Below are positions 1 through 64,000 of a DNA stretch of 64,000 nt, piece by piece. The notes beneath the pieces were generated by a model that made no database searches, was not told where the DNA came from, and saw only the letters and a list, made by a program, of their open reading frames with translations. This DNA comes from Qipengyuania gaetbuli. GTDB lineage: Bacteria; Pseudomonadota; Alphaproteobacteria; Sphingomonadales; Sphingomonadaceae. Within the stretch, counting starts at the first letter, position 1. Every line of letters starts with the position of its first letter. The stretch is from contig NZ_WTYF01000004.1 of the NCBI RefSeq assembly GCF_009827315.1, positions 1,550,001-1,614,000 on the forward strand. Reading direction: 5' to 3'. A program made the position numbers and the translations under genes.

Positions 1-462
1 GTGCAGCCGGCGCAGGCGGGGCCGATCGCGCATGAGTTGAAGGACCCGTTCGTCCTCGCGCATCGGGCGGATGGTCATTTCGACCCGGTCGACTGGAATG
101 CCCTGCGTCTCGAGCAGGCCTGCCAGCATTTCCTCGCGCTCGGCCATGCGTGTTTCGCCCGGCTTCAAGGGGCTCGCCGCGCTTTCGATGTAGCGCAAGC
201 GGCGCGGCAGGCGCGTGCGACCGTCGCCGCGGGGGCGTAGGGGGCGTGCCATCTCGCGATCGATGGCGCGATAGTCCCGCCCCCCCTCGCTACGCTGCGA
301 GCCGGCGAGGAGCTGGAAAGCGGCGGCATGCATCAGCGCAAGTTCGCGCCGCTGTTCGGACGCCCGGTAGAGCAGCGTCGCCGAAATCGCCTGCGCGGCG
401 AGCAGGGCTACGGCGAGCGCCAGCATCACCTGGCCCAGCAGGCTACGCGGCATCAGGCGCAT
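1..462 (-). CDS. Sensor histidine kinase, N-terminal part only (runs off the window)
   Basis: The reading frame opens at an ATG at 462 that overlaps the stop of the response regulator (ATGA) and stays open for 154 codons to the window edge. Residues about 9-32 form one hydrophobic membrane segment, followed by a charged, Arg-rich region that would lie in the periplasm. That is the usual N-terminus of an inner-membrane two-component sensor. The HAMP, HisKA and ATPase domains would lie outside the window, so the kinase call rests mainly on coupling to the OmpR-type regulator. The signal sensed cannot be told. Confidence 0.7.
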   Translation of the reverse strand, partial: MRLMPRSLLGQVMLALAVALLAAQAISATLLYRASEQRRELALMHAAAFQLLAGSQRSEGGRDYRAIDREMARPLRPRGDGRTRLPRRLRYIESAASPLKPGETRMAEREEMLAGLLETQGIPVDRVEMTIRPMREDERVLQLMRDRPRLRRLH

Positions 463-1196
463 CAGCCCTTCCCGCCCTGAATGCGCACGACATCGGCCGC
501 GAGCCGGTAGCCGCCGCCGCGCACGGTCTGGATAAGTTGCGGGTCGCGGCTGTCCGCCTCGATCTTGCGGCGCAGGCGAGAAACCTGGTTGTCGACCGCA
601 CGGTCGAACAATTGCGCCTCGCGTCCCTGCACCATGTCGAGCAGGCGGTCGCGGTCGAGGACCTGGCGGGGATGGTCGCAGAACGCGCGCAGCATGCGGA
701 ATTCGGCGGTCGAGATGGGCACCAGCGTCCCTTCAGGATCGGTCAGGCGGCGCTTCAGCGGATCGAGCTGCCAGCCCTCGAAGGAATAGAGCATTTCCTC
801 GTCGGCCTGGTCGGGCACGCGGTCCGCGCGGCGCAGGACCGACCGGATGCGGGCGACCAATTCACGTGGTTCGAAGGGCTTGGTGACATAGTCGTCGGCG
901 CCGATTTCGAGGCCGATGATCCGGTCCATCGCCTCGCCTTTGGCGGTCAGCAGGATAACCGGCAGGCCGCGGCTCTCGACGAGGTGGCGGCAGAGTGACA
1001 GGCCGTCCTCGCCCGGCATCATGATGTCGAGCAGGACAAGATCGGGCGTATCGCGCGTCAGCAGGTTGCGCGCGGCAGCAGCACTTTCGGCTTCCTGCAC
1101 CACGAACCCCTGCCCGGTCAGATATTCGGCCAGGGGTTCGCGCAAGGTGCGCTCGTCATCGACGAGCAGGAGCTTGGTGGGCGCAGTTTCGGTCAT
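462..1196 (-). CDS. OmpR/PhoB-family two-component response regulator
   Basis: A 244-aa DNA-binding response regulator. The receiver domain (about 7-123) has the acidic pair D13-D14, phospho-acceptor D57 in LLDIMMPGEDG, T84 and K106 in YVTKPF. A winged-helix Trans_reg_C domain (about 135-235) follows, with the typical VDNQVSRLRRKIE recognition region and a VRGGGYRL wing. The length is standard for the family. It is followed with a 4-base overlap by a membrane sensor that should be its partner kinase. The target genes are unknown; the nearest candidate is the EF-hand gene upstream on the same strand, 47 bases away, but nothing in the sequence proves the link. Confidence 0.95.
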   Translation of the reverse strand: MTETAPTKLLLVDDERTLREPLAEYLTGQGFVVQEAESAAAARNLLTRDTPDLVLLDIMMPGEDGLSLCRHLVESRGLPVILLTAKGEAMDRIIGLEIGADDYVTKPFEPRELVARIRSVLRRADRVPDQADEEMLYSFEGWQLDPLKRRLTDPEGTLVPISTAEFRMLRAFCDHPRQVLDRDRLLDMVQGREAQLFDRAVDNQVSRLRRKIEADSRDPQLIQTVRGGGYRLAADVVRIQGGKG

Positions 1197-1243
1197 GTCT
1201 CGTCACTGCGCCTACCGTGCGGGCATAGGGTGGAGCAAGCGCC

Positions 1244-1918
1244 TTACTGGCCGCGGCGTTCAATGCGGCGCTCCTTGCGCGCCTCGTGCATGGCCTGGCG
1301 TTCCTCGGCGGTGATCACGCCGTTGGCGTCGGTATCCGCATTGGCGAAGTGCGCCTTGAGGGCCGCGTCGAATTCGGCGCGGGTCACACTCTTGTCGCCA
1401 TTGGCATCGGCCGTGCGCAGCATCTGCATGCCGCCGCCACGTCCGCCGCGGCGACCCTTGCGCGCTTCCTTGCCGCGTTCGCCGCGCGCCTCGTGCATGG
1501 CTTTCAGCTCTTCCTGCGAAAGGCCACCCGACTTGTCGGTATCCATGCGTGCGAAATGTTCGGCCATGCGGGCTTCGCGCTGTGGCGCGCGGGCTTCGCG
1601 GCGCTGTTCGCGGCGTTCCTTGCGCGCTTCGTGCATGGCCTTCAGCTCGGCCTGCGAGAGCTCGCCATCGCCATTGGCATCCGCCTTGGCGAACATCTCC
1701 TGGCGGTGTCCGGTGCGGTCCTGCGCATTGATGGCGCCGTCGCCATTCGCGTCCATGCGGGCAAAGGCCTTGTCGGCATGGGCGGTCATTTCGGCGCGGG
1801 TGACATTGCCGTCGCCATTGGCATCGGGATTGGGCCGCTGGCCGTGATGGTTGGCGAGCGCGGCGGTGCCGGTCAGGGCAAGGGCGGCTGCCGAAAGCGA
1901 AAGGGCGATCTTCTTCAT
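1244..1918 (-). CDS. Secreted EF-hand calcium-binding protein with six EF loops
   Basis: A 224-aa protein with a signal peptide (about 1-22, ending LTGTAALA). Six calmodulin-type loops start near residues 32, 56, 80, 126, 171 and 195 (DANGDGNVTRAE, DANGDGAINAQD, DANGDGELSQAE, DTDKSGGLSQEE, DANGDKSVTRAE, DTDANGVITAEE). A basic segment beginning MHEARKERR or MHEARGERG recurs near 95, 141 and 210. It probably binds calcium in the periplasm or outside the cell. A CAGGAG ribosome site precedes the ATG. It is monocistronic between the two-component pair and a VOC gene. No enzymatic domain is visible. Confidence 0.9.
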   Translation of the reverse strand: MKKIALSLSAAALALTGTAALANHHGQRPNPDANGDGNVTRAEMTAHADKAFARMDANGDGAINAQDRTGHRQEMFAKADANGDGELSQAELKAMHEARKERREQRREARAPQREARMAEHFARMDTDKSGGLSQEELKAMHEARGERGKEARKGRRGGRGGGMQMLRTADANGDKSVTRAEFDAALKAHFANADTDANGVITAEERQAMHEARKERRIERRGQ

Positions 1919-2112
1919 GGTTCAATCTCCTGAAAACGGGAGAGCTGCGACGCGCCGGGGTCTGGGGGGAGGGTCTGTAGGGACAGCGCCGCAGCTCATG
2001 CCCCCTTGTCTAGGCGCGCCATGTCGCAGCTTTATGCCGCAAACAGGACGAATTGTATCGCTTTGTCGCAGCCACGCCGCCGCGTTCACTCAGGCGCAAG
2101 GTCCCGCCCGGC
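1919..2112. other. Intergenic gap with no recognised gene
   Basis: This 194-base gap lies between the EF-hand gene start and the VOC gene stop, both on the minus strand. It should hold the EF-hand promoter. I see no RNA gene, terminator with a clear U-tract, or conserved operator in it. Confidence 0.5.
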
Positions 2113-2508
2113 TCAGGCCACCTTGTCCATGAGGAAGGCGTTGAGCTTGTTGCCATCCGGATCGCGGAAATAGGCAGCGTAAAACACCAAGCCGTTCTCG
2201 TCCGGCTCGCCGCGCGGACCGGGCGCGCCTTCGTCGGACCCGCCGTGGCTGAGTGCGATGTCGTAGAGCCGCTGGACCTGGTCGCGGTCCTTCGCTTCAA
2301 GCGCCACCATCGTGCCGTTGCCAACGCTTGCCGCTTCGCCGTCGAACGGCTTGGTGGCAGCGATGCCGGCCCCGCCATCCCATTTGCCCCAGGCGATGAA
2401 GGTGTCGAAATCCATCATGCGCCCGACGCCCATTTCGGCGGCGATGGCGTCATAGAACTTCGCCGCTCGCGCGAGGTCATTGGTCCCCAGTGTAACGTAA
2501 CCGATCAT
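2113..2508 (-). CDS. VOC-family (glyoxalase/dioxygenase fold) protein
   Basis: A 131-aa single-domain protein beginning MIGYVTLGTNDLARAAKFYD, the typical first beta-alpha unit of the vicinal oxygen chelate fold. A second half-module ends with YFRDPDGNKLNAF, where the DPDGN turn is a family hallmark. Members include glyoxalases, fosfomycin-resistance enzymes, dioxygenases and many uncharacterised cytoplasmic proteins. No residue here fixes a substrate, so only the fold is assigned. It reads as a single gene, separated by about 60 bases from the downstream aminopeptidase. Confidence 0.88.
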   Translation of the reverse strand: MIGYVTLGTNDLARAAKFYDAIAAEMGVGRMMDFDTFIAWGKWDGGAGIAATKPFDGEAASVGNGTMVALEAKDRDQVQRLYDIALSHGGSDEGAPGPRGEPDENGLVFYAAYFRDPDGNKLNAFLMDKVA

Positions 2509-2568
2509 CAGCCTGCTCCTTCGAATACGACTCGCGACCGTCGGAACATTACGGGAACATTTGGCGCG

Positions 2569-4374
2569 CTACAAGGGGCGGCATTCCCGTTCGAGCCAGG
2601 CGAGGTCGTCGCCTTCGAGCTGCGGCGCGAGAATATCGCGGGTCTTGGCATGATAGGCGTTCCACCATGCGATCTCGCGCTCGGTCAGCAGCGATTTGTC
2701 GACGAGCCTGCGGTCGAGCGGCACGTGGGTCAGCGTCTCGAAGGTGAGGTACTTGCCCTCGCTACCCTCGATCTGTGCATCGACCACCAGCACGAGGTTC
2801 TCGATGCGGATGCCGTAGGCGCCCGGCTTGTAGTAGCCCGGCTCGTTCGACAGGATCATGCCTTCGCGCAGCGGGGTCTCCGTTCCGGGGAACGCACCGC
2901 CCGGCTTGGAGATGCGCTGCGGGCCTTCATGGACCGACAGGTAGCTGCCGACGCCATGGCCGGTGCCGTGGCCGTAATCCATGCCCGCCTGCCACAGGTG
3001 CATGCGCGCCAGCACGTCCAGCGCACCGCCCGGCGTCCCGTCGGGGAAGCGGGCGAGATCGAGCTCGATATGGCCCTTCAGCACGCGGGTGTTTCGGTCG
3101 ATCATTTCCGCAGTCGGCTCGCCCGGACCGACCCACACGGTGCGGGTAATATCGGTAGTTCCGTCGGGATACTGGCCGCCCGAATCGCACAGGTAGATGC
3201 TGGACGGCGGGATCGGGATATTGCTGTCCTCGTCCACCTTGTAGTGCGGCAGGGCGGCGTGGCCGGCTGCGGCACTGATGGTGTCGAAGCTGGTATCCTT
3301 CATGTCGGGGCTGAGGCCGCGCAATTCGCGCAGCTTGGCCGCCGCACCCAGTTCGTCGATTTCGCCCGAAGGCGCGTTCTCTTCGATCCAGCGCAGGTAC
3401 TTGACCATGGCCGCGCCGTCGCGCGCCTGCGCATCGCGGTGGCCCTGGCGTTCGGCCTCGTTCTTGATAGCCTTGGGCAGGACTGTCGGATCATCGTCGC
3501 GCACGATTTTCGCCCCGCCCGCCTGGAGCGCGTGGAAGATACCTGCGACGGCATGCTTGGGGTCCACCGCCACGGTCTTGCCCGCGAGTTCTGCCAGCGC
3601 AGGCTCGAACTGGTCGCGGTCGCGAATGCGCACGGCATTGCCGAGGTGCTGCGAGAGTTCCGGCGTGACCTTGTCCGGTGCGATGAACAGCTCGGCCGTG
3701 CCGTCGGCATGGGCCAGTACATAGGACAGCGCGACCGGCGTATTGTCGACGTCGGTGCCGCGCATGTTGAGCAGCCATGCCACCGAATCGAGCGCACTGA
3801 TTACGGTCGCGTCGTATCCTTCGCGCTTCAGCCAGTCGGCGATCTCGGCGCGCTTGTCGGCGCTGGAGCGGCCGGCGAAGCGTTCGTCGTGCGGGACGGC
3901 CGCCGCCTTGCTCGGCTCGGGCCGGTCGCCCCAGACCGCGTCGATCGGATTGCCGTCGACCGCGACCAGTTCGATGCCCTTCTTGGCGAAGAGCTTTTCA
4001 GCCTCTTCCGCCCAGCCAATGCCGTGCAGCCATGCGTCGTAGCCGATCTTCGCGCCCTGAGGCGCATTGGCGGCGATCCACTTGGCCGGGCTCGTCGCGG
4101 GCACATCCTCGTAATCGTAGAGCTTGCCGTCGACCTGCTCGCGCACCTGCACGGTATACCGGCCATCGGTGAACATGGCGGCCCGGTCCTTCAGCACGAC
4201 CGCGCTGCCCGCGCTGCCGCCGAAGCCGGTCAGCCAGTGCAGGCGCTGGGCATAGGAGCCGACATATTCGCTCATGTGCTCGTCGGAAATCGGCACGACG
4301 AAACCGTTGAGGCCCCGCTTTTCGAGTTCGGTCCTGAGCGCATCGAGACGCGCTTCGTGGGTCTGCATCAGCAT
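2569..4374 (-). CDS. Xaa-Pro aminopeptidase, M24B family, long form
   Basis: A 601-aa metallopeptidase releasing N-terminal residues that precede proline. The N-terminal creatinase-like domains start at MLMQTHEARLDAL; the C-terminal pita-bread domain carries the dinuclear metal ligands: two Asp near residues 395-405 (LCDSGG, DITRTV), His near 471 (GHGTGHGVG), Glu near 508 (SNEPGYY) and Glu near 525 (IRIENL). The length matches the 600-aa cytosolic type. I chose ATG 4374 because GGAAGGATC lies just upstream; an in-frame ATG at 4368 and extensions to 4464 are less likely. It diverges from oligopeptidase B, suggesting shared use in peptide turnover. Confidence 0.93.
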   Translation of the reverse strand: MLMQTHEARLDALRTELEKRGLNGFVVPISDEHMSEYVGSYAQRLHWLTGFGGSAGSAVVLKDRAAMFTDGRYTVQVREQVDGKLYDYEDVPATSPAKWIAANAPQGAKIGYDAWLHGIGWAEEAEKLFAKKGIELVAVDGNPIDAVWGDRPEPSKAAAVPHDERFAGRSSADKRAEIADWLKREGYDATVISALDSVAWLLNMRGTDVDNTPVALSYVLAHADGTAELFIAPDKVTPELSQHLGNAVRIRDRDQFEPALAELAGKTVAVDPKHAVAGIFHALQAGGAKIVRDDDPTVLPKAIKNEAERQGHRDAQARDGAAMVKYLRWIEENAPSGEIDELGAAAKLRELRGLSPDMKDTSFDTISAAAGHAALPHYKVDEDSNIPIPPSSIYLCDSGGQYPDGTTDITRTVWVGPGEPTAEMIDRNTRVLKGHIELDLARFPDGTPGGALDVLARMHLWQAGMDYGHGTGHGVGSYLSVHEGPQRISKPGGAFPGTETPLREGMILSNEPGYYKPGAYGIRIENLVLVVDAQIEGSEGKYLTFETLTHVPLDRRLVDKSLLTEREIAWWNAYHAKTRDILAPQLEGDDLAWLERECRPL

Positions 4375-4529
4375 GGCGGCGATCCTTCCAGTATTCGTTC
4401 GTCGGGCGCCCTCCCGCATCGGTGGAGAGCGCGCTTGCGGCGGGGCGTCCCGCCGCATAGTCACTTTGCCAACTTAGCCACTCGCGGCACGGCTTTCCAC
4501 CTTTGTGCCGCCCCGGGGAGAAATGATTC

Positions 4530-6680
4530 ATGTCTTTGAAGCGAATGGCCGCGTGCCTATCTGCTGCCTCACTTCTCGCCGGCGCCCCCATTGCCGCGCA
4601 AACATCCGAAGGGACTTCCGTGACTGCACCGACCTCGACGCCCACTGCAGAGAAGCGCGACCATTCCTATACCCACCACGGGATCACGATTTCCGACCCC
4701 TATCACTGGCTGAAGGACCAGGGTTATCCAGTCGTCGATGACGAGGACATCCTCGCCTATGTGAAGGCGGAGAACGCCTGGTTCGAGACGCGGATGGAGC
4801 CGCAGAAGGCGCTCGTCGACGAACTCTACGAAGAGATGAAGGCGCGCATCAAGGAAGACGATTCCACAGTGCCGCAGAAGGACGGCGACTGGCTCTACTG
4901 GACCGAGTTCGAGGAAGGCGCGGAATACCGCAAGTGGTACCGCAAGCCGGTGGCCGGCGGCGACAAGGTGCTGATCCTCGACGAGAACCAGCTTGCCGAA
5001 GGGCTCGACTATTTCCGCCTCGGTGCTTTCTCTGTGTCGAAGAGCGGTCGCTATCTCGCCTATTCGACCGACACCAACGGGTCCGAACGCTTCACCATCG
5101 TGATCAAGGACCTCGAGACGGGCGAGATGCTGGCGGACGAGATTCCCGGCACGCGTTCCGGCCCGACCTGGGTCATGGGCGACAAGGGCATCGTCTACGG
5201 CAAGAGCACCGAACAGTGGCGTACCCATGACGCGACGCTGCACGTGCTCGGCACGCCGGTGTCCGAGGACGTCGAACTCTACCGCGAAACAGAAGAAGAA
5301 GGCTTCAGCGTGGCTACCGGCCTGACCGCACAGGAAGACTGGCTGGTCATCGCCACCGGCGACAACGAGACGAGTGAGATCCGCCTGGTCCGCGCCGACG
5401 ATCCGACCGGCGAGCAGATCCTCGTCGCCCCGCGCAAGCGTGGCCGCGAGTATGACGTCGATGTGCGCGACGGCGTCCTCTACGTGCACACCAACGACGA
5501 TCACGTGAACTTCCGCCTCGCCACGGCCAGCCTCGACAAGCCCGGCGAATGGAAGACGCTAATCCCCGGCTCGGACGAATTCTACCTTTCGGGTTTCGAG
5601 CTGTTTAAGGACTTCTACGTCACCGAAGGGCGCCTGCGCGGCCTCGACCAGATCCAGCTGCGTTCGTACGCGGACCCGAACCTGGTCAAGCCGGTCGCCT
5701 TTACCGAGGCGAGCTTTTCGACCGGCCTGTCGAACAATCCGGAATACGATACCGACAGGCTGCGCCTCGCCTATGAAAGCATGGTCACGCCGGATTCGGT
5801 GTTCGACTACCACGTGAAAACGGGCGAGCTGGAACTCCTCAAGCAGCAGGAAATCCCGAGCGGTTACGACCCCTCGCTCTACAAGGTCGAGCGGATCGAG
5901 GTGAAGGCACGCGACGGTACGTTGGTGCCGGTCAGCATCGTCAGCCTGAAAGATCGCCCCATGGGCGGCGCGCTGCACCTTTATGCCTACGGCGCTTACG
6001 GCTTTGCATATCCGCCGAACTTCTCGACCACGCGCCTCAGCCTGGTCGATCGAGGCTTCGCCTTCGCCATCGCGCATATCCGCGGCGGCGACGATCTGGG
6101 CCGCAACTGGTACCTGCAGGGTAAGCTCAACGAGCGGACCAACACGTTCAACGATTTCGTCGACGTGGCGAAGGGCCTGATCGACAGGGGCTACACGCAG
6201 AAGGGCAAGATTTCCGCCAGCGGCGGTTCGGCCGGCGGCGAACTGATGGGCGTGGTGCTCAACACCGATCCCGACCTGTGGGGCGCGGTGGTGGCGCATG
6301 TGCCTTTCGTCGACGTGCTCAACACCATGCTCGACAAGGACCTACCGCTGACTCCGGGCGAATGGCCTGAATGGGGCAACCCGATCGAGAGCAAGCAGGC
6401 CTTCGCTTACATCCTCAGCTACTCGCCTTACGACCAGGTCATCGCGCAGGACTATCCGCCGCTGCTGGTCACCGCCGGCCTCAACGATCCGCGCGTCACC
6501 TATTGGGAACCTGCCAAGTGGGTCGCCAAGTTGCGCGAATACAAGACCGACGACAACGAGCTGCTCCTCAAGACCAACATGGGAGCAGGCCACGGCGGCA
6601 AGTCGGGCCGCTTCGCCTCGATCTACGAGGTGGCCGAGGAATACGCCTTCATCCTGTGGCAGCTCGGGATGACCAAATGA
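4530..6680 (+). CDS. Oligopeptidase B-type S9 prolyl oligopeptidase, exported
   Basis: A 716-aa serine peptidase cleaving short peptides. A signal peptide (about 1-23, ending GAPIAAQ) is followed by the S9A propeller (about 45-450) and an alpha/beta-hydrolase domain. The catalytic triad is visible: S567 in GGSAGGELMG, D653 in GLNDPRV and H688 in GAGHGGKSGR. The GGSAGGELMG context is typical of PtrB-like enzymes. It diverges from an Xaa-Pro aminopeptidase, and its stop overlaps the next gene start (ATGA), so the next protein is probably co-translated. Periplasmic location is inferred from the signal peptide. Confidence 0.93.
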   Translation: MSLKRMAACLSAASLLAGAPIAAQTSEGTSVTAPTSTPTAEKRDHSYTHHGITISDPYHWLKDQGYPVVDDEDILAYVKAENAWFETRMEPQKALVDELYEEMKARIKEDDSTVPQKDGDWLYWTEFEEGAEYRKWYRKPVAGGDKVLILDENQLAEGLDYFRLGAFSVSKSGRYLAYSTDTNGSERFTIVIKDLETGEMLADEIPGTRSGPTWVMGDKGIVYGKSTEQWRTHDATLHVLGTPVSEDVELYRETEEEGFSVATGLTAQEDWLVIATGDNETSEIRLVRADDPTGEQILVAPRKRGREYDVDVRDGVLYVHTNDDHVNFRLATASLDKPGEWKTLIPGSDEFYLSGFELFKDFYVTEGRLRGLDQIQLRSYADPNLVKPVAFTEASFSTGLSNNPEYDTDRLRLAYESMVTPDSVFDYHVKTGELELLKQQEIPSGYDPSLYKVERIEVKARDGTLVPVSIVSLKDRPMGGALHLYAYGAYGFAYPPNFSTTRLSLVDRGFAFAIAHIRGGDDLGRNWYLQGKLNERTNTFNDFVDVAKGLIDRGYTQKGKISASGGSAGGELMGVVLNTDPDLWGAVVAHVPFVDVLNTMLDKDLPLTPGEWPEWGNPIESKQAFAYILSYSPYDQVIAQDYPPLLVTAGLNDPRVTYWEPAKWVAKLREYKTDDNELLLKTNMGAGHGGKSGRFASIYEVAEEYAFILWQLGMTK

Positions 6681-8068
6681 GGCTGGTGAGGGGGGCGCTC
6701 ACCCTCCTCCTTGCTGCTTTCGCAGCGCCGCTGGCGGCGGAGGACAGCAAGAGCGCCGCCGCGCGACCGCTCCGCGTAACCGTCTCGCAGGAAGACGAGC
6801 AGTGGTTCGCAACGTTCGAATTTCCGGGCAACCATAAGGAATGGGCCTTTGTTCGTTCCAATCGATCCAGCCAACTCGATGCCAGCTGGCGCCTAGCGAC
6901 TTGGCGAATAATCACGCCGGGAGTGGAACTGGTGCGCGAAGGCGAACGTGATCTGCTGCGCGCCACCGGGACGACCATGCCGGAAAATGTGACGATCGAA
7001 TTCGATCTCTTCGATGGGGACCTAAACGCCGATTATCACCCGGCCATGGTTTTCAGCGATGGCACCGTCGCGCTTTATACCGGTCATTTTCAGATTTGGC
7101 CCTGGACAGGCGCAGATGGATACGCGCCCTCACAAGCGCCCCTCACCGAACTCACTTTCAGATCCGACGACAGTGGGTTCATCGCCGACGGGGAGAAGGT
7201 CGCATCGGTAAAGACCGCCGATCTCAATACCTACGTGATTGTCGGAACACCCCAGCTTGTGACGACACCCCATCTTACCGCGATCATCGACCCGGGGATC
7301 CCCGCTTGGATGCGAACAAAGCTTCATTTCTTGGTCCCCCGACTACTCGACGGTTTGGCTGCGCGGCTGGGGCCGCATGCGATGGACAGTGACCCCACGA
7401 TCCTAGCGACATGGGCCGGACCTACTGCGGATGTCATAACGCGGGGAGGAAGCGTTCTTCCAGGGATGGTCACCCTGCGTTTCGAAGGCGAAAGCATGCT
7501 CGAAGAGCGAGCCGACGAGATCCAGCCAGTCCGCTGGTTCCTCGCCCATGAAACTGCCCATTTCTGGCTCGGCCAGACGGTCAGGCATCCCGACGAGACG
7601 GCGGCCTGGATCAGCGAAGGCGGCGCGACGCTGCTCGCGTATCGCCTGACCCAGTCGATCGACCCGGCTTACGAGCCCGGCTTCGATATCGCGCGCGAGT
7701 GGAAGGACTGTATCGATCTGTCCTCCAAGGGACCGCTCGACGAGGCTGACAACCGCCGCGACTACCGTGCCAATTATGCCTGCGGCACCGTGCTCGGCAT
7801 GATCGCCGAAGGGGCGGCGCAGCAGAACGGATCGCGCGACTTCTTCAATTTCTGGCGTTCGCTGATCGATGCGAACCGCCGCGACAAGGGCGGCGACGGG
7901 ATCGTGTCGGTGAGCGACTGGCTCGCCCAGCTCTCCCGCGAGAGCAAGGACCGCGAACTGGCCGCGCGCGTCCGCAGTTTCATCCACGACGGGTCCGACG
8001 ACCCGCAGGCAGACCTTTGCGCCATGCTGGCGCGCGTGGGCCGCCGCGCACCGGGATGCACCGCATGA
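6677..8068 (+). CDS. Secreted gluzincin-like metallopeptidase (HExxH-x18-E)
   Basis: A 463-aa protein starting at an ATG overlapping the oligopeptidase stop. A signal peptide ends near residue 22 (FAAPLAAED). Near residue 295 the sequence FLAHETAHFWLG is followed, with exactly 18 residues between, by the Glu of AWISEGGATL. That HExxH-x18-E spacing is the zinc site of M1-like gluzincins. The M1 exopeptidase motif GxMEN is not evident, so this may be an endopeptidase-like relative or a non-peptidase. Bases about 6850-7400 are less GC-biased than neighbours. Coupling to oligopeptidase B suggests extracytoplasmic peptide degradation. Confidence 0.75.
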   Translation: MRLVRGALTLLLAAFAAPLAAEDSKSAAARPLRVTVSQEDEQWFATFEFPGNHKEWAFVRSNRSSQLDASWRLATWRIITPGVELVREGERDLLRATGTTMPENVTIEFDLFDGDLNADYHPAMVFSDGTVALYTGHFQIWPWTGADGYAPSQAPLTELTFRSDDSGFIADGEKVASVKTADLNTYVIVGTPQLVTTPHLTAIIDPGIPAWMRTKLHFLVPRLLDGLAARLGPHAMDSDPTILATWAGPTADVITRGGSVLPGMVTLRFEGESMLEERADEIQPVRWFLAHETAHFWLGQTVRHPDETAAWISEGGATLLAYRLTQSIDPAYEPGFDIAREWKDCIDLSSKGPLDEADNRRDYRANYACGTVLGMIAEGAAQQNGSRDFFNFWRSLIDANRRDKGGDGIVSVSDWLAQLSRESKDRELAARVRSFIHDGSDDPQADLCAMLARVGRRAPGCTA

Positions 8069-8460
8069 CCAAACTGTTTTCGAAAGAATTCACCGCCCGG
8101 CCCGAGCACATCGACGAGCTCGGCCACGTGAACAATGCCGTCTGGGTCCAGTGGATCCAGGACCTTGCGACCAGCCACTGGGAAAGTGCCGCACGCGAGG
8201 AAGACCGTGCCACCTGTTTCTGGGTCGTGACACGCCACGAGATCGATTACCGCGGCAATGTCGACGAAGGCCAGACAGTCACCGGCCGGACCTGGATCGA
8301 GGGCGAACCGCGCGGGGCGACATCCGTTCGCCGCGTCGAGTTCCGCAACGAGGCGGGCAAGGTCATCGTCTCGGCATCGACCACATGGGCGATGCTCGAC
8401 CGGGAAACCCAGCGCCTCGTCAGGGTGCGCAGCGAAGTGCTGGCACCCTTCCGGGACTGA
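8065..8460 (+). CDS. Hotdog-fold acyl-CoA thioesterase (4HBT family)
   Basis: A 131-aa single hotdog-domain protein with the 4HBT signature: an Asp/Glu-rich start (EHIDELGHVNNAVWVQWIQD), where His-Val-Asn-Asn is the usual active-site turn, and a RHEIDYRGNVDEGQ strand region. Such enzymes hydrolyse acyl-CoA thioesters in the cytoplasm; the chain-length preference cannot be read here. The ATG at 8065 overlaps the upstream stop (ATGA), suggesting co-translation; an ATG at 8056 is an alternative. Its stop abuts the convergent alanine dehydrogenase stop with no spacer. Confidence 0.88.
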   Translation: MTKLFSKEFTARPEHIDELGHVNNAVWVQWIQDLATSHWESAAREEDRATCFWVVTRHEIDYRGNVDEGQTVTGRTWIEGEPRGATSVRRVEFRNEAGKVIVSASTTWAMLDRETQRLVRVRSEVLAPFRD

Positions 8461-9576
8461 TCAGCCGACGAGCTCGCTGGTCGGGCGGTAAGTGTAGCCG
8501 AGTTCGCGCGCGACGGCTTCATAGGTCACTTCGCCGGCGTGCACGTTGAGGCCTTCTGCCAGGTGCGGGTCGGTGCGCAGGGCTTCCTTCCAGCCAAGAT
8601 CGGCAATGCGCAGCGCGTGCGGCAGCGTCACGTTGTTCAGCGCATAGGTGCTGGTGCGCGCGACGGCACCGGGCATGTTGGCGACGCAATAATGCACGAT
8701 GTCGTCGACCACATAGGTCGGCTCTGCATGGGTCGTGGGACGGCTGGTTGCGAAGCAGCCGCCCTGGTCGATCGCGACGTCGACGAGGACTGCGCCCTTC
8801 TGCATGTCGCCCAGCATCTCGCGGGTGACCAGCTTCGGTGCGGCAGCGCCCGGGATCAGGACTGCACCGATGACGAGGTCCGCACCGCACACTGCATCAT
8901 GCAGGTTCGCGACATTGGAGAAGCGCGTCTTGGCGCGGCTTTCGAAATGCGTGCCGACACGCTCCAGCACTTCGGGATCGCGGTCGAGGATGGTGACATC
9001 GGCGCCGAGGCCCGCTGCCATCTGCGCCGCGTTGAAGCCGACCACGCCGCCACCGATGACGACGACCTTGCCCGGCATCACGCCCGGAACGCCGCCCAGC
9101 AGCACGCCGCGGCCGCCATGGGCCTTTTCGAGCGCGGTGGCGCCGGCCTGCACGCTCATGCGACCTGCGACCTGGCTCATTGGCTTCAGCAGCGGGAGCG
9201 TCCGGTTGGGTCCGGTCACCGTTTCATAGGCGATCGCGGTCACACCGCTCGCCACGAGTTCCTTGGTCTGCTCCGGATCGGGCGCGAGGTGGAGGTAGGT
9301 GTAGAGGATCTGGTCTTCGCGCAGCTTGGCCCGTTCGACCGCCTGCGGTTCCTTGACCTTCACCACCATTTCGCACTCGGCAAAAATCGGGTCCGGCCCG
9401 TCGACGATCTTCGCACCGGCGGCCTGGTACTGCGCATCGGTCGCATCGATGCCGAGACCGGCGCCGGTCTCGATCCACACCTCGTGGCCGCGTGCGGTCA
9501 GTTCGCGCGCGCTTTCGGGCGTCAGGCCGACGCGATATTCGTGGTTCTTGATTTCCTTGGGGCAGCCGATGCGCAT
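8461..9576 (-). CDS. ald: Alanine dehydrogenase
   Basis: A 371-aa enzyme that interconverts L-alanine and pyruvate plus ammonia with NAD. The N-terminus [20 protein letters not shown] is diagnostic. Catalytic K75 (VKVKEPQ) and H96 (TYLHLAPD) are present, and the Rossmann motif [20 protein letters not shown] lies near 172. Length equals the family standard of about 370. A GAAGGAGAC ribosome site precedes the ATG. It is a single gene, convergent with the thioesterase. It would feed carbon and nitrogen from alanine, which fits the nearby peptidases, though that link is inference. Confidence 0.97.
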
Positions 9577-9654
9577 TGCCTGGGTCTCCTTCTCGGAACC
9601 AGCCGTTACGCCCGCGCCGTCCCACCGGCAAGCACGGGCGGGGCGCGCGAAATC

Positions 9655-11205
9655 TTATTGCGGAAGCGCCTGCCAGCGCACTTCGATACGGTTGGCGGAG
9701 CCGCCGTCGGTTTGCGTTAGTGTCACGCCCTTTGCCCGCAATGCCGTAGCGACCGAATCGAGGGCCTCGCCCCTACCCGCCACCACGACACCAAGGTCGC
9801 GGCGCTCCGAAGCCCAAGCGATGACGTCCATGGCCACCTTGCCCGCCTCGTCCGGCTGGCCATCGATCAGCGTAATGGCGGGAAGCGGCAGCATCGGCGG
9901 GTGCAGTTCGATGGTCCAGCCCGGCATGCCTGCATCGACACGGCCTTCCAGCATCCGCCACCCATCCAGCGTCAGGCCGGGCAGCTGCGATGCCTCGACC
10001 ACTGCGCGGCGGTTGTCGCGGTCGACAGTGACCTCGGTCTTGGGGACGCCTGCGACCATGGCGAGCTCGCCGACCATTTCGGAGATCTGCCGTTCGGTCG
10101 CCGCAGCCTGCTGTTCCGCGCGCGCCTTGACCAGTTCGGCCTGCTCGGCCGCGCCCGGGTCCGCGCCTACGCGCAGCTGTTCGATGACCACTGTGACGGG
10201 CCGTTCGAACCGGCGCTCGAGGCGGCGCTTGATCTCATCGTTCGCGCCCGTGTTGAACTGCGGCGTAAAGACCGTGGCGCTGATCTGCAGCGGCTCGGCA
10301 TCCCAGTCGATAACGGTATCGCTGACCCGCGCCTTGGCCGGGAAACTGTCGGAAATCGTGTCGATCACCACGCGCTGCGAGGTGGCCTCGAAGGCGATGT
10401 CGCGCAGCGAAAAGCCGAGCGGGATCGCCAGCGCGATGAAGACCACGAAGATCCCCACGTTCTGGAACCAGCCCTGCCGCGCCGACAGATCGGTGCGGAA
10501 ACCGTAGAGGCGCGCCATGACCGTCGCCGACAGGGCGATGGTCAGGAAGTTGGTGACATAGAGCGCCAGCGCCCCGCCGAAGACGGTCCAGTTGGCCGTG
10601 GCAAGGCCGTAACCGACGGCAGCCAGCGGCGGCATCAAGGCCGTGGCGATGGCGACGCCCACGATAGTGCCTTCGCGTCCGCGAATGAGTGCGTAAGAGC
10701 CTGCCAGCGAGGAGAACAACGCCACCAGCAGGTCGAACAGGTTCGGCTGCGTACGGGCCGCGATCTCCGGCGTCACCGTCTGCAGCGGCGAGACAAGCAC
10801 GATGAGCGCAGTGAAGAGGACCGCCGCAATCGTCCCGATGGCGAGTGCGCGGATACTGATCTTGAGCCACTTGATCTTGCCCGAGGCCAGCGCGAAGCCC
10901 GCACCGATGATCGGGCTCATCAGCGGCGACAGCAGCATGGCCCCGATGACGACCGCCGGCGAAGACAACAGCATGCCGAGGATGGCAATGCCCGCCGACA
11001 TCATGATCATGAAGATATAGCGCGGGCTGGTATCGCTCTCGCCGGCGACCTTGGCGATAACGGCGGAATGGTCGACGCCCTCGATAACGCTGTCGAACCA
11101 CCACCGGCGCAGCGGGACCAGCGCCCGGCCGATCGGACTGTGAACCCAGCCCGGCGTGGGGCGGCGGTCCGCTTCTTCGGCTTCAGGCGTGACGATACGG
11201 GCCAT
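9655..11205 (-). CDS. DUF389 family integral membrane protein
   Basis: A 516-aa membrane protein. Several hydrophobic helices occupy residues about 60-250, including a Gly-rich segment ISAG-like AGIAILGMLLSSPAVVIGAM and LSPLMSPIIGAGFALASGKI, which is the DUF389 hallmark. A soluble C-terminal half (about 270-516) may face the periplasm and contains repeated alpha/beta BON-like stretches (VSDTVIDWDAEPLQISATVF). The function of DUF389 proteins is not settled. The stop of the upstream ftsK gene lies 9 bases before its ATG, so the two could be co-transcribed; the link is probably positional. Confidence 0.85.
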   Translation of the reverse strand: MARIVTPEAEEADRRPTPGWVHSPIGRALVPLRRWWFDSVIEGVDHSAVIAKVAGESDTSPRYIFMIMMSAGIAILGMLLSSPAVVIGAMLLSPLMSPIIGAGFALASGKIKWLKISIRALAIGTIAAVLFTALIVLVSPLQTVTPEIAARTQPNLFDLLVALFSSLAGSYALIRGREGTIVGVAIATALMPPLAAVGYGLATANWTVFGGALALYVTNFLTIALSATVMARLYGFRTDLSARQGWFQNVGIFVVFIALAIPLGFSLRDIAFEATSQRVVIDTISDSFPAKARVSDTVIDWDAEPLQISATVFTPQFNTGANDEIKRRLERRFERPVTVVIEQLRVGADPGAAEQAELVKARAEQQAAATERQISEMVGELAMVAGVPKTEVTVDRDNRRAVVEASQLPGLTLDGWRMLEGRVDAGMPGWTIELHPPMLPLPAITLIDGQPDEAGKVAMDVIAWASERRDLGVVVAGRGEALDSVATALRAKGVTLTQTDGGSANRIEVRWQALPQ

Positions 11206-11214
11206 CGTGTCTCC

Positions 11215-13554
11215 CTAGATCGGGTTGCCGTCCTGGTCGCGATAAATCTCGCGCCGGCCCACATGGTTTGCGGGTCCAACCAGCCCTTCGCTTTCCATCC
11301 GCTCGATCCACTTGGCGGCGGTGTTGTAGCCGACCCCCATCTGGCGCTGCAGCCACGAGCCGCTCGCCTTCTGGTTCTCGACCACGATCTGGCAGGCTTG
11401 GCGGTATTTGCGCTCTTCCGGATTGTCGGAAGCGGTGAAATCGTCCTCGAAATTGAAGCCGCCGTCTTCCGGCTCTTCGGTAACGGCGTCGACATAGTCG
11501 GGCTTGCCCTGCGCGCGCCAGTGATCAGCCACCCGCTCGACCTCCTCGTCGGCGACGAAGGGGCCGTGTACGCGGATCATCGCGCCGGTGTTCGGCTTGT
11601 AGAGCATGTCGCCCTTGCCCAGCAGCTGCTCCGCGCCCTGTTCGCCAAGGATCGTGCGGCTGTCGATGCGGCTGGTGACCTTGAAGCTGATGCGCGTCGG
11701 CAGGTTCGCCTTGATCACGCCGGTGATGACGTCGACCGATGGGCGCTGCGTCGCCATGATCAGGTGGATGCCGGCGGCACGCGATTTCTGCGACAGGCGC
11801 TGGATCAGCACCTCGATCTCCTTGCCGACGGTGACCATGAGGTCGGCCAGCTCGTCGACAATCAAGACGATCAGCGGCAGCGGCTGGTAATCAAGCTGTT
11901 CTTCCTCGTAGAGTTCCTCGCCCGTCTCTGCATCGAAGCCCGTCTGTACGCGGCGGCCCAGCGGCTTGCCCTTGGCGGCGGCCGCCTTCACCTTTTCGTT
12001 GAAGCCCGCGATGTTGCGCGAATTCACGCTGCTCATCATGCGGTAGCGCCGCTCCATTTCCTCGACCGCCCACTTGAGCGCGCGGACCGACTTCGCCGGT
12101 TCGGTCACCACGGGCGAAAGGAGGTGCGGGATATCGTCGTAGGTCTTGAGTTCCAAGACTTTGGGATCGATCAGGATCAGGCGGCACTCGTCCGGCGTGA
12201 AGCGGTACAGCAGCGACAGCAGGATCGCGTTGAGCCCCACCGATTTACCCGAACCGGTGGTACCTGCGACCAGCAGGTGCGGCATGGCTGCAAGGTCGGC
12301 GATGATCGGTTCGCCCGCGATGTCCTTGCCCAGGATCATCGGCAGCGAGCCCTTGCTGTCAACGAAGGCGGCCGAAGTCGCCAGCTCCTTGTAGCTGACC
12401 ATCTGGCGGTCGGCGTTGGGCAGTTCGATGCCGATCACCGTCTTGCCCGGAATGGGGGAAACGCGCGCGCTGATCGCGCTCATGTTGCGGGCGATATCCT
12501 CGGCAAGCCCGACCACGCGACTGGCCTTGATGCCGGGCGCGGGCTCCAGCTCGTACATGGTGACGACCGGACCGGCGCGCACCGCGGTGATCTCGCCCTT
12601 GACGTTGAAGTCGTCGAGCACATTTTCGAGCAGGCGGGCATTGCGTTCGAGCGCTATCTTGTCGAGCTTCTGCGCCGAATGCGGCGGCGCATCGTCGAGC
12701 AAATCGTGGCTCGGTAGCTGGTAATTGGCGAACATGTCGCGCTGCTTCGCCTTGGCCGGCTGCGAGCGGGCGGGAGCGGGCTTGGGGTCGGCGATTTCCG
12801 GCGCGCGGCGGCGTTCCTGCGGCGCGTCCTCGTCCGCGTCGTCGTCGCCCCCGTCCACCTTGGGCCGGGCGCGGCGTGCTTTCTTCGGGACCAGCGGCAG
12901 GTCGATATCGGACAGTTCGACGCGCCGGTCGAAGAAGCGCGGCAGAGTGAAGAATTGCGCCCAGTCGAGCGCAAAGACCTTCGTTACCAGTGCCAGTCCG
13001 GCACCCAGCGACACGACACCGAGTGCACCCGTAATCCAGCCGCTGAAATCGCCGCCGAAGCGGGTCGCCACGGCATCGATCCCGCCTGCGCCCAGCAGGC
13101 CGGCGAGCCCGCCCGCGCCAGCCGGGAAGGGGCCGGGGCTGGTGTCGAACAGCAGCGCGACGACCGTTCCCAACAGGGCCATTGCGAGCAACAGCAGGGC
13201 GAGGGGGCCCCACCACTTGCCCGGCGTTTCCTCCTCGTCGGCATTCTCGACACCGGTCCAGAGGCGGCGGGCCGAGATCCACAGCAGCGGCAGCAGAAGC
13301 AGGGCCGGAAGACCGAAATAGAAATAGGCGCGCTCTGCTATCCAGGCGCCGCTCGCTCCCATCCAGTTTGCCACCTGCGTACCGGCCGCAGCGGTCGAGG
13401 CGCTGGGATCGGTTTGCGTATAGCTGGCCAACGACAGGGCGAGGAACACCAGCATGAACAGCAGGAAGGCGGCGCCCGCCATATGCATGGCGCGGCGCAG
13501 CGAACGGCGGAAAGCCGCCCGCCAATCGGGTTTGGCGCCTGCGCGCGATGCCAT
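11215..13554 (-). CDS. ftsK: DNA translocase FtsK
   Basis: A 779-aa septal DNA pump that clears chromosome ends at division. Membrane segments fill about residues 25-210. A short charged linker rich in Asp, Arg and Pro (about 235-320) precedes the motor. Walker A is GTTGSGKSVGLN near residue 430; Walker B is CRLILIDPKVLEL. The C-terminal gamma winged helix (about 705-779; MGVGYNTAAKWIERMESEGL) reads KOPS sites and activates XerCD in characterised homologues. The linker is short, as usual in alphaproteobacteria. I chose ATG 13554 (MASRAGAKPDW); a longer frame upstream lacks support. Confidence 0.96.
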   Translation of the reverse strand: MASRAGAKPDWRAAFRRSLRRAMHMAGAAFLLFMLVFLALSLASYTQTDPSASTAAAGTQVANWMGASGAWIAERAYFYFGLPALLLLPLLWISARRLWTGVENADEEETPGKWWGPLALLLLAMALLGTVVALLFDTSPGPFPAGAGGLAGLLGAGGIDAVATRFGGDFSGWITGALGVVSLGAGLALVTKVFALDWAQFFTLPRFFDRRVELSDIDLPLVPKKARRARPKVDGGDDDADEDAPQERRRAPEIADPKPAPARSQPAKAKQRDMFANYQLPSHDLLDDAPPHSAQKLDKIALERNARLLENVLDDFNVKGEITAVRAGPVVTMYELEPAPGIKASRVVGLAEDIARNMSAISARVSPIPGKTVIGIELPNADRQMVSYKELATSAAFVDSKGSLPMILGKDIAGEPIIADLAAMPHLLVAGTTGSGKSVGLNAILLSLLYRFTPDECRLILIDPKVLELKTYDDIPHLLSPVVTEPAKSVRALKWAVEEMERRYRMMSSVNSRNIAGFNEKVKAAAAKGKPLGRRVQTGFDAETGEELYEEEQLDYQPLPLIVLIVDELADLMVTVGKEIEVLIQRLSQKSRAAGIHLIMATQRPSVDVITGVIKANLPTRISFKVTSRIDSRTILGEQGAEQLLGKGDMLYKPNTGAMIRVHGPFVADEEVERVADHWRAQGKPDYVDAVTEEPEDGGFNFEDDFTASDNPEERKYRQACQIVVENQKASGSWLQRQMGVGYNTAAKWIERMESEGLVGPANHVGRREIYRDQDGNPI

Positions 13555-13610
13555 TGTCTTTCCCCTGGTCCGTCGTGAATTTGCAGTATGAATCGGGCGG
13601 GACTCGCCCG

Positions 13611-14168
13611 TCAAGCGACCTTCGTCGAGGCGAGTCCGTCGATCGCGCCCCAGCGCGGCCAATCGAGTTCCCTTGCACGCGCCTCGTCCATCCCGCCGAG
13701 CGCGATTACCGGCACCGGCGATTGCTGCGCGAGCACACGAAAACCGAACACGCCAAGCGTTTCGCCGCCCGGGTGCGAGGCCGAGGCGAAAACGGGCGAG
13801 AGAAAGATGCCCGAGGCGCCAAGCGCGAGAGCACGCTGCATCTCCTCGCTATCGTGCGCCGTCGCGAGCCACAACTTGCCCTCCGGCGGGGCACCCGCGA
13901 AGTGCTCCGGCGATCCGTACAGGCCGTCCGCATCCCACGCGGCGACCGTTTCCCAGTCTGCCCGCGAGAGGATCACGAGGTGTCGCCTCGTCCGCGCCTT
14001 GGCGCAAAGCGTTTCGTAACGCGCGCGGCGGGGGGCGGGATCGAGGTGGTAATGCCTGAAGACGAAGCCCGACCCCTGCGGCAATCTCTCGAGCGCCTGC
14101 TCCAGCCCGGCATCGTTACGCGCATCCGAAAGGAGCCAAAGCAGTGGGAGGGACTGGCGCGCGTGCAT
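13611..14168 (-). CDS. ThiE-like thiamine phosphate synthase family protein, short form
   Basis: A 185-aa TIM-barrel protein of the thiamine-phosphate synthase/TenI family. Visible family features are the start LPLLWLLSDARND, the phosphate-binding-like turn GIFLSPVFASASHPGGETLG near 128-147 and ALGGMDEA near the C-terminus. It is shorter than typical ThiE (about 210) and lacks an obvious intact diphosphate-lysine motif, so thiamine synthesis is not certain; a TenI-like role is possible. I chose ATG 14168 (MHARQSLP); an in-frame ATG at 14192 would overlap the divergent yggS start by 2 bases. Confidence 0.75.
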   Translation of the reverse strand: MHARQSLPLLWLLSDARNDAGLEQALERLPQGSGFVFRHYHLDPAPRRARYETLCAKARTRRHLVILSRADWETVAAWDADGLYGSPEHFAGAPPEGKLWLATAHDSEEMQRALALGASGIFLSPVFASASHPGGETLGVFGFRVLAQQSPVPVIALGGMDEARARELDWPRWGAIDGLASTKVA

Positions 14169-14190
14169 GGGACCGCTATAGCGCCTCGCC

Positions 14191-14853
14191 ATGGAAAAGG
14201 CAGAGACTCCGCTTCAAGAGGTCCGGGCACAGATCGCCAAGGCCTGCAAGATTGCCCGCCGCGATCCGGGCGAGGTGACGCTCGTCGCCGTCAGCAAGAC
14301 GCATCCCGCTGAAGCGATCGAACCCTTGCTGATCGAAGGCCAGCGCCATTTCGGCGAGAACCGGGTGCAGGAAGCACAAGGCAAGTGGCCCGCGCTGAAA
14401 GAGCAGTTCCCTGCAACCGTGCTGCACCTCGTCGGGCAATTGCAGTCGAACAAGGCGGAGGATGCCGTCGAACTGTTCGATGTGATCCACTCGCTCGACC
14501 GCTCCAGCCTCGTGAAGGCGCTGGCCAAGGCGAAGGAGAAGGCTGGACGCTGTCCCGAATGCTTCATCCAGGTCGACGTGGGCGAGGAAGACCAGAAGGG
14601 CGGGTGTGCGATTGCCGACCTGCCCGCGCTGGTTGCCGAGGCACGGAAGGCAGGCATTCCGCTTGCGGGCCTCATGTGCATCCCGCCGGCCGATACTGAA
14701 CCAGCACCTTTCTTCGCACTGCTCGACAAGCTTGCACGCGAAAACGGCCTGCCCGGCCGGTCGATGGGGATGAGCGGCGATTTCGAAACCGCCATCATGC
14801 TCGGCGCGACCCATATTCGCGTGGGGACCGCGCTGTTCGGCGCGCGCGGCTGA
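14191..14853 (+). CDS. YggS family pyridoxal phosphate homeostasis protein
   Basis: A 220-aa cytoplasmic TIM-barrel PLP-binding protein that buffers vitamin B6 and affects amino-acid metabolism in characterised homologues; it is not a known enzyme. PLP would bind K36 in LVAVSKTHPAEAI. Further hallmarks are HFGENRVQEAQGKWPAL and LHLVGQLQSNKAEDAVELFD, and the end SGDFETAIMLGATHIRVGTALFG contains the phosphate-binding region. Length is normal. It diverges from the ThiE-like gene; its own promoter must lie within the 5-prime end of that gene or the 22-base gap. Confidence 0.95.
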   Translation: MEKAETPLQEVRAQIAKACKIARRDPGEVTLVAVSKTHPAEAIEPLLIEGQRHFGENRVQEAQGKWPALKEQFPATVLHLVGQLQSNKAEDAVELFDVIHSLDRSSLVKALAKAKEKAGRCPECFIQVDVGEEDQKGGCAIADLPALVAEARKAGIPLAGLMCIPPADTEPAPFFALLDKLARENGLPGRSMGMSGDFETAIMLGATHIRVGTALFGARG

Positions 14854-14882
14854 CCGTCAATCCCTAGCCTGCCAAAGGGAAA

Positions 14883-14906
14883 GGGCGCCGCCTTCCGGCA
14901 GCGCCC
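14883..14906. terminator. Bidirectional terminator-like hairpin
   Basis: GGGCGCCGCC-TTCC-GGCAGCGCCC forms a 10-bp stem with one mismatch. It is followed on the plus side by TTCCTTTTC and on the minus side by TTTCCCTTT. It lies between the convergent yggS gene and TonB receptor gene, so it can end both transcripts. Confidence 0.75.
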
Positions 14907-14936
14907 TTCCTTTTCTTGCCGTGACCGGCGCCGAGT

Positions 14937-17657
14937 TTAGAACTTGGCCTTGACCGTGACACCGTAGGTGCGCGGCTCGGCGAGGAACGCCGAGTAGGTC
15001 TGCTGCGGTGCGACGAACGGGGTGTTGAACGCGACCTGCGTGTAGTCGACGTCGAACATGTTCTGCACCCAGCCCTCGATCGAGAAGCGGTCGGCGATAT
15101 TGGTCAGGCCGATGCGGCCGTTTACCAGGATGTAGCCGTCCTGTTCCTTGCCGTAGAGCAGGTCCGAACCGGTGTTGTAGTCGCTGGTCATGCGGGCGTT
15201 GATGAAGAACAGGCCCTCCATGCCGCTGTCGCCGATCGGCGGAGTCCAGGTCAGCGAGCTGGTGCCGACCCATGCCGGTGCATTCGACAGGTTGTCGCCG
15301 GGCAGCAGGCGCAGCGCCGGATCGAGCGGAGCGCCCGCATCGCTACCCACGACGTCGTCGGCATAGCGCGTGTCGGCGTGGGTGATGCCCATGGTCATGG
15401 TGAGATCGCGGATCGGGCTGAGCGAGGCTTCGAATTCGAAGCCCTGCGAAACCACGCCCGGGCTCACATCGTCCGCAGCGCAGGCACCGGTCGCAGCGCT
15501 GGCGTCGCTGTCAGCACCGTTCAGGCTGGTGGAGCAGCCATTGATGTTCTGCACCAGGAAGACCGAGCCGTTGAAAGTGTTCAGCTGGAAGTTGCTGAAC
15601 TCCTGGCGGAACGCGGCAAGGCTGACGCCCCAGCGACGACCCGAGTACTTCAGGCCCACTTCATAGGCATCCACGGTTTCCTCATCGAACTGCAGAGTTG
15701 CAGGGTCGAGGTTCGCGACGCGCAGGGTCACCGGGTTGCCCAGTGCCGAGCGGTCGAGGTTGAAGCCGCCGGCCTTGTAGCCACGCGAATACGAACCGTA
15801 GACGAGCAGGTCGTCGACCGGCTTCCAGCTCAGGATGGCAGTGCCGGTGAGCTTGTCTTCGTCACGCGAGTCCGAAAGCGACACGCCGTCGAGTTCGGCA
15901 GTCGAGTTGCCCTGGCACGACAGTGCGATGAGGCCGCCTGCAAGGCCGGCGAGCGGCGTCGTCAGGAAGCTCGACAGCAGCGCGCGGTTCTGCGGGCAGA
16001 TCACATTGTCGTTGCTGAAGGTCGCGTCGAAGTCCTTGGTTTCGCTGGTGTAGCGAAGGCCCAGGGTCAGATCGAGCGTATCGGTGATGTGGAAGATGTT
16101 GTGCGTGAAGACGGCGAAGTTTTCGCTCGTCTGGTTGTACACATCGCCCGTACCGCCGAGGTCGTTGACGTTCGACAGGTTGGTGATGCCGGCCAGGATC
16201 GCCGGGGTGGCAGCGCCGAAGGCACCGGCACCGCCGTTTGCAGCCTGCAAGGCACCGCGGCCGGTTGCACCGAGGCAGTCCTGTGCTGCCGGGTTGACCA
16301 GCGCCGGGTTGATGGCGAGCGCGATACGGCAGCTCACGAAAGTGCCGTAGTCATTGCCGAAGCGCAGGTTGTCGCGCGTCTGCAGGTCTTCGTTCGCGTA
16401 ATAGGCGCCTACCAGCCAGTCGAGCTTGTCGTTGAAGGCGGTGCCGTTGAGGCGGAATTCCTGCGTGAAGGTCGCGAACTCGCGCGCACCGGCATTGTCG
16501 CCGGGTGCGCGGTAGAGAATGTCGACCGTCGTGTAGTCGGTGTCCGAACCCTGCGTGTTCGCATATTCGCGATAGGCGGTGATCGAGGTGAAGTTCACAT
16601 TGCCGAGCGACCAGTTGAGTTCGCCCGAGATACCGTAATCCTCGGTCTCGCCGTCATAGCTGCGACCGGCGGTCGGGTAGATGTTGCGGTCGAAGGTCGA
16701 CTGCGTAAGCCCGCGCGGATCCTGGCCGAGGCCGAGGAGCACGTTGACGATCGGGTTGCTGGTGCTGGTGAGCGCAGGCGATGCGCCTACCGGCTGCGCG
16801 AACGGATCGAGGCCCGGCGAAACGCGTGCGAACTGGGCGAAGTCGGGCTGGACGAAGGTCGCAGCACAGCAGGCTTCGTCCTTTTTCGAATAGTCGCCGA
16901 TCAGACGGAAGCTAACGTCGTCGTTCGGCTCGAAGAGGACCTGCGCGCGAACGAGGTAACGGTCGCGATTGTTGACGTCGGTGTCGTTGGTGACGTCGGT
17001 GTAGAAGCCGTCACGCTGGAACCAGACACCGTCGATACGGGCCGCGATGCTTTCCGACAGCGGCGCATTGACCCCGCCTTCGAAGCGCAGGGCGTTGAAG
17101 TTGCCGAAGCTGGCGCTGGCATGGCCTTCGAAGGCGAAGCTGGGCGGCGCGGTGAAGATGTTGAGCATACCGGCCGAGGAGTTACGGCCGCCGAGCGTGC
17201 CCTGCGGACCGCGCAGGATTTCGATGCGGTCGAGCGGGCCGAGTTCGGACAAAGCGTTACCCGAGCGCGAACGGTAGACGCCGTCGACGAACACGGCGAC
17301 CGAGCTTTCGAGGCCCGGGTTGTCGCCCACGGTACCGATACCGCGGATACGCGCCGAACCGTTGGCTTCGTTACCAGTCGAGGAGACGAGCAGCGACGGG
17401 GCGACCTGGTTCAGTTCGCGGATGTCGGTGGTGCCGGAGTTCTCCAGCGTTTCGGCCGAAACTGCCGAAATTGCCACGGGGACGTCTGCCAGTTCCTGGG
17501 CACGGCCCTGTGCGGTAACGATGATGACCGGCGTATCCGCCTCGACATCGCCGCTGTCCGCAGCGTCGGCGGACTGGGCAAAAGCCGTCTGCGGGGCAAG
17601 TGCAAGACCTGCACCCATGAAAGCAAGCGTGCGCAATGAAACTGATGTTTTCCTCAT
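14937..17657 (-). CDS. TonB-dependent outer membrane receptor
   Basis: A 906-aa outer-membrane transporter. Signal peptide about 1-29 (MGAGLALAPQTAFAQ). The plug domain begins near VIIVTAQGRAQELADVPVAI and contains GIGTVGDNPGLESSVAVFVD and RIEILRGPQGTLGGRNSSAG; a 22-strand barrel follows to the C-terminal aromatic end YGVTVKAKF. Plug style resembles the large sphingomonad family of catabolic or siderophore TonB receptors, so the substrate cannot be named. A strong GAGGAGAGG site precedes the ATG at 17657. It stands alone, with glnD ending 86 bases upstream. Confidence 0.92.
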   Translation of the reverse strand: MRKTSVSLRTLAFMGAGLALAPQTAFAQSADAADSGDVEADTPVIIVTAQGRAQELADVPVAISAVSAETLENSGTTDIRELNQVAPSLLVSSTGNEANGSARIRGIGTVGDNPGLESSVAVFVDGVYRSRSGNALSELGPLDRIEILRGPQGTLGGRNSSAGMLNIFTAPPSFAFEGHASASFGNFNALRFEGGVNAPLSESIAARIDGVWFQRDGFYTDVTNDTDVNNRDRYLVRAQVLFEPNDDVSFRLIGDYSKKDEACCAATFVQPDFAQFARVSPGLDPFAQPVGASPALTSTSNPIVNVLLGLGQDPRGLTQSTFDRNIYPTAGRSYDGETEDYGISGELNWSLGNVNFTSITAYREYANTQGSDTDYTTVDILYRAPGDNAGAREFATFTQEFRLNGTAFNDKLDWLVGAYYANEDLQTRDNLRFGNDYGTFVSCRIALAINPALVNPAAQDCLGATGRGALQAANGGAGAFGAATPAILAGITNLSNVNDLGGTGDVYNQTSENFAVFTHNIFHITDTLDLTLGLRYTSETKDFDATFSNDNVICPQNRALLSSFLTTPLAGLAGGLIALSCQGNSTAELDGVSLSDSRDEDKLTGTAILSWKPVDDLLVYGSYSRGYKAGGFNLDRSALGNPVTLRVANLDPATLQFDEETVDAYEVGLKYSGRRWGVSLAAFRQEFSNFQLNTFNGSVFLVQNINGCSTSLNGADSDASAATGACAADDVSPGVVSQGFEFEASLSPIRDLTMTMGITHADTRYADDVVGSDAGAPLDPALRLLPGDNLSNAPAWVGTSSLTWTPPIGDSGMEGLFFINARMTSDYNTGSDLLYGKEQDGYILVNGRIGLTNIADRFSIEGWVQNMFDVDYTQVAFNTPFVAPQQTYSAFLAEPRTYGVTVKAKF

Positions 17658-17742
17658 GGGAAGACCTCTCCTCTGTGTTTCTCTCGAAATTTTGGATGGC
17701 GAATAGGTATGCAAAACGCAACTATCAAACGTCAAACGGCTG

Positions 17743-20502
17743 TCAGGCGTCTTCCAACCGTGCCTGCATTGCATCACTTGCCGCTTCGATGAGGCGCGCC
17801 TCGATGGTGTTTAGGCGCTCCCCTTCCACCAGCTTGCCGCCTGTAAGATCAGTGACATAGAAGGTATCTGCGGCCCGTTCGCCGTAATTGGTGATGTGTG
17901 CGGAATGCACCACCAGGCGGTTTTCGAACAACACCCTTGCAAGCCGGTTGAGCAGCGCAGGGCGGTCGCGGGCATTGACCTCGATCACGGTAAACCGGTT
18001 GGACGCCTTGTGGTCGAACAGGACGCGCGGGCTCACATCGAAAGCGCGCGAGCGGCTGTGCGGCAGCGGACGCTGGGCCAGCTTGGGCGCAAGATCGATC
18101 CGGTTCGCCAGCGCATCGGCGATGGTCGTCTCGATCCTTTTCATCTGCGAAGCTTCCCGGAACGGCGCGCCGTGCGGGTCCTGGACGAGGAAGTTGTCGA
18201 GCGCCCAGCCGTTCCGCGTCGTATGGATGCGGGCATCGATGATGTTCCCGCCGGCCAGGTGGATTCCGCCGGCAATGCGGTAGAACAGGCCCGGGTGGTC
18301 TGCTGCGATGACGGTGACGAGCGTTGCCCCTCGCGCCTCGTAATACTCGCAATGGACCGAAAGCGCGTGCTCCAGATCGCGCGCCGCCGCGTAGTGCACG
18401 AGGTTGAGGGCGATGATGTCGACGGGTTCTGCAATCCAGTAGGAATCGTCGAAGGTCGCGGACAGATCCTCGATCAGGGATGCCTTGTCGCCCAGCAGTT
18501 CGGCGGCCTGCGCCTTCTTCGCGGCGACCTTTTCCTTGCGGCCATGACGCATGTGACCAAGGCGCAAACGCTCCGATGCCGTGTCGTAAAGCTCGCCCAG
18601 CAGCTGCCCCTTCCAGCTGTTCCACGTGCCCGGCCCGACCGCGCGGATATCGACCGCGGTGAGGATGGCGAGATGGCGCAGGCGCTCCGTGCTCTGGACC
18701 TGGCCGACGAAATCCTCGATCGTCTTGGGGTCGGTGAGATCGCGCTTTTGCGCGACATGGCTCATGAGCAGGTGATTGAGCACCAGCCAGGCGACCAGCT
18801 CGGTCTCGTTCTCGTTCAGGCCGAAGCGCGGGCACAGCTCGCGCGCCACCTCCGCGCCGAGGATGGAATGGTCCCCCTTGCGGCCCTTGGCGATGTCGTG
18901 AAGCAGCGCGGCGACGTAGGCGACGCGGCGCGAGTTGACCTTGTGGATCAGGCGGGTTGCACGCGGGTGGTCCGCTTTCAGCTCGCCCTTCTCGATCTGG
19001 CTCAGCAGGCCGATGGCGCGAATGGTGTGCTCGTCCACCGTGTAGTGGTGGTACATGTCGAACTGCATCTGCGCGTTGACCTTGCCGAAATCGGGCACGA
19101 AGCGGCCGAACACGCCGGCCTCGTTCATCCACCTCAGGACCGTTTCGGGATCGTTACGGCCGCTCAGCAGGTCGAGGAACAGAGCGTTGGCGCGCGGGTC
19201 CTCGCGCACGGCATTGTCGATCAGCTTCGCATCGCGTGCAGCCTGCCGCATGGTTTCGGGGTGGATGTCGAGACTTTCCGCCTCGGCGACCTGGAAAATC
19301 TCGACCAGCCGGACCGGGTCCTTGCGGAAATAATCGTCCGAGGGCGCGGCGATACGCCCGCCGAAGACGCGGTATCCCTTGAGGACGCGCGGCTTCTGCC
19401 GGAACGTCGCGAAAAAGCCGCTGCGCGCGGCGCGCTGGGCCAGATCGTCCTCGATATGGGCGAGGAATACGCCGGTCAGGCTGCCCACCCGCTTTGCCTG
19501 CAGGAAATAGAACTGCATGAACCGCTCGACGGCGCTCTTGCCCGGGCGATCGGCAAAATTCATCCGCTCCGCCACGCGCCGCTGCAAGTCGAAGGTGAGC
19601 CGGTCGTCCGCGCGGCCGGTCAGGATATGCATGTGGCAGCGCACGGCGAGCAGGAACCGCTCTGCCCGGCGGAAGGTGCGGTATTCATTGTCGGTCATCA
19701 GGCCGACATCGACCAGTTCCGACGCACTGCGCACACGGTGGAGGAACTTGCCGATCCAGTAAAGCGTCTGGAGATCGCGCAAGCCGCCCTTGCCGTCCTT
19801 GACGTTGGGTTCGACGACATAGCGGCTGTCGCCCATACGGCGGTGGCGCGCGTTGCGTTCTTCCAGCTTCTGGCTGAGGAAGGCGCGTTCGTTCCCCTTC
19901 ACCACCTCGGCGGTGAACCGGCGCTCGCCTTCTTCATAAAGCTCGCGGTCGCCCCAGACATAGCGCCCTTCGAGCAGCGCGGTCCGGATCGTGAGGTCGT
20001 CTTTCGCAAGGCGGATCGCCTCGTCCAGCGTGCGGGTCGAATGGCCGACCTTGAGGCCGAGGTCCCACAGCAGGTAGAGCATTGCCTCCACCACCTGTTC
20101 GCACCAGGCGTTGCGCCGCTCGCCCACCAAGAAGGCGATATCGACGTCGGAATGGGGCGCCATTTCGGCGCGACCGTATCCGCCCACCGCCATGATCGCC
20201 AGCCGCTCTCCCGAAGAACGGTTCGGTGCCGGATAGACGAAGCGCGTCACATATTCGTGGATGACGCGGATCAGCTGGTCGACGAGGAAAGAGTACCCGC
20301 CTGCGATGGCATGACCCGCAGAAGGGCGCGCCGTCAGCCGGGCTTCCATTTCGGCCCGCCCGGCCTCCAGCGCTTCCTTCAGCGCGGCAACGACTTCTCC
20401 GCGCGCCTTTGCCCCCCGCTCGCCGGCCAGCACCTCGATCCGCGAGGCCAGTGCCCGCCGGTCGATGATTGCGCGCTGGTCGGGGATCCGGGGCTCGCCC
20501 AA
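17743..20502 (-). CDS. glnD: Bifunctional PII uridylyltransferase/uridylyl-removing enzyme
   Basis: A 919-aa nitrogen sensor that uridylylates and deuridylylates PII proteins in response to glutamine. The nucleotidyltransferase motif GGYGRAEMAPHSDVDIAFL lies near residue 110; the GlnD PII-UTase domain follows; an HD domain has HHYTVDEHTIR and LLHDIAKGRKGDHS near 537; two C-terminal ACT domains (about 720-800 and 840-919) include VIAADHPGLFYRIAGGIHLA and VNARDRPALLNRLARVLFEN. Length fits. The only start fitting the conserved N-terminus is TTG at 20502, two bases after the acyl-CoA synthetase stop, so the two are probably co-transcribed. Confidence 0.95.
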   Translation of the reverse strand: MGEPRIPDQRAIIDRRALASRIEVLAGERGAKARGEVVAALKEALEAGRAEMEARLTARPSAGHAIAGGYSFLVDQLIRVIHEYVTRFVYPAPNRSSGERLAIMAVGGYGRAEMAPHSDVDIAFLVGERRNAWCEQVVEAMLYLLWDLGLKVGHSTRTLDEAIRLAKDDLTIRTALLEGRYVWGDRELYEEGERRFTAEVVKGNERAFLSQKLEERNARHRRMGDSRYVVEPNVKDGKGGLRDLQTLYWIGKFLHRVRSASELVDVGLMTDNEYRTFRRAERFLLAVRCHMHILTGRADDRLTFDLQRRVAERMNFADRPGKSAVERFMQFYFLQAKRVGSLTGVFLAHIEDDLAQRAARSGFFATFRQKPRVLKGYRVFGGRIAAPSDDYFRKDPVRLVEIFQVAEAESLDIHPETMRQAARDAKLIDNAVREDPRANALFLDLLSGRNDPETVLRWMNEAGVFGRFVPDFGKVNAQMQFDMYHHYTVDEHTIRAIGLLSQIEKGELKADHPRATRLIHKVNSRRVAYVAALLHDIAKGRKGDHSILGAEVARELCPRFGLNENETELVAWLVLNHLLMSHVAQKRDLTDPKTIEDFVGQVQSTERLRHLAILTAVDIRAVGPGTWNSWKGQLLGELYDTASERLRLGHMRHGRKEKVAAKKAQAAELLGDKASLIEDLSATFDDSYWIAEPVDIIALNLVHYAAARDLEHALSVHCEYYEARGATLVTVIAADHPGLFYRIAGGIHLAGGNIIDARIHTTRNGWALDNFLVQDPHGAPFREASQMKRIETTIADALANRIDLAPKLAQRPLPHSRSRAFDVSPRVLFDHKASNRFTVIEVNARDRPALLNRLARVLFENRLVVHSAHITNYGERAADTFYVTDLTGGKLVEGERLNTIEARLIEAASDAMQARLEDA

Positions 20503-20504
20503 GC

Positions 20505-22193
<1,689 letters not shown>

Positions 22194-22366
22194 GGTCGTT
22201 CGGTTTCCTCTCTCCATTTCACGCGCAAGGCGACAAATCGCTTCCCATCGCCCGGTGGACGATGAAGTTGCGACGCAGGCTTTCCCCAAAACCCCTGCTA
22301 TGCCAAAAGCCGCCCCGCAACGGGTCGCGCACGCGGCTTCCGAGACGTCTCTAAGGGGATAAAACC

Positions 22367-23266
22367 TTGCTGTCACTATTGGCTGCAACTGCAGCTTCTG
22401 CCGAACCGATCCAGTGGGCGGAACTGGGCCTCAGGCCCTACCTGTTCGACATCGGCGGTTTCCAGCTGCGCTATTATTCGCTCGCCTACCTGCTCGGCAT
22501 CCTGCTGGGGTACTGGCACTTGTCGAAGATGGTGAAAGCGCCCGGAAGCCCGATGGCCCAGCGCCACGCGGACGATTTGTTCTTCTACTGCACGCTCGGC
22601 GTGATCTTGGGCGGAAGGCTCGGTTACGCAGCCTTCTACAAGCCCGAACTGTTCACCGGCTTCACCGCGGGCGAGTTCGTCAGCTGGGACCTGCTGCGCC
22701 TGTGGGACGGCGGGATGAGCTTCCACGGCGGGGTCATCGGCGTGCTGGTGGCGATCAGCTGGGTGGCCCTGCGCGGCGGCCTCAACTGGCTGCGGGTGTG
22801 CGACTATATCTCGGTCAACGTGCCGCTCGCCTACATGCTCGGCCGCATCGCCAACTTCATCAACGGCGAGCTTTACGGCCGCCCGGTGGAAGGCGACATT
22901 GCCTGGGCCATGGTGTTTCCGGGTGGCGGCGACGTCGCGCGACATCCCTCGCAGCTCTACCAGGCGGGCCTTGAAGGACTGCTGCTCGGCATCCTCCTCA
23001 TCGCACTGTTCTGGAAGACCCGGGCGCGCTACCGCCCCGGCCTGCTGGTCGGCCTATTCACCATCGGCATGGGCATCGGCCGCTTCGTCAGCGAGTTCTT
23101 CCGCGAACCCGATGCGCACCTTGCCTATGTGGTGGCGGAGACCGGCCTGTCGCGCGGCCAGTGGCTGAGCCTGCCGATGATCGCGGTCGGCGTGATCGTC
23201 ATGATCTACGCCTTCACCCGCCAGCCGATCGGCAAGGCCAAGCCCGCCGCGCCGCAATCGGCATGA
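22367..23266 (+). CDS. lgt: Prolipoprotein diacylglyceryl transferase
   Basis: A 299-aa inner-membrane enzyme that transfers diacylglycerol from phosphatidylglycerol to the lipobox Cys of prolipoproteins. About seven membrane segments are seen. Signature GRIANFINGELYGRP lies near residue 158; MSFHGGVIGVLVA and FVSEFFREPD are also conserved. The start is TTG at 22367, preceded by TAAGGGGAT; no in-frame ATG gives the conserved N-terminus. Its stop overlaps the MidA-like methyltransferase start (ATGA), a pairing often seen in alphaproteobacteria. It diverges from the acyl-CoA synthetase over 174 bases. Confidence 0.96.
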   Translation: MLSLLAATAASAEPIQWAELGLRPYLFDIGGFQLRYYSLAYLLGILLGYWHLSKMVKAPGSPMAQRHADDLFFYCTLGVILGGRLGYAAFYKPELFTGFTAGEFVSWDLLRLWDGGMSFHGGVIGVLVAISWVALRGGLNWLRVCDYISVNVPLAYMLGRIANFINGELYGRPVEGDIAWAMVFPGGGDVARHPSQLYQAGLEGLLLGILLIALFWKTRARYRPGLLVGLFTIGMGIGRFVSEFFREPDAHLAYVVAETGLSRGQWLSLPMIAVGVIVMIYAFTRQPIGKAKPAAPQSA

Positions 23267-24318
23267 GCGCAGCCGGCGGCGAAACGCCGCTCGCGCAAAG
23301 CTTCAGGCGGCTGATCGAACGGCACGGGCCGATGCCCGTGTCGCGCTACATGGGCGAAAACAACGCGCGCTATTACAACAGCCGCGACCCCCTGGGCGCG
23401 GGCGGAGATTTCACGACTGCGCCCGAAATCAGCCAGATGTTCGGCGAGATGGTGGGGCTGTGGTGCACTGACCTTTGGTTGCGGGCAGACCGCCCCGAGA
23501 TCGCCTGGGTGGAGCTGGGCCCGGGACGCGGCACGCTTGCCCGCGATGCGCTGCGCGCCATGGGCAGCCAGGGCCTCCAGCCCGAGATCCACCTCGTGGA
23601 AGGCTCCTCGGCACTGCGCGAAAAGCAGGCCGACGCTCTGGTCGCCGCCCGCTTCCATGACACTGTCGACACGCTGCCGGACGACCGGCCGCTGATAGTC
23701 GTCGCCAATGAGTTCATCGACGCGCTTCCGATCCGCCAGCTGGTCAACACGCCCGATGGCTGGCGCGAGCGGATGGTCGCGCTGGACGATGACCGCTTCG
23801 TTTTTGCAGCCGGCCCCAATCCCATGGACGAGGCCGTTCCGCAGGACCGTCGCGATGCACCGGTGGGCACCGTCATCGAGACCTGTCCCGCAGCCGCCGC
23901 TCTGATTGGCGCGCTTGGCGAGCGGTTGCGCGATCAGGGCGGCGCAGCGCTGTTCATCGACTACGGCCATTTGGAGCCCCGCAACGGCGAAACGCTGCAG
24001 GCTCTCCGCACGCATGAAAAGGTCGGCGTATTCGATCATCCGGGCGAGATGGACCTCACCGCCCATGTCGATTTCGCCACTCTCGCGGAAATGGCGCGCG
24101 GCATGGATTTGCAGGTGGCCACCGCCACGCAGGGCGAATGGTTGCTGGCCATGGGCATGGGCCTTCGCGCACAGGCTCTTGCCCGGCGCAGCCCCGATCA
24201 TGCGCAGGCCGTCTCGCAGGCATTCCACCGCCTGACTTCGGCGGACGAGATGGGCGAATTGTTCAAGGTAATGGCCGTTTCGGCACCCGGCTGGCCGCAG
24301 GGCGCCGGCTTCGGCTGA
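23263..24318 (+). CDS. MidA/NDUFAF7-like SAM-dependent methyltransferase
   Basis: A 351-aa class I methyltransferase of the COG1565 family. In mitochondria the homologue NDUFAF7 methylates an Arg of complex I; a similar bacterial role is inference. Seen: ARYYNSRDPLGAGGDFTTAPE at residues about 27-47 (family hallmark), the SAM motif WVELGPGRGTLARDALRAM near 85, FIDYGH near 230, and FDHPGEMDLTAHVDF. The ATG overlaps the lgt stop (ATGA), so the two are translationally coupled. Length is normal for the family. Confidence 0.92.
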   Translation: MSAAGGETPLAQSFRRLIERHGPMPVSRYMGENNARYYNSRDPLGAGGDFTTAPEISQMFGEMVGLWCTDLWLRADRPEIAWVELGPGRGTLARDALRAMGSQGLQPEIHLVEGSSALREKQADALVAARFHDTVDTLPDDRPLIVVANEFIDALPIRQLVNTPDGWRERMVALDDDRFVFAAGPNPMDEAVPQDRRDAPVGTVIETCPAAAALIGALGERLRDQGGAALFIDYGHLEPRNGETLQALRTHEKVGVFDHPGEMDLTAHVDFATLAEMARGMDLQVATATQGEWLLAMGMGLRAQALARRSPDHAQAVSQAFHRLTSADEMGELFKVMAVSAPGWPQGAGFG

Positions 24319-24382
24319 GGTTCATATGCACCCGGCCAAAAAGCTGTAACCGGTAATCGCATTCGCGCGGATGGAGAATCGC

Positions 24383-24796
24383 ATGAGGAAAACGACCCTG
24401 GCTCTCGCCGCGCTGCTCTGCGCAACTCCCCTGCTGGCCGCCCAGCCGATCGAGGGGCGCTGGATCACGGCCGAAGAAGACGCAGTGATCACCATCGGCG
24501 AATGCGGCAGTTCGACCTGCGGGCGGATAACCAAGTTCCTCGTTGCTCCGCCCAAGGGCCTCGACCAGCGCGACGTGAACAATGCCGATGCGAAGCTGCG
24601 CCAGCGCAAGCTGCTCGGCATGCCGGTTCTCACCGGTTTCAGCGAAGACGCCAAACTGTGGCGCGGCCAGATCTACGATCCCAAGAGCGGCAAGACCTAT
24701 CGCTCTGTGGTCAGGCGCAAGGACGCTAACCGGCTGGAAGTGAAAGGCTGCATTGGTCCCTTCTGCCAGACACAGGTCTGGACCCGCGCCCGCTGA
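24383..24796 (+). CDS. Secreted DUF2147-type protein
   Basis: A 137-aa protein with a signal peptide (about 1-20, LCATPLLAAQ). The mature part starts IEGRWITAEEDAVITIGEC and ends CIGPFCQTQVWTRAR, matching the short beta-barrel-like DUF2147 family with its GRW start and four paired cysteines (ECGSSTCG and CIGPFC). The function is unknown; the protein is predicted periplasmic and disulfide-bonded. A GGAG site lies upstream of ATG 24383; another in-frame ATG at 24371 is less likely. Its stop is one base from the convergent transporter stop. Confidence 0.82.
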   Translation: MRKTTLALAALLCATPLLAAQPIEGRWITAEEDAVITIGECGSSTCGRITKFLVAPPKGLDQRDVNNADAKLRQRKLLGMPVLTGFSEDAKLWRGQIYDPKSGKTYRSVVRRKDANRLEVKGCIGPFCQTQVWTRAR

Positions 24797-24797
24797 G

Positions 24798-26336
24798 CTA
24801 CAGCCCGGCCCTTTCGGCCAGCCGCCGGGCGGCCTGTTCGAAGCCCAGCTTGTCCTGTTCGCGGTCGACCGAGAAATTCGCCTCGCGCATCATGTGCACG
24901 TCGAGAGCCCCGATCAGCGGCTCGAGCGCTGCGACCAGCACCGTCTCGCGCGCCGCCTGCGGGCTCAGCATCAGGACGGCATCGTAATTCGGGAAGGCTT
25001 CGCGCGGATCGTCGAGCACGACGAGATTGTCCGCCGCTATGCGCCCGTCGGAGGTATATGCGGCAATCACTTGTGCCTCGCCCGACGAAAGCGCGCTGTA
25101 CATGAAGGTCGGCGCGAAATTGCGCTGCTCCCTGAAACGCAGGCCATAGGTATCGCGCACAGCGAACCATTCGGGCCGCTCGAAGAATTCAGGATCGCCC
25201 CCGACGGTCAGTTGCGGTGCCGTTTTGACGAGATCCTCGATACTCTCGATCCCTCCCATTTGCGCAGTCTCGGCTTTGACGGCGAAGCCATAGGCATTCT
25301 CGAAGCCGAGCCGCCCGAACACTCTCATCCCGCTCGTCGCTTCTTCCCAGCGAGCTAACTCCCGGTACATCTGCTCGCGCGGCGGGTTGTCCTTGCGCCT
25401 CATCTGGTTGGTCCAGATGGTGCCGGTGTAATCGACATAGATATCGATCTCGCCGCTGGCAGCCGCGCTATGGGCCACTGCCGAACCCAGCCCGTCGCGA
25501 TATTCGACAGTGAAGCCCTCCGCCTCTAGCCGCTGGCCGATCAGCCGGGCGAGGATGTATTGTTCCGAAAAGCCCTTGGCGCCGATCACGATGCGTCCCT
25601 CGTCTCGCTCGCCCCCGAACTGCGCCACCAGCGCCGCGGCGACGCCAAGCGCCACGGCCAGCATCCCGCCGAGCCAGAGACCGCGCCGCCGCTCGCGAAA
25701 GCCGCGCTCGATCGTGCCCAGCAGCGTGTCTGCCAAGAGTGCGAGCCCGGCGCTGGCAAGGCATCCGGCGAGGACGAGAATCCAGTTCTGCGTCTGCAAG
25801 CCGGCAAAGATCGGATCGCCCAGGCTCTTCTGCCCGATAGTGGTCGCCAGCGTGGCTGCACCGATGGTCCAGACGGCCGCGGTCCTGATCCCGGCCATTA
25901 CATAGGGCGCGGCGAGCGGGGCCTCCACCAGGCGCAGGCTTTGCCAGAAGCTCATGCCCATGCCTTCCGCCGCCTCGATCACGCCGGGATCGAGATTGGC
26001 CTGCGCAGTCACCGCATTGCGCAGGATCGGCAGCAGGGCGTAGAGCGCCAGAGCGAGGAGTGCGGGCAGGAAACCCAATGTCGGCAATCCTTCCCCGAAG
26101 ACTGCCCGAAGGCTCAGCAAGATCGGGAAGAACAGCGCCAGCAAGGCAAGCGCCGGAATGGTCTGGACGAGGCTGGCAAATGCCAGCGACGCGCGCGACA
26201 CGGCGGGTGCACGGCTGGCCCAGACTGCCAGCGGCAGCGCCACGGCGATGCCCAGCGCGATGGCCGCAGCCGACAGGAGGACATGGGCGGCTAGCTGGTC
26301 GCCGAGCCCCGTGATGGCGTCGAGCAGGCCGGTCAC
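24798..26336 (-). CDS. Glycine betaine/choline-type ABC transporter, fused permease and substrate-binding protein
   Basis: A 512-aa fusion. Residues about 1-215 form a five- to six-helix permease with the EAA loop GVIEAAEGMGMSFWQSLRLVE near 136. Residues about 230-512 are an OpuAC-type solute-binding domain (RIVIGAKGFSEQYILARLIG, AHSAAASGEIDIYVDYTGTI). Such OpuBB-OpuBC fusions import compatible solutes or quaternary amines. The GTG start overlaps the ATPase stop (GTGA). It is the third gene of a tightly coupled lipoprotein-ATPase-permease operon. The substrate is inferred from the family only. Confidence 0.9.
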   Translation of the reverse strand: MTGLLDAITGLGDQLAAHVLLSAAAIALGIAVALPLAVWASRAPAVSRASLAFASLVQTIPALALLALFFPILLSLRAVFGEGLPTLGFLPALLALALYALLPILRNAVTAQANLDPGVIEAAEGMGMSFWQSLRLVEAPLAAPYVMAGIRTAAVWTIGAATLATTIGQKSLGDPIFAGLQTQNWILVLAGCLASAGLALLADTLLGTIERGFRERRRGLWLGGMLAVALGVAAALVAQFGGERDEGRIVIGAKGFSEQYILARLIGQRLEAEGFTVEYRDGLGSAVAHSAAASGEIDIYVDYTGTIWTNQMRRKDNPPREQMYRELARWEEATSGMRVFGRLGFENAYGFAVKAETAQMGGIESIEDLVKTAPQLTVGGDPEFFERPEWFAVRDTYGLRFREQRNFAPTFMYSALSSGEAQVIAAYTSDGRIAADNLVVLDDPREAFPNYDAVLMLSPQAARETVLVAALEPLIGALDVHMMREANFSVDREQDKLGFEQAARRLAERAGL

Positions 26337-27100
26337 TGCGACAGCTCCGCCAAGCGCTGCGCCTGGTGACGCGGCACCGCGACAAGCGCCTGCGCCGCCG
26401 CGCCGCCTGCGCCTGCAACGAGTGCAGACGGGGTCTGGTCCGCCACGATGCGGCCCGCTTCCATCACCAGCACGCGGTCGGCCAGCAGCAGGGCTTCGGT
26501 CATGTCGTGCGTGACCATCACCGTGGTCAGCCCGAGACGGCGGTGGAGGTCGAGCACCCGTTCTCCCAGCGCGTCGCGCGTGACGGGATCGAGCGCTCCG
26601 AAGGGTTCGTCCATCAGCAGGATCGACGGCTCGCTCGCCAAGGCCCGCGCGACACCGACGCGCTGGCGCTGTCCGCCGCTGAGTTCGTCGGGCATGCGCG
26701 TGGACATGCCGGGATCGAGGTCGACGAGTTCGAGCAGCGCGGAAATCCGCGCCGCGTCCACCGGTTCACCCGCGATACGCGGCCCGATACCGATGTTTTC
26801 CGCCACCGTCATATGCGGGAAGAGCCCGACCGACTGGAATACGTAGCCGATGCTGCGGCGCAAGCGCGCAAGTGGGACCGAGGCGACTTCGCGCCTTTGC
26901 AGGACCACGTGCCCGGCATCGGGATCGACCAGCCGGTTGACGGTCTTCAGCAATGTCGACTTGCCCGAACCCGAGGCACCGACCAGCGCGACGAACTGGC
27001 CTGAGGGGATTGCGAGGGTGACGGATTCGACTGCCCGCACACTACCGAATTGCTTGCAGACGCCCTCGAAGGAAAGCGCCGTCTCGCCGGATTCGCTCAC
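26333..27100 (-). CDS. ABC transporter ATP-binding protein (OpuA/ProV-like)
   Basis: A 255-aa cytoplasmic ATPase. Walker A GASGSGKSTLL near residue 36, Q-loop FQSVGLFPHMTV, signature LSGGQRQRVGVARAL near 140, Walker B ILLMDEPFGALDPVTRD and the switch His in VMVTHDMTEAL are all present. It lacks the C-terminal CBS pair of ProV and OpuAA, so it would not have CBS-based ionic-strength sensing. The start is GTG, overlapping the upstream lipoprotein stop; the stop overlaps the permease-binding-protein start. It powers that transporter. Confidence 0.93.
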   Translation of the reverse strand: MSESGETALSFEGVCKQFGSVRAVESVTLAIPSGQFVALVGASGSGKSTLLKTVNRLVDPDAGHVVLQRREVASVPLARLRRSIGYVFQSVGLFPHMTVAENIGIGPRIAGEPVDAARISALLELVDLDPGMSTRMPDELSGGQRQRVGVARALASEPSILLMDEPFGALDPVTRDALGERVLDLHRRLGLTTVMVTHDMTEALLLADRVLVMEAGRIVADQTPSALVAGAGGAAAQALVAVPRHQAQRLAELSQ

Positions 27101-27573
27101 TGTGCGGCTTCGGCGGTTTCTGCGTCCTGCGGCGCTTCGTAGGCGACCTTTTCGAGCTGGACCCGGCGACCACCACCCGAGGTGACGATCAGCTTACCAT
27201 CGTCGAGCTTGCCGGTTTCCCAGCACCTCTCCCTGACATTGTCACCTTCGGGCTGGAAACAGAGGAGGACCTGTCCCGCCTCGTCACCCGGGGCCGCTTC
27301 CAGCGCCCAGCCGCCTTCCTGCCATGGATCGCCATTCCGCAGGTCCCGGTAGCGCCCTTCCGCATCCAGATAGGTGACATAGCGGGCGCCGTCCTCGGCA
27401 GATACGCGCCAGGCCGTGCCGACGAATTCCTTCAGCTCCCTCGCCTCTTCGGCCGCTTCGGCAGAGGCTTCGACATCGCCGGGACTATCTGCGGCCAGGT
27501 CCTGTTCGGCCGCACAGGCGGACAAAGAGAGGGAGGCGGAAAGGAGCACGGCAGAGCTGACGAGTGATTTCAT
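27097..27573 (-). CDS. Small predicted lipoprotein, first gene of the ABC operon
   Basis: A 158-aa protein not matched to a named family. The N-terminus ends LSASLSLSACAAEQD, a lipobox (LSAC) for Lgt and LspA processing. An acidic Ala/Glu-rich linker (about 26-50) precedes a compact domain with WRVSAEDGARYVTYLDAEGRY and a cysteine pair (VLLCFQPEGDN and RERCWETG). The fold resembles small secreted beta domains but is not assigned. Its stop overlaps the ATPase start by 4 bases, so it is probably made with the transporter. I start at ATG 27573; an ATG at 27585 is possible. Confidence 0.75.
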   Translation of the reverse strand: MKSLVSSAVLLSASLSLSACAAEQDLAADSPGDVEASAEAAEEARELKEFVGTAWRVSAEDGARYVTYLDAEGRYRDLRNGDPWQEGGWALEAAPGDEAGQVLLCFQPEGDNVRERCWETGKLDDGKLIVTSGGGRRVQLEKVAYEAPQDAETAEAAQ

Positions 27574-27618
27574 GGTTTCCGGCATAACCCCTGCACTCGC
27601 CGCTGGCGACCCCTGCCC

Positions 27619-29139
27619 CTATCCGGCGATGGATGTGGAAGGGATCTTGAGTTCGACTCTCAGGCCGTCGTCTTCGAATTCGCGGGTGAACTGGCCCGAC
27701 AGCTGGCCTTCGACAGCCATGCGCAGGAGGCGCGATCCGAACCCCTCGCTTGCCTGCTCGGCCTGCGCAAAACCATCGGATTTTTCGCGCCACGAGAGAC
27801 ATACCGTGCCTTCGCCATCGCAATCAGCATTGACCCCGACCGTGACCTTGCCGCCATCACGCGACAGGGCGCCGTACTTGGCTGCATTGGTCGCCAGTTC
27901 ATGGATGATGAGCGCCAGCGGAGTCGCCGCGCGCGGGCCGATGGCAACGTCGCCGCCCGAAATCTCGATCCGCCCTTCACCGCCATCCTGGTAAGGTGCG
28001 AGCAGCTCATCGAGCAGCCCGACCAGATGCTCTTTCCGGCTCGGCGATGCCGGCTGGACGTAGTCGTGCGCCTTGCCCAGCGCGCGAATGGTTGTCGACA
28101 GCGCCTCGGCGTAATCCGCCACGGTTTCCTTGCCGCGCGAGTGGAGGGTCACGAGGCCGGAGACAACTGCGAAAATGTTCTTGATCCGGTGCGACAGCTC
28201 TTTTGCCAGGAGGTCGCGCATTTCGGAAGTGCGATGCGCCTCGTCGATGTCGATCACGGTCCCGAACCAGCGGCGTCCGCCCGGCTCCCCGTCGACCGGC
28301 ATGGCGCGGCTCAGCACCCAGCGATAGCTGCCGTCTGCTTGCCGCAGTCGCCACTCGTCGTTGAACAGCCGTTCCTCGCTGAAGGCCTTGTCCCAGCTGG
28401 CGCGGCTGCGGGCGTAGTCTTCGGGATGGATGAATTCCGCCCAGTCGTCCGCCGTGCGCGGCGGTTCGCGGCCCGTGACCTCTTTCCAGCGCGCGCTGAA
28501 CATGTCGAAATTGCCCGCGTGATCGACCGACCAGGCAATCCCCGGTACCGAATCGAGCATGTGCTGCAATTCGCGCTGCCGCGCCTCGAGTGCAGCGATG
28601 GCAGCGCGGTCCTGCCGCTGGATCAGCAGGCGCTGCATGACACTTGCCGCCAGCACTTCCAGCCCTTCGCGCTGCAGGTCGCTCAACCCCTCGCGCGGCA
28701 CCGTGTCGATAATGCAGAGCGAGCCGAGCGGCGCGCCCTCGCTCGAGATGAGCGGGGCACCGGCGTAGAACCGGATGTGCGGCGCGCCGGTGACCAGCGG
28801 GTTGCCGCTGAAACGCGGGTCCAGCGTTGCATCGGGCACGATCATGGTCGCATCGCCGAGCATTGCATGGGCGCAGAAACTGGTCGGCCGCGGGGTTTCC
28901 CCGACCTCCAGCCCCTGCTTGGCGAGGAACCGCTGGCGCTCTTCTTCCACCAGTGAAACCAGCGCGATCGGCGCTTCGCATAGCGAGGCAGCGAACTGGA
29001 CGATGCGCGACAATTCCGGTGCGCCTTCAAGCGCATCGAGGCCATAGGACGCCATGATGGCAAGCCGGTCCTCTTCCCCGCACACGGCAGAGTTCGGGCT
29101 GGCGCCGCTGGGCCAGGGAAGGCGGGGTCGATAAGCCAT
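27619..29139 (-). CDS. HWE-type sensor histidine kinase with GAF and PAS domains
   Basis: A 506-aa soluble kinase with no membrane segment. A GAF domain spans about 40-175 (FLAKQGLEVGETPRPTSFC); PAS with PAC spans about 190-300 (HMLDSVPGIAWSVDHAGNFD). The HWE/HisKA_2 phosphoacceptor is H317 in ELSHRIKNIFAVV, and the ATPase region has LALIIHELATNAAKYGAL and the family Trp-x-Glu in LSWREKSDGF. The PAS lacks an obvious LOV cysteine motif, so it is probably not a blue-light sensor. No response regulator is adjacent; such kinases often feed the general stress response. Confidence 0.9.
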   Translation of the reverse strand: MAYRPRLPWPSGASPNSAVCGEEDRLAIMASYGLDALEGAPELSRIVQFAASLCEAPIALVSLVEEERQRFLAKQGLEVGETPRPTSFCAHAMLGDATMIVPDATLDPRFSGNPLVTGAPHIRFYAGAPLISSEGAPLGSLCIIDTVPREGLSDLQREGLEVLAASVMQRLLIQRQDRAAIAALEARQRELQHMLDSVPGIAWSVDHAGNFDMFSARWKEVTGREPPRTADDWAEFIHPEDYARSRASWDKAFSEERLFNDEWRLRQADGSYRWVLSRAMPVDGEPGGRRWFGTVIDIDEAHRTSEMRDLLAKELSHRIKNIFAVVSGLVTLHSRGKETVADYAEALSTTIRALGKAHDYVQPASPSRKEHLVGLLDELLAPYQDGGEGRIEISGGDVAIGPRAATPLALIIHELATNAAKYGALSRDGGKVTVGVNADCDGEGTVCLSWREKSDGFAQAEQASEGFGSRLLRMAVEGQLSGQFTREFEDDGLRVELKIPSTSIAG

Positions 29140-29294
29140 TGTATCCGTGACGTTCTAAATAAAGCCATCCGGGGCAGAGTCCAGTTCGGTAACCCCGACG
29201 CCGCTTGCCGCACCAAGCGGTTTGCCCGACCGCCATTCCTTCGCTATCGCGCGCGGCAAGAGAATGCCCCTACAGAGGGCAAGCAGGAGACACC

Positions 29295-30464
29295 ATGCGC
29301 GCCACCCCCGATTTCGATTTCCAGCTCGGCGACAATGCGGACATGATCCGCGAAAGCGTTTCGCGCTTCGCCGACGAACAGATCGCCCCGCTCGCCGCCA
29401 AGGTCGACCGCGAGGACTGGTTTCCCAAGGCGGAACTGTGGCCCGCCATGGGCGAACTCGGCCTCCACGGCATCACCGTTCCCGAAGCGGACGGCGGTCT
29501 TGGCCTCGGCTACCTCGAACACGTGATCGCGGTCGAGGAAGTCAGCCGCGCCAGTGCCTCGGTCGGACTGTCCTACGGCGCGCATTCTAACCTCTGCGTC
29601 AACCAGATTGCGCGCTGGGCGAATGATGACCAGAAGGCGAAATACCTGCCCAAGCTGATCAGCGGCGAACACGTCGGCAGCCTTGCCATGAGCGAGGCGG
29701 GCGCCGGTTCGGACGTCGTGTCGATGAAGGCCCGGGCCGACAAGGTCGATGGCGGCTACGTCCTCAACGGAACCAAGTTCTGGATCACCAACGCCCCCTA
29801 TGCGGACGTGCTGGTGGTTTATGCCAAGACCTCGCCCGAAGCGGCCAGCCGCGGCATTACCACCTTCCTGATCGAAAAGGAGTTCGAAGGCTTCTCGATC
29901 GGGCAGAAGATCGAAAAGGTCGGCATGCGCGGCTCGCCCACGGCAGAGCTGGTGTTCGACGATTGCTTCGTTCCGGAAGAAAACGTCATGGGCCCCGAAA
30001 ACGGCGGCGTCGGCGTGCTGATGAGCGGGCTCGATTACGAGCGCGTCGTGCTCGCAGGTTTGCAGCTCGGCGTGATGCAGGCCTGCCTCGACACGGTCAT
30101 TCCCTATCTTCGGGAACGCCAGCAGTTCGGCAAGCCCATCGGCAGCTTCCAGCTTATGCAGGCGAAGGTCGCCGACATGTATGTCGCGCTGCAGTCCGCA
30201 CGTGCCTACACCTACGCCGTCGCCAAGGCTTGCGATGCCGGACAGACCACCCGGTTCGATGCGGCAGGCACGATCCTGCTGGCCTCGGAAAACGCCTTCC
30301 GCGTAGCGGCCGAGAGTGTGCAGGCGCTGGGCGGCGCAGGCTACACGCTCGATTGGCCGGTGGAGCGTTACATGCGCGATGCCAAGCTGCTCGACATCGG
30401 TGCCGGCACGAATGAAATCCGCCGCATGCTGATCGGCCGCGAACTGATCGGCGCCGCCCGATGA
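29295..30464 (+). CDS. Isovaleryl-CoA dehydrogenase
   Basis: A 389-aa FAD enzyme of the acyl-CoA dehydrogenase family, oxidising isovaleryl-CoA to 3-methylcrotonyl-CoA in leucine breakdown. The IVD-specific catalytic base context SGLDYERVVLAGLQLG is present, which separates it from short- and medium-chain enzymes. Flavin and substrate motifs include SEAGAGSDVVSMKARAD and the C-terminal QALGGAGYTLDWPVERYMRD and GTNEIRRMLIGREL. I chose ATG 29295 behind GCAGGAGACACC. The stop overlaps the PhnA-domain gene start (ATGA), and mccB follows, so this is a leucine-catabolism operon. Confidence 0.93.
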   Translation: MRATPDFDFQLGDNADMIRESVSRFADEQIAPLAAKVDREDWFPKAELWPAMGELGLHGITVPEADGGLGLGYLEHVIAVEEVSRASASVGLSYGAHSNLCVNQIARWANDDQKAKYLPKLISGEHVGSLAMSEAGAGSDVVSMKARADKVDGGYVLNGTKFWITNAPYADVLVVYAKTSPEAASRGITTFLIEKEFEGFSIGQKIEKVGMRGSPTAELVFDDCFVPEENVMGPENGGVGVLMSGLDYERVVLAGLQLGVMQACLDTVIPYLRERQQFGKPIGSFQLMQAKVADMYVALQSARAYTYAVAKACDAGQTTRFDAAGTILLASENAFRVAAESVQALGGAGYTLDWPVERYMRDAKLLDIGAGTNEIRRMLIGRELIGAAR

Positions 30465-30766
30465 GCGGGGACGAGGACTACGTCTACGACGAGGACAGCG
30501 GCGAATGGATGCCGGCTTCCGAACTGGCGGCCAAACAGGCGGCGGCCGAGACGGTCGAGGTGCGCGATGCGGTCGGCAATTTGCTTGCCGACGGTGACCA
30601 GGTGACGCTGATCAAGGACCTCGAGGTCAAGGGCGCGGGCCAGACGCTGAAGCAGGGCACGCTGATCAAATCGATCCGGCTCACCGGCGACCCGCAGGAA
30701 ATCGACTGCAAATATCCCGGCATCAAGGGCCTCGTCCTGCGTGCCGAATTCGTGAAGAAACGGTAA
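30461..30766 (+). CDS. PhnA/YjdM C-terminal-domain protein
   Basis: A 101-aa protein. Residues about 35-101 match the PhnA (alkylphosphonate utilisation, YjdM) domain: [20 protein letters not shown], then [16 protein letters not shown] and [19 protein letters not shown]. The N-terminal zinc ribbon of longer members is absent; instead there is a short acidic segment ([13 protein letters not shown]). The family name is historical and a role in phosphonate use is not supported. It is coupled to the isovaleryl-CoA dehydrogenase (ATGA overlap) and sits 10 bases before the carboxylase beta gene. Confidence 0.85.
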
Positions 30767-30776
30767 GACCACAGGC

Positions 30777-32384
30777 ATGACAGCACCCGCTCTCACCACG
30801 AAGCTTGACCGCGAGGCGCCCGACACCAAGGCGCGGTTCGATCACAACAAGGCGCTGGCCGAGGAACTGCGCAAGCGTGTCGCCGAAGCCGCGCTCGGCG
30901 GGCCGGAGAAGCACCGCGAACGGCATGTCAGCCGCGGCAAGCTGCTGCCCCGCGAAAGGGTAGAACGCCTGCTCGATCCGGGTGCGCCGTTCCTCGAGAT
31001 CGGCCAACTGGCGGCCAACGGCCTCTACGGCGACGAGATCAGCGGCGCCGGGCTGATCGCCGGGATCGGCCGCGTGTCGGGCCGGCAGGTGATGATCGTG
31101 TGCAACGATGCCACCGTCAAAGGCGGCACCTACTATCCGATGACGGTCAAGAAGCACCTGCGCGCCCAGGAAATCGCGCAGGAAAACCGCCTGCCGTGCA
31201 TCTACCTCGTCGACAGCGGCGGGGCGAATTTGCCGCACCAGGCAGAGGTCTTCCCCGATCGCGACCATTTCGGGCGCATCTTCTTCAACCAGGCGAACAT
31301 GAGCGCGATGGGTATCCCGCAGATCGCCTGCGTCATGGGCAGCTGCACCGCGGGCGGTGCCTATGTGCCGGCCATGTCGGACGAGACGGTGATCGTGCGC
31401 GAACAGGGCACGATCTTCCTTGCCGGACCGCCGCTGGTGAAGGCCGCCACCGGCGAGGAAATCAGCGCCGAGGACCTTGGCGGCGGCGACCTCCATGCGC
31501 GCAAATCGGGCGTGGTCGACCACCTCGCTGAAAACGACGAGCACGCGCTCACCATCGTGCGCGACATCGTTAGTCACCTGGGTGACAATTACGCCGCCGC
31601 AACGGGAGTACAATTGGTTGAACCGCGCCCGCCGAAGTTCGACGCGGACGATCTGTACGCGATCGTGCCCGAAGACGTGCGCGCGCCATATGAGGTGAAG
31701 GAAATTATCGCCCGCCTCGTCGACGGGTCAGAGTTCCACGAATTCAAGGCGCATTACGGCAGCACGCTGGTCTGCGGTTTCGCCCATATCTGGGGGATGC
31801 CGGTGGCGATCCTGGCCAACAATGGCGTGCTGTTTTCCGAAAGCGCGCAGAAGGGCGCGCATTTCATCGAGCTCGCGTGCCAGCGCCGCATCCCGCTGCT
31901 GTTCCTCCAGAACATTTCCGGCTTCATGGTCGGCGGCAAATACGAGGCGGAAGGCATCGCCAAGCACGGGGCCAAGCTGGTCACCGCCGTCGCCACCGCG
32001 ACCGTACCCAAGGTCACCGTCGTCATCGGCGGCAGCTTCGGCGCGGGCAATTACGGCATGTGCGGCCGCGCCTACCAGCCGCGCTTCCTGTTCACCTGGC
32101 CCAATGCCCGCATTTCCGTGATGGGCGGCGAGCAGGCGGCCAGCGTGCTGGCGACCGTCCACCGCGACGCCGACAGCTGGACCCCCGAACAGGCCGAGGA
32201 ATTCAAGGCCCCGATTCGCCAAAAATACGAGGACGAGGGCAATCCCTATTACGCCACCGCCCGCCTGTGGGACGACGGCGTGATCGACCCGGTGCAGACC
32301 CGCGACGTGCTTGGCCTCGCCCTTGCCGCCACGCTGGAGGCACCGATTCCGGAGAGGCCGCAGTTCGGCGTGTTCCGAATGTAA
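30777..32384 (+). CDS. Methylcrotonoyl-CoA carboxylase beta (carboxyltransferase) subunit
   Basis: A 535-aa carboxyltransferase subunit that carboxylates 3-methylcrotonyl-CoA to 3-methylglutaconyl-CoA in leucine degradation. Crotonase-fold halves are seen: the N half has [20 protein letters not shown] and [20 protein letters not shown]; the C half has [20 protein letters not shown] and [20 protein letters not shown]. The GGANLP and NISGFMVG contexts are MCC-type rather than propionyl- or acetyl-CoA-type. The biotin-carrying alpha subunit is not in the window. It follows isovaleryl-CoA dehydrogenase and the PhnA-domain gene as an operon. Confidence 0.95.
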
Positions 32385-32386
32385 AC

Positions 32387-33208
32387 GTGGCAAAGCGGGG
32401 GTCGCACTTCGGTTTTTCGATCAGTTCCAGCGGCGATGTGGCCGAGACGCGGCGCCGTATTCGCGGCATGCTCAGGCCCTGGTTCGACATGACGACGGGC
32501 CCGCGCGGCTTCGTCGTGGGCCGGTTCGTGTGCATCTGGTCGGGGATGGGTGCCCATAACCAGCCGGAATGCGTGGCGCTGATCCGGCGCAACGGCTGGA
32601 CGTCGCGCATCCAGGGCATGACCTTTTCCCTTGCGACATCGCTCGCCCTTTTGCTGCTGCCTGCGCTCGGCACCTTATGGGCTGCGAGCGGCCTGATGAA
32701 TGGCAGTCTCTATCCGATGGGCGCCATCCCGATTCTCGCCCTGTCCCTTGCCGCTTTGGTGGGAGGTGCATGGCTCACGCTGCGCTCCGACCCCAATCGA
32801 AACCTCGTCGTCAAGGCGCTGCGCCGCGAATTCGAGCCGCGGTCGCAACCCAAGACGCTGTGCCTTAAAGTGCCGGCGGAAGGGGGCGTGCCGGTGAGCA
32901 TGGACGTATCCGGATCGCGCCACTCCGGTCCAATTGTCCCGGCCGACCTGCTTCCCGTACTCGACGCGCTTGAAGACGGGACGGAAACCCATGTGATCCT
33001 GAGCCGCAGCGAAACGGAGTTCATGCAATGCGCCCCGTCGATCTACGGCTTCACGATCGAGCTGCGCGCGGCGGGCGATGACTGGCCGAAATTGGCCAGT
33101 CGGGCAGCAGGCGGCCAAGATGCCACATTCCAGCTGGAAGAAGTGAAACAGGTCCTGTCGGCCTATGTCCTTGGCGCGGAACGGTTTGACGGCATCGACT
33201 GGTCCTGA
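32387..33208 (+). CDS. Hypothetical protein with two membrane segments
   Basis: A 273-aa product not recognised. Two hydrophobic stretches lie near residues 80-125 (TFSLATSLALLLLPALG and IPILALSLAALVGGAWLTL), followed by a soluble C-terminal domain of about 145 residues. The start is uncertain: a GTG at 32387, two bases after the mccB stop, gives the longest sensible frame, with no strong ribosome site; a later ATG is possible. Composition is slightly less GC-rich than mccB. It may be co-transcribed with the leucine genes but is probably unrelated in function. Confidence 0.55.
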   Translation: MAKRGSHFGFSISSSGDVAETRRRIRGMLRPWFDMTTGPRGFVVGRFVCIWSGMGAHNQPECVALIRRNGWTSRIQGMTFSLATSLALLLLPALGTLWAASGLMNGSLYPMGAIPILALSLAALVGGAWLTLRSDPNRNLVVKALRREFEPRSQPKTLCLKVPAEGGVPVSMDVSGSRHSGPIVPADLLPVLDALEDGTETHVILSRSETEFMQCAPSIYGFTIELRAAGDDWPKLASRAAGGQDATFQLEEVKQVLSAYVLGAERFDGIDWS

Positions 33209-33300
33209 ACTGCCCAGTACCTTCGCAGGCTGTGTCGATTCTGCCGCATCCCTCTCGCATTCCGCTACGTAACTGCTAGGGCTCGCAGGCAGGAGAGAGA

Positions 33301-33927
33301 ATGTCGCAAGCCAATTTCCGGAAGCCTTCGCTTCTGAGCCGCATCGTGCGGCGCATCATCATGGTGCTCTACCGCTGGAAGGGCTGGAAGCTGGACGGGC
33401 ACCTGCCCGACCTGCCGAAATTCGTCATCGCGGGGGCGCCGCATACCTCGAACTGGGACTTCGTTTTCTTCATCGGGGCGACCGCAGAAGAAGGCGTGCA
33501 GCCCAATTTCATGGGCAAGCACACGCTGTTCCAGGGGATGATGAGGAACTTCATGTTCGACATGGGCGGCATTCCGATCGACCGTACCAAGCGCAGCAAT
33601 GTCGTTGAGCAGGTCGCCGCCGAGTTCGAGCAACGCGACCATCTCGCACTGGTCATCGCGGCAGAAGGCACGCGCAGTTCCAACGGCGAATGGAAATCGG
33701 GTTTCTACAACATCGCCCGCGCGGCGAATGTCCCGATCGTTCCGGCCTGGGTGTGCAACGAACGCCGCATACTCGGCTTCGGCCCGGCCATCGTGCCGAC
33801 CGCCGATTACGGCGAGACGCTGCTTGAAATCGCGCGCTTCATGCGCTCCAAACTGCCGGATTACGAACGTTACAAGGTTCTGGAGGCCCAGGCGCTGGGT
33901 CTGACCGAGGAGGCGAAAACCGCATGA
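33301..33927 (+). CDS. Lysophospholipid acyltransferase-family protein
   Basis: A 208-aa acyltransferase of the PlsC superfamily, acylating a lysophospholipid or related acceptor at the inner membrane. The NHx4D-type motif is HTSNWDFVFF near residue 48, and EGTRSSNGEWKSGFYNIAR near 123 is the acceptor-binding motif. The protein is shorter than PlsC and closest in style to small 1-acylglycerol-3-phosphate acyltransferase-like proteins. A clear GGAGAGAGA ribosome site precedes the ATG. Its stop overlaps the DUF1295 gene start. Confidence 0.88.
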   Translation: MSQANFRKPSLLSRIVRRIIMVLYRWKGWKLDGHLPDLPKFVIAGAPHTSNWDFVFFIGATAEEGVQPNFMGKHTLFQGMMRNFMFDMGGIPIDRTKRSNVVEQVAAEFEQRDHLALVIAAEGTRSSNGEWKSGFYNIARAANVPIVPAWVCNERRILGFGPAIVPTADYGETLLEIARFMRSKLPDYERYKVLEAQALGLTEEAKTA

Positions 33928-34721
33928 TCGACGCCCTGCTTGCCAATGCCGCGATCCTGGTCGGCGTGGTGCTCATCCTGTGGGTGATTTCCGTCCAGAT
34001 CGACGATGTGTCCTTCATCGATTCCTTCTGGGGTGCGGGCATGGCCCTGGTGGCCTTTGCCAGCTGGATGCAGCTTGCCCAGCCGGGCGCCCTTGCAAAC
34101 CTGCTGCTGGCGATGACGGCGGCCTGGGGCCTCAGGCTCGGTATCTACCTGCTGCGCCGCTGGCGCGCGGAAGGCGAGGACAAGCGCTATGAACGCATGC
34201 TGCGCAAGGACCGCGAGAAAGGCCGCTTCGCCATCGCCGCGCTGACGAAGATCTGGCTCGGCCAGGCCGTGCTGCTGTTCCTCGTCTCCTCTCCCGCGCA
34301 GCTCGGCATCCTCAGCAGCGCGGAACCGGCCCCGATCACCGGCATCGCTTGGGCGGGTATCGCCCTCTATCTGGTCGGCATCTTCTTCGAATGGGTCGGG
34401 GACTGGCAGCTGGCGAAGTTCAAGGCCGATCCGGCCAACAAGGGCCAGGTGATGGACCGCGGGCTGTGGCGCTATACTCGCCACCCCAACTACTTCGGCG
34501 ATGCCTGCGCCTGGTGGGGTATCTGGCTGGTCGCGGCGAGCATTGCCTGGGAAGTGGCTGCACTGACCGTCGCCGGCCCGCTGTTCCTGACCTTCACGCT
34601 GGTGAAGTGGTCGGGCGCGGCGCTGCTGGAAAAGGGCATGAAGCATTCGCGCCCGGGGTACGAGGAATACAAGCGCCGCACGTCGTCCTTCATTCCGTGG
34701 CCGCCGCGCTCCGCCGCCTGA
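33924..34721 (+). CDS. DUF1295 (steroid 5-alpha-reductase-like) membrane protein
   Basis: A 265-aa inner-membrane protein with about six hydrophobic segments. It ends with GLWRYTRHPNYFGDACAWWG near 190 and EEYKRRTSSFIPW; the RHPNYFG block is the hallmark of the DUF1295/isoprenylcysteine-methyltransferase-like superfamily that includes steroid 5-alpha reductases. The substrate is unknown in bacteria. It is translationally coupled (ATGA) to the acyltransferase, which hints at lipid modification, but that is inference. Confidence 0.88.
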   Translation: MIDALLANAAILVGVVLILWVISVQIDDVSFIDSFWGAGMALVAFASWMQLAQPGALANLLLAMTAAWGLRLGIYLLRRWRAEGEDKRYERMLRKDREKGRFAIAALTKIWLGQAVLLFLVSSPAQLGILSSAEPAPITGIAWAGIALYLVGIFFEWVGDWQLAKFKADPANKGQVMDRGLWRYTRHPNYFGDACAWWGIWLVAASIAWEVAALTVAGPLFLTFTLVKWSGAALLEKGMKHSRPGYEEYKRRTSSFIPWPPRSAA

Positions 34722-34812
34722 AAAAACCGCCTTTTTCGCACCAATGCTCTGGCACCCGCGGCTCGCGGACACTATCCTCTATCCCAATGACCGACCTAAC
34801 GGCCCGCCGCGC

Positions 34813-35439
34813 ATGAACACGCCCGACCTCAGGCAGGAACGGGCGCGCCTTGCCGCCTATGCCATGGACCTGACCGGTCGGCGCGGGGGCGAGGTAACGC
34901 CGGAAATCCTTGCGGCAGAGGTCGGCGTATCGCGGGCGCGCATCGAGGCGATCTTCCCCGAGGAATCGGACCTGTTCGATGCCGTGGTCGAACTCTGGTT
35001 CGAACCCCATGTCGCGATCATGGAAGAAGTGCTGGCAAGCGACCTGCCGCCGAACCGCAAGTTCTATGAATTCTACGTCCGCCGTTTCCGCCGCAACCGC
35101 GCGGAATTCCGCCGCGATCCGTCCGCCTTCGCCGTATTGTGCGAACTGGGCGCACGGCGGTTCGAACGCGTGCGCAGCTTCGTCGACCTTGCCGACCATT
35201 ATTTGTGCGAACTGATCGCCGAAGCGCAGGCCGAAGGGCATTTCCCCGGCCTCGAGATCGACCGCGCGCTGACGCTCATCAACCAGATGACCGTGGCCTA
35301 CACCATGCCCGACCTGCTGCAGACGGTCGACGAGCGGCTGACCGAGGACAAGCTCGCCGCCATCGTCGACACGCTCTTTGCCGGCCTTTCCGCGACCGAC
35401 GGCGGTGCCTCTGGCGTGAGTGGCCTGCGCCCGGCGTGA
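34813..35439 (+). CDS. TetR-family transcriptional regulator
   Basis: A 208-aa repressor-type protein. The N-terminal helix-turn-helix (about 15-60) reads GEVTPEILAAEVGVSRARIE then FPEESDLFDAVVELWF, the usual TetR layout; the helical ligand domain fills the rest. ATG 34813 is preferred; an in-frame ATG at 34744 would add 23 residues without family support. Its stop overlaps the glycosyltransferase GTG start (GTGA), so the two share a transcript. The ligand and targets cannot be read; the gene itself or its partner is the first candidate. Confidence 0.85.
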   Translation: MNTPDLRQERARLAAYAMDLTGRRGGEVTPEILAAEVGVSRARIEAIFPEESDLFDAVVELWFEPHVAIMEEVLASDLPPNRKFYEFYVRRFRRNRAEFRRDPSAFAVLCELGARRFERVRSFVDLADHYLCELIAEAQAEGHFPGLEIDRALTLINQMTVAYTMPDLLQTVDERLTEDKLAAIVDTLFAGLSATDGGASGVSGLRPA

Positions 35440-36665
35440 GCGGGAAGTCGCGAAGTCGCCGAATCCTTTTCATCGGCTTGAACTACGCGCCCGAACCGAT
35501 CGGCATCGGTCCCTATAGCGCAGGGCTGATGGAGGCGCTGGCAGAGCGGGGCCACACGGTCCACGCGGTGGTCGGCCAGCCCTATTACCCCGAATGGAAG
35601 ATGCACGAATTCTTCCACGGACGGTGGACGAACACGACCGAGAACGGCGTCACCATCACGCGCTGCCCGCATTACATCCCGGCCAATCCGACCGGATCGC
35701 GGCGGCTGGCGCATCACCTCAGCTTTGCCAGCAGCGCCTATCCTGCGGCCCGCCTCGCGCGGCGCGACCTGCGCCCCGATCTCGTCATGACGGTAGCGCC
35801 TTCGCTGGTCGCTGCGCCGGTGGCGGCGCGCATGGCGCGGCGTGCTGGCGTGCCCTACTGGCTCCACGTCCAGGATTTCGAGGTCGGCGCGGCACAGGCC
35901 ACCGGCCTGCTCGGCAAGGGGCGCGTGGCCGACGCTGCGCTGCGGTTCGAGGAACGCGCGCTTGCCGCCGCCGACATCGTGTCCACGATCAGCGGACCGA
36001 TGAAACGCTTGCTCGCAGCCAAGGGCGTGGCGCCGGAAAAGATCGTCGAACTGCGCAATTGGGCCAACCATGCCTCCCCTGCCGGCGAGCGCGATTACCG
36101 GGCCGAATGGGGCCTCGGTGGCAAGTTCGTCGCGCTCTACTCGGGCAACATCGCCAACAAGCAGGGGCTGGACACGGTGGTGGAAGCAGCGCGCTTGTTG
36201 GTCCATCGCGAGGATATCGCCGTGCTTGTCTGCGGAGACGGTCCAACGCGGGGCCGGCTCGAGAAGCTCGGGGAAGGCATCGCTACGCTGCACTTCAAGG
36301 ACCTGCAGCCGAGCGGGGACGTCGGCGACCTGCTGCATATGGCGGATGTGCACCTGCTGCCCCAGCTGGTCGAAGCGGCGGATCTCGTGCTTCCTTCCAA
36401 GCTCGGCAACATGCTCGCCTCGGGCCGCCCCGTGCTCGCGACAGTGCCAAGGGGCACGGGCATCGCGGACGAGATCGAGGGATCGGGCGTCGTGGTCCCG
36501 CCGGGCGATCCTGCCGCCCTCGCATGGACGATCGAACAGCTGGCCGGGGACCCCGCCTCGTGCAGGGCGATGGGTGCCAATGCGAGGCGCGCAGGCGTGG
36601 AGCGCTGGTCGAAGGGGCAGGTGGTCGACGGGTTTGAAGCGGCAATGGAAGACCTGCTCGGCTGA
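35436..36665 (+). CDS. WcaI-like GT4 glycosyltransferase
   Basis: A 409-aa glycosyltransferase resembling the colanic-acid enzyme WcaI. The GT-B N-terminal half begins RILFIGLNYAPEPIGIGPYSAG with VGQPYYPEWKMHEFF; the GT4 donor half has VALYSGNIANKQGLDTVVEA and ends with the nucleotide-binding LVEAADLVLPSKLGNMLASGRPVL region. It should add sugars to an exopolysaccharide repeat unit at the cytoplasmic face. The start is GTG at 35436, overlapping the TetR stop. It is alone, not in a large capsule cluster; the next gene downstream is a different module. Confidence 0.88.
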   Translation: MSGKSRSRRILFIGLNYAPEPIGIGPYSAGLMEALAERGHTVHAVVGQPYYPEWKMHEFFHGRWTNTTENGVTITRCPHYIPANPTGSRRLAHHLSFASSAYPAARLARRDLRPDLVMTVAPSLVAAPVAARMARRAGVPYWLHVQDFEVGAAQATGLLGKGRVADAALRFEERALAAADIVSTISGPMKRLLAAKGVAPEKIVELRNWANHASPAGERDYRAEWGLGGKFVALYSGNIANKQGLDTVVEAARLLVHREDIAVLVCGDGPTRGRLEKLGEGIATLHFKDLQPSGDVGDLLHMADVHLLPQLVEAADLVLPSKLGNMLASGRPVLATVPRGTGIADEIEGSGVVVPPGDPAALAWTIEQLAGDPASCRAMGANARRAGVERWSKGQVVDGFEAAMEDLLG

Positions 36666-36783
36666 CCTCAAGCCATGCCGCGCCGGACACCGGATGTGCT
36701 GGCGGCATAAAATACCGTTTTCCTACACCTCACCCACTGATTAACCGATTTGGCTCGTTTAATCATTGAGAGGTACCGGATAG

Positions 36784-37215
36784 ATGAGCAACCCCATTCC
36801 CTTGCAGGCTCCCGGCGGCTTTGCACCCCTTTCCGCCAGCGGGTTCGACGATGGAACGGGTCATCTTGCGCCCGTCAGTTCGGCCAGCCCGCTTCCGGTC
36901 ACGGCGGTGGCCGGCAGCACCAGCGAGCCGCTTGACGGGACGCTGACGGGCTCGGGCCTTGCCGGGCCCTTCGAGCCGTCCGGCCTCGATCCGGTCTATT
37001 GCACGCTGGCGGGCGATTTCACCGGCACGGTCGGGGTCATGCGCTCGCTCGACCGCGGCGCGACGCTGCATCCCTTGACGGCGGGCGGCGTGCGCTGGGC
37101 CGAATTCGGCGGACCGGCCTGCGAGCCGGTGTGGATCGAGAGCGAACAGGGGGCCTCGCTCTGGCTCGATTGCGCGCTTGCTTCGGGAACGCTGGCCTAC
37201 AGGCTCGCGCAATGA
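36784..37215 (+). CDS. Small phage-like protein coupled to a beta-helix protein
   Basis: A 143-aa protein with no signal peptide and no transmembrane segment. It is rich in Gly, Ser, Thr and Pro at the N-terminus (GFAPLSASGFDDGTG, SASPLPVTAVAGSTSEPLDG) and has a C-terminal beta-rich part (GVMRSLDRGATLHPLTAGG, EQGASLWLDCALASGTLAYRL). This looks like a virion beta-sandwich or adaptor rather than an enzyme. A GAGAGG site precedes the ATG, and the stop overlaps the next gene (ATGA). With its partner it fits a tailspike or head-spike base plus spike; I recall the RcGTA head-spike pair GhsA/GhsB having this layout, but homology is not shown. Confidence 0.6.
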   Translation: MSNPIPLQAPGGFAPLSASGFDDGTGHLAPVSSASPLPVTAVAGSTSEPLDGTLTGSGLAGPFEPSGLDPVYCTLAGDFTGTVGVMRSLDRGATLHPLTAGGVRWAEFGGPACEPVWIESEQGASLWLDCALASGTLAYRLAQ

Positions 37216-39164
37216 ACGCGCTGGCGATTTCCTCCCTCGCCCTTGCCGTCGAGGCGGCGCAGGGCAAACCCTGCCTCTTCGCGGACCTAGCCCTCAAATC
37301 GCCCCGACAGGATGCCGGCCTGCTGGTGTCGAGCGGGCACGCAGCGCCCGGCCTTGGCGCGGGCACCTATGTCTGCGATGCGCGCTGCACGCCCGAGCTA
37401 TTGGCCGCGCACCCCCGCTTCGTCGTCCGCACCGCCAACGGGCGCATCTTCCGCCTCCTGCCCGAAAGCGGCGCCATCACGCCCGAACAGGGCGGCGCGG
37501 CGGGCGACGGGGTGACGGACGACCAGCCCGCGATCCAGGCGGCGGTCGACTACGCCGAAGCCGTGGGCGCGCAGGAGGTGCGCTTTCCTGCACCTCGCTA
37601 CCGGATCGACTGCCCGCTGCGCACCTCTCCTGCAGACCAGAGCCTTGCGCGTGACGGGCACCCCATCGTGATCAGCAAGTCGCTGGCTTTCAGGGGCATG
37701 GCGGCAGGGCGGACGGTGCTCGACTTCCGCGCGCTCGATGGTGCTCCGGCGGAGAGCGACTGGCAGCTTGTCCCCGCCTCCGCATCCGACCCGTCGCTTG
37801 CCGTCTGGCGCGGCGGGGGGATTTTCGTGAGCGGCGATACCGTCGACCCCGGCAAGGGGCAGCGCACTGTCGCCCGGCTGGAACTCGACCGGCTGGTCCT
37901 TTACGGCAACCGGCAGCACACGGGCAATCATGCCTGGCCCGCCTATCCTGTGACAGGCGACGGGTGGGACATCACCGACAAGGCGCTGTGGGTGCAGGAT
38001 TGCCATGTCGGCGAGATCGTCTGCCGCGATACCGACATGATCGGCTGGAAGGGCGAGATCTTCTACCTCGGCGGCGCGATCGACGCGGTGGAGCGGGTCG
38101 AACTGGCCCGCTGCCGCTTCGCCAGCACCAATGGCAGCGCCTTCAATCCCGGCTGCAATGCCGAAATCCTCGCCACCGATTGTTCCTTCGGCGACGCATT
38201 CCAGGCGCAGGAGGAGACCGGCAAGAACCGCGCGATCTATCGCAATTGCGTGTGGCACGACTGCGACCACACGACGATCGGCAGCGGTTCGACCGCCGCG
38301 TTTCTCTACAACTGGGTCTGGCCGACGCGCGTCGAGGCTTTGCCGCCCCCGCTCACCCTGCTCGACAATTGCGAGTTTCGCGACGTCGGCTGGCTGCGCG
38401 TGCTCAGCTGGGTTTCGGGATCTATCCGCACGGTGGACACGCCGGTCGGCCTGCCGGGCAGCGACGGCCAGGCGATCAGGGACGTGGACCTCGGGATCGA
38501 CGCGCTGCTCGACCGCAAGACCAACATCCACGCGCTCGGCCTCTATGGGTTGGACACGCTGGAAGAGCAGGTCCCGGGCGCACCCGCCGGCGTGTTCAAG
38601 CGCCCGCCTGCCAATGTCTCGCTGCGCATCACGCACCGCCGCACCAGCGCCGCGCGGGAGGCAGGGCGTGAATGGCTGGGCGTCAGCTGGAGCGGCCTCG
38701 TCGACGCCTCCTGCTCCATCCACGCGCAGGGCGAATATGCGAGCGGCCGCGTTCCCAACGGCGGGGACGCGCCCGTCTCCATGCCGCTCGTCACCTTCGG
38801 CCCCGGCGCGCCCAGCACCAGCTACTGGGCGCGCGGCTGGTACGCCGCGCCTGCGTTCTCCGGCCCTGGCGAGATAAAGGTCACCGCGCCGCTGATGGCG
38901 GTCACGCTTGCCGACGCGATCATCGCCGACATGACCTTGTCGCGCCCGCCTTCGGGCGGAAGCAGCTTCGGCTATGCAGAGGGCCAGACGGTGCGCATCA
39001 GCAAGGTAGGCGCGGCAGGCAGCTTCCGCTTCGGCAAAGGGGCGTCCGCATCCTTCGCGGTCACCGCGACGCGCAGCCTCGTGAACGAATGCGACTGGAT
39101 CGAATTCACCTACAATCGCGAGCGCCAGCGGTGGGAGGAAAGCGGCTTCTTCTCCGACGCGTGA
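37212..39164 (+). CDS. Pectate-lyase-fold right-handed beta-helix protein, phage spike-like
   Basis: A 650-aa protein. After a conserved-looking N-terminal section (about 1-85), residues 94-104 are GGAAGDGVTDD followed by QPAIQAAVDYAEA, the start of the Pectate_lyase_3 beta-helix seen in tailspikes and GH28-related proteins. Helix turns run to about 450, then a beta-rich C-terminal region ends ECDWIEFTYNRERQRWEESG. No convincing signal peptide: the start lacks a basic n-region. It may bind or cut surface polysaccharide. It is translationally coupled to the 143-aa gene. An ordinary polysaccharide lyase is the alternative. Confidence 0.75.
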   Translation: MNALAISSLALAVEAAQGKPCLFADLALKSPRQDAGLLVSSGHAAPGLGAGTYVCDARCTPELLAAHPRFVVRTANGRIFRLLPESGAITPEQGGAAGDGVTDDQPAIQAAVDYAEAVGAQEVRFPAPRYRIDCPLRTSPADQSLARDGHPIVISKSLAFRGMAAGRTVLDFRALDGAPAESDWQLVPASASDPSLAVWRGGGIFVSGDTVDPGKGQRTVARLELDRLVLYGNRQHTGNHAWPAYPVTGDGWDITDKALWVQDCHVGEIVCRDTDMIGWKGEIFYLGGAIDAVERVELARCRFASTNGSAFNPGCNAEILATDCSFGDAFQAQEETGKNRAIYRNCVWHDCDHTTIGSGSTAAFLYNWVWPTRVEALPPPLTLLDNCEFRDVGWLRVLSWVSGSIRTVDTPVGLPGSDGQAIRDVDLGIDALLDRKTNIHALGLYGLDTLEEQVPGAPAGVFKRPPANVSLRITHRRTSAAREAGREWLGVSWSGLVDASCSIHAQGEYASGRVPNGGDAPVSMPLVTFGPGAPSTSYWARGWYAAPAFSGPGEIKVTAPLMAVTLADAIIADMTLSRPPSGGSSFGYAEGQTVRISKVGAAGSFRFGKGASASFAVTATRSLVNECDWIEFTYNRERQRWEESGFFSDA

Positions 39165-39180
39165 GGCGGGCTTTGCGACA

Positions 39181-39206
39181 CGGGAGGGGATTAAACGCCC
39201 CTCCCG
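39181..39206 (+). terminator. Hairpin after the beta-helix gene
   Basis: CGGGAGGGG-ATTAAACG-CCCCTCCCG is a perfect 9-bp stem, 17 bases past the beta-helix stop and before dcd. No T-tract follows, so Rho-independent termination is only likely, not certain. Confidence 0.5.
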
Positions 39207-39242
39207 CTTGCCCGAGCGGCGCGGGTGGGGAATCACACTGTC

Positions 39243-39797
39243 ATGGCGATTCTTTCCGACAAGTGGATCCGCGACAAGGCGCTCAACGAAGGCATGATCG
39301 AGCCTTTCGTCGAAGCGCAGCGCCGCGAAGGCTGCATTTCCTACGGGCTGTCGAGCTATGGCTACGACGCGCGCGTCGCGCCCGAGTTCAAGATCTTCAC
39401 CAATGTCGACAGCGCGGTGGTCGATCCCAAGGATTTCGCCAGCAACAGCTTCGTTGATCGCGACACCGACGTCTGCGTGATCCCGCCCAACAGCTTTGCC
39501 TTGGCGCGCACAGTCGAATATTTCCGCATTCCCGAGGACGTGCTGGTCATCTGCCTCGGCAAGAGCACCTATGCCCGCTGCGGCATCATCGTGAACGTCA
39601 CCCCGCTCGAACCGGGCTGGGAAGGCCATGTGACGCTGGAGTTTTCGAACACCACGCCGCTACCGGCCAAGATCTACGCCAACGAAGGGGCGTGCCAGTT
39701 CCTGTTCCTCAAGGGCAACGAACGGCCCGAAGTGACCTATGCCGACCGCGCGGGCAAATACATGGGCCAGCGCGGGGTGACGCTGCCGCGCCTATGA
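39243..39797 (+). CDS. dcd: dCTP deaminase
   Basis: A 184-aa enzyme deaminating dCTP to dUTP for thymidylate synthesis. The family signature [20 protein letters not shown] is followed by [20 protein letters not shown], which carries the catalytic Glu, and the C-terminus [18 protein letters not shown] closes the active site. Length equals the usual 184-188. The ATG at 39243 gives the canonical start [15 protein letters not shown]. It is a single gene downstream of the phage-like module; pyrimidine supply also concerns nrdA and nrdB further right. Confidence 0.97.
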
Positions 39798-39871
39798 CAA
39801 GGCAGCCCTGACGCTACGTCTTTGACTCTCTCCCGCGCCGCGCGCATTCAGGCGGACAAAGGAGAGAACCC

Positions 39872-41047
39872 ATGGCTGATACCGAATTCGACATCATCGT
39901 CTATGGCGCCACCGGCTATACCGGCCGTCTCGTCGCCGAGCATTTCGTGCGCGAATACGGCGGCAAGGACGGTGGGCCGAAATGGGCCATGGCCGGCCGC
40001 AGCATAGACAAGCTGGAAGCGGTGCGCGACGAGATCGGCGCGCCGGAGTCGACACCGTTGGTGGTCGCCGATGCCGACGATCCGGCAAGCCTGGAGGCCA
40101 TGTGCAACCGCACCAAGGTCGTGCTGACCACGGTCGGCCCCTACCAGCTCTATGGCGACGCGCTGGTCGCAGCCTGCGTCAAGACCGGCACCGACTATGC
40201 CGATTTGTGCGGCGAGCCGGTCTGGATGCGCCAGAAGATCGACGAGCACATGGAAGCCGCCAAGGCGAGCGGCGCGCGGATCTGCTTCTCCTCCGGCTTC
40301 GACTCGATCCCCTTCGACCTCGGCGTGCTGATGGCGCAGAAGGTCGCCAAGGAGCGGTTCGGCAAGCCCGCACCGCGCATCAAGGGGCGCGTGCGCGGCA
40401 TGGCGGGCGGCGCGTCGGGCGGCACGGTCGCCAGCCTGACCGAGACGATGAAGGCGGTCGCGCGCAATCCCAAGCTGATCTCGATCCTCAAGAGCAGCTT
40501 CGGTCTGACGCCCGGTTTCGAAGGTCCGGACCAGCCGTCCGGCCTCGTGCCGCGCTACGAAGAGAAGCTCGGCAAGTGGGCCGCGCCCTTCGTCATGGCG
40601 CCGATCAACACCAAGAACGTCCACCGGACGAACTTCCTGCTCGGCCACCCCTATGGCGAGGACTTCCGCTATGACGAGATGGTGCTGACCAGCCCCGGCG
40701 ATGCCGGCAAGGCTGCGGCGAGCGCGCTCGCCGATATGATGAAGAACCCCTTCGGCGCCAAGCCGCCCAAGCCCGGCGAAGGCCCGACGCCGGAAGAGCG
40801 CGAGAACGGGTTCTACGACGTGCTGTTCATCGCCGAGATGCCGGACGGCGAGACGCTGAACTATGCCGTCAAGGGCAAGTACGATCCGGGCTATGGCTCG
40901 ACCAGCCGCATGCTGGGCGAAACCGGAATGGCGCTGCTCGACTGCAAGGCCGAAGGCGGGGTCGGCACGCCCGGCTCGTTCCTCGGCGAAGCGCTGGTCG
41001 AGCGGCTGCGCGAGCACGCCGCCCTGACCTTTGCCGTCGAGGATTGA
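39872..41047 (+). CDS. Saccharopine dehydrogenase-like oxidoreductase (trans-acting enoyl-reductase family)
   Basis: A 391-aa Rossmann protein. It begins FDIIVYGATGYTGRLVAEHFV, with NAD(P)-binding GATGYTG, and continues TKVVLTTVGPYQLYGDALVA and YADLCGEPVWM, the pattern of the saccharopine-dehydrogenase/trans-acting enoyl-reductase group. In mycobacteria, relatives act in lipid synthesis; in proteobacteria the substrate is unknown. True lysine-pathway saccharopine dehydrogenase is unlikely. A GGAGAG site precedes the ATG. The stop lies 6 bases from the convergent TonB receptor stop. Confidence 0.88.
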   Translation: MADTEFDIIVYGATGYTGRLVAEHFVREYGGKDGGPKWAMAGRSIDKLEAVRDEIGAPESTPLVVADADDPASLEAMCNRTKVVLTTVGPYQLYGDALVAACVKTGTDYADLCGEPVWMRQKIDEHMEAAKASGARICFSSGFDSIPFDLGVLMAQKVAKERFGKPAPRIKGRVRGMAGGASGGTVASLTETMKAVARNPKLISILKSSFGLTPGFEGPDQPSGLVPRYEEKLGKWAAPFVMAPINTKNVHRTNFLLGHPYGEDFRYDEMVLTSPGDAGKAAASALADMMKNPFGAKPPKPGEGPTPEERENGFYDVLFIAEMPDGETLNYAVKGKYDPGYGSTSRMLGETGMALLDCKAEGGVGTPGSFLGEALVERLREHAALTFAVED

Positions 41048-41053
41048 GCGGGA

Positions 41054-43246
41054 TCAGTAGCTGAAACGCAGGCTCGCCGAGATATTGCGCCCGGGCAGGG
41101 GCACGAAATCCTTGGTGAAGCTTGCGTGACGGCGGCCGCTGACGTCGAAGATATTCTCCGCCTTCAGGATCACGCTCACCGACGGCTGGTTGCGTAGCGG
41201 GCGCCAGGTGGCGATCGCATTGACGAAGGTGAATGCGTCGGTTTCGGTTTCGAACGGCGCGACTTCGCGCTGGGCACCGTACCATTCGACTTCCCCGCGC
41301 AGGTCCAGGTCGCCCGTCGATGCCTCGAGCGCGCCCAGCAGGCTGACCGGCGGAATGCGCGGGACCGGCGTGCCGTCCGACAGTTCCGCTTCGACATATT
41401 CGCCGCGCAGGTCCGCCGTCATGGCGAAGGTGCCGGTATCGAGGAAGCGCCAGATCAGCTCGCCTTCGAGGCCCTGGTAGGTAGCGTCCTGCTGGAGGTA
41501 GACGAAGACCGGCAGCTCGTCCTCTTCCTCGCCGGTTTCGGACAGGTAGATGTAGTCGTCGAACCAGTTCTTGAACGCTGCGAGGCTGAATTCGAAGTCG
41601 CCCACGGTGCCGCGCGCGAACAGTTCAGCGCCCCATGCGCGTTCGACGCCAAGGTCCGGATCGCCGATCTCGAACGCCTGCGTCGCGATGTGCGGACCGT
41701 TGGAGAACAGTTCCTCCGCGCTCGGGGCGCGGGCCACGCGTGACAGGTTGATGCCGGCGCGGAAGGCCTGCGGTCCGTCATAGGCAAGGCCGATCGCACC
41801 GGAGAAGGTGTCGAAATTGCGCTCAAGCCCGAGGAAGGTGGAATCGACCGTGGTGGTCTCGAACCGCGCCGCGCCTTCGAGCTGTACCGGGCCGTCGCCA
41901 TATTCCTGCAGGGCGAAGAGGGCGAGCTGCTCGGTGCGGTTCGGAGCGACATAGGCTTCCTCGCCCTCGGCGAAGAAGTCGCGGAAATAGTATTGCGTAC
42001 CGATCGAACCGCGCCAGCGGCCGTTGGGGTTCTGCACGAGTTCGGCGCGCGCCTCGATACCCTGCACGTCGAAAGTCGTGCCGACTTCGGCGCCTTCGAA
42101 TTCGGTGTGCGTGTAGTCGGAATAGCCGGCGCGGATCTTCAGCTTCTCGAACAGGCCCTCGCCAAGGTAGATGTCGCCGCGCATGTCGGCGCGGTACTGG
42201 CGCAGGCCGATGTTGACGGTTTCCGGACCTTCTTCCCCGGCCTCGGCTTCGCCGCCTTCTTCCTCGCCCTCGTGGTGGCCTGCACCGGGGCGGATCGGGA
42301 TGCCGTAGAAGGTGTCGTAAACGCCGAAGGATACGCCAAGGCTCGACTGGTCGCGGAAGAAGGCGAGGCCGCCGTTGGCCGTCCAGGTTTCCGTGCCGCT
42401 GTTGAACAGCTTGCCTTCGGCGAGCGCGAGTTCGCGCAGTTCCTCGGCCTCGCCGAGATTGCCCTCTTCCTCTTCCTCGTCGGCATCGGCGAGGAGTTCG
42501 GCGCGCAGTTCGGGTGCCACGAGGAAACCGGGAACGCTCAGGTCATCGGTGGTGCGATAGGAGCCGTCGGCATGGGCGACGAAACCGCCGCCCAGCGGCA
42601 CATCGAAGGACGCGCCGCCTTCGCGCAGGTCGCTAACCGTGTCGGCGCGCACGATGGCATCGACATGGAACGCCTCGTTCGGGACGCGGCGCGGGATGCG
42701 CTTGTCGATCACGTTGACCGCGCCGCCGATTGCCTGGCTGCCGTAAAGGAGGACAGCAGGGCCGCGCAGGACCTCGATGCTCTCTGCGGTCAGCGGGTCG
42801 ATCGAGACGGCATGGTCGGCGGAGGTGTTGGAGACGTCGATCGCGCCGATGCCGTCGACCAGCACCTTGACACGCTCGCCCGAAAAGCCGCGCAGCACGG
42901 GGCGCGAGGCACCGGGCGCAAAGCCGCTGGCGGAAACGCCGGGCACGCTGTTGAGCACTTCGCCCAGCTGGCCGTCGAGATTGGCGTCGAGCGCCGCGCC
43001 TTCGACGACGCTGGTCCCCGCGAGCAGGTCGAACTGGCGCAGGCCGGCTGCAGTGACCACGATGGTCCCGCGCGAATCCATGCGGCGGTCGTGGAGATCG
43101 TCCTCCACCTGCTCTTGCGCCACCTGGCCATCGGCGGGCTGCGCAGACGCGTCTTGCGCCAGCGCAGGCTGGGCCACGGCAATAGCGATCAGGGACAGGG
43201 AGGCGGCGAGGGGGTGTTTGCTCTGATACAACATATCGCGCCACAT
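41054..43246 (-). CDS. TonB-dependent receptor, acidic/His-rich, metal-type
   Basis: A 730-aa outer-membrane receptor. Signal peptide to about residue 31 (AIAVAQPALAQD). The plug has TSVVEGAALDANLDGQLGEV and GAIDVSNTSADHAVSIDPL; the barrel ends LPGRNISASLRFSY. Extracellular loops are unusually acidic and histidine-bearing: HHEGEEEGGEAEAGEEG near 315 and a run of DADEEEEEG near 245. Such loops are typical of ZnuD-like receptors for zinc and related metals. ATG 43246 has a weak GGTGGATC site; ATG 43234 is an alternative giving 726 residues. The metal is inferred. Confidence 0.85.
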   Translation of the reverse strand: MWRDMLYQSKHPLAASLSLIAIAVAQPALAQDASAQPADGQVAQEQVEDDLHDRRMDSRGTIVVTAAGLRQFDLLAGTSVVEGAALDANLDGQLGEVLNSVPGVSASGFAPGASRPVLRGFSGERVKVLVDGIGAIDVSNTSADHAVSIDPLTAESIEVLRGPAVLLYGSQAIGGAVNVIDKRIPRRVPNEAFHVDAIVRADTVSDLREGGASFDVPLGGGFVAHADGSYRTTDDLSVPGFLVAPELRAELLADADEEEEEGNLGEAEELRELALAEGKLFNSGTETWTANGGLAFFRDQSSLGVSFGVYDTFYGIPIRPGAGHHEGEEEGGEAEAGEEGPETVNIGLRQYRADMRGDIYLGEGLFEKLKIRAGYSDYTHTEFEGAEVGTTFDVQGIEARAELVQNPNGRWRGSIGTQYYFRDFFAEGEEAYVAPNRTEQLALFALQEYGDGPVQLEGAARFETTTVDSTFLGLERNFDTFSGAIGLAYDGPQAFRAGINLSRVARAPSAEELFSNGPHIATQAFEIGDPDLGVERAWGAELFARGTVGDFEFSLAAFKNWFDDYIYLSETGEEEDELPVFVYLQQDATYQGLEGELIWRFLDTGTFAMTADLRGEYVEAELSDGTPVPRIPPVSLLGALEASTGDLDLRGEVEWYGAQREVAPFETETDAFTFVNAIATWRPLRNQPSVSVILKAENIFDVSGRRHASFTKDFVPLPGRNISASLRFSY

Positions 43247-43345
43247 AACGCGCGATCCACCGGTTTCAAGCACAATCCGCCAAATGTGCACGCGGCACGA
43301 CGAACGACTTGTGTGTCGCCCGGATACATGTCGATGTCGGGAAAA

Positions 43346-43420
43346 TGGAGCGGGCGAGGCGATTCGAACGCCCGACCCCAACCTTGGCAAGGTTGTGCTC
43401 TACCCCTGAGCTACGCCCGC
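43346..43420 (-). tRNA. tRNA-Gly (anticodon GCC), CCA encoded
   Basis: On the minus strand the cloverleaf reads acceptor GCGGGCG pairing with CGCCCGC, a D arm GCTCAGGGGTAGAGC, anticodon arm CAACC-TTGCCAA-GGTTG with anticodon GCC, and a T arm with GTTCGAATC. The discriminator T is followed by an encoded CCA. The 75 bases fit tRNA-Gly decoding GGC and GGT. It lies upstream of the metal-type TonB receptor with about 100 bases between. No attL/attR-like duplication is seen nearby. Confidence 0.97.
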
Positions 43421-43617
43421 TCACTGGCGCTCTACCGAACCGCAAGGCCCGGTGGGGAGGCGCGCAACTAGCAACGCCTCTTGAGTCCCGCAAGAGAAAA
43501 AATGCAGCTTTTTTGGCCCTGCCCGGCCCGCCCTTGTGCAGGCGCTGCAGGTCCTTCACATTCGGCCAAGAAGGCCCACATGGGGCGAAACGAATTCATC
43601 CAGGAAAGGCGGTTTCA

Positions 43618-44544
43618 GTGGCGAGCATGGGATTGAGCATCGACGAGCAGAAGGCAGTCGAGCGGTTCAAGAAGGACGTCGTCGAACCGTCGATGACGAA
43701 GCTCGTCATCCTCGATTTCTATGCCGACTGGTGCGGGCCCTGCAAGGCGCTGGCCCCGCTGCTGGAAAAGGTTTCGGCCGACTATGCCGACAAGGGCGTG
43801 GTGCTGGTGAAGGTCGATGTCGACAAGGAACAGTTCATTGCAGCCCAGTTCCAGGTCCAGTCGATCCCGACCGTCTATGCCATGTTCCAGGGCCAGCCGG
43901 TCGCCGACCTCACCAATGCCCGCAGCGAATCGCAGCTGAAACAGACGCTCGACCAGATCCTCGCCCAGCTTCCCGTTCAGGCGGGCGGTGACGAGGCGGC
44001 GCAGGCCGCCCAGCAGATCGACCAGTTCGTCGCCATGGGCGAGCAGGTTCTGGCCGAGGGCGATGCGCCGCGCGCCGCGGGTATCTTCGCGCAGGTCACC
44101 GAAATGGCACCCGACAGCGCAGCGGCCCATGCCGGGCTGATCCGCGCGCTGGTGCAGGCCGACCAAGTCGAGGAAGCCCGCAAGGTCCTCGAGGCCGTCC
44201 GCGCCAATCCCGCTCTCGCCGCCGACCCGCTGGTCGAGAATGCCGCTGCCGCGCTGGAACTCGCCGGTAACAAGGTCGACGACGGCGAACTCGTCGCCCT
44301 GCGCGACAAGGCCGCGGCCGACCCCGCCCACATGGATGCGCGCATGGCCTATGCCGAGGCCGCCTTCGCTGCCGGCCAGCGCGATGCAGCGGCGGGCGAA
44401 CTGCTCGCCATGGTCGAAGCCGACCGCGAATGGAACGAGGGTGCGGCCCGTGCCAAGCTGATCGACATCTTCAACGCCGTCGGCCTCGAAGACCCCTGGG
44501 TGGTCGACACGCGCCGCAAGCTGTCGCGCCTGCTGTTCGGATGA
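43618..44544 (+). CDS. Thioredoxin-TPR co-chaperone (YbbN/CnoX-like)
   Basis: A 308-aa protein. The N-terminal thioredoxin domain (about 12-120) has the intact active site WCGPC (C39, C42) in ILDFYADWCGPCKALAPLL and the cis-Pro in QSIPTVYAMF. A TPR-like helical region (about 135-308) follows. E. coli CnoX has lost one catalytic Cys, so here redox activity is likely retained. It probably assists folding or protects substrates during oxidation. Start GTG at 43618 behind AGGAAAGG; ATG 43627 is the alternative. It is followed 4 bases later by a LON-domain protein. Confidence 0.93.
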   Translation: MASMGLSIDEQKAVERFKKDVVEPSMTKLVILDFYADWCGPCKALAPLLEKVSADYADKGVVLVKVDVDKEQFIAAQFQVQSIPTVYAMFQGQPVADLTNARSESQLKQTLDQILAQLPVQAGGDEAAQAAQQIDQFVAMGEQVLAEGDAPRAAGIFAQVTEMAPDSAAAHAGLIRALVQADQVEEARKVLEAVRANPALAADPLVENAAAALELAGNKVDDGELVALRDKAAADPAHMDARMAYAEAAFAAGQRDAAAGELLAMVEADREWNEGAARAKLIDIFNAVGLEDPWVVDTRRKLSRLLFG

Positions 44545-44548
44545 TCCG

Positions 44549-45160
44549 TTGACGAAGCGTCTCTCCATCTTCCCCCTGCCCGGCGCGATCCTGTTCCCGG
44601 GGCTGCAGCTGCCGCTGCACATTTTCGAGCCGCGCTACCGCGAACTGGTCGGCAGCGCGCTCGCGAAAGACCGGCTGATCGCGATGATCCAGCCGCAGCG
44701 CGGGGGCGAGAACGCGCCGCTCTACGAGGTCGGCTGCGTCGGCCGCATCGGCGATGTCGAGGCGCTGGAAGACGGGCGCTACAATATCGTGCTCGAAGGC
44801 GAGGCGCGCTTCCGCATGTTGCGCGAACTCGACGTGACGACCGCCTTCCGCCAGATCGAGGCCGAGTTGATCGACGATCCGGAGGACGAGGTGCTCTCCA
44901 GCGTCGAGCGTGCTGCCTTCGAATTCGAGGCCAAGCGCTTTGCCGCCATGCAGGGCTATTCGGTCGACTGGGATTCGGTCGAGCGGCTGGACGACGAGAC
45001 GCTGATCAACGGCGTCGCCCAGATCATCCCCTTCGATTCGGCCGCCAAGCAAGCCCTTCTCGAAGCCCCCGACCTCTCGGAGCGGTGCGAGCTGATGATC
45101 CAGCTGATGCAGTTCTTCGCCCTGCGCGACGACGGCGATGAGATCGTGACGTTGCAGTGA
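44549..45160 (+). CDS. LON peptidase N-terminal (substrate-binding) domain protein
   Basis: A 203-aa stand-alone LonN domain without ATPase or protease parts. It begins RLSIFPLPGAILFPGLQLPL then HIFEPRYRELVGSAL, the family signature, and has GCVGRIGDVEALEDGRYNIV. The biochemical role of isolated LonN proteins is not settled. The start is TTG at 44549, 4 bases after the thioredoxin-TPR stop; the strong SD-like GGATGA sits in that stop region. Its stop overlaps the next gene by 4 bases (GTGA). Pairing with a thioredoxin-TPR chaperone suggests protein quality control, as inference. Confidence 0.9.
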   Translation: MTKRLSIFPLPGAILFPGLQLPLHIFEPRYRELVGSALAKDRLIAMIQPQRGGENAPLYEVGCVGRIGDVEALEDGRYNIVLEGEARFRMLRELDVTTAFRQIEAELIDDPEDEVLSSVERAAFEFEAKRFAAMQGYSVDWDSVERLDDETLINGVAQIIPFDSAAKQALLEAPDLSERCELMIQLMQFFALRDDGDEIVTLQ

Positions 45161-45669
45161 ACCTCCTGTCCCACCTCACCGCCGGCGCTGTGTGCCTTGC
45201 GGTGGTGCCACTGGCTGCACGCGCGGAAGACCGCTCTGGAGCCATGGCGCAAACTGGGGTGGATGCGAGTGTCGATGAGCAAGCCGGGATTCTTCCCAAA
45301 TCCGAAGTTGTCTATTGTGGCGGCGAAACCACTAAGATCGAAGTGCGCAGATTTTTTGCGGCCTTGCGACAGGGCTTAGAAGAGAACCGCTCGGCATCCT
45401 ATTTCGATGGGTTTCTCGGTCACAGTTTCGGGGTGACCCGCGACGGACGGCATATCCGGTACAACAAGGCCGACTTCAGCGCCGCGACCCCTGGCTTGAT
45501 TTCCCCCGCCGACTGGAAAAGCATCGCAAAACGCGGAGAGGATCGGCTCGAACCGATCGGCTGGCGCGGATGCATGATGGACAACGGCAAGGTCTGGTTT
45601 GAGGCGGGCGAAAGCGGACTCCGCCTGAGCGGGATCAACCACGACATCCCTTGGAAGCAGTTAGACTAA
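45157..45669 (+). CDS. Hypothetical secreted protein
   Basis: A 170-aa unassigned protein with a signal peptide (about 1-23, VVPLAARAED) and two cysteines, one near 53 (VVYCGGETT) and one near 139 (WRGCMMD), which may form a disulfide. The body is Trp- and Gly-bearing (DGFLGHSFGVTRDGRHIRYN). The start is GTG, overlapping the LonN stop. Base composition is distinctly less GC-rich than neighbours, suggesting relaxed selection or transfer. Its stop overlaps the convergent marC stop by 4 bases. Confidence 0.65.
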   Translation: MNLLSHLTAGAVCLAVVPLAARAEDRSGAMAQTGVDASVDEQAGILPKSEVVYCGGETTKIEVRRFFAALRQGLEENRSASYFDGFLGHSFGVTRDGRHIRYNKADFSAATPGLISPADWKSIAKRGEDRLEPIGWRGCMMDNGKVWFEAGESGLRLSGINHDIPWKQLD

Positions 45670-46289
45670 ATCCCGAAACTGCCCTTGAGGCCATCGATCA
45701 CATATTGCGCGGCCAGCGCGGCCAGCAGCACGCCGAGCAGGCGGGTGATCACTGCCTCCACACGGTCGCCGAACAGGCGCATCAGGGGGCCGGCGGCAAT
45801 CAGCGCCAGCATCGTGAGCAGCAGCACGCTCGCGAGCGCGCCGAGCACGACCAGCGACTGTTCCAGCCCTTGCGCCTCGTTCATCAGCAGCATGATCGCC
45901 GCGATCGCGCCGGGGCCGGCCAGCATGGGCATGGCCATGGGGAAGACCGACACGTCCTCCACCTCGGGCGTGGCGGCGACCTTTTCCGCGCGCTCCTCGC
46001 GCCGCTGTGTGCGCTTTTCGAAGACCATCTCGAAGGCGATCCAGAACAGCATCAGCCCGCCCGCGATGCGGAAGCTGTCGAGCTCGATATGCAGCGCACC
46101 GAGCAAATCCTGCCCGAACAGCGCGAAGATGAGCAGGATCACGCCGGCGATGATCGTCGCGCGGATCGCCATCATCCGGGCCTGTGCCGCGCTCGCGCCC
46201 TTAGTCAGGCCGGCATAGATCGGTGCGCATCCGGGCGGGTCGATCACCACGAAAAGCGTGATGAAGGCGGAGATGAAAAGCTGGGTCAT
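45666..46289 (-). CDS. MarC-family (UPF0056) inner membrane protein
   Basis: A 207-aa membrane protein with about six hydrophobic helices and the MarC/NAAT-like motifs FVVIDPPGCAPIYAGLT and FPMAMPMLAGPGAIAAIMLL. E. coli MarC was once linked to antibiotic resistance, but that role was withdrawn; transport function is not established. It starts with [13 protein letters not shown]. It is the last gene of a chain whose upstream members overlap by 4 bases each (argB side to marC), and it converges with the secreted hypothetical gene. Confidence 0.88.
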   Translation of the reverse strand: MTQLFISAFITLFVVIDPPGCAPIYAGLTKGASAAQARMMAIRATIIAGVILLIFALFGQDLLGALHIELDSFRIAGGLMLFWIAFEMVFEKRTQRREERAEKVAATPEVEDVSVFPMAMPMLAGPGAIAAIMLLMNEAQGLEQSLVVLGALASVLLLTMLALIAAGPLMRLFGDRVEAVITRLLGVLLAALAAQYVIDGLKGSFGI

Positions 46290-46966
46290 TCGGCCGTTCC
46301 TGCGCCAAGGGTGACATTGACGACCTGTTCCCAGCCGGTCTCCTTCGCCAGCCAGACGACGTAGCGACGCTCGCCCGCGACGCCGGTATGGAAGCCCCAT
46401 GCCAGCGAACCGTCACGCGATGCGCGCAAGGGGATAGCCGAATCCGGTTCGCCCACATCGACCGGACGGCGGCAGGCAGCCACTTCGCTTCCGATCATGT
46501 CCGGCGCTTGCGGCGCGGCGTCCTGCGGGATGCCGAAATCGAAGACGTAGAGATATTCGCCGTCGCGCTGGCGCTGCCAGACGGTGTTGAAGGTCCCGAC
46601 CTTGCCATCGGGATCGCGGAAGGCCCCTTGCGTGACGGCGATCGAACCGTCGCAGCTCGACCACACGCGATGCGGTTCCCAGGCGACCGCCTGCGGCGGG
46701 TCCTGCTGCTGCTTGAGCCAGGGCTTGGCCTCGATCGCGCCGTTCTGTCCGAACAGCAGCGCGCCATCCGCCGCATATTCGGCGAAGGCGGTCCACTGCC
46801 CTTTTTCCCGCGCGGCGCGGGCGAAGGCGAGTTCCGTGGCGATGACCTTGGAAGGGCTGGCCGTCGGCGTCAGCAGCCGTGCATAGCGGTCGCGCGGTCC
46901 CGGCGCAGTGGAGCAGGCGGTAAGAGCCAGTGCGCTCGCGGCGAGTAAGGCGAGGCGCAGCGTCAC
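46286..46966 (-). CDS. Predicted lipoprotein, SnoaL/NTF2-like style
   Basis: A 226-aa protein with a lipobox [10 protein letters not shown] near residue 18. The mature part begins like an NTF2-like cone fold ([21 protein letters not shown] and [13 protein letters not shown]), continues with ITVTQ-like [20 protein letters not shown] and ends GYV-type [16 protein letters not shown]2-like folding is inference. The start is GTG at 46966, overlapping the folD stop, and its stop overlaps the marC start. It may be a periplasm-facing lipoprotein with unknown partner. Confidence 0.7.
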
Positions 46967-47856
46967 AGCGCGGACGGCACTTCCAGCCCTGCATTGCGAT
47001 AGGCCGCGACCAGCGTGTTACGCAGCAGCACCGCGATGGTCATCGGACCGACGCCGCCGGGCACGGGCGTGATGGCCGAGGCAACGTTCTGCGCGCCGGC
47101 ATAGTCGACGTCGCCGACCAGCCTGCCCTTCTCCTCGCCCTCGGCAGGAGGCAGGCGGTTGATGCCCACATCGATCACGGTCGCGCCGTCCTTCAGCCAT
47201 TCGGCCTTGACCATTTCCGCGCGGCCCACGGCGGCCACGACGATATCCGCGCGCTTGACCACGGCGGGCAGGTCCTTGGTGCGGCTGTGCGCGATGGTGA
47301 CGGTGGCATTGGCGTCGAGCAGGAGCTGCGCCATCGGCTTGCCGACGATGTTCGAGCGGCCGATCACCACCGCCTCGAGGCCGGAGAGGTCGCCCAGCCG
47401 GTCGGTCAGCAGCATCATGCAGCCGAGCGGCGTGCAGGGCACGAAACCGCGCTGACCCACGGCGAGGCGTCCCGCATTGGTGACATGGAAACCGTCCACG
47501 TCCTTGTCCGGGCTGATGCTCGCGATGACCGCCTGTTCGTCGAGATGACCGGGCAGTGGCAGCTGGACGAGGATGCCGTCCACCGCATCGTCATTGTTGA
47601 GCTGGTCGACCAGCGCCAGCAGCTCCGCCTCGGACGTATCGGCAGGCAGGCGATACTCGAAGCTTTCCATGCCCGCGGCCACGGTCGCCTTGTGCTTGGA
47701 GCCGACATAGACCTGGCTTGCCGGGTCTTCGCCCACCAGCACCACGGCAAGTCCTGCCTTGCGGCCCGCCTTGTGTTCGAACTGCCCTGCAAGCGCGCCG
47801 ACGCGCTCCCTGAGGAGGGCGGCAAAGGCTTTTCCGTCGATCCGTTCAGCGGTCAT
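46963..47856 (-). CDS. folD: Bifunctional methylenetetrahydrofolate dehydrogenase/cyclohydrolase
   Basis: A 297-aa cytoplasmic one-carbon enzyme that oxidises 5,10-methylene-THF and hydrolyses the methenyl form. Catalytic K54 in QVYVGSKHK is present, with [17 protein letters not shown](P)-binding [14 protein letters not shown] and CTPLGCM. The C-terminal [20 protein letters not shown] is the family end signature. Length is standard. Start ATG at 47856 overlaps the yggT stop (ATGA), and its stop overlaps the lipoprotein start, so the genes are co-translated. Confidence 0.97.
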
Positions 47857-48137
47857 AGCGAGTAGATGATGTTCCCGAGCACGATAAGGATGATGTTGAG
47901 CGCGATGATCAGCACCAGCGGTGAAAAGTCGATCATGCCGGTCTGCGGCAGCAGGTTGCGGATCGGCCTAAGCACCGGGTCCAGCAGGCGGTTGATGCCG
48001 TCGTAGAAGCTCATCAGGAATTCGTTGCGGCCGACCACGTTGAAGGCGAACAGCAGGCCGATGATGAACTGGATGATGATCAGCATCACGAACACGTTCG
48101 TGAGCATCTCGAGGATCTGGTAGAGAGTGATAAGCAC
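47853..48137 (-). CDS. YggT family membrane protein
   Basis: A 94-aa protein with two hydrophobic segments ([17 protein letters not shown] near 20 and [21 protein letters not shown] at the end) separated by [20 protein letters not shown], the YggT hallmark, PxRRxLPxxG-like. YggT proteins are small inner-membrane proteins of unsettled role, linked in some bacteria to osmotic tolerance or division-associated membrane functions. The start is GTG at 48137. It overlaps folD by 4 bases and follows argB after about 76 bases. Confidence 0.9.
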
Positions 48138-48213
48138 TAGGGTGAACCCCGTTTCTGTCTGAGCAATCCCGTGTCGAAACGTCCTACACGTGGCGGACGC
48201 GGCGCGCCAAGCC

Positions 48214-49122
48214 CTATCGGGCGCTTATCAGCGTACCTGCGCCCCGCTGGGTGAAGAATTCGAGCAGCATGGCGTGGGGAATGCGCCCGTCGAGCACGAC
48301 CGCGGCCTCGCATCCCGCCTCGACTGCCGCGACGCAGGTTTCCAGCTTCGGGATCATCCCGCCGCTGATCGTGCCGTCGGCGCGCAGCGTGGCGATGTCG
48401 GCAGGCGTCAGATCGGTCAGCAGCGCGCCGTCCTTGCCCAGCACGCCGGGCACGTCGGTCAGCAGCAGCAGCCTTGCCGCGCCCAGCGCCGCAGCCAGCG
48501 CGCCGGCCATGGTGTCGGCGTTGATATTGTAGGTGTGGCCGTCCTCGCCCGCTGCGATCGGGGCGACGATCGGGATCATGCCGGCTGCGGTCGCGGTTTC
48601 GATGATCGTGGTGTCGACCGCGCAGGGTTCGCCCACGAAGCCGAGGTCGAGCGCACGCTCGATATTGCTTTCCGGGTCCTTGGTCGTGCGTTCGACCTTG
48701 CGCGCAGTCACGAGGCCGCCGTCCTTGCCGGAAATCCCCACCGCCTTGCCGCCGGCGCGCGCGATGGAGGAAACCAGCGCCTTGTTGATCGCGCCGGACA
48801 GGACCATCTCCGCCACCTCGGCGGTCGCCTTGTCGGTGACGCGCAGCCCGTCGATGAACTGCGTCTCCACGCCCAGTTTCTCCAGCATCCGGCCGATCTG
48901 CGGGCCGCCGCCATGCACCACCACCGGGTTGATGCCGACTGCTTTCAACAGCACGACGTCCTCGGCGAATTCGCGGGCGGCGTCCTCGTCGCCCATGGCG
49001 TTGCCGCCGTATTTCACCACGAAGCTCTTGCCGGCATAGCGCTGGAAATAGGGCAGCGCCTCGATCAGCGTCTGCGCCTTGGTGCTTGCCTCGTGCATCG
49101 GCTGGCCGCCCGTGCTGGTCAC
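48214..49122 (-). CDS. argB: Acetylglutamate kinase
   Basis: A 302-aa amino-acid kinase phosphorylating N-acetylglutamate in arginine synthesis. Seen: [14 protein letters not shown] (ATP phosphate-binding), [20 protein letters not shown] (substrate Gly-rich loop), [31 protein letters not shown] and the end [18 protein letters not shown]. The N-terminal helix typical of hexameric arginine-inhibited forms is present. I favour GTG 49122, which has a GGAGCGAAG site upstream; ATG 49098 would give 294 residues and is a real alternative. The downstream gap to yggT shows nothing special. Confidence 0.96.
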
Positions 49123-49216
49123 ATCTTCGCTCCATTCATGCGCAAAGCCTGCGCGTCCCACCGGGGGATGCGCAGGCGTTAGCGTGCCCGGCTGGCGGGC
49201 GAAAGAGGGCTCGGCG

Positions 49217-49504
49217 TTATTCGGCCTGCGGGGCGGGTTCGATCTCGACCTCGGGATCGGCATCGGCGGCGGGTTCGTCGCCATTGACGGGCGCCGCGCC
49301 GAATTCGCCCTCGGGCGAAACGGGGACCGAAGTCGTGGTCGGCAAGGGGTTCGGCGCCTCGCCCGCCACTTCGCCGACCGGTACCGGCTCTTCACCGCCA
49401 TCGGTGTTGAAGAGATAGAAAACCAGCGCGAGGACGAGGAAGACGAGGATGCCCACATACATCCAGCGCGTGCCGGGCTTGGTATCGGGAACGGGGTCGG
49501 TCAT
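49217..49504 (-). CDS. Small single-pass membrane protein with acidic tail
   Basis: A 95-aa protein. Residues about 14-32 ([18 protein letters not shown]) form one membrane span; the remainder is a Pro-, Glu- and Asp-rich low-complexity tail likely in the periplasm ([19 protein letters not shown]). No family recognised. ATG at 49504 follows TAAGGAGTTAGCC. It lies 94 bases upstream of argB on the same strand and may be co-transcribed, but there is no functional hint. Confidence 0.7.
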
Positions 49505-49605
49505 GGCTAACTCCTTGATTGCATTCTCCCAAACAATGCCCCGCGCACCACGACCGTTCCGGTAACACCTTGCGCGGGCGTGGCGGTGGTGGCAGGCCCC
49601 GGGTC

Positions 49606-50241
49606 ATGACCACGCCCCGCCCGCTCTCCCTCGCCGTCCTCCTCCCGCTCGCTGCCTGCGCCAGCACGCCCGACGCGCCGCCGCTGCCCGAGACGCAGGA
49701 ATGGTTCTGGCAGGCGCTCTCCAGCCATTGCGGCGAGGCCTACGAGGGCGCGCTCGCCAGCAGCGACGCGCGCGATGCGGACTGGGCGGGCAAGCGCATG
49801 ATCGCCCACTGGGCAGATTGCTCCGACAGCCGCGTCGCCATCGCCTTCCATGTTGAGGACGCGGAGGCACCGGGCGGCTGGAACCGCTCGCGCACCTGGT
49901 TGTTGACGCGCACCTCCGATGGCCTGAGGCTCAAGCACGACCACCGGCACGAGGACGGTAGCGAGGACGCGGTCACGCAATATGGCGGCGACACGCTGTC
50001 GGCGGGCACGGCGGGGGTGCAGGATTTCCCCGTCGACGCCTTTTCCATCGCCCTGTTCGAGCGCGAGGGGCTGTCCGCCTCGCTCACCAATGTCTGGCGG
50101 ATCGAGGTCGACCCCGCCGGTACGCAGGCCACGCGCTTCGCCTACCAGCTGACCCGCCGCAACGATCCCACCCGCCTGTTCCGCGTCGAGTTCGACACAT
50201 CGTCTCCGGTAACTCCGCCTCTGCCCGCTTGGGGCTGGTAG
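49606..50241 (+). CDS. Predicted lipoprotein
   Basis: A 211-aa protein with a lipobox LLPLAACASTPD near residue 18. It has a short helical-looking start (WFWQALSSHCGEAYEGAL), two more cysteines and a beta-rich rest (RTWLLTRTSDGLRLKHDHRH, FPVDAFSIALFEREGL, AYQLTRRNDPTRLFRVEFD). I do not recognise the family. ATG 49606 is the first in the frame that gives the lipobox; the longer frame from 49519 is unlikely. It is a single gene diverging from the acidic-tail protein. Confidence 0.7.
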   Translation: MTTPRPLSLAVLLPLAACASTPDAPPLPETQEWFWQALSSHCGEAYEGALASSDARDADWAGKRMIAHWADCSDSRVAIAFHVEDAEAPGGWNRSRTWLLTRTSDGLRLKHDHRHEDGSEDAVTQYGGDTLSAGTAGVQDFPVDAFSIALFEREGLSASLTNVWRIEVDPAGTQATRFAYQLTRRNDPTRLFRVEFDTSSPVTPPLPAWGW

Positions 50242-50354
50242 GGACCGGCTTGCAGGCGTGAAACGGCCCGCATCCCCTGGGGGACACGGGCCGGGACAGG
50301 GGTGCGATCACGGCGGCAAACAAGCAGACCGCACCCGGGAATTGCGCCGCCTCG

Positions 50355-50651
50355 TCAGGCGAAGCTGAGATAGAGCAGCGTTCCCGCCAGCAGGATCACG
50401 TGCACGCAGGCGAGCCCGTGGAGCTGGTTGGAGAAGGGCTGCTTGCGTTCCTTGTGATGGAAGGCCGCGCGCGCGGCATAGGCACCGGGCGTACCCCCGA
50501 TCATCGCCCAGCCGAGCAGGCTGGTTTCGGGAACGCGCCACCCGCCGCTTTCGGCCATGGCCTTGTCCACCGCAAAGGCGAGGAAGGCGCACAGATTGAT
50601 CGCGATCAGGTAATAAACGAAATACTCGAGGGCAACGAACTGGGCTGACAT
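50355..50651 (-). CDS. DUF1294 family membrane protein (copy 1)
   Basis: A 98-aa protein beginning MSAQFVALEYFVYYLIAINL, with about three hydrophobic stretches. The block NLCAFLAFAVDKAMAESGGW and then GTPGAYAARAAFHHKERKQP is the DUF1294 signature. The function is unknown; many members are fused to cold-shock domains, but no CSD is present here. ATG 50651 is chosen; the frame reaches 50666. It shares about half its residues, by eye, with a second copy at 51474. Confidence 0.85.
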   Translation of the reverse strand: MSAQFVALEYFVYYLIAINLCAFLAFAVDKAMAESGGWRVPETSLLGWAMIGGTPGAYAARAAFHHKERKQPFSNQLHGLACVHVILLAGTLLYLSFA

Positions 50652-50897
50652 GACGTGGCTCCACAAAGCAGACGTACAGACAGCGACACCGCGTGTTCTT
50701 TATGGCGCGCAGTAATAGTGCACCGCAACATGGGTGTATTGTTCAAAGGCGACATCGTTTTTATGCGCCTCATGCGCCGGCGGGGGCATCCGCCCCCTTG
50801 GCTTTCCTCGCTCCCTTCGGTCGCTGCGGGCGGCCGGTCGCCCTTGCGGGCCTTTGGCCCGTTCTAGAGCGAGGTGGCGAAGCCGCGCCTGCCGCGC
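50652..50897. other. Intergenic region holding a structured element
   Basis: This 246-base gap lies between the stop of the minus-strand lipoprotein at 50898 and the start of DUF1294 copy 1. It holds the structured element listed at 50782-50874 and presumably the DUF1294 promoter to its left. No protein-coding frame in it looks real. Confidence 0.6.
50782..50874. other. Multi-hairpin structured intergenic element
   Basis: A hairpin GGGGGC-atcc-GCCCCC (50782-50797) is followed by an outer 8-bp stem CCTCGCTC (50806-50813) with GAGCGAGG (50867-50874). That outer stem encloses GGGCG/CGCCC (50828-50832 with 50839-50843) and GGGCC-TTT-GGCCC (50848-50860). The arrangement is a branched three-way fold on either strand. 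It could be a REP-type intergenic repeat or a terminator of the upstream minus-strand lipoprotein gene; a U-tract is not evident. Confidence 0.5.
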
Positions 50898-51131
50898 TTA
50901 TTCGGCCGGAGCTTCCTCTTCCGCCTCGGCGGTCGGGGTCATCGGCGTGTCGGGCGTGTCGACCGGCACCGCGTCGGGATCCTCCTGCGTGACGATCAGC
51001 TCGCCGCCGCCGACATCCTCGACATCGGTGGCGTAGGTCTTTTCCTCCGCTTCCTGCGCGCAGGCGGCCAGCAGCAGGGCTGCGGCGACGGGTGCGGCGA
51101 GGCGGAGCGGGGTTACGGGGTCGAACTTCAT
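50898..51131 (-). CDS. Small acidic lipoprotein
   Basis: A 77-aa product. The signal part (MKFDPVTPLRLAAPVAAALL) ends in the lipobox LLAACAQEAE near residue 24; the mature 54 residues are acidic and Thr/Pro-rich (TPDTPMTPTAEAEEEAPAE). No family recognised; very short lipoproteins of this type are common in sphingomonads. A GGAAACACG-type ribosome site precedes the ATG. It follows the DUF465 gene by 17 bases, so they may be co-transcribed. Confidence 0.65.
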   Translation of the reverse strand: MKFDPVTPLRLAAPVAAALLLAACAQEAEEKTYATDVEDVGGGELIVTQEDPDAVPVDTPDTPMTPTAEAEEEAPAE

Positions 51132-51148
51132 GGTCGTGTTTCCTTCTG

Positions 51149-51403
51149 TCAGGGTGCGCTGCGGGCCTTGGTGACGATGGCGGTGATCTCGTCGAGCAGG
51201 CTGAGGCGCTGCTTCTTGAGGGCTTCGGTCCGCTCGTCGCTGGCCGCTTCGGTTTCCGCCTCGATCCGGTGCACCTGGCGGTTCACCTCGTGATAGTCGT
51301 CGGCGAGGCGCGCGAACCGCCCGTCCTGCGTCTTCAGCTGCGTGATCAGTTCACGGTCGCGGGCGAAGATCTTGGTCAGTTCGTTGGGCGTGTGCTGCGA
51401 CAT
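51149..51403 (-). CDS. DUF465/YdcH family small coiled-coil protein
   Basis: An 84-aa protein beginning MSQHTPNELTKIFARDRELI and continuing TQDGRFARLADDYHEVNRQV, with a long heptad-rich helix to the C-terminus ending LSLLDEITAIVTKA. This is the DUF465 (YdcH) family of cytoplasmic helical proteins of unknown role. Length is normal. It sits upstream of the small lipoprotein. Confidence 0.88.
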   Translation of the reverse strand: MSQHTPNELTKIFARDRELITQLKTQDGRFARLADDYHEVNRQVHRIEAETEAASDERTEALKKQRLSLLDEITAIVTKARSAP

Positions 51404-51473
51404 GCGGATACCTTTCCCTAGTGGTTGCAGGGAATCGGGTAATACGGCGAAGTCACGGCATCTTTGAGGCAGG

Positions 51474-51842
51474 TCAATTTGCGTAGGCGGAGGCGAAGGA
51501 TTGTCCGTCCCCAGTGCCCCAGTTCACGCGGTCCCCCAGCCCGACCCAGATTGCTGACTGCAGCAGCCCGACCAGCAGCAGGTGCATGAAAGCGATGGAG
51601 TGCAGCATGGTGCAGAAGGGCTGCTTGCGGGTCTTGTGGCGAAAGGCCGACCGCCCCGCATAGGCGCCGATGCTGCCGCCGAGGAAAGCCCACATCAGCA
51701 AGGTTCCTTCCGAAATGCGCCAGCTGCCGTTTTCCGCCCGCGCCTTGTCGAGGCCGAAGGCGATGAAGGCGACGAGGTTCACCGCGATCAGGTAATAGGT
51801 GACGAATTCGGCCAGCCGCATCGGCGAAAGGGTTTCCTGCAT
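51474..51842 (-). CDS. DUF1294 family membrane protein (copy 2)
   Basis: A 122-aa relative of the product at 50355. Shared blocks are YYLIAVNLVAFIAFGLDKA, ENGSWRISEGTLLMWAFLGG and GAYAGRSAFRHKTRKQPFC. A longer C-terminus (LLVGLLQSAIWVGLGDRVNW) has no equivalent in copy 1. Function unknown; membrane location is predicted. It is separated from copy 1 by about 820 bases holding the acidic lipoprotein and DUF465 genes, so the pair looks like an old duplication rather than a recent tandem copy. Confidence 0.85.
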   Translation of the reverse strand: MQETLSPMRLAEFVTYYLIAVNLVAFIAFGLDKARAENGSWRISEGTLLMWAFLGGSIGAYAGRSAFRHKTRKQPFCTMLHSIAFMHLLLVGLLQSAIWVGLGDRVNWGTGDGQSFASAYAN

Positions 51843-51996
51843 GCTCCGATGATACTGCGTGCGCGCCCTTGCGAAAGCTTTAAATCCTGCGCGATTTCAA
51901 TCCTTTTTTCCGTATCGGCCCATCATTTGACATACACGGAAAAGTAACCCGCCGCCCGATACTCTTCTTCGCGAACGGGCTTTGGGGGGTTACGAC

Positions 51997-52134
51997 ATGG
52001 CTACGAAGATGGACGACCGGAACGGGGAAGAGCGGCGCATGGGCGACCGGCGCGTGCAGCAGCTTCCTTTCGACGGGCCCGATCGTCGCAAGGGCGAACG
52101 GCGCGGGGCGGAGGAGCGCCGGCGGCGCTACTGA
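51997..52134 (+). CDS. 45-residue highly charged small protein
   Basis: An ATG at 51997 preceded by TTTGGGGGGTTACGAC gives 45 codons to TGA. The product starts MATKMDDRNGEERRMGDRRV and ends GERRGAEERRRRY: about half the residues are Arg, Asp, Glu or Lys, with DRR and ERR repeated. That resembles small nucleic-acid-binding or intrinsically disordered proteins. A TTGACA sequence at 51927 could be part of a promoter, but no good partner box is at 17 bases. No family recognised; a spurious frame cannot be excluded. Confidence 0.5.
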   Translation: MATKMDDRNGEERRMGDRRVQQLPFDGPDRRKGERRGAEERRRRY

Positions 52135-52210
52135 CGCTTTGCACGGCTGGACGGATTGCGGGCCGGCGCGGGATTGAACCCCTGCGCCGGCCCGCTATCG
52201 TTCGGGGGCA

Positions 52211-52708
52211 ATGGCACGGCCGATCCGCTTCCGAACGACACGCCGAAGGCGGATGGGCATGCGCAGCCTGTGGTGGCTGGTGCTGCTGCTGGCGCTGGCG
52301 GCGATGCTTTACATCAACGGCGGCAGGCTGGGCCCGCCCGAGCGGCTCGACGAGGTTACGTACCGCTTCGGCCTGTGCGGCCAGCGCGGGGGCAGCGCCT
52401 GCGTAATCGACGGCGACACGGTGGCCATCGGCCAGCGCCGCGTGCGCCTCACCGGCTTCGACGCGCCCGAAATGGACGGCGCCTGCAATGCCGAAAGTGC
52501 GCAAGCCCGTCTGGCCCGCACGGCCCTCCACGCCTGGCTCGCCCAAGGCCCCTTCACTTGGACCGGCGGCACCGACCCTCCCCGCGACCGCTATGGCCGG
52601 GAACTCCGCGCAGCCTCACGCGGCGACGAGACGCTGGCGGAGCATATGATCGGTGCCGGGCTGGCCGAGGGTAACGGCTGGGGTGAGGGCAGGGAGTGGT
52701 GCGATTAG
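52211..52708 (+). CDS. Thermonuclease-like (SNase fold) protein, membrane-anchored
   Basis: A 165-aa protein with an Arg-rich start (residues 1-16), one hydrophobic segment (about 19-36, LWWLVLLLALAAMLYI) and a staphylococcal-nuclease-type domain. The domain has the calcium and phosphate residues in ACVIDGDTVAIGQRRVRLTG, FDAPEM and RDRYGREL (Asp, Arg, Glu and Arg of the catalytic set). The stable signal-anchor suggests a periplasm-facing nuclease or nuclease homologue. It is a single gene. Confidence 0.85.
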   Translation: MARPIRFRTTRRRRMGMRSLWWLVLLLALAAMLYINGGRLGPPERLDEVTYRFGLCGQRGGSACVIDGDTVAIGQRRVRLTGFDAPEMDGACNAESAQARLARTALHAWLAQGPFTWTGGTDPPRDRYGRELRAASRGDETLAEHMIGAGLAEGNGWGEGREWCD

Positions 52709-52738
52709 GGTAGAGGTAATGACGCCGCAGAGAACGTC

Positions 52739-53149
52739 ATGCATAGTCCAGTCATGAAAACCGTTATCGCCGCCATCAGCTACTTCGCGACGATATTTGC
52801 GCTCGGCTTTGTGCTGGGTACCGTTCGCACCTTGTGGGGCGCCGCGGCGCTAGGCGAAACAACCTTCATCCTGTTCGAAGTGCCGATCCTGCTTATAGCG
52901 AGCTGGTGGTCGGCCCGGAGCCTACGCGTCCGGCATTCAATCAACTCTTTCGCGAGCGCTGCCGTAATGGGCGTCTGCGCATTCACTTTTCTGATGCTTG
53001 CCGAACTCGTACTGGCCACCAGCCTGTCGGGACAGAGCGTAGGCGATTGGTTCGCAAGACTCTGGAAAGTCCCGCAGCTCTTGGGAACGGTTGGGCAAAT
53101 CACATTCGGAGCAATGCCCCTGCTGGTGGGAACCAAGTCCGGGGAATGA
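52739..53149 (+). CDS. Hypothetical four-helix membrane protein
   Basis: A 136-aa hydrophobic protein with about four membrane helices (ISYFATIFALGFVLGTV, ILFEVPILLIASWW, AVMGVCAFTFLMLAELVLA, GTVGQITFGAMPLLVG). I do not recognise the family. Start ATG 52739 or ATG 52754; neither has a strong ribosome site. Composition is less GC-rich than flanking genes. It lies between the nuclease gene and the convergent nrdB with a terminator. Confidence 0.6.
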   Translation: MHSPVMKTVIAAISYFATIFALGFVLGTVRTLWGAAALGETTFILFEVPILLIASWWSARSLRVRHSINSFASAAVMGVCAFTFLMLAELVLATSLSGQSVGDWFARLWKVPQLLGTVGQITFGAMPLLVGTKSGE

Positions 53150-53203
53150 AGAATATTCGCGTCGGTCTGCCAATCGGAATCGGCGCCTGCTAATCCAAGC
53201 TCA

Positions 53204-53238
53204 AAAAAACTGCGGGCGGGACTTTCACCCCACCCGCA
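53204..53238 (-). terminator. Rho-independent terminator of nrdB
   Basis: On the minus strand TGCGGGTGGG pairs with CCCGCCCGCA (one mismatch) around an 8-base loop and is followed by seven T. It lies about 60 bases past the nrdB stop. Confidence 0.85.
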
Positions 53239-53296
53239 ATGTTCTGTCGCTTATCTCGCGACAAAGGTCAGTCCTAACCAAACCGCCTCTTTGCAA

Positions 53297-54355
53297 TCAC
53301 TCCGCCGCCACGGCCCCCGCGTCGTCGCCGAACAGGCCCGGGCCGTCGCTTTCGGCTTCTTCCTCGTTCGCGGCCTTGGCGCTCTGGCGCTTGTCGAAGC
53401 TGGCCCAGACGTCGTTCCAGTTGCCGCGGGTTGCGCCCTTGGAATATTCGGTCGCGCGGGTTTCGAAGAAGTTTGCGTGCTCCACACCGTTGAGCAGCGG
53501 GGCGAGCCAGGGCAGCGGGTGGTCGTCGACCATGTAGATCGGCTGCATGCCCAGCTGGCCCAGGCGCCAGTCGGCGATGTAGCGGATGTACTTCTTGATG
53601 TCCTTCGCCGTCATGCCCGACACCGGGCCCATTTCGAAGGCGAGGTCGATGAAGTTGTCTTCGAGACGCACCGTCTTCTGGCAGATGTCGACGATGTCTT
53701 CCTTGACCGCCTTGGTCAGGCAGTCCCGCTCGCGCACGAACTCGTGGAACATGCGGATGATGCCTTCGCAGTGCAGCGATTCGTCGCGCACCGACCAGCT
53801 GACGATCTGGCCCATGCCCTTCATCTTGTTGAAGCGCGGGAAGTTCATCAGCATGGCGAAGCTGGCGAACAGCTGCATGCCTTCGGTGAAGGCGCCAAAC
53901 ATGGCCAGCGTGCGGGCGATGTCTTCATCGTTGTCGACGCCGAACTGCTGCATGTAATTGTGCTTGTCGGCCATTTCCTCGTATTCGAGGAAGGCGGAAT
54001 ATTCGCTTTCCGGCATGCCGATCGTGTCGAGCAAGTGGCTGTAGGCCGCGATGTGCACCGTCTCCATGTTGGAAAAGGCGGTGAGCATCATCTTGATCTC
54101 GGTCGGCTTGAACACGCGGCCGTACTTGTCGTGATAGCAATCCTGCACTTCCACGTCGGCCTGCGTGAAGAAGCGGAAGATCTGCGTGAGCAGGTTACGC
54201 TCGTGCTCGGTCAGCTTCTGCGCCCAGTCGCGGCAGTCTTCGCCGAGCGGAACTTCTTCCGGCATCCAGTGGATCTGCTGCTGCCGCTTCCAGAACTCGT
54301 AAGCCCAGGGGTATTCGAAGGGCTTGTAGGTCTTGCGGGCTTCGAGCAACGACAT
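53297..54355 (-). CDS. nrdB: Ribonucleoside-diphosphate reductase, beta subunit
   Basis: A 352-aa class I radical subunit. The di-iron/radical site is intact: E98, H101 and Y105 in NMETVHIAAYSHLLD match E115/H118/Y122 of E. coli NrdB by spacing, so a tyrosyl radical is expected. An earlier Asp ligand lies in QADVEVQD (D67) and more Glu/His ligands in SWSVRDESLHCEGIIRMFHE. I chose ATG 54355, preceded by CCGGAGATCC; the ATG at 54391 lacks such a site. No ATP-cone precedes the domain. It is transcribed from the same strand as nrdA but the genes are separated by about 2.3 kb. Confidence 0.96.
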   Translation of the reverse strand: MSLLEARKTYKPFEYPWAYEFWKRQQQIHWMPEEVPLGEDCRDWAQKLTEHERNLLTQIFRFFTQADVEVQDCYHDKYGRVFKPTEIKMMLTAFSNMETVHIAAYSHLLDTIGMPESEYSAFLEYEEMADKHNYMQQFGVDNDEDIARTLAMFGAFTEGMQLFASFAMLMNFPRFNKMKGMGQIVSWSVRDESLHCEGIIRMFHEFVRERDCLTKAVKEDIVDICQKTVRLEDNFIDLAFEMGPVSGMTAKDIKKYIRYIADWRLGQLGMQPIYMVDDHPLPWLAPLLNGVEHANFFETRATEYSKGATRGNWNDVWASFDKRQSAKAANEEEAESDGPGLFGDDAGAVAAE

Positions 54356-54745
54356 CTTGTGGATCTCCGGTTTGGCGCGTGAACGACTCATATAGGGAAT
54401 CACAGCCCGGAATCGAAGGCAAGAGTGAATGATTCGGCGGGGATAAGCGCGGGAAAAAATTCTTTGCGCGGCACTATTTGCCGGAACGCGATGCGCGGAT
54501 GCGACGTTGGGATAGCAATCGGCCACCGAGCCGGTTCGGGGCTAAGCGGACCAGGTCCGGTTTCCCCTTTTGCGGGCTACGGCTCCGCATCCCCGACGCC
54601 CCGCCTCGCAAGAGGTCGGGGCGTCAACTTTTCGCCCCCCTGCGACCCAATCCAACGAGCCGTGCATGAGCCTCGGCGAAGCGTGGACCGCATTGCCCTT
54701 GCGTCCGTTGGTTAGGTGTAACCCACACAGACAAAAGGGAATTTT
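54356..54745. other. Long intergenic region between nrdB and the DUF2171 gene
   Basis: About 390 bases without a convincing protein gene, serving as the divergent promoter zone for nrdB (minus) and the DUF2171 gene (plus). It contains a strong hairpin at 54595-54625. I see no match to the NrdR-like boxes proposed upstream of nrdA. Two short plus-strand frames (from 54425 and 54570) have poor codon patterns and run through the hairpin. Confidence 0.5.
54595..54625 (+). terminator. Strong hairpin in the nrdB-DUF2171 gap
   Basis: GACGCCCCG-CCTC-GCAA-GAGG-T-CGGGGCGTC is a 9-bp outer stem with a 4-bp inner stem, one bulged T and the tetraloop GCAA. AACTTTTC follows on the plus side. No plus-strand gene is upstream within 1.4 kb, so it may end an unannotated small RNA, or regulate the DUF2171 transcript. 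Confidence 0.45.
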
Positions 54746-54991
54746 ATGTTCGAGAAGCTCCGCATCAAGGAACACATGGAAGTCGCCAATTCGGAAGGGC
54801 TGCACGTCGGCACCGTCGACGAGGTCGATGGCGACGCGATCAAGCTGACCAAGTCGGACAGCGCCGACGACATCCACCACTTCCTCAAGCTGGATGACGT
54901 CGAGAAGATCGACGACAACCGCATCTACCTGAAGGAAGGCGCGCGGATCCCCGCAGGCCTTGGCAACAAGGCGGTGATGGAAAGCGCCTGA
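54746..54991 (+). CDS. DUF2171 domain protein
   Basis: An 81-aa protein, MFEKLRIKEHMEVANSEGLH then VGTVDEVDGDAIKLTKSDSA, matching the DUF2171 beta-barrel family (PRC-barrel-like). HHFLKLDDVEKIDDNRIYL closes the fold. Function unknown; members are small cytoplasmic proteins sometimes tied to stress. An AAAGGGAATTTT ribosome site precedes the ATG. It is a single gene followed by a bidirectional terminator. Confidence 0.9.
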   Translation: MFEKLRIKEHMEVANSEGLHVGTVDEVDGDAIKLTKSDSADDIHHFLKLDDVEKIDDNRIYLKEGARIPAGLGNKAVMESA

Positions 54992-55023
54992 CCCTCAATC
55001 TCGCGCCTAAGCGCAGACACGCC

Positions 55024-55057
55024 AGACCCCCGCCAGCCCACCGGCCGGCGGGGGTCT
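55024..55057. terminator. Bidirectional terminator between DUF2171 gene and glycosyltransferase
   Basis: AGACCCCCGCC pairs perfectly with GGCGGGGGTCT (11 bp) around a 12-base loop. It lies 33 bases after the DUF2171 stop and 3 bases from the convergent glycosyltransferase stop. T-tracts are short, so both-way termination is likely but imperfect. Confidence 0.7.
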
Positions 55058-55059
55058 TG

Positions 55060-56331
55060 TCATGTGTCGCCGAGCATCCTCGCAATCGCGGCGTCGATAT
55101 CGGCAAAGGCCTGGTCGCGCGTGTAGCCGCGTGCCGTTTCCGCCGGCAGGTCGGGCACGCGCCCTCCGCCGGCGTCCTTGGCCGCGATCCATGTGCGCAG
55201 TTGCTCAGCGATATGCGCGGCATCCTGCGTGGCGAGGCCGAACCCGCCCTCGCGCACGATGGCCGCGGCCTCCCCGCTTTCCAGTCCTGTCGCCAGGATC
55301 GGGCGGCGCGCGCCGATATATTCGAACAGCTTGCCGGGGATCACCCCGTCTTCCGCCGGATCGGGCCAGCGGCACATCAGCAGCACGTCGGCCTGCCGCT
55401 CCACCTTGAGGATTTCGCTGCGGGGGAGAAACTCGCGCATCTCGACGCAGTCCGCCACGCCGTATTCCGCGATCCTCTGGTCGAGGAAGCCGTATTCGTC
55501 GTGATAGAACACCGCGCGCACGCGGCGGCGGTCCTCGCCCAGCATGGCGATCGCCTCGAAAAGGGCCTTCGGATCGCGCCGCTCGGCATAGATGAGGCCG
55601 GCGTGGATGATGGTCAGCCGCTCCGAATCGAGCGGCGCCGTCACGTCTTCCAGTCCGGCGAAATCGGCCCCGTCCCAGCCATTGCGCGCCAGCGTCACCG
55701 CCTTGCCCGTCTGCGCCGCAAGCTCTCCCGCCGCCGTTTCGGTCACTGCGACGAAGGCGTCGGCGTGGCGCTGCACCTGCCGGCCCAACCGGTTGTAGAG
55801 CGTGGTCAGCACCGGCTGGCGGTCGATATAGGGATTGTCGGCCCACAGGTCGCGCTGCTCGCACACCCAAGGCAGGCCGCTTTCGGCAGCGATCTTCTGC
55901 GCGGCGATATGCGCGGAATGCGGCGGGCCGGAGGAATAGACGAGGTCGAACCCCTTCGCGAGGCACAGGCCGCGCGCGGTATCGACCGCGCGGCGGGTCC
56001 AGTGCGGATGGAAGCGGTCGGGCATCTGGCGCGAGAGCCAGAGCCAGCGGCGCAGGCGACTGGGGCGACTGACGGGCTTGTCCGGCGCGGCGGAAGGCAC
56101 AGGGGCTCCTTCGGCTGCAGGCAACTTTTCTACCGGCAACATGATCGCGGTGAGGTGTTCGTGGTCGAGGCCAGAATGGATGCCGTTCGCCGCGCCGATG
56201 CGCGCGCCGATCACGGTGACTTCGTGGCCCTGTTCGATCCAGTGCCGCGCCAGCGCGCCCGTGCGAGCGGCCCCTGCCTGCGCATAGGGCGGAAAATTGG
56301 GCGAGATGAAAAGGATGCGCAGCGAACCCAT
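55060..56331 (-). CDS. GT4-type glycosyltransferase
   Basis: A 423-aa GT-B enzyme. The N half starts SLRILFISPNFPPYAQAGAA with ARTGALARHWIEQGHEVTVI; the C half has LTIIHAGLIYAERRDPKALFEA and ends with DPAEDGVIPGKLFEYIGARRPILATG, the donor-binding Glu region of GT4. Substrates are unknown; the general style is that of surface-polysaccharide enzymes, as with the one at 35436. It lies between nrdA and nrdB with no related neighbours. Start ATG 56331 gives the expected MGSLRIL. Confidence 0.88.
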   Translation of the reverse strand: MGSLRILFISPNFPPYAQAGAARTGALARHWIEQGHEVTVIGARIGAANGIHSGLDHEHLTAIMLPVEKLPAAEGAPVPSAAPDKPVSRPSRLRRWLWLSRQMPDRFHPHWTRRAVDTARGLCLAKGFDLVYSSGPPHSAHIAAQKIAAESGLPWVCEQRDLWADNPYIDRQPVLTTLYNRLGRQVQRHADAFVAVTETAAGELAAQTGKAVTLARNGWDGADFAGLEDVTAPLDSERLTIIHAGLIYAERRDPKALFEAIAMLGEDRRRVRAVFYHDEYGFLDQRIAEYGVADCVEMREFLPRSEILKVERQADVLLMCRWPDPAEDGVIPGKLFEYIGARRPILATGLESGEAAAIVREGGFGLATQDAAHIAEQLRTWIAAKDAGGGRVPDLPAETARGYTRDQAFADIDAAIARMLGDT

Positions 56332-56392
56332 GGGCGACCTAGGTGCCGTGGGCAGCGCGAAAGGGCAAGGCGCTAAGCGCCGCGCGGGCGCT

Positions 56393-56665
56393 CTAGCCGT
56401 CCCGCCCGGCCCGCATCGCGCGGAACCTGCCACCGAGCCATGTGAGCGTCAGCGCCGGGAAGGAGGCAAGGAACCCGAGGAACAGCCAGCCGCGCGAGCC
56501 CGCCTCGAGCGAGCACAGGACCAGCCCGGTAAAGCGCGCCTTGCCATAGACCCTGCCGTGGCACTGCGGATCGACCCCGGCCGCATCCTGCAGCACCGGG
56601 ATCAGCGCGAGCCACGCGGCGAACAGCGCCAGGCCGAAAAGCAGGACGGGCCAGCTCACCTTCAT
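56393..56665 (-). CDS. Small two-helix membrane protein
   Basis: A 90-aa protein starting MKVSWPVLLFGLALFAAWLA. Two membrane segments lie near 5-24 and 56-75 (GWLFLGFLASFPALTLTWLG); a cysteine-bearing middle (GVDPQCHGRVYGKARFTG and LVLCSLEAGSRG) lies between. No family recognised. It is 41 bases downstream of the nrdA stop and could be read through from nrdA. Confidence 0.55.
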   Translation of the reverse strand: MKVSWPVLLFGLALFAAWLALIPVLQDAAGVDPQCHGRVYGKARFTGLVLCSLEAGSRGWLFLGFLASFPALTLTWLGGRFRAMRAGRDG

Positions 56666-56706
56666 GGTGTGCCGGCCCGTCCCGTTCGTCCCGTCCAAGG
56701 GATCGT

Positions 56707-58746
56707 TTACTGGCAGGCGAGGCACTCCTCGTAGTCGGTCTGCTCGCCCGCGCTCAGTTCGTACTTGGCGGCATCGGCGGTGTTGTCCGCCTCGACCCCG
56801 CCAGCGAAACCGGCGCGCTGCACCGACTTGGAGCGCAGGTAGTAGAGCGACTTGATGCCCTTCTCCCATGCCTGGAAGTGCAGCATCATCAGGTCCCACT
56901 TGTCGACGTCGGCCGGGATGAACAGGTTCAGCGACTGGGCCTGGTCGATATAGGGCGCACGGTCGGCAGCGAATTCGAGCAGCCAGCGCTGGTCGATTTC
57001 GAAGCTGGTCTTGAAGGTCGCCTTCTCTTCCGGCGTCAGGAAGTCGAGGTGCTGGACGCTGCCGCCCTTCTCGAGGATCGAGTTCCAGATCGCGGTCGAG
57101 TTCTTGCTCTTCTTGTCGAGCAGCTTTTCAAGGTACGGGTTCTTCACCACGAAGCTGCCCGAAAGCGTCTTGTGGGTGTAGATGTTCGCCGGGATCGGCT
57201 CGATGCAGGCGCTGGTGCCGCCGCAGATGATCGAAATCGACGCGGTCGGCGCGATTGCCATCTTGCAGCTGAAGCGTTCCATCGCGCCCATTTCTTCCGC
57301 GTCCGGGCAGGCACCGCGTTCCTGAGCGAGCACCATCGAGGCTTCGGAGGCCTTCGACTGGATGTGCTTGAACATCTTGAGGTTCCAGACCTTGGCCATC
57401 GGGCTTTCGAAGCCGATACCCTTCTGCTGGAGGAAGGAGTGGAAGCCCATCACGCCGAGGCCGACCGAGCGTTCGCGCATGGCGGAATACTTGGCGCGGG
57501 CCATCTCGTCGGGCGCGCGGTCGATGTAGTTCTGCAGGACGTTGTCGAGGAAGCGCATGACGTCCTCGATGAACTGCTTGTCGGTGCACCATTCGTCCCA
57601 CTTCTCGATGTTGAGCGAGGACAGGCAGCAGACCGCAGTGCGGTCGTTGCCGAGGTGGTCGATGCCGGTCGGCAGGGTGATTTCGGCGCACAGGTTCGAG
57701 GTCGAGACCTTGAGGCCGAGTTCGCGGTGATGCTTGGGCATCATCCGGTTCACCGTGTCGGAGAAGACGATGTAGGGTTCGCCCGTGGCAAGGCGGGTCT
57801 CGACCAGCTTCTGGAACAGGCTGCGCGCGTCGACCGTCTTGCGGACCGAACCGTCCTTCGGGCTGATGAGATCGAATTCCTCACCGTTGCGGACCGCTTC
57901 CATGAAGGCGTCGGTGACCAGCACGCCGTGGTGCAGGTTCAGCGCCTTGCGGTTGAAGTCGCCCGAGGGTTTGCGGATCTCGAGGAACTCCTCGATCTCC
58001 GGGTGGGTGATGTCGATGTAGCAGGCAGCCGAACCGCGGCGCAGGCTACCCTGCGAGATCGCGAGGGTAAGGCTATCCATCACGCGCACGAAGGGAATGA
58101 TGCCGCTGGTCTTGCCGTTCAAACCGACCGGCTCGCCGATGCCGCGCACATTGCCCCAATAGGTGCCAATGCCGCCGCCCTTGGACGCGAGCCAGACGTT
58201 CTCATTCCAGGTGTTGACGATGCCGTCGAGGCTGTCGCTGACCGAGTTGAGGTAGCAGGAAATCGGCAGGCCGCGGGTCGTGCCGCCGTTCGACAGCACG
58301 GGCGTTGCGGGCATGAACCACAGCTTCGAGATGTAGTCGTAGAGGCGTTGGGCGTGGTCGCCGTCGTCGGCAAAGGCATCGGCGACGCGCGCGAACAGGT
58401 CCTGGTAGCTTTCGCCGGGCAGGAGATAGCGGTCTTCGAGCGTTTCCTTGCCGAAAGCGGTTAGCAGGTCGTCGCGCGAGGCATCCGTCTTCACGTCAAA
58501 GCGGCGGTCGAGCACCTTCTTGCTGTCTTCCTTTTCGGAAGCGGCCTTGGCGACTTCGGCCATTGCGCCGGCCATGGCTGCGCCGGCCGCTTCGGCGACC
58601 AGTGCTTCGCTGCCCTTGTCTTCGTTTTCCATTGCGACAGCCTTCTGCGCCTTTGCGCTGTTCTTGACGGGCGCGGTGTCATCGACGGTGTCCTGAGTGT
58701 CCAGATCCAGTCCCATCGCCGCTTCGTCCCCGCTCTTGAAATCCAT
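56707..58746 (-). CDS. nrdA: Ribonucleoside-diphosphate reductase, alpha subunit
   Basis: A 679-aa class I catalytic subunit. The thiyl-radical Cys is in STSNLCAEITLP, the redox-active pair in GLPISCYLNSVSDSLDG and RTAVCCLSSLNIEKW, and the C-terminal swinging pair is CLAC (C675/C678). Substrate motifs include ACIEPIPANIYTHKTLSG. Unlike E. coli NrdA (about 760 aa), residues 1-80 are a low-complexity acidic/Ala-rich tail and no ATP-cone is seen. ATG 58746 follows GGTGGGG; the frame could start at 58758. The ends of transcript and spacing to nrdB argue for separate transcription. Confidence 0.95.
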   Translation of the reverse strand: MDFKSGDEAAMGLDLDTQDTVDDTAPVKNSAKAQKAVAMENEDKGSEALVAEAAGAAMAGAMAEVAKAASEKEDSKKVLDRRFDVKTDASRDDLLTAFGKETLEDRYLLPGESYQDLFARVADAFADDGDHAQRLYDYISKLWFMPATPVLSNGGTTRGLPISCYLNSVSDSLDGIVNTWNENVWLASKGGGIGTYWGNVRGIGEPVGLNGKTSGIIPFVRVMDSLTLAISQGSLRRGSAACYIDITHPEIEEFLEIRKPSGDFNRKALNLHHGVLVTDAFMEAVRNGEEFDLISPKDGSVRKTVDARSLFQKLVETRLATGEPYIVFSDTVNRMMPKHHRELGLKVSTSNLCAEITLPTGIDHLGNDRTAVCCLSSLNIEKWDEWCTDKQFIEDVMRFLDNVLQNYIDRAPDEMARAKYSAMRERSVGLGVMGFHSFLQQKGIGFESPMAKVWNLKMFKHIQSKASEASMVLAQERGACPDAEEMGAMERFSCKMAIAPTASISIICGGTSACIEPIPANIYTHKTLSGSFVVKNPYLEKLLDKKSKNSTAIWNSILEKGGSVQHLDFLTPEEKATFKTSFEIDQRWLLEFAADRAPYIDQAQSLNLFIPADVDKWDLMMLHFQAWEKGIKSLYYLRSKSVQRAGFAGGVEADNTADAAKYELSAGEQTDYEECLACQ

Positions 58747-59227
58747 TGTGTGCCCCACCGTCCGTTGTCATCCGGCGGGCTGTTCGCCCCGCCTGCGATT
58801 TCGTGTTTCAACCGAGTCGGCAAGCGCAATGCCTGCCTAGCAATTTCGCAGGTCTCCGGGGCGAAAACTTATCCCCTTTTTCCCCACAGGCCCGGCGTGA
58901 TTGCGGCACCCGCCCGATATGGGGCCGGATGCCGTATTTCGCTAGGTCTTGTGGGTACCCCCCGGTGACCGACCACTAGATAGTGAATCAGAGCCGAGTC
59001 CGGCGCAAGAGGGTGAATGAAGATTTAATGCGTCAATTCGCCGCTTTCGCGAGGTGTATGATTGTGGTGCAACGCAGCGACGCGTGGACCAAGCTGGGGT
59101 TTGTGCGTGCGCAAGCCCCAAAATGAATCTGCGAAAAAATTTTTGCGGGCAAAGCCGGCTATCCGGGATTGCGCAGGATGCGAATCCGGGCGCGCAATTT
59201 TCGAATCCGGAGCATCGGCCGGCCATC
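58747..59227. other. nrdA upstream region, no protein gene seen
   Basis: About 480 bases between the nrdA start and the terminator of the next minus-strand gene. Features seen are the proposed NrdR-like boxes at 58939-58986 and an imperfect hairpin GGGGTTTGTGCG with TGCGCAAGCCCC (59096-59119). A short plus-strand frame at 59054-59266 has Arg- and Cys-rich unconvincing content and runs into the terminator, so I do not call it a gene. Confidence 0.5.
58939..58986. promoter_or_regulatory. Possible tandem NrdR-like boxes upstream of nrdA
   Basis: TCGCTAGGTCTTGTGG (58939-58954) and GACCACTAGATAGTGA (58971-58986) each match the NrdR-type consensus aCaCwAtATaTwGtgt at about 10 of 16 positions. Their starts are 32 bases apart, about three helical turns, as in known NrdR tandem boxes. 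The right halves (TTGTGG, TAGTGA) are the better parts. They lie about 190-240 bases before the nrdA start. The match is by eye, so this is a hypothesis. Confidence 0.4.
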
Positions 59228-59257
59228 AAAAAAGGGCCCCGTCCGAAGACGGAGCCC
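59228..59257 (-). terminator. Rho-independent terminator of the secreted TonB-C-like gene
   Basis: On the minus strand GGGCTCCGTC pairs with GACGGGGCCC around TTCG and runs into TTTTTT. It lies about 90 bases past the stop at 59346. Confidence 0.9.
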
Positions 59258-59345
59258 TTTCGTTAGGCAGACCCGGCGCGGGGCGGCACCCCGCAGACAG
59301 ATACCGCCCCAACGCCGAGACGGCTCCTGGCCCTTGGGGGAAGGG

Positions 59346-59858
59346 TCAGGAACTCGGACGCGGCGCGAAGCTGAGGGCAAGCACCGCCCGTTCGGCGGGA
59401 TCGGCCGAGGCGAGACGTGCTGCCTCCGATTCGGCGAGCTTGCGGCTGAGCTTTTCCATGTGGCCCTTGCTGTAAGCCACGATGACATTGGCCTGGATCA
59501 CGGGATCATCGCCTGCGCTGGACGGCAGCGGCGTGAGCGAATCGAGCCGCTCCACTGCCTTGCCGACTTCACGATCGAGGCGCTTGCTTCCCGAGGACTC
59601 GTAGGTCGTGATGTCGACAGGCGTTCCGTCCTCGCCGGCGCGGAAGCGAATCTTGACGATCCCGGCCGGCTCCCAGCGCGGGTCGAACCGCATCCGGCGC
59701 AGCTGGGTATCGAGATCGCTCGACACTTCTTCGACGAAGCTCTGGTCGCTTCGCAGGGACACGATGATGTCCTGGTCGGCATCCTTCGAGGAAAGAGGCA
59801 CGGCCAGCATCGATGCTGCCGCCGCTGTGGCTAGTATGAAATAGGTTGGCTTAAACAT
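59346..59858 (-). CDS. Secreted protein with TonB-C-like domain
   Basis: A 170-aa protein with a signal peptide (about 1-22, AAAASMLAVPLSS). The mature part resembles the TonB C-terminal fold: VKIRFRAGEDGTPVDITTYE, then SSGSKRLDREVGKAVERLDS. It has no N-terminal membrane anchor or proline-rich spacer, so it is not a classic energy transducer, but a periplasmic relative. The ATG follows AGGATGATCAC. It stands alone with its own terminator; the upstream 370-base gap precedes an acyl-CoA ligase gene on the other strand. Confidence 0.7.
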   Translation of the reverse strand: MFKPTYFILATAAAASMLAVPLSSKDADQDIIVSLRSDQSFVEEVSSDLDTQLRRMRFDPRWEPAGIVKIRFRAGEDGTPVDITTYESSGSKRLDREVGKAVERLDSLTPLPSSAGDDPVIQANVIVAYSKGHMEKLSRKLAESEAARLASADPAERAVLALSFAPRPSS

Positions 59859-60228
59859 TGTGATCATCCTTTCGCTAAGGCGGGATGATCGGCCGCAGAG
59901 AGTATCACACAAGGTGCGACTGGTGGTATTTGTGTATGCGATGACGGTCTATGGTCGATCCGACCCGGCACTGGTCTGCGGAAACTGTCCGGGCAGTCGC
60001 GAGGCTACGCCGATTTCGGCAAATGTCAAAAACACGACCGGACAATCCCCGATTCCAGCCAAATTCGCAATCTTCTTGCGCCCGCCGGTAAGTTCGGCAC
60101 ATTTGCGTGGCGTTTTGAAACCTTAACTGCATATCTTGTCGCTGAAGCGCGTAACCTAAATCTCGCCTCTCATGCAGCACGCAGCGGGTGATTCTGGACA
60201 GATGCGACAAGCCAGCTAGGAAACCGTG
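59859..60228. other. Divergent promoter region
   Basis: About 370 bases between the secreted TonB-C-like gene (minus) and the acyl-CoA ligase gene (plus). It must hold both promoters. TGTCCGG at 59986 and CCGGACA at 60038 form a spaced inverted repeat of 7 bases, too weak to call an operator. The ribosome site of the ligase (TAGGAAACC) is at its right end. No other feature seen. Confidence 0.5.
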
Positions 60229-61785
60229 ATGGGAGACACTGAACCGGCCGCTCGACTCGCTGAACCTTTCGGCGATTTTTCCGCGATCATTTCGGACTGG
60301 GCGCAGCGCCAGCCGGATGCGCCTGCCCTGTGCGACGGGGCGGACAACCTGTCCTGGGGAGCACTTGGGGACCAGGTCGAACGGATCGCCGCGCGCCTGC
60401 TCGAGACCGGGCTGGAACGCGGACAGTCGGTCGCCATCCTCGGCATCTCGTCGATTCCCTATGCCCTCGTCTTTCTTGCCGCGATCAGGGCGGGCGGCGT
60501 CGCCGCGCCGCTGACCACCAGCGCCAGTCCCGAGCAGCTTGCCGCCATGGCGCGCGATTCGGGCGCGCAGCACATCTTCGTCACGCGCGCGAAGCTGGAA
60601 GACATGGGCGATGGCGCCTTTCCGGGCATGGAACGCGTGATCCTCGACGAGGAGCTCGCCGGCTGGATGGCTCCCGCCGGCACCACTGCGCGGAGGCATG
60701 TCCCCGAGCCGGACGACCCGTTCAACATCATCTATTCCTCGGGCACGACCGGCACGCCCAAGGGCATCGTCCATTCGCACCAGATGCGCTGGCGCCAGTT
60801 CGCCGCGACCGCCGCCAGTTGGATCGAGGCGGGTCTGCCGGTGCGCACGCTGGCATCGACGCCGCTTTATTCGAACACCACCATGGTCGCTTTCCTGCCT
60901 GCCTTGCTCGCCGGCGGCACGGTGCGCGTGATGGGCAAGTTCGACACGATCGGCTGGCTCGGCCATGCGGCAGCCGACCGCACGACCATCACCATGCTGG
61001 TGCCGGTGCAATACCAGCGCCTGATGGACGAGCCGCGGTTCGACGATTTCGACCTGTCGGCACTGCAGCTCAAATACTGCACCTCCGCCCCCTTCTCTGC
61101 AGAGCTGAAACGCGAGGTGCTGGCGCGGATGCCCGGCGCGCTGATCGAGATCTATTCGATGACCGAAGGCGGGGTCGTGTGCCTCTTGGAAGCGCACAAG
61201 TTCCCCGACAAGCTGCACACCGTGGGGCGCCCCGCCCCCGGCAGCGAGCTGAAGGTGCTGGACGACGATGACCGCGAAGTCCCGCCGGGCACGCCCGGCA
61301 ACCTCGTGGGCCGCAGCCACACCATGATGAGCGGATACAAGAACCGCCCCGACCAGACGCGCGACGGCTACTGGAACGATCCCGCCACGGGCGAGACCTG
61401 GCAGCGCATGGGCGACATCGGCCGCGTCGATGCCGAGGGCTTCGTCGAGCTGGTGGGCCGCGCCAAGGACATGATCATCTCGGGCGGGTTCAACATCTTC
61501 CCGGTCGACCTCGAGAACGAACTGCTCAAGGAAGCGGGCGTGCGCGAAGCGGCGGTCATCGGCATGCCCTCGCGCCGCTGGGGCGAGACGCCGGTCGGCT
61601 TTGTGACCCTGTCGCAGGATGCCGAGAAACCCGACGCGATCCGCGAGGCGGTGAATGCCCGGCTCGGCAAAACGCAGCGCCTCGCCCAGCTGCACGCGAT
61701 CGACGACATGCCGCGGAGCCACATCGGCAAGCTGCTCAAGACGGAACTGCGCCGGATTGCGGAAACGCTCGGCGCACCCGACTGA
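60229..61785 (+). CDS. Class I adenylate-forming acyl/aryl-CoA ligase
   Basis: A 518-aa AMP-forming ligase of the acyl-CoA synthetase superfamily. The P-loop is NIIYSSGTTGTPKGIVHSH near residue 165; IEIYSMTEGGVVC is the A5 region; DGYWNDPATGETWQRMGDIG with RAKDMIISGGFNIFP is A8; the catalytic Lys is in RSHIGKLLKTELR at the C-terminus. Length fits. Aromatic, fatty or other acids are possible; specificity is not visible. ATG 60229 is preceded by TAGGAAACC; a GTG at 60226 is adjacent. Gene is single, downstream neighbour is the TIR gene. Confidence 0.92.
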   Translation: MGDTEPAARLAEPFGDFSAIISDWAQRQPDAPALCDGADNLSWGALGDQVERIAARLLETGLERGQSVAILGISSIPYALVFLAAIRAGGVAAPLTTSASPEQLAAMARDSGAQHIFVTRAKLEDMGDGAFPGMERVILDEELAGWMAPAGTTARRHVPEPDDPFNIIYSSGTTGTPKGIVHSHQMRWRQFAATAASWIEAGLPVRTLASTPLYSNTTMVAFLPALLAGGTVRVMGKFDTIGWLGHAAADRTTITMLVPVQYQRLMDEPRFDDFDLSALQLKYCTSAPFSAELKREVLARMPGALIEIYSMTEGGVVCLLEAHKFPDKLHTVGRPAPGSELKVLDDDDREVPPGTPGNLVGRSHTMMSGYKNRPDQTRDGYWNDPATGETWQRMGDIGRVDAEGFVELVGRAKDMIISGGFNIFPVDLENELLKEAGVREAAVIGMPSRRWGETPVGFVTLSQDAEKPDAIREAVNARLGKTQRLAQLHAIDDMPRSHIGKLLKTELRRIAETLGAPD

Positions 61786-62249
61786 CAGCCCATCCCATTG
61801 CGTGAAATGCGGCAGCCGCGTTCGAGACGCGGCGCCGACACGGGGGGAGGGGGGAGAGGAGGTGTGGGCGGCCGCGTCTCTACTCGCTGCCATATCGCCT
61901 CGCGCCGGACGGCATTGCGCTAGGAGTCGCATCGGCACTTGGCCGGCTCGTCCCGAGCGAGGAAGGCGACGACAGGAAACTCGGGAGGAGGATCTGCCGC
62001 CATCTCTGTTCCGGTAACGCTCGGGGCAGTGCCCTCGGCGCCGGATGTGAGCGTTGTAATAATCTTGCTGGCGGACGAACAAAAGTGAGAAAAGGTCAGG
62101 GTGTGTTGCGTTTTGCGCAAGTACCAAACCGCCACCTCCCTAGGGCGGCACGCCGCCCGCATTTGCATCCCGCGCAAGACTGCGACAAAATCGCGAAAAA
62201 ATAGAGGGGGTTGCCGAGTCGAATCCGGGGTCGCATCCGGAGAGCACAC
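61786..62249. other. Intergenic region before the TIR-TPR gene
   Basis: About 464 bases with no convincing gene. It begins with a purine-rich GGGGGGAGGGGGGAGAGGAGG stretch near 61840 that could be a low-complexity tract. A perfect 7-bp hairpin GGGCGGC-AC-GCCGCCC lies at 62143-62158. The right end holds the ribosome site CCGGAGAG of the TIR-TPR gene. A promoter is expected but not defined by eye. Confidence 0.5.
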
Positions 62250-64000
62250 TTGGCCGAGCGTCACTACAAGGCATTCATGAGCTATTCGCACCGCGACCGG
62301 CAGGTGGCGAACTGGCTCCATCGCGCGCTCGAAACCTATCGCCTGCCCCCGCACATGATTGCCGCCGGCAAGGCCGAACGCCTGCGCCCGATCTTCAAGG
62401 ATCGCGACGAGCTGCCAGCATCCGACAGCCTCGGCGATGCGATCGAGACCGCCATCCGTTCGAGTGACGCGTTGATCGTCCTGTGTTCGCCGGCTGCTGC
62501 CGCATCGCCCTGGATCGCGCGCGAGGTCGATCTCTACAAGCGCATCCATGGCGACCGCGGGGTGATGCCCGTGGTGGTCGAGGGCGAGCCGCCAGGCAAT
62601 TTCCCGGCCCCGCTGCTGGTCCACTACGAGAACGGCGAGCCGACCGACCGCGAGGCCGAGCCCATTGCTGCCGACATGCGGCCCGAAGCCGACGGGAAGA
62701 AACTGGCCAAGCTCAAGCTCGTCGCCGGGCTGGCGGGTGTCGATCTCGACCATCTCGTCCAGCGCGATGCGGCCCGCCGCCAGCGCAAGCTGGTCTTGGT
62801 GGCAGGGGCATCGGCCCTCGGCATGATCGGGACCACGGCGCTGTCGGCCTATGCGATCGACCAGCGCAACGAGGCGCGCGAGCAAAGGGCGGAAGCCGAC
62901 GGTCTGATCGAATACATGCTGACCGACCTGCGCAAGCAGCTGGAGCCGGTCGGCCGGCTGGAACTGCTCGACGGCGTGGGCAAGCGCGCGATGGACTATT
63001 ACGCCCGCCAGAAGCTGGCCGACCTGTCCGCCACCGAACTCGGCCGCCGTGCACGCGCCACCATGCTCGTGGCCGAGGTCCAGAACCTGCGCGGCAACAA
63101 TGCCGAGGCCCTGCCCGCCTTCCGCCAGGCCGCGCGCACCACGGCCGAACTGCTCGAACGCAAGCCCGACGACCCGGAGCGCATGTTCAACCACGGACAG
63201 AGCCTGTTCTGGGTAGGCTACATCGCCTGGCAGCACGGCAGGCTGGAGGAGGCGCGCAAGGCGATGGAGGAATATGCCGACATCTCCCACCGGCTCGCGG
63301 CGAAGGACCGCTCCAACCTCGCCTGGCAAATGGAGGAGGCCTATTCGCTTTCCAATCTCGGTACGATGGCCAAGGAGGCGGGCGAGCTGGCAAGCGCGCT
63401 CGACTATTTCCGCCGCAATGTCGAACTGACCGAGATCGTCTCGGTAAAGGAAGGGCGCCCCGTCGCCCGCGAGATCGAGATCGCCGGCGGCCTGTCATGG
63501 GTCGCCTCTACCTTGCAGTCGCTGGGCCGGATGGATGAGGCGCTGGAGGCACGGCGCAAGGAACTCGCCATAATCGACAAGGTCGTGGCCGATGGTCCTG
63601 CCAATATCGAGGCGCGCAAGGGCCGGATCTTCTCGCTGGCCAATATCGGGCAGCTCGAGGCTTTCCAGGGCGACCGCGCGGCGGCACGAAGATCGCTCGA
63701 TGCCGCGATTGCGGACTTCGACAGGGTGCTCGCCACGGACCGGGACAATACGCTGTTCAAGGAACTGGGCCGCTCCGCCTTGCGCGACCGCGCCCTGCTG
63801 GCATGGTCCGACGGAGACAATGCCCTTGCCAGCAGGCAATTCGACCGGCTGGAAGCCATCCAAACCGACCTGATCGCGCGCGACCCGAAGAATCACGAAT
63901 GGACGGTCAGCAGTCCGGCCGTCCTCGCCCTGCAGCGCGCCCTTACCGACCGCAGCGATCTGCCTGCAGCGGCGTTGCACGGAATAGCCGACAAGTGGGA
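62250..64000 (+). CDS. TIR-domain protein with membrane helix and TPR repeats (C-terminus cut by window)
   Basis: At least 583 residues are present and the frame is open at the window end. Start TTG 62250 lies behind CCGGAGAGCACAC. A bacterial TIR_2-type domain spans about 4-170: KAFMSYSHRDR, then SSDALIVLCSPAAAASPWI with E92 in AREVDLYKR at the place of the NADase catalytic Glu. A membrane helix spans about 181-203 (LVLVAGASALGMIGTTALSA). Helical TPR-type repeats follow from about 240 (NNAEALPAFRQAARTTAELL, HGRLEEARKAMEEYADIS). It may be a membrane-tethered signalling or defence protein. Nothing shows the enzyme is active. Confidence 0.8.
   Translation, partial: MAERHYKAFMSYSHRDRQVANWLHRALETYRLPPHMIAAGKAERLRPIFKDRDELPASDSLGDAIETAIRSSDALIVLCSPAAAASPWIAREVDLYKRIHGDRGVMPVVVEGEPPGNFPAPLLVHYENGEPTDREAEPIAADMRPEADGKKLAKLKLVAGLAGVDLDHLVQRDAARRQRKLVLVAGASALGMIGTTALSAYAIDQRNEAREQRAEADGLIEYMLTDLRKQLEPVGRLELLDGVGKRAMDYYARQKLADLSATELGRRARATMLVAEVQNLRGNNAEALPAFRQAARTTAELLERKPDDPERMFNHGQSLFWVGYIAWQHGRLEEARKAMEEYADISHRLAAKDRSNLAWQMEEAYSLSNLGTMAKEAGELASALDYFRRNVELTEIVSVKEGRPVAREIEIAGGLSWVASTLQSLGRMDEALEARRKELAIIDKVVADGPANIEARKGRIFSLANIGQLEAFQGDRAAARRSLDAAIADFDRVLATDRDNTLFKELGRSALRDRALLAWSDGDNALASRQFDRLEAIQTDLIARDPKNHEWTVSSPAVLALQRALTDRSDLPAAALHGIADKW

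Follow-up and report, generated by a model that had tools for sequence, protein, structure and literature searches.

XepA and YomS are proteins of the lytic cassettes of the PBSX and SPbeta prophages of Bacillus subtilis (PMC6834076). In Rhodobacter capsulatus, the detachable tailspike TspA of the gene transfer agent (GTA) is a distally encoded protein of 763 residues that degrades biofilm, and its homologue is reported to be missing from megatron-bearing Alphaproteobacteria outside Rhodobacterales (PMC13420450). The head spike of the R. capsulatus GTA (RcGTA), formed by Rcc01079 and Rcc01080, has a flexible, lectin-like fibre of 325 residues and needs the GTA capsid (PMC7296036, PMC10218006). 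RbmB is a polysaccharide lyase of Vibrio cholerae (PMC11637428). These descriptions come from excerpts of the cited papers. Here we describe a pair of overlapping genes, SMALL and BIG, from Qipengyuania gaetbuli. The window, i.e. the whole stretch of 64,000 nucleotides that was analysed, belongs to a genome assembly of 2.78 Mb in 4 contigs, and the features of the locus are as follows:

35436..36665, + strand: family-4 glycosyltransferase (GT) gene with a GTG start (Pfam PF13579, E 8e-22, and PF00534), syntenic partner of the pair
36718..36726, + strand: conserved upstream element TTTTCCTAC, the only YTTTCCTAC site in the window
36742..36755, + strand: imperfect inverted repeat TAACCGATTTGGCT, a putative operator, 15 nt after the upstream element
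36784..37215, + strand: small protein gene (SMALL), 143 aa, with a leader of about 40 residues and then a predicted beta-sandwich; putative docking partner
37212-37215, + strand: ATGA overlap, 4 nt common to the SMALL and BIG reading frames
37212..39164, + strand: large protein gene (BIG), 650 aa, with a predicted N-terminal helix, right-handed beta-helix and C-terminal beta region
39246-39797: dCTP deaminase-like gene, downstream of BIG

The two reading frames of 143 and 650 aa overlapping by ATGA, as given in the original prediction, were confirmed: homologues, recurrence of the overlap and low dN/dS go beyond chance. Both proteins have homologues in numerous genomes and metagenomes (31 and 117 matches). 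The wider set comprises at least 47 loci from named genomes, 43 of them labelled sphingomonad, which together with the window give 48 listed loci; they are related by descent and their counts are not independent. One of these 43 loci is from Actirhodobacter, which we assumed to be a sphingomonad. The gene in the position of BIG overlaps SMALL by 4 nt in 33 of the 46 scorable listed loci, and eight more start at most 3 nt after SMALL.

The 650-aa BIG protein contains EQGGAAGDGVTDDQPAIQAA. Its entry segment GGAAGDGVTDD, also pointed out originally, lies within a region common to phage tail proteins and alginate epimerases. Against the PHROGs, BIG matched several phage tail and tailspike families, chiefly over this entry region (best E 5.5e-7), and SMALL had no match. 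The Pfam family PF12708 scored 23.2 bits on BIG, below its cut-off of 27. Judged by eye, no signal peptide is evident in either window protein, which agrees with the earlier observation on BIG, and none is evident in most of the listed chromosomal loci. In two chromosomal copies (L144 and L146), the second gene begins with a signal-peptide-like stretch, and in L144 the small gene does so too.

AlphaFold2 predicted a beta-sandwich for SMALL (mean pLDDT 86; at least 93 per block from residue 51) and, for BIG, a right-handed beta-helix whose chain starts with a helix (mean pLDDT 93.8). All structural matches reported here are VIA-align results. The best ones for SMALL are the prophage lytic-cassette proteins YomS and XepA (6-9% identity); those for BIG are AlgE4, RbmB and tailspikes, with alginate epimerases scoring best. 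The structural comparison proposed originally gave tailspike folds for BIG. Sequence profiles searched against the PDB returned neither the RcGTA head spike nor TspA (an absence that is no refutation), and the base of the head spike was outside the 50 matches listed for the beta-sandwich monomer model of SMALL. BIG is likely an enzyme, and we annotate it as a putative exopolysaccharide lyase or hydrolase.

Our best reading is that the pair is a domesticated, lysis-associated phage module of two proteins, which the cell retains for use on the exopolysaccharide (EPS) that it makes; we give this reading a probability of about 50%. Its basis is the existence of phage relatives with the same architecture, the linkage to EPS genes, the swapping of the second-protein body, purifying selection, the predicted folds and the upstream element. 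Phage ancestry and association with EPS genes are well supported and very probably hold. The pair, which lies beside slime genes in many sphingomonads, probably cuts or modifies the slime of the cell that encodes it.

The association with EPS genes was examined at two scales. Within the genus, SMALL is present in 24 of 60 genomes. An orthologue of the GT (at least 63% identity), which we take to be WcaI-like, was found in 23 of the 60 genomes, 22 of which carry SMALL (p=4e-13, phylogeny ignored); because the GT immediately adjoins the pair in this genus, their co-occurrence is partly linkage. The two carriers without this orthologue are G078 and G207, and G211 has the GT without the pair. In G244 and G246, the GT gene is interrupted by a stop. 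Partial matches (fragments in G241, G207 and G253) and a 48% match elsewhere in G078 were left out of the count, and a weaker GT match of some kind occurs in all 60 genomes. For the listed loci, we considered six clusters of polysaccharide genes: three GT clusters, a flippase-like one (no Pfam match), a GDP-fucose-synthase-like epimerase and a Wzy-like polymerase. At least one of them lies within seven predicted genes of the pair in 40 of the 48 loci, and at least two in 27 of 48. One of two GT clusters accounts for 37 of 48, and one GT cluster alone for 25 of 48. None of the six was found at eight loci (L117, L119, L120, L123, L124, L142, L144 and L146), some of which are on short contigs. 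On an IMG/VR contig filed as viral (L086), the surroundings of the match resemble a host EPS locus more than a virus, with a dTDP-sugar epimerase-like gene and an ABC ATPase recognised by eye.

The second gene keeps its N-terminal motif while its body is swapped between a beta-helix and a GDSL esterase. Scored with a simple ARGLA- or ALGLA-type pattern, the motif is present on the second protein in 34 of 46 scorable listed loci. The bodies form a BIG-like beta-helix cluster (21 loci), a second cluster (14 loci) and a third one (5 loci) among the listed loci. Ten representatives of the second protein were compared with Pfam: five gave a GDSL esterase (L122 under the cut-off), one a sub-threshold beta-helix and four nothing.

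The region of 110 nt upstream of SMALL was then scored against 1899 background windows, drawn at random from these loci. The pattern [CT]T[GT]TCCTAC is present in this region in 45 of the 48 listed loci vs. 3 of the 1899 background windows. It is followed, after 3 or 15 nt, by a TAACC-N3-6-GGYT repeat in 27 of 48 loci (1 of 1899 windows). In five loci (L131, L135, L140, L141 and L142; 5/48 vs. 6/1899), the inverted repeat is replaced by a GAAC-N7-GAAC box, presumably the LexA box of alphaproteobacteria. Since the same type of box precedes recA in 24 of 30 relatives, including the source genome, the SOS response may control the pair in these five loci. For the window copy, such control was rejected, no LexA-type box being present in its 110-nt upstream region. 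A genome-wide regulon defined by the upstream element was not supported, as the element gave 10 sites and its reversed control 11.

These data also bear on a role without lysis, in which BIG and its counterparts would be accessory enzymes of EPS biosynthesis (an epimerase, lyase or deacetylase in polymer maturation) exported by another route. Such a role fits the linkage to EPS genes and the alginate epimerases found as best fold matches, and purifying selection would be expected from it equally. However, most loci have no signal peptide by eye, the swapping of unrelated enzyme folds on a constant docking pair resembles phage modules, and five loci carry LexA-type boxes. We consider this role rather unlikely.

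The phage side of the pair became visible with profiles. Searches of IMG/VR with the profiles A1 and A3 gave 3 and 17 relatives; 15 of the 17 were examined, L166 and L167 being omitted as look-alikes of L165. Scanning viral contigs with the single sequence of SMALL or BIG found nothing, and tblastn of SMALL against 50,697 phage records gave no match; BIG matched phage records in its entry segment only, with a coverage of at most 19% (in the 20 of 39 records listed). A profile match to a phage small-protein family has a probability of 97% (E 6e-11), and the phage relatives are distant (28-44% identity). A phage small-protein family found at L089-L099 (...TIQLERSFDGGxTW...) is related to the sandwich domain, and L087 has a member of it without a PHROG match. 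In L087, the small protein lies beside capsid and portal matches, and an open reading frame containing EIDAAARGLAAKA comes about 550 nt after it.

In six of the 15 examined phage contigs (L164, L170, L173, L175, L176 and L177), a second gene with an ATG or GTG start overlaps the first by 4 nt, and its product has a signal-peptide-like start (by eye) followed by an ARG-x-A motif; the other nine lack an overlapping partner with this motif. An endolysin gene (phrog_181) is found just upstream of the pair in L164 and L170, and phrog_6102, annotated as a lipase in the moron category, is matched by the second protein of L164. According to PHROG matches, the neighbours encode baseplate hub, tail terminator and tail completion proteins in L176 and baseplate proteins in L173 and L178, and the pair is flanked by tail genes in L173 and L176. 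We presume these tail and baseplate neighbours to be P2-like. The signal-peptide-like starts of the six relatives and the endolysin upstream of two suit an exported lysis-phase protein better than a virion part assembled in the cytoplasm.

Could the pair instead be the tailspike or fibre of an ordinary phage, prophage or tailocin virion, either orphaned or used by a helper phage? The tailspike-type folds, the matches to tail PHROGs and the position of some phage relatives among tail genes are in its favour, and the markers sought in the source genome were limited to the PF05065 capsid, the GTA megatron and the GTA capsid. Against it, the PF05065 capsid was absent across the whole source genome, the six phage relatives have signal-peptide-like starts, the pair adjoins the same GT in 22 of 24 carriers and is under purifying selection, and the searches of phage records above found neither SMALL nor, in the records listed, more than the entry segment of BIG. 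We therefore judge a virion part of this kind to be unlikely.

The original prediction had named a GTA head spike or an orphan phage tailspike as possibilities. Its description of a phage-type two-gene module with a tailspike-like beta-helix, probably directed at polysaccharide, stands, whereas the assignment to a GTA is not supported: the source genome has no GTA cluster, with its flanks intact, which is one of the refuting results set out originally, and the pair occurs about as often with as without GTA genes. The supposed size match to GhsB was wrong too, the head fibre being 325 aa long in the excerpts of its description (PMC7296036), vs. 650 aa for BIG. At the site occupied by the cluster in relatives (G000:C4 near 1970900-1972000, L158), the source genome keeps syntenic flanking genes, with a gap of about 1.1 kb between an OmpA-like gene and the conserved gene that follows in the flank. 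At the same site, G146 and G198 carry terminase, portal, capsid and tail genes; Pfam identified Terminase_6, Phage_portal, Phage_capsid, Phage-tail_3 and Rcc01698_C among the cluster proteins of G146. The cluster of G078 (L035) has an internal deletion: what is left of it is a terminase piece, an NlpC-like gene, the megatron and a small gene further downstream.

To follow GTAs across genomes, PF13547 proved unsuitable: no genome out of the 199 of the GTDB family exceeds its cut-off though many carry PF13550, which means that PF13547 undercounts GTA-type megatrons in this family. For this reason, we used the relatives' own megatron and capsid, whose identities were confirmed by Pfam. In the genus, the megatron was found in 36 of 60 genomes (some partial), i.e. 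in 14 of 24 SMALL carriers vs. 22 of 36 non-carriers (p=1.0, phylogeny ignored). A capsid match was found in 33 of 60, i.e. in 12 of 24 carriers vs. 21 of 36 non-carriers (p=0.60, phylogeny ignored). The capsids matched in G213, G214 and G216 are probably those of other phages, as they are only 46-48% identical. The GTA capsid has an internal TGA in G198 and G252 and is split in two pieces in G246 and G218. In the family sample, PF13550 marks 147 of 199 genomes (144 over the cut-off), among them 27 of 34 carriers of SMALL vs. 120 of 165 others (p=0.52, phylogeny ignored).

A distally encoded spike added to GTA particles, either a head spike or a TspA-like tailspike, is thus ruled out in the source organism by the missing cluster, unless a helper GTA exists. 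More generally, a GTA-type capsid is matched in 11 of the 24 carriers, and the TAACC repeat seems to resemble CtrA half-sites. CtrA controls the GTA activator gene gafA (PMC6363796, excerpts). TspA offers a precedent for a distally encoded GTA tailspike with a beta-sandwich and a beta-helix that degrades EPS (PMC13420450, excerpts), and the R. capsulatus head-fibre gene rcc01080 adjoins, by gene number, the capsule genes rcc01081-01086 (PMC10218006, excerpts). Set against these points, the associations are null in the genus and in the family, and the pair is intact in 10 of the 13 carriers that lack a GTA-type capsid vs. 10 of the 11 that have one. In the stretches examined from G146 and G198, the upstream element does not precede the first GTA genes, and the strict repeat is absent; YTTTCCTAC occurs twice in the GTA stretches, both times in L037 (on the opposite strand near the OmpA-like flanking gene, and inside a tail gene). 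The excerpts of the literature on GTA activator sites contain no motif like TTTTCCTAC (PMC11150451, PMC6363796). A GTA spike is very improbable.

Sequence comparisons between copies indicate that the pair is under purifying selection and yet can be lost. In the 14 closest pairs of copies, dN/dS is 0.06-0.19 for BIG and 0.10-0.29 for SMALL, and it is 0.116 for BIG between G214 and G201, both without a GTA megatron. Of the 23 genus copies with a recognisable BIG, 20 are unbroken in both genes; BIG is frameshifted in G206 and G246, and the small gene of G201 contains a stop. The pair is dispensable, as it is broken in these relatives and BIG is unrecognisable in the 24th carrier, G207. The frameshifted copy of G206 (L101) is from a Q. 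gaetbuli strain, and a truncated version of 374 aa (P0070) is also listed for this species. The three broken copies might suggest a phage remnant in decay that persists through its linkage to the GT. This is hardly credible given the low dN/dS, which already makes it unlikely, the 20 unbroken copies and an upstream element conserved across genera.

In the domesticated lysis module that we favour, SMALL, with its XepA/YomS-like beta-sandwich, would be the constant docking partner, and the conserved N-terminal helix and motif of the second protein probably bind to it. The body would be an exchangeable, polysaccharide-active part, here a putative beta-helix lyase or hydrolase and elsewhere a GDSL esterase, with the polymer of the cell as its presumed substrate. 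A conserved promoter region, on which a regulator would act, belongs to the pair itself, and EPS glycosyltransferases usually lie nearby; such an arrangement allows an enzyme and a type of polymer to be passed on jointly. Since no signal peptide is evident in either protein here, release would most likely occur with cell lysis or by another non-Sec route. Once outside, where we assume it acts, the enzyme would loosen the self-made matrix.

A wider proposal, which we put forward tentatively, is that a domesticated prophage lysis module, widespread in sphingomonads, serves them as a built-in device for matrix dispersal. It would combine a constant XepA-like docking protein with a swappable EPS enzyme encoded next to EPS genes, and a promoter element of its own would drive it, under LexA control in some Sphingomonas and Sphingobium. 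Dying cells would in this way set free an enzyme that fits the slime they make, and no phage or GTA particle would be involved. If this is true, the pair would be a second, particle-free answer to the task of TspA, bringing an enzyme that degrades self-made EPS into the matrix around lysing kin. Matrix turnover in sphingomonads would become testable, the pair would define a family of EPS enzymes with neighbouring genes as a hint to the substrate, and it would provide a worked case of prophage late genes turned into cellular genes linked to a biofilm polymer. The case also shows that a beta-helix reading frame can be misread as a GTA spike. In the open-access literature, we found no paper joining Sphingomonadales, tailspike and exopolysaccharide, and the titles and abstract beginnings of papers on domesticated depolymerases do not describe the pair.

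Finally, the pair can be compared with the known systems. A secreted polysaccharide lyase or GH28 enzyme would be expected to have a signal peptide, and none is evident by eye in the window proteins. The pectate-lyase-fold tailspikes of phages (Sf6, CBA120 TSP2 and phi29 gp12) share the right-handed beta-helix predicted for BIG; they are anchored to a virion, whereas the pair is chromosomal and EPS-linked. The gene organisation of RbmB is not of the phage type, unlike that of the pair, and to our knowledge RbmB has no small partner gene.

XepA and YomS have the type of beta-sandwich fold predicted for SMALL. Their identity to SMALL is nevertheless low (6-9%), and the excerpts describing them mention no enzyme partner gene. 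They belong to a prophage lytic cassette, whereas the pair is chromosomal, between a GT and a dCTP deaminase-like gene. XepA is a cytotoxic pentamer, and SMALL was modelled as a monomer.

The remaining comparisons rest on excerpts of the GTA literature. Like the pair, the RcGTA head spike is encoded by two genes near a polysaccharide locus (for capsule) and has an N-terminal anchoring peptide, comparable to the putative docking helix of BIG. It differs in its lectin-like fibre of 325 aa, compared with the 650-aa beta-helix of BIG, and in its GTA cluster, which is missing here. Its base is a pentameric jellyroll, and the monomer model of SMALL is a beta-sandwich. TspA is similar in that it combines a beta-sandwich with a right-handed beta-helix, is distally encoded and acts on the biofilm of its producer. 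However, TspA is a single chain with an N-terminal beta-sandwich, whereas here there are two genes and BIG begins with a helix. Its gene lies next to lysS, whereas the neighbours of the pair are the GT and the dCTP deaminase-like gene. TspA is also tied to the GTA, whereas the pair is GTA-independent.
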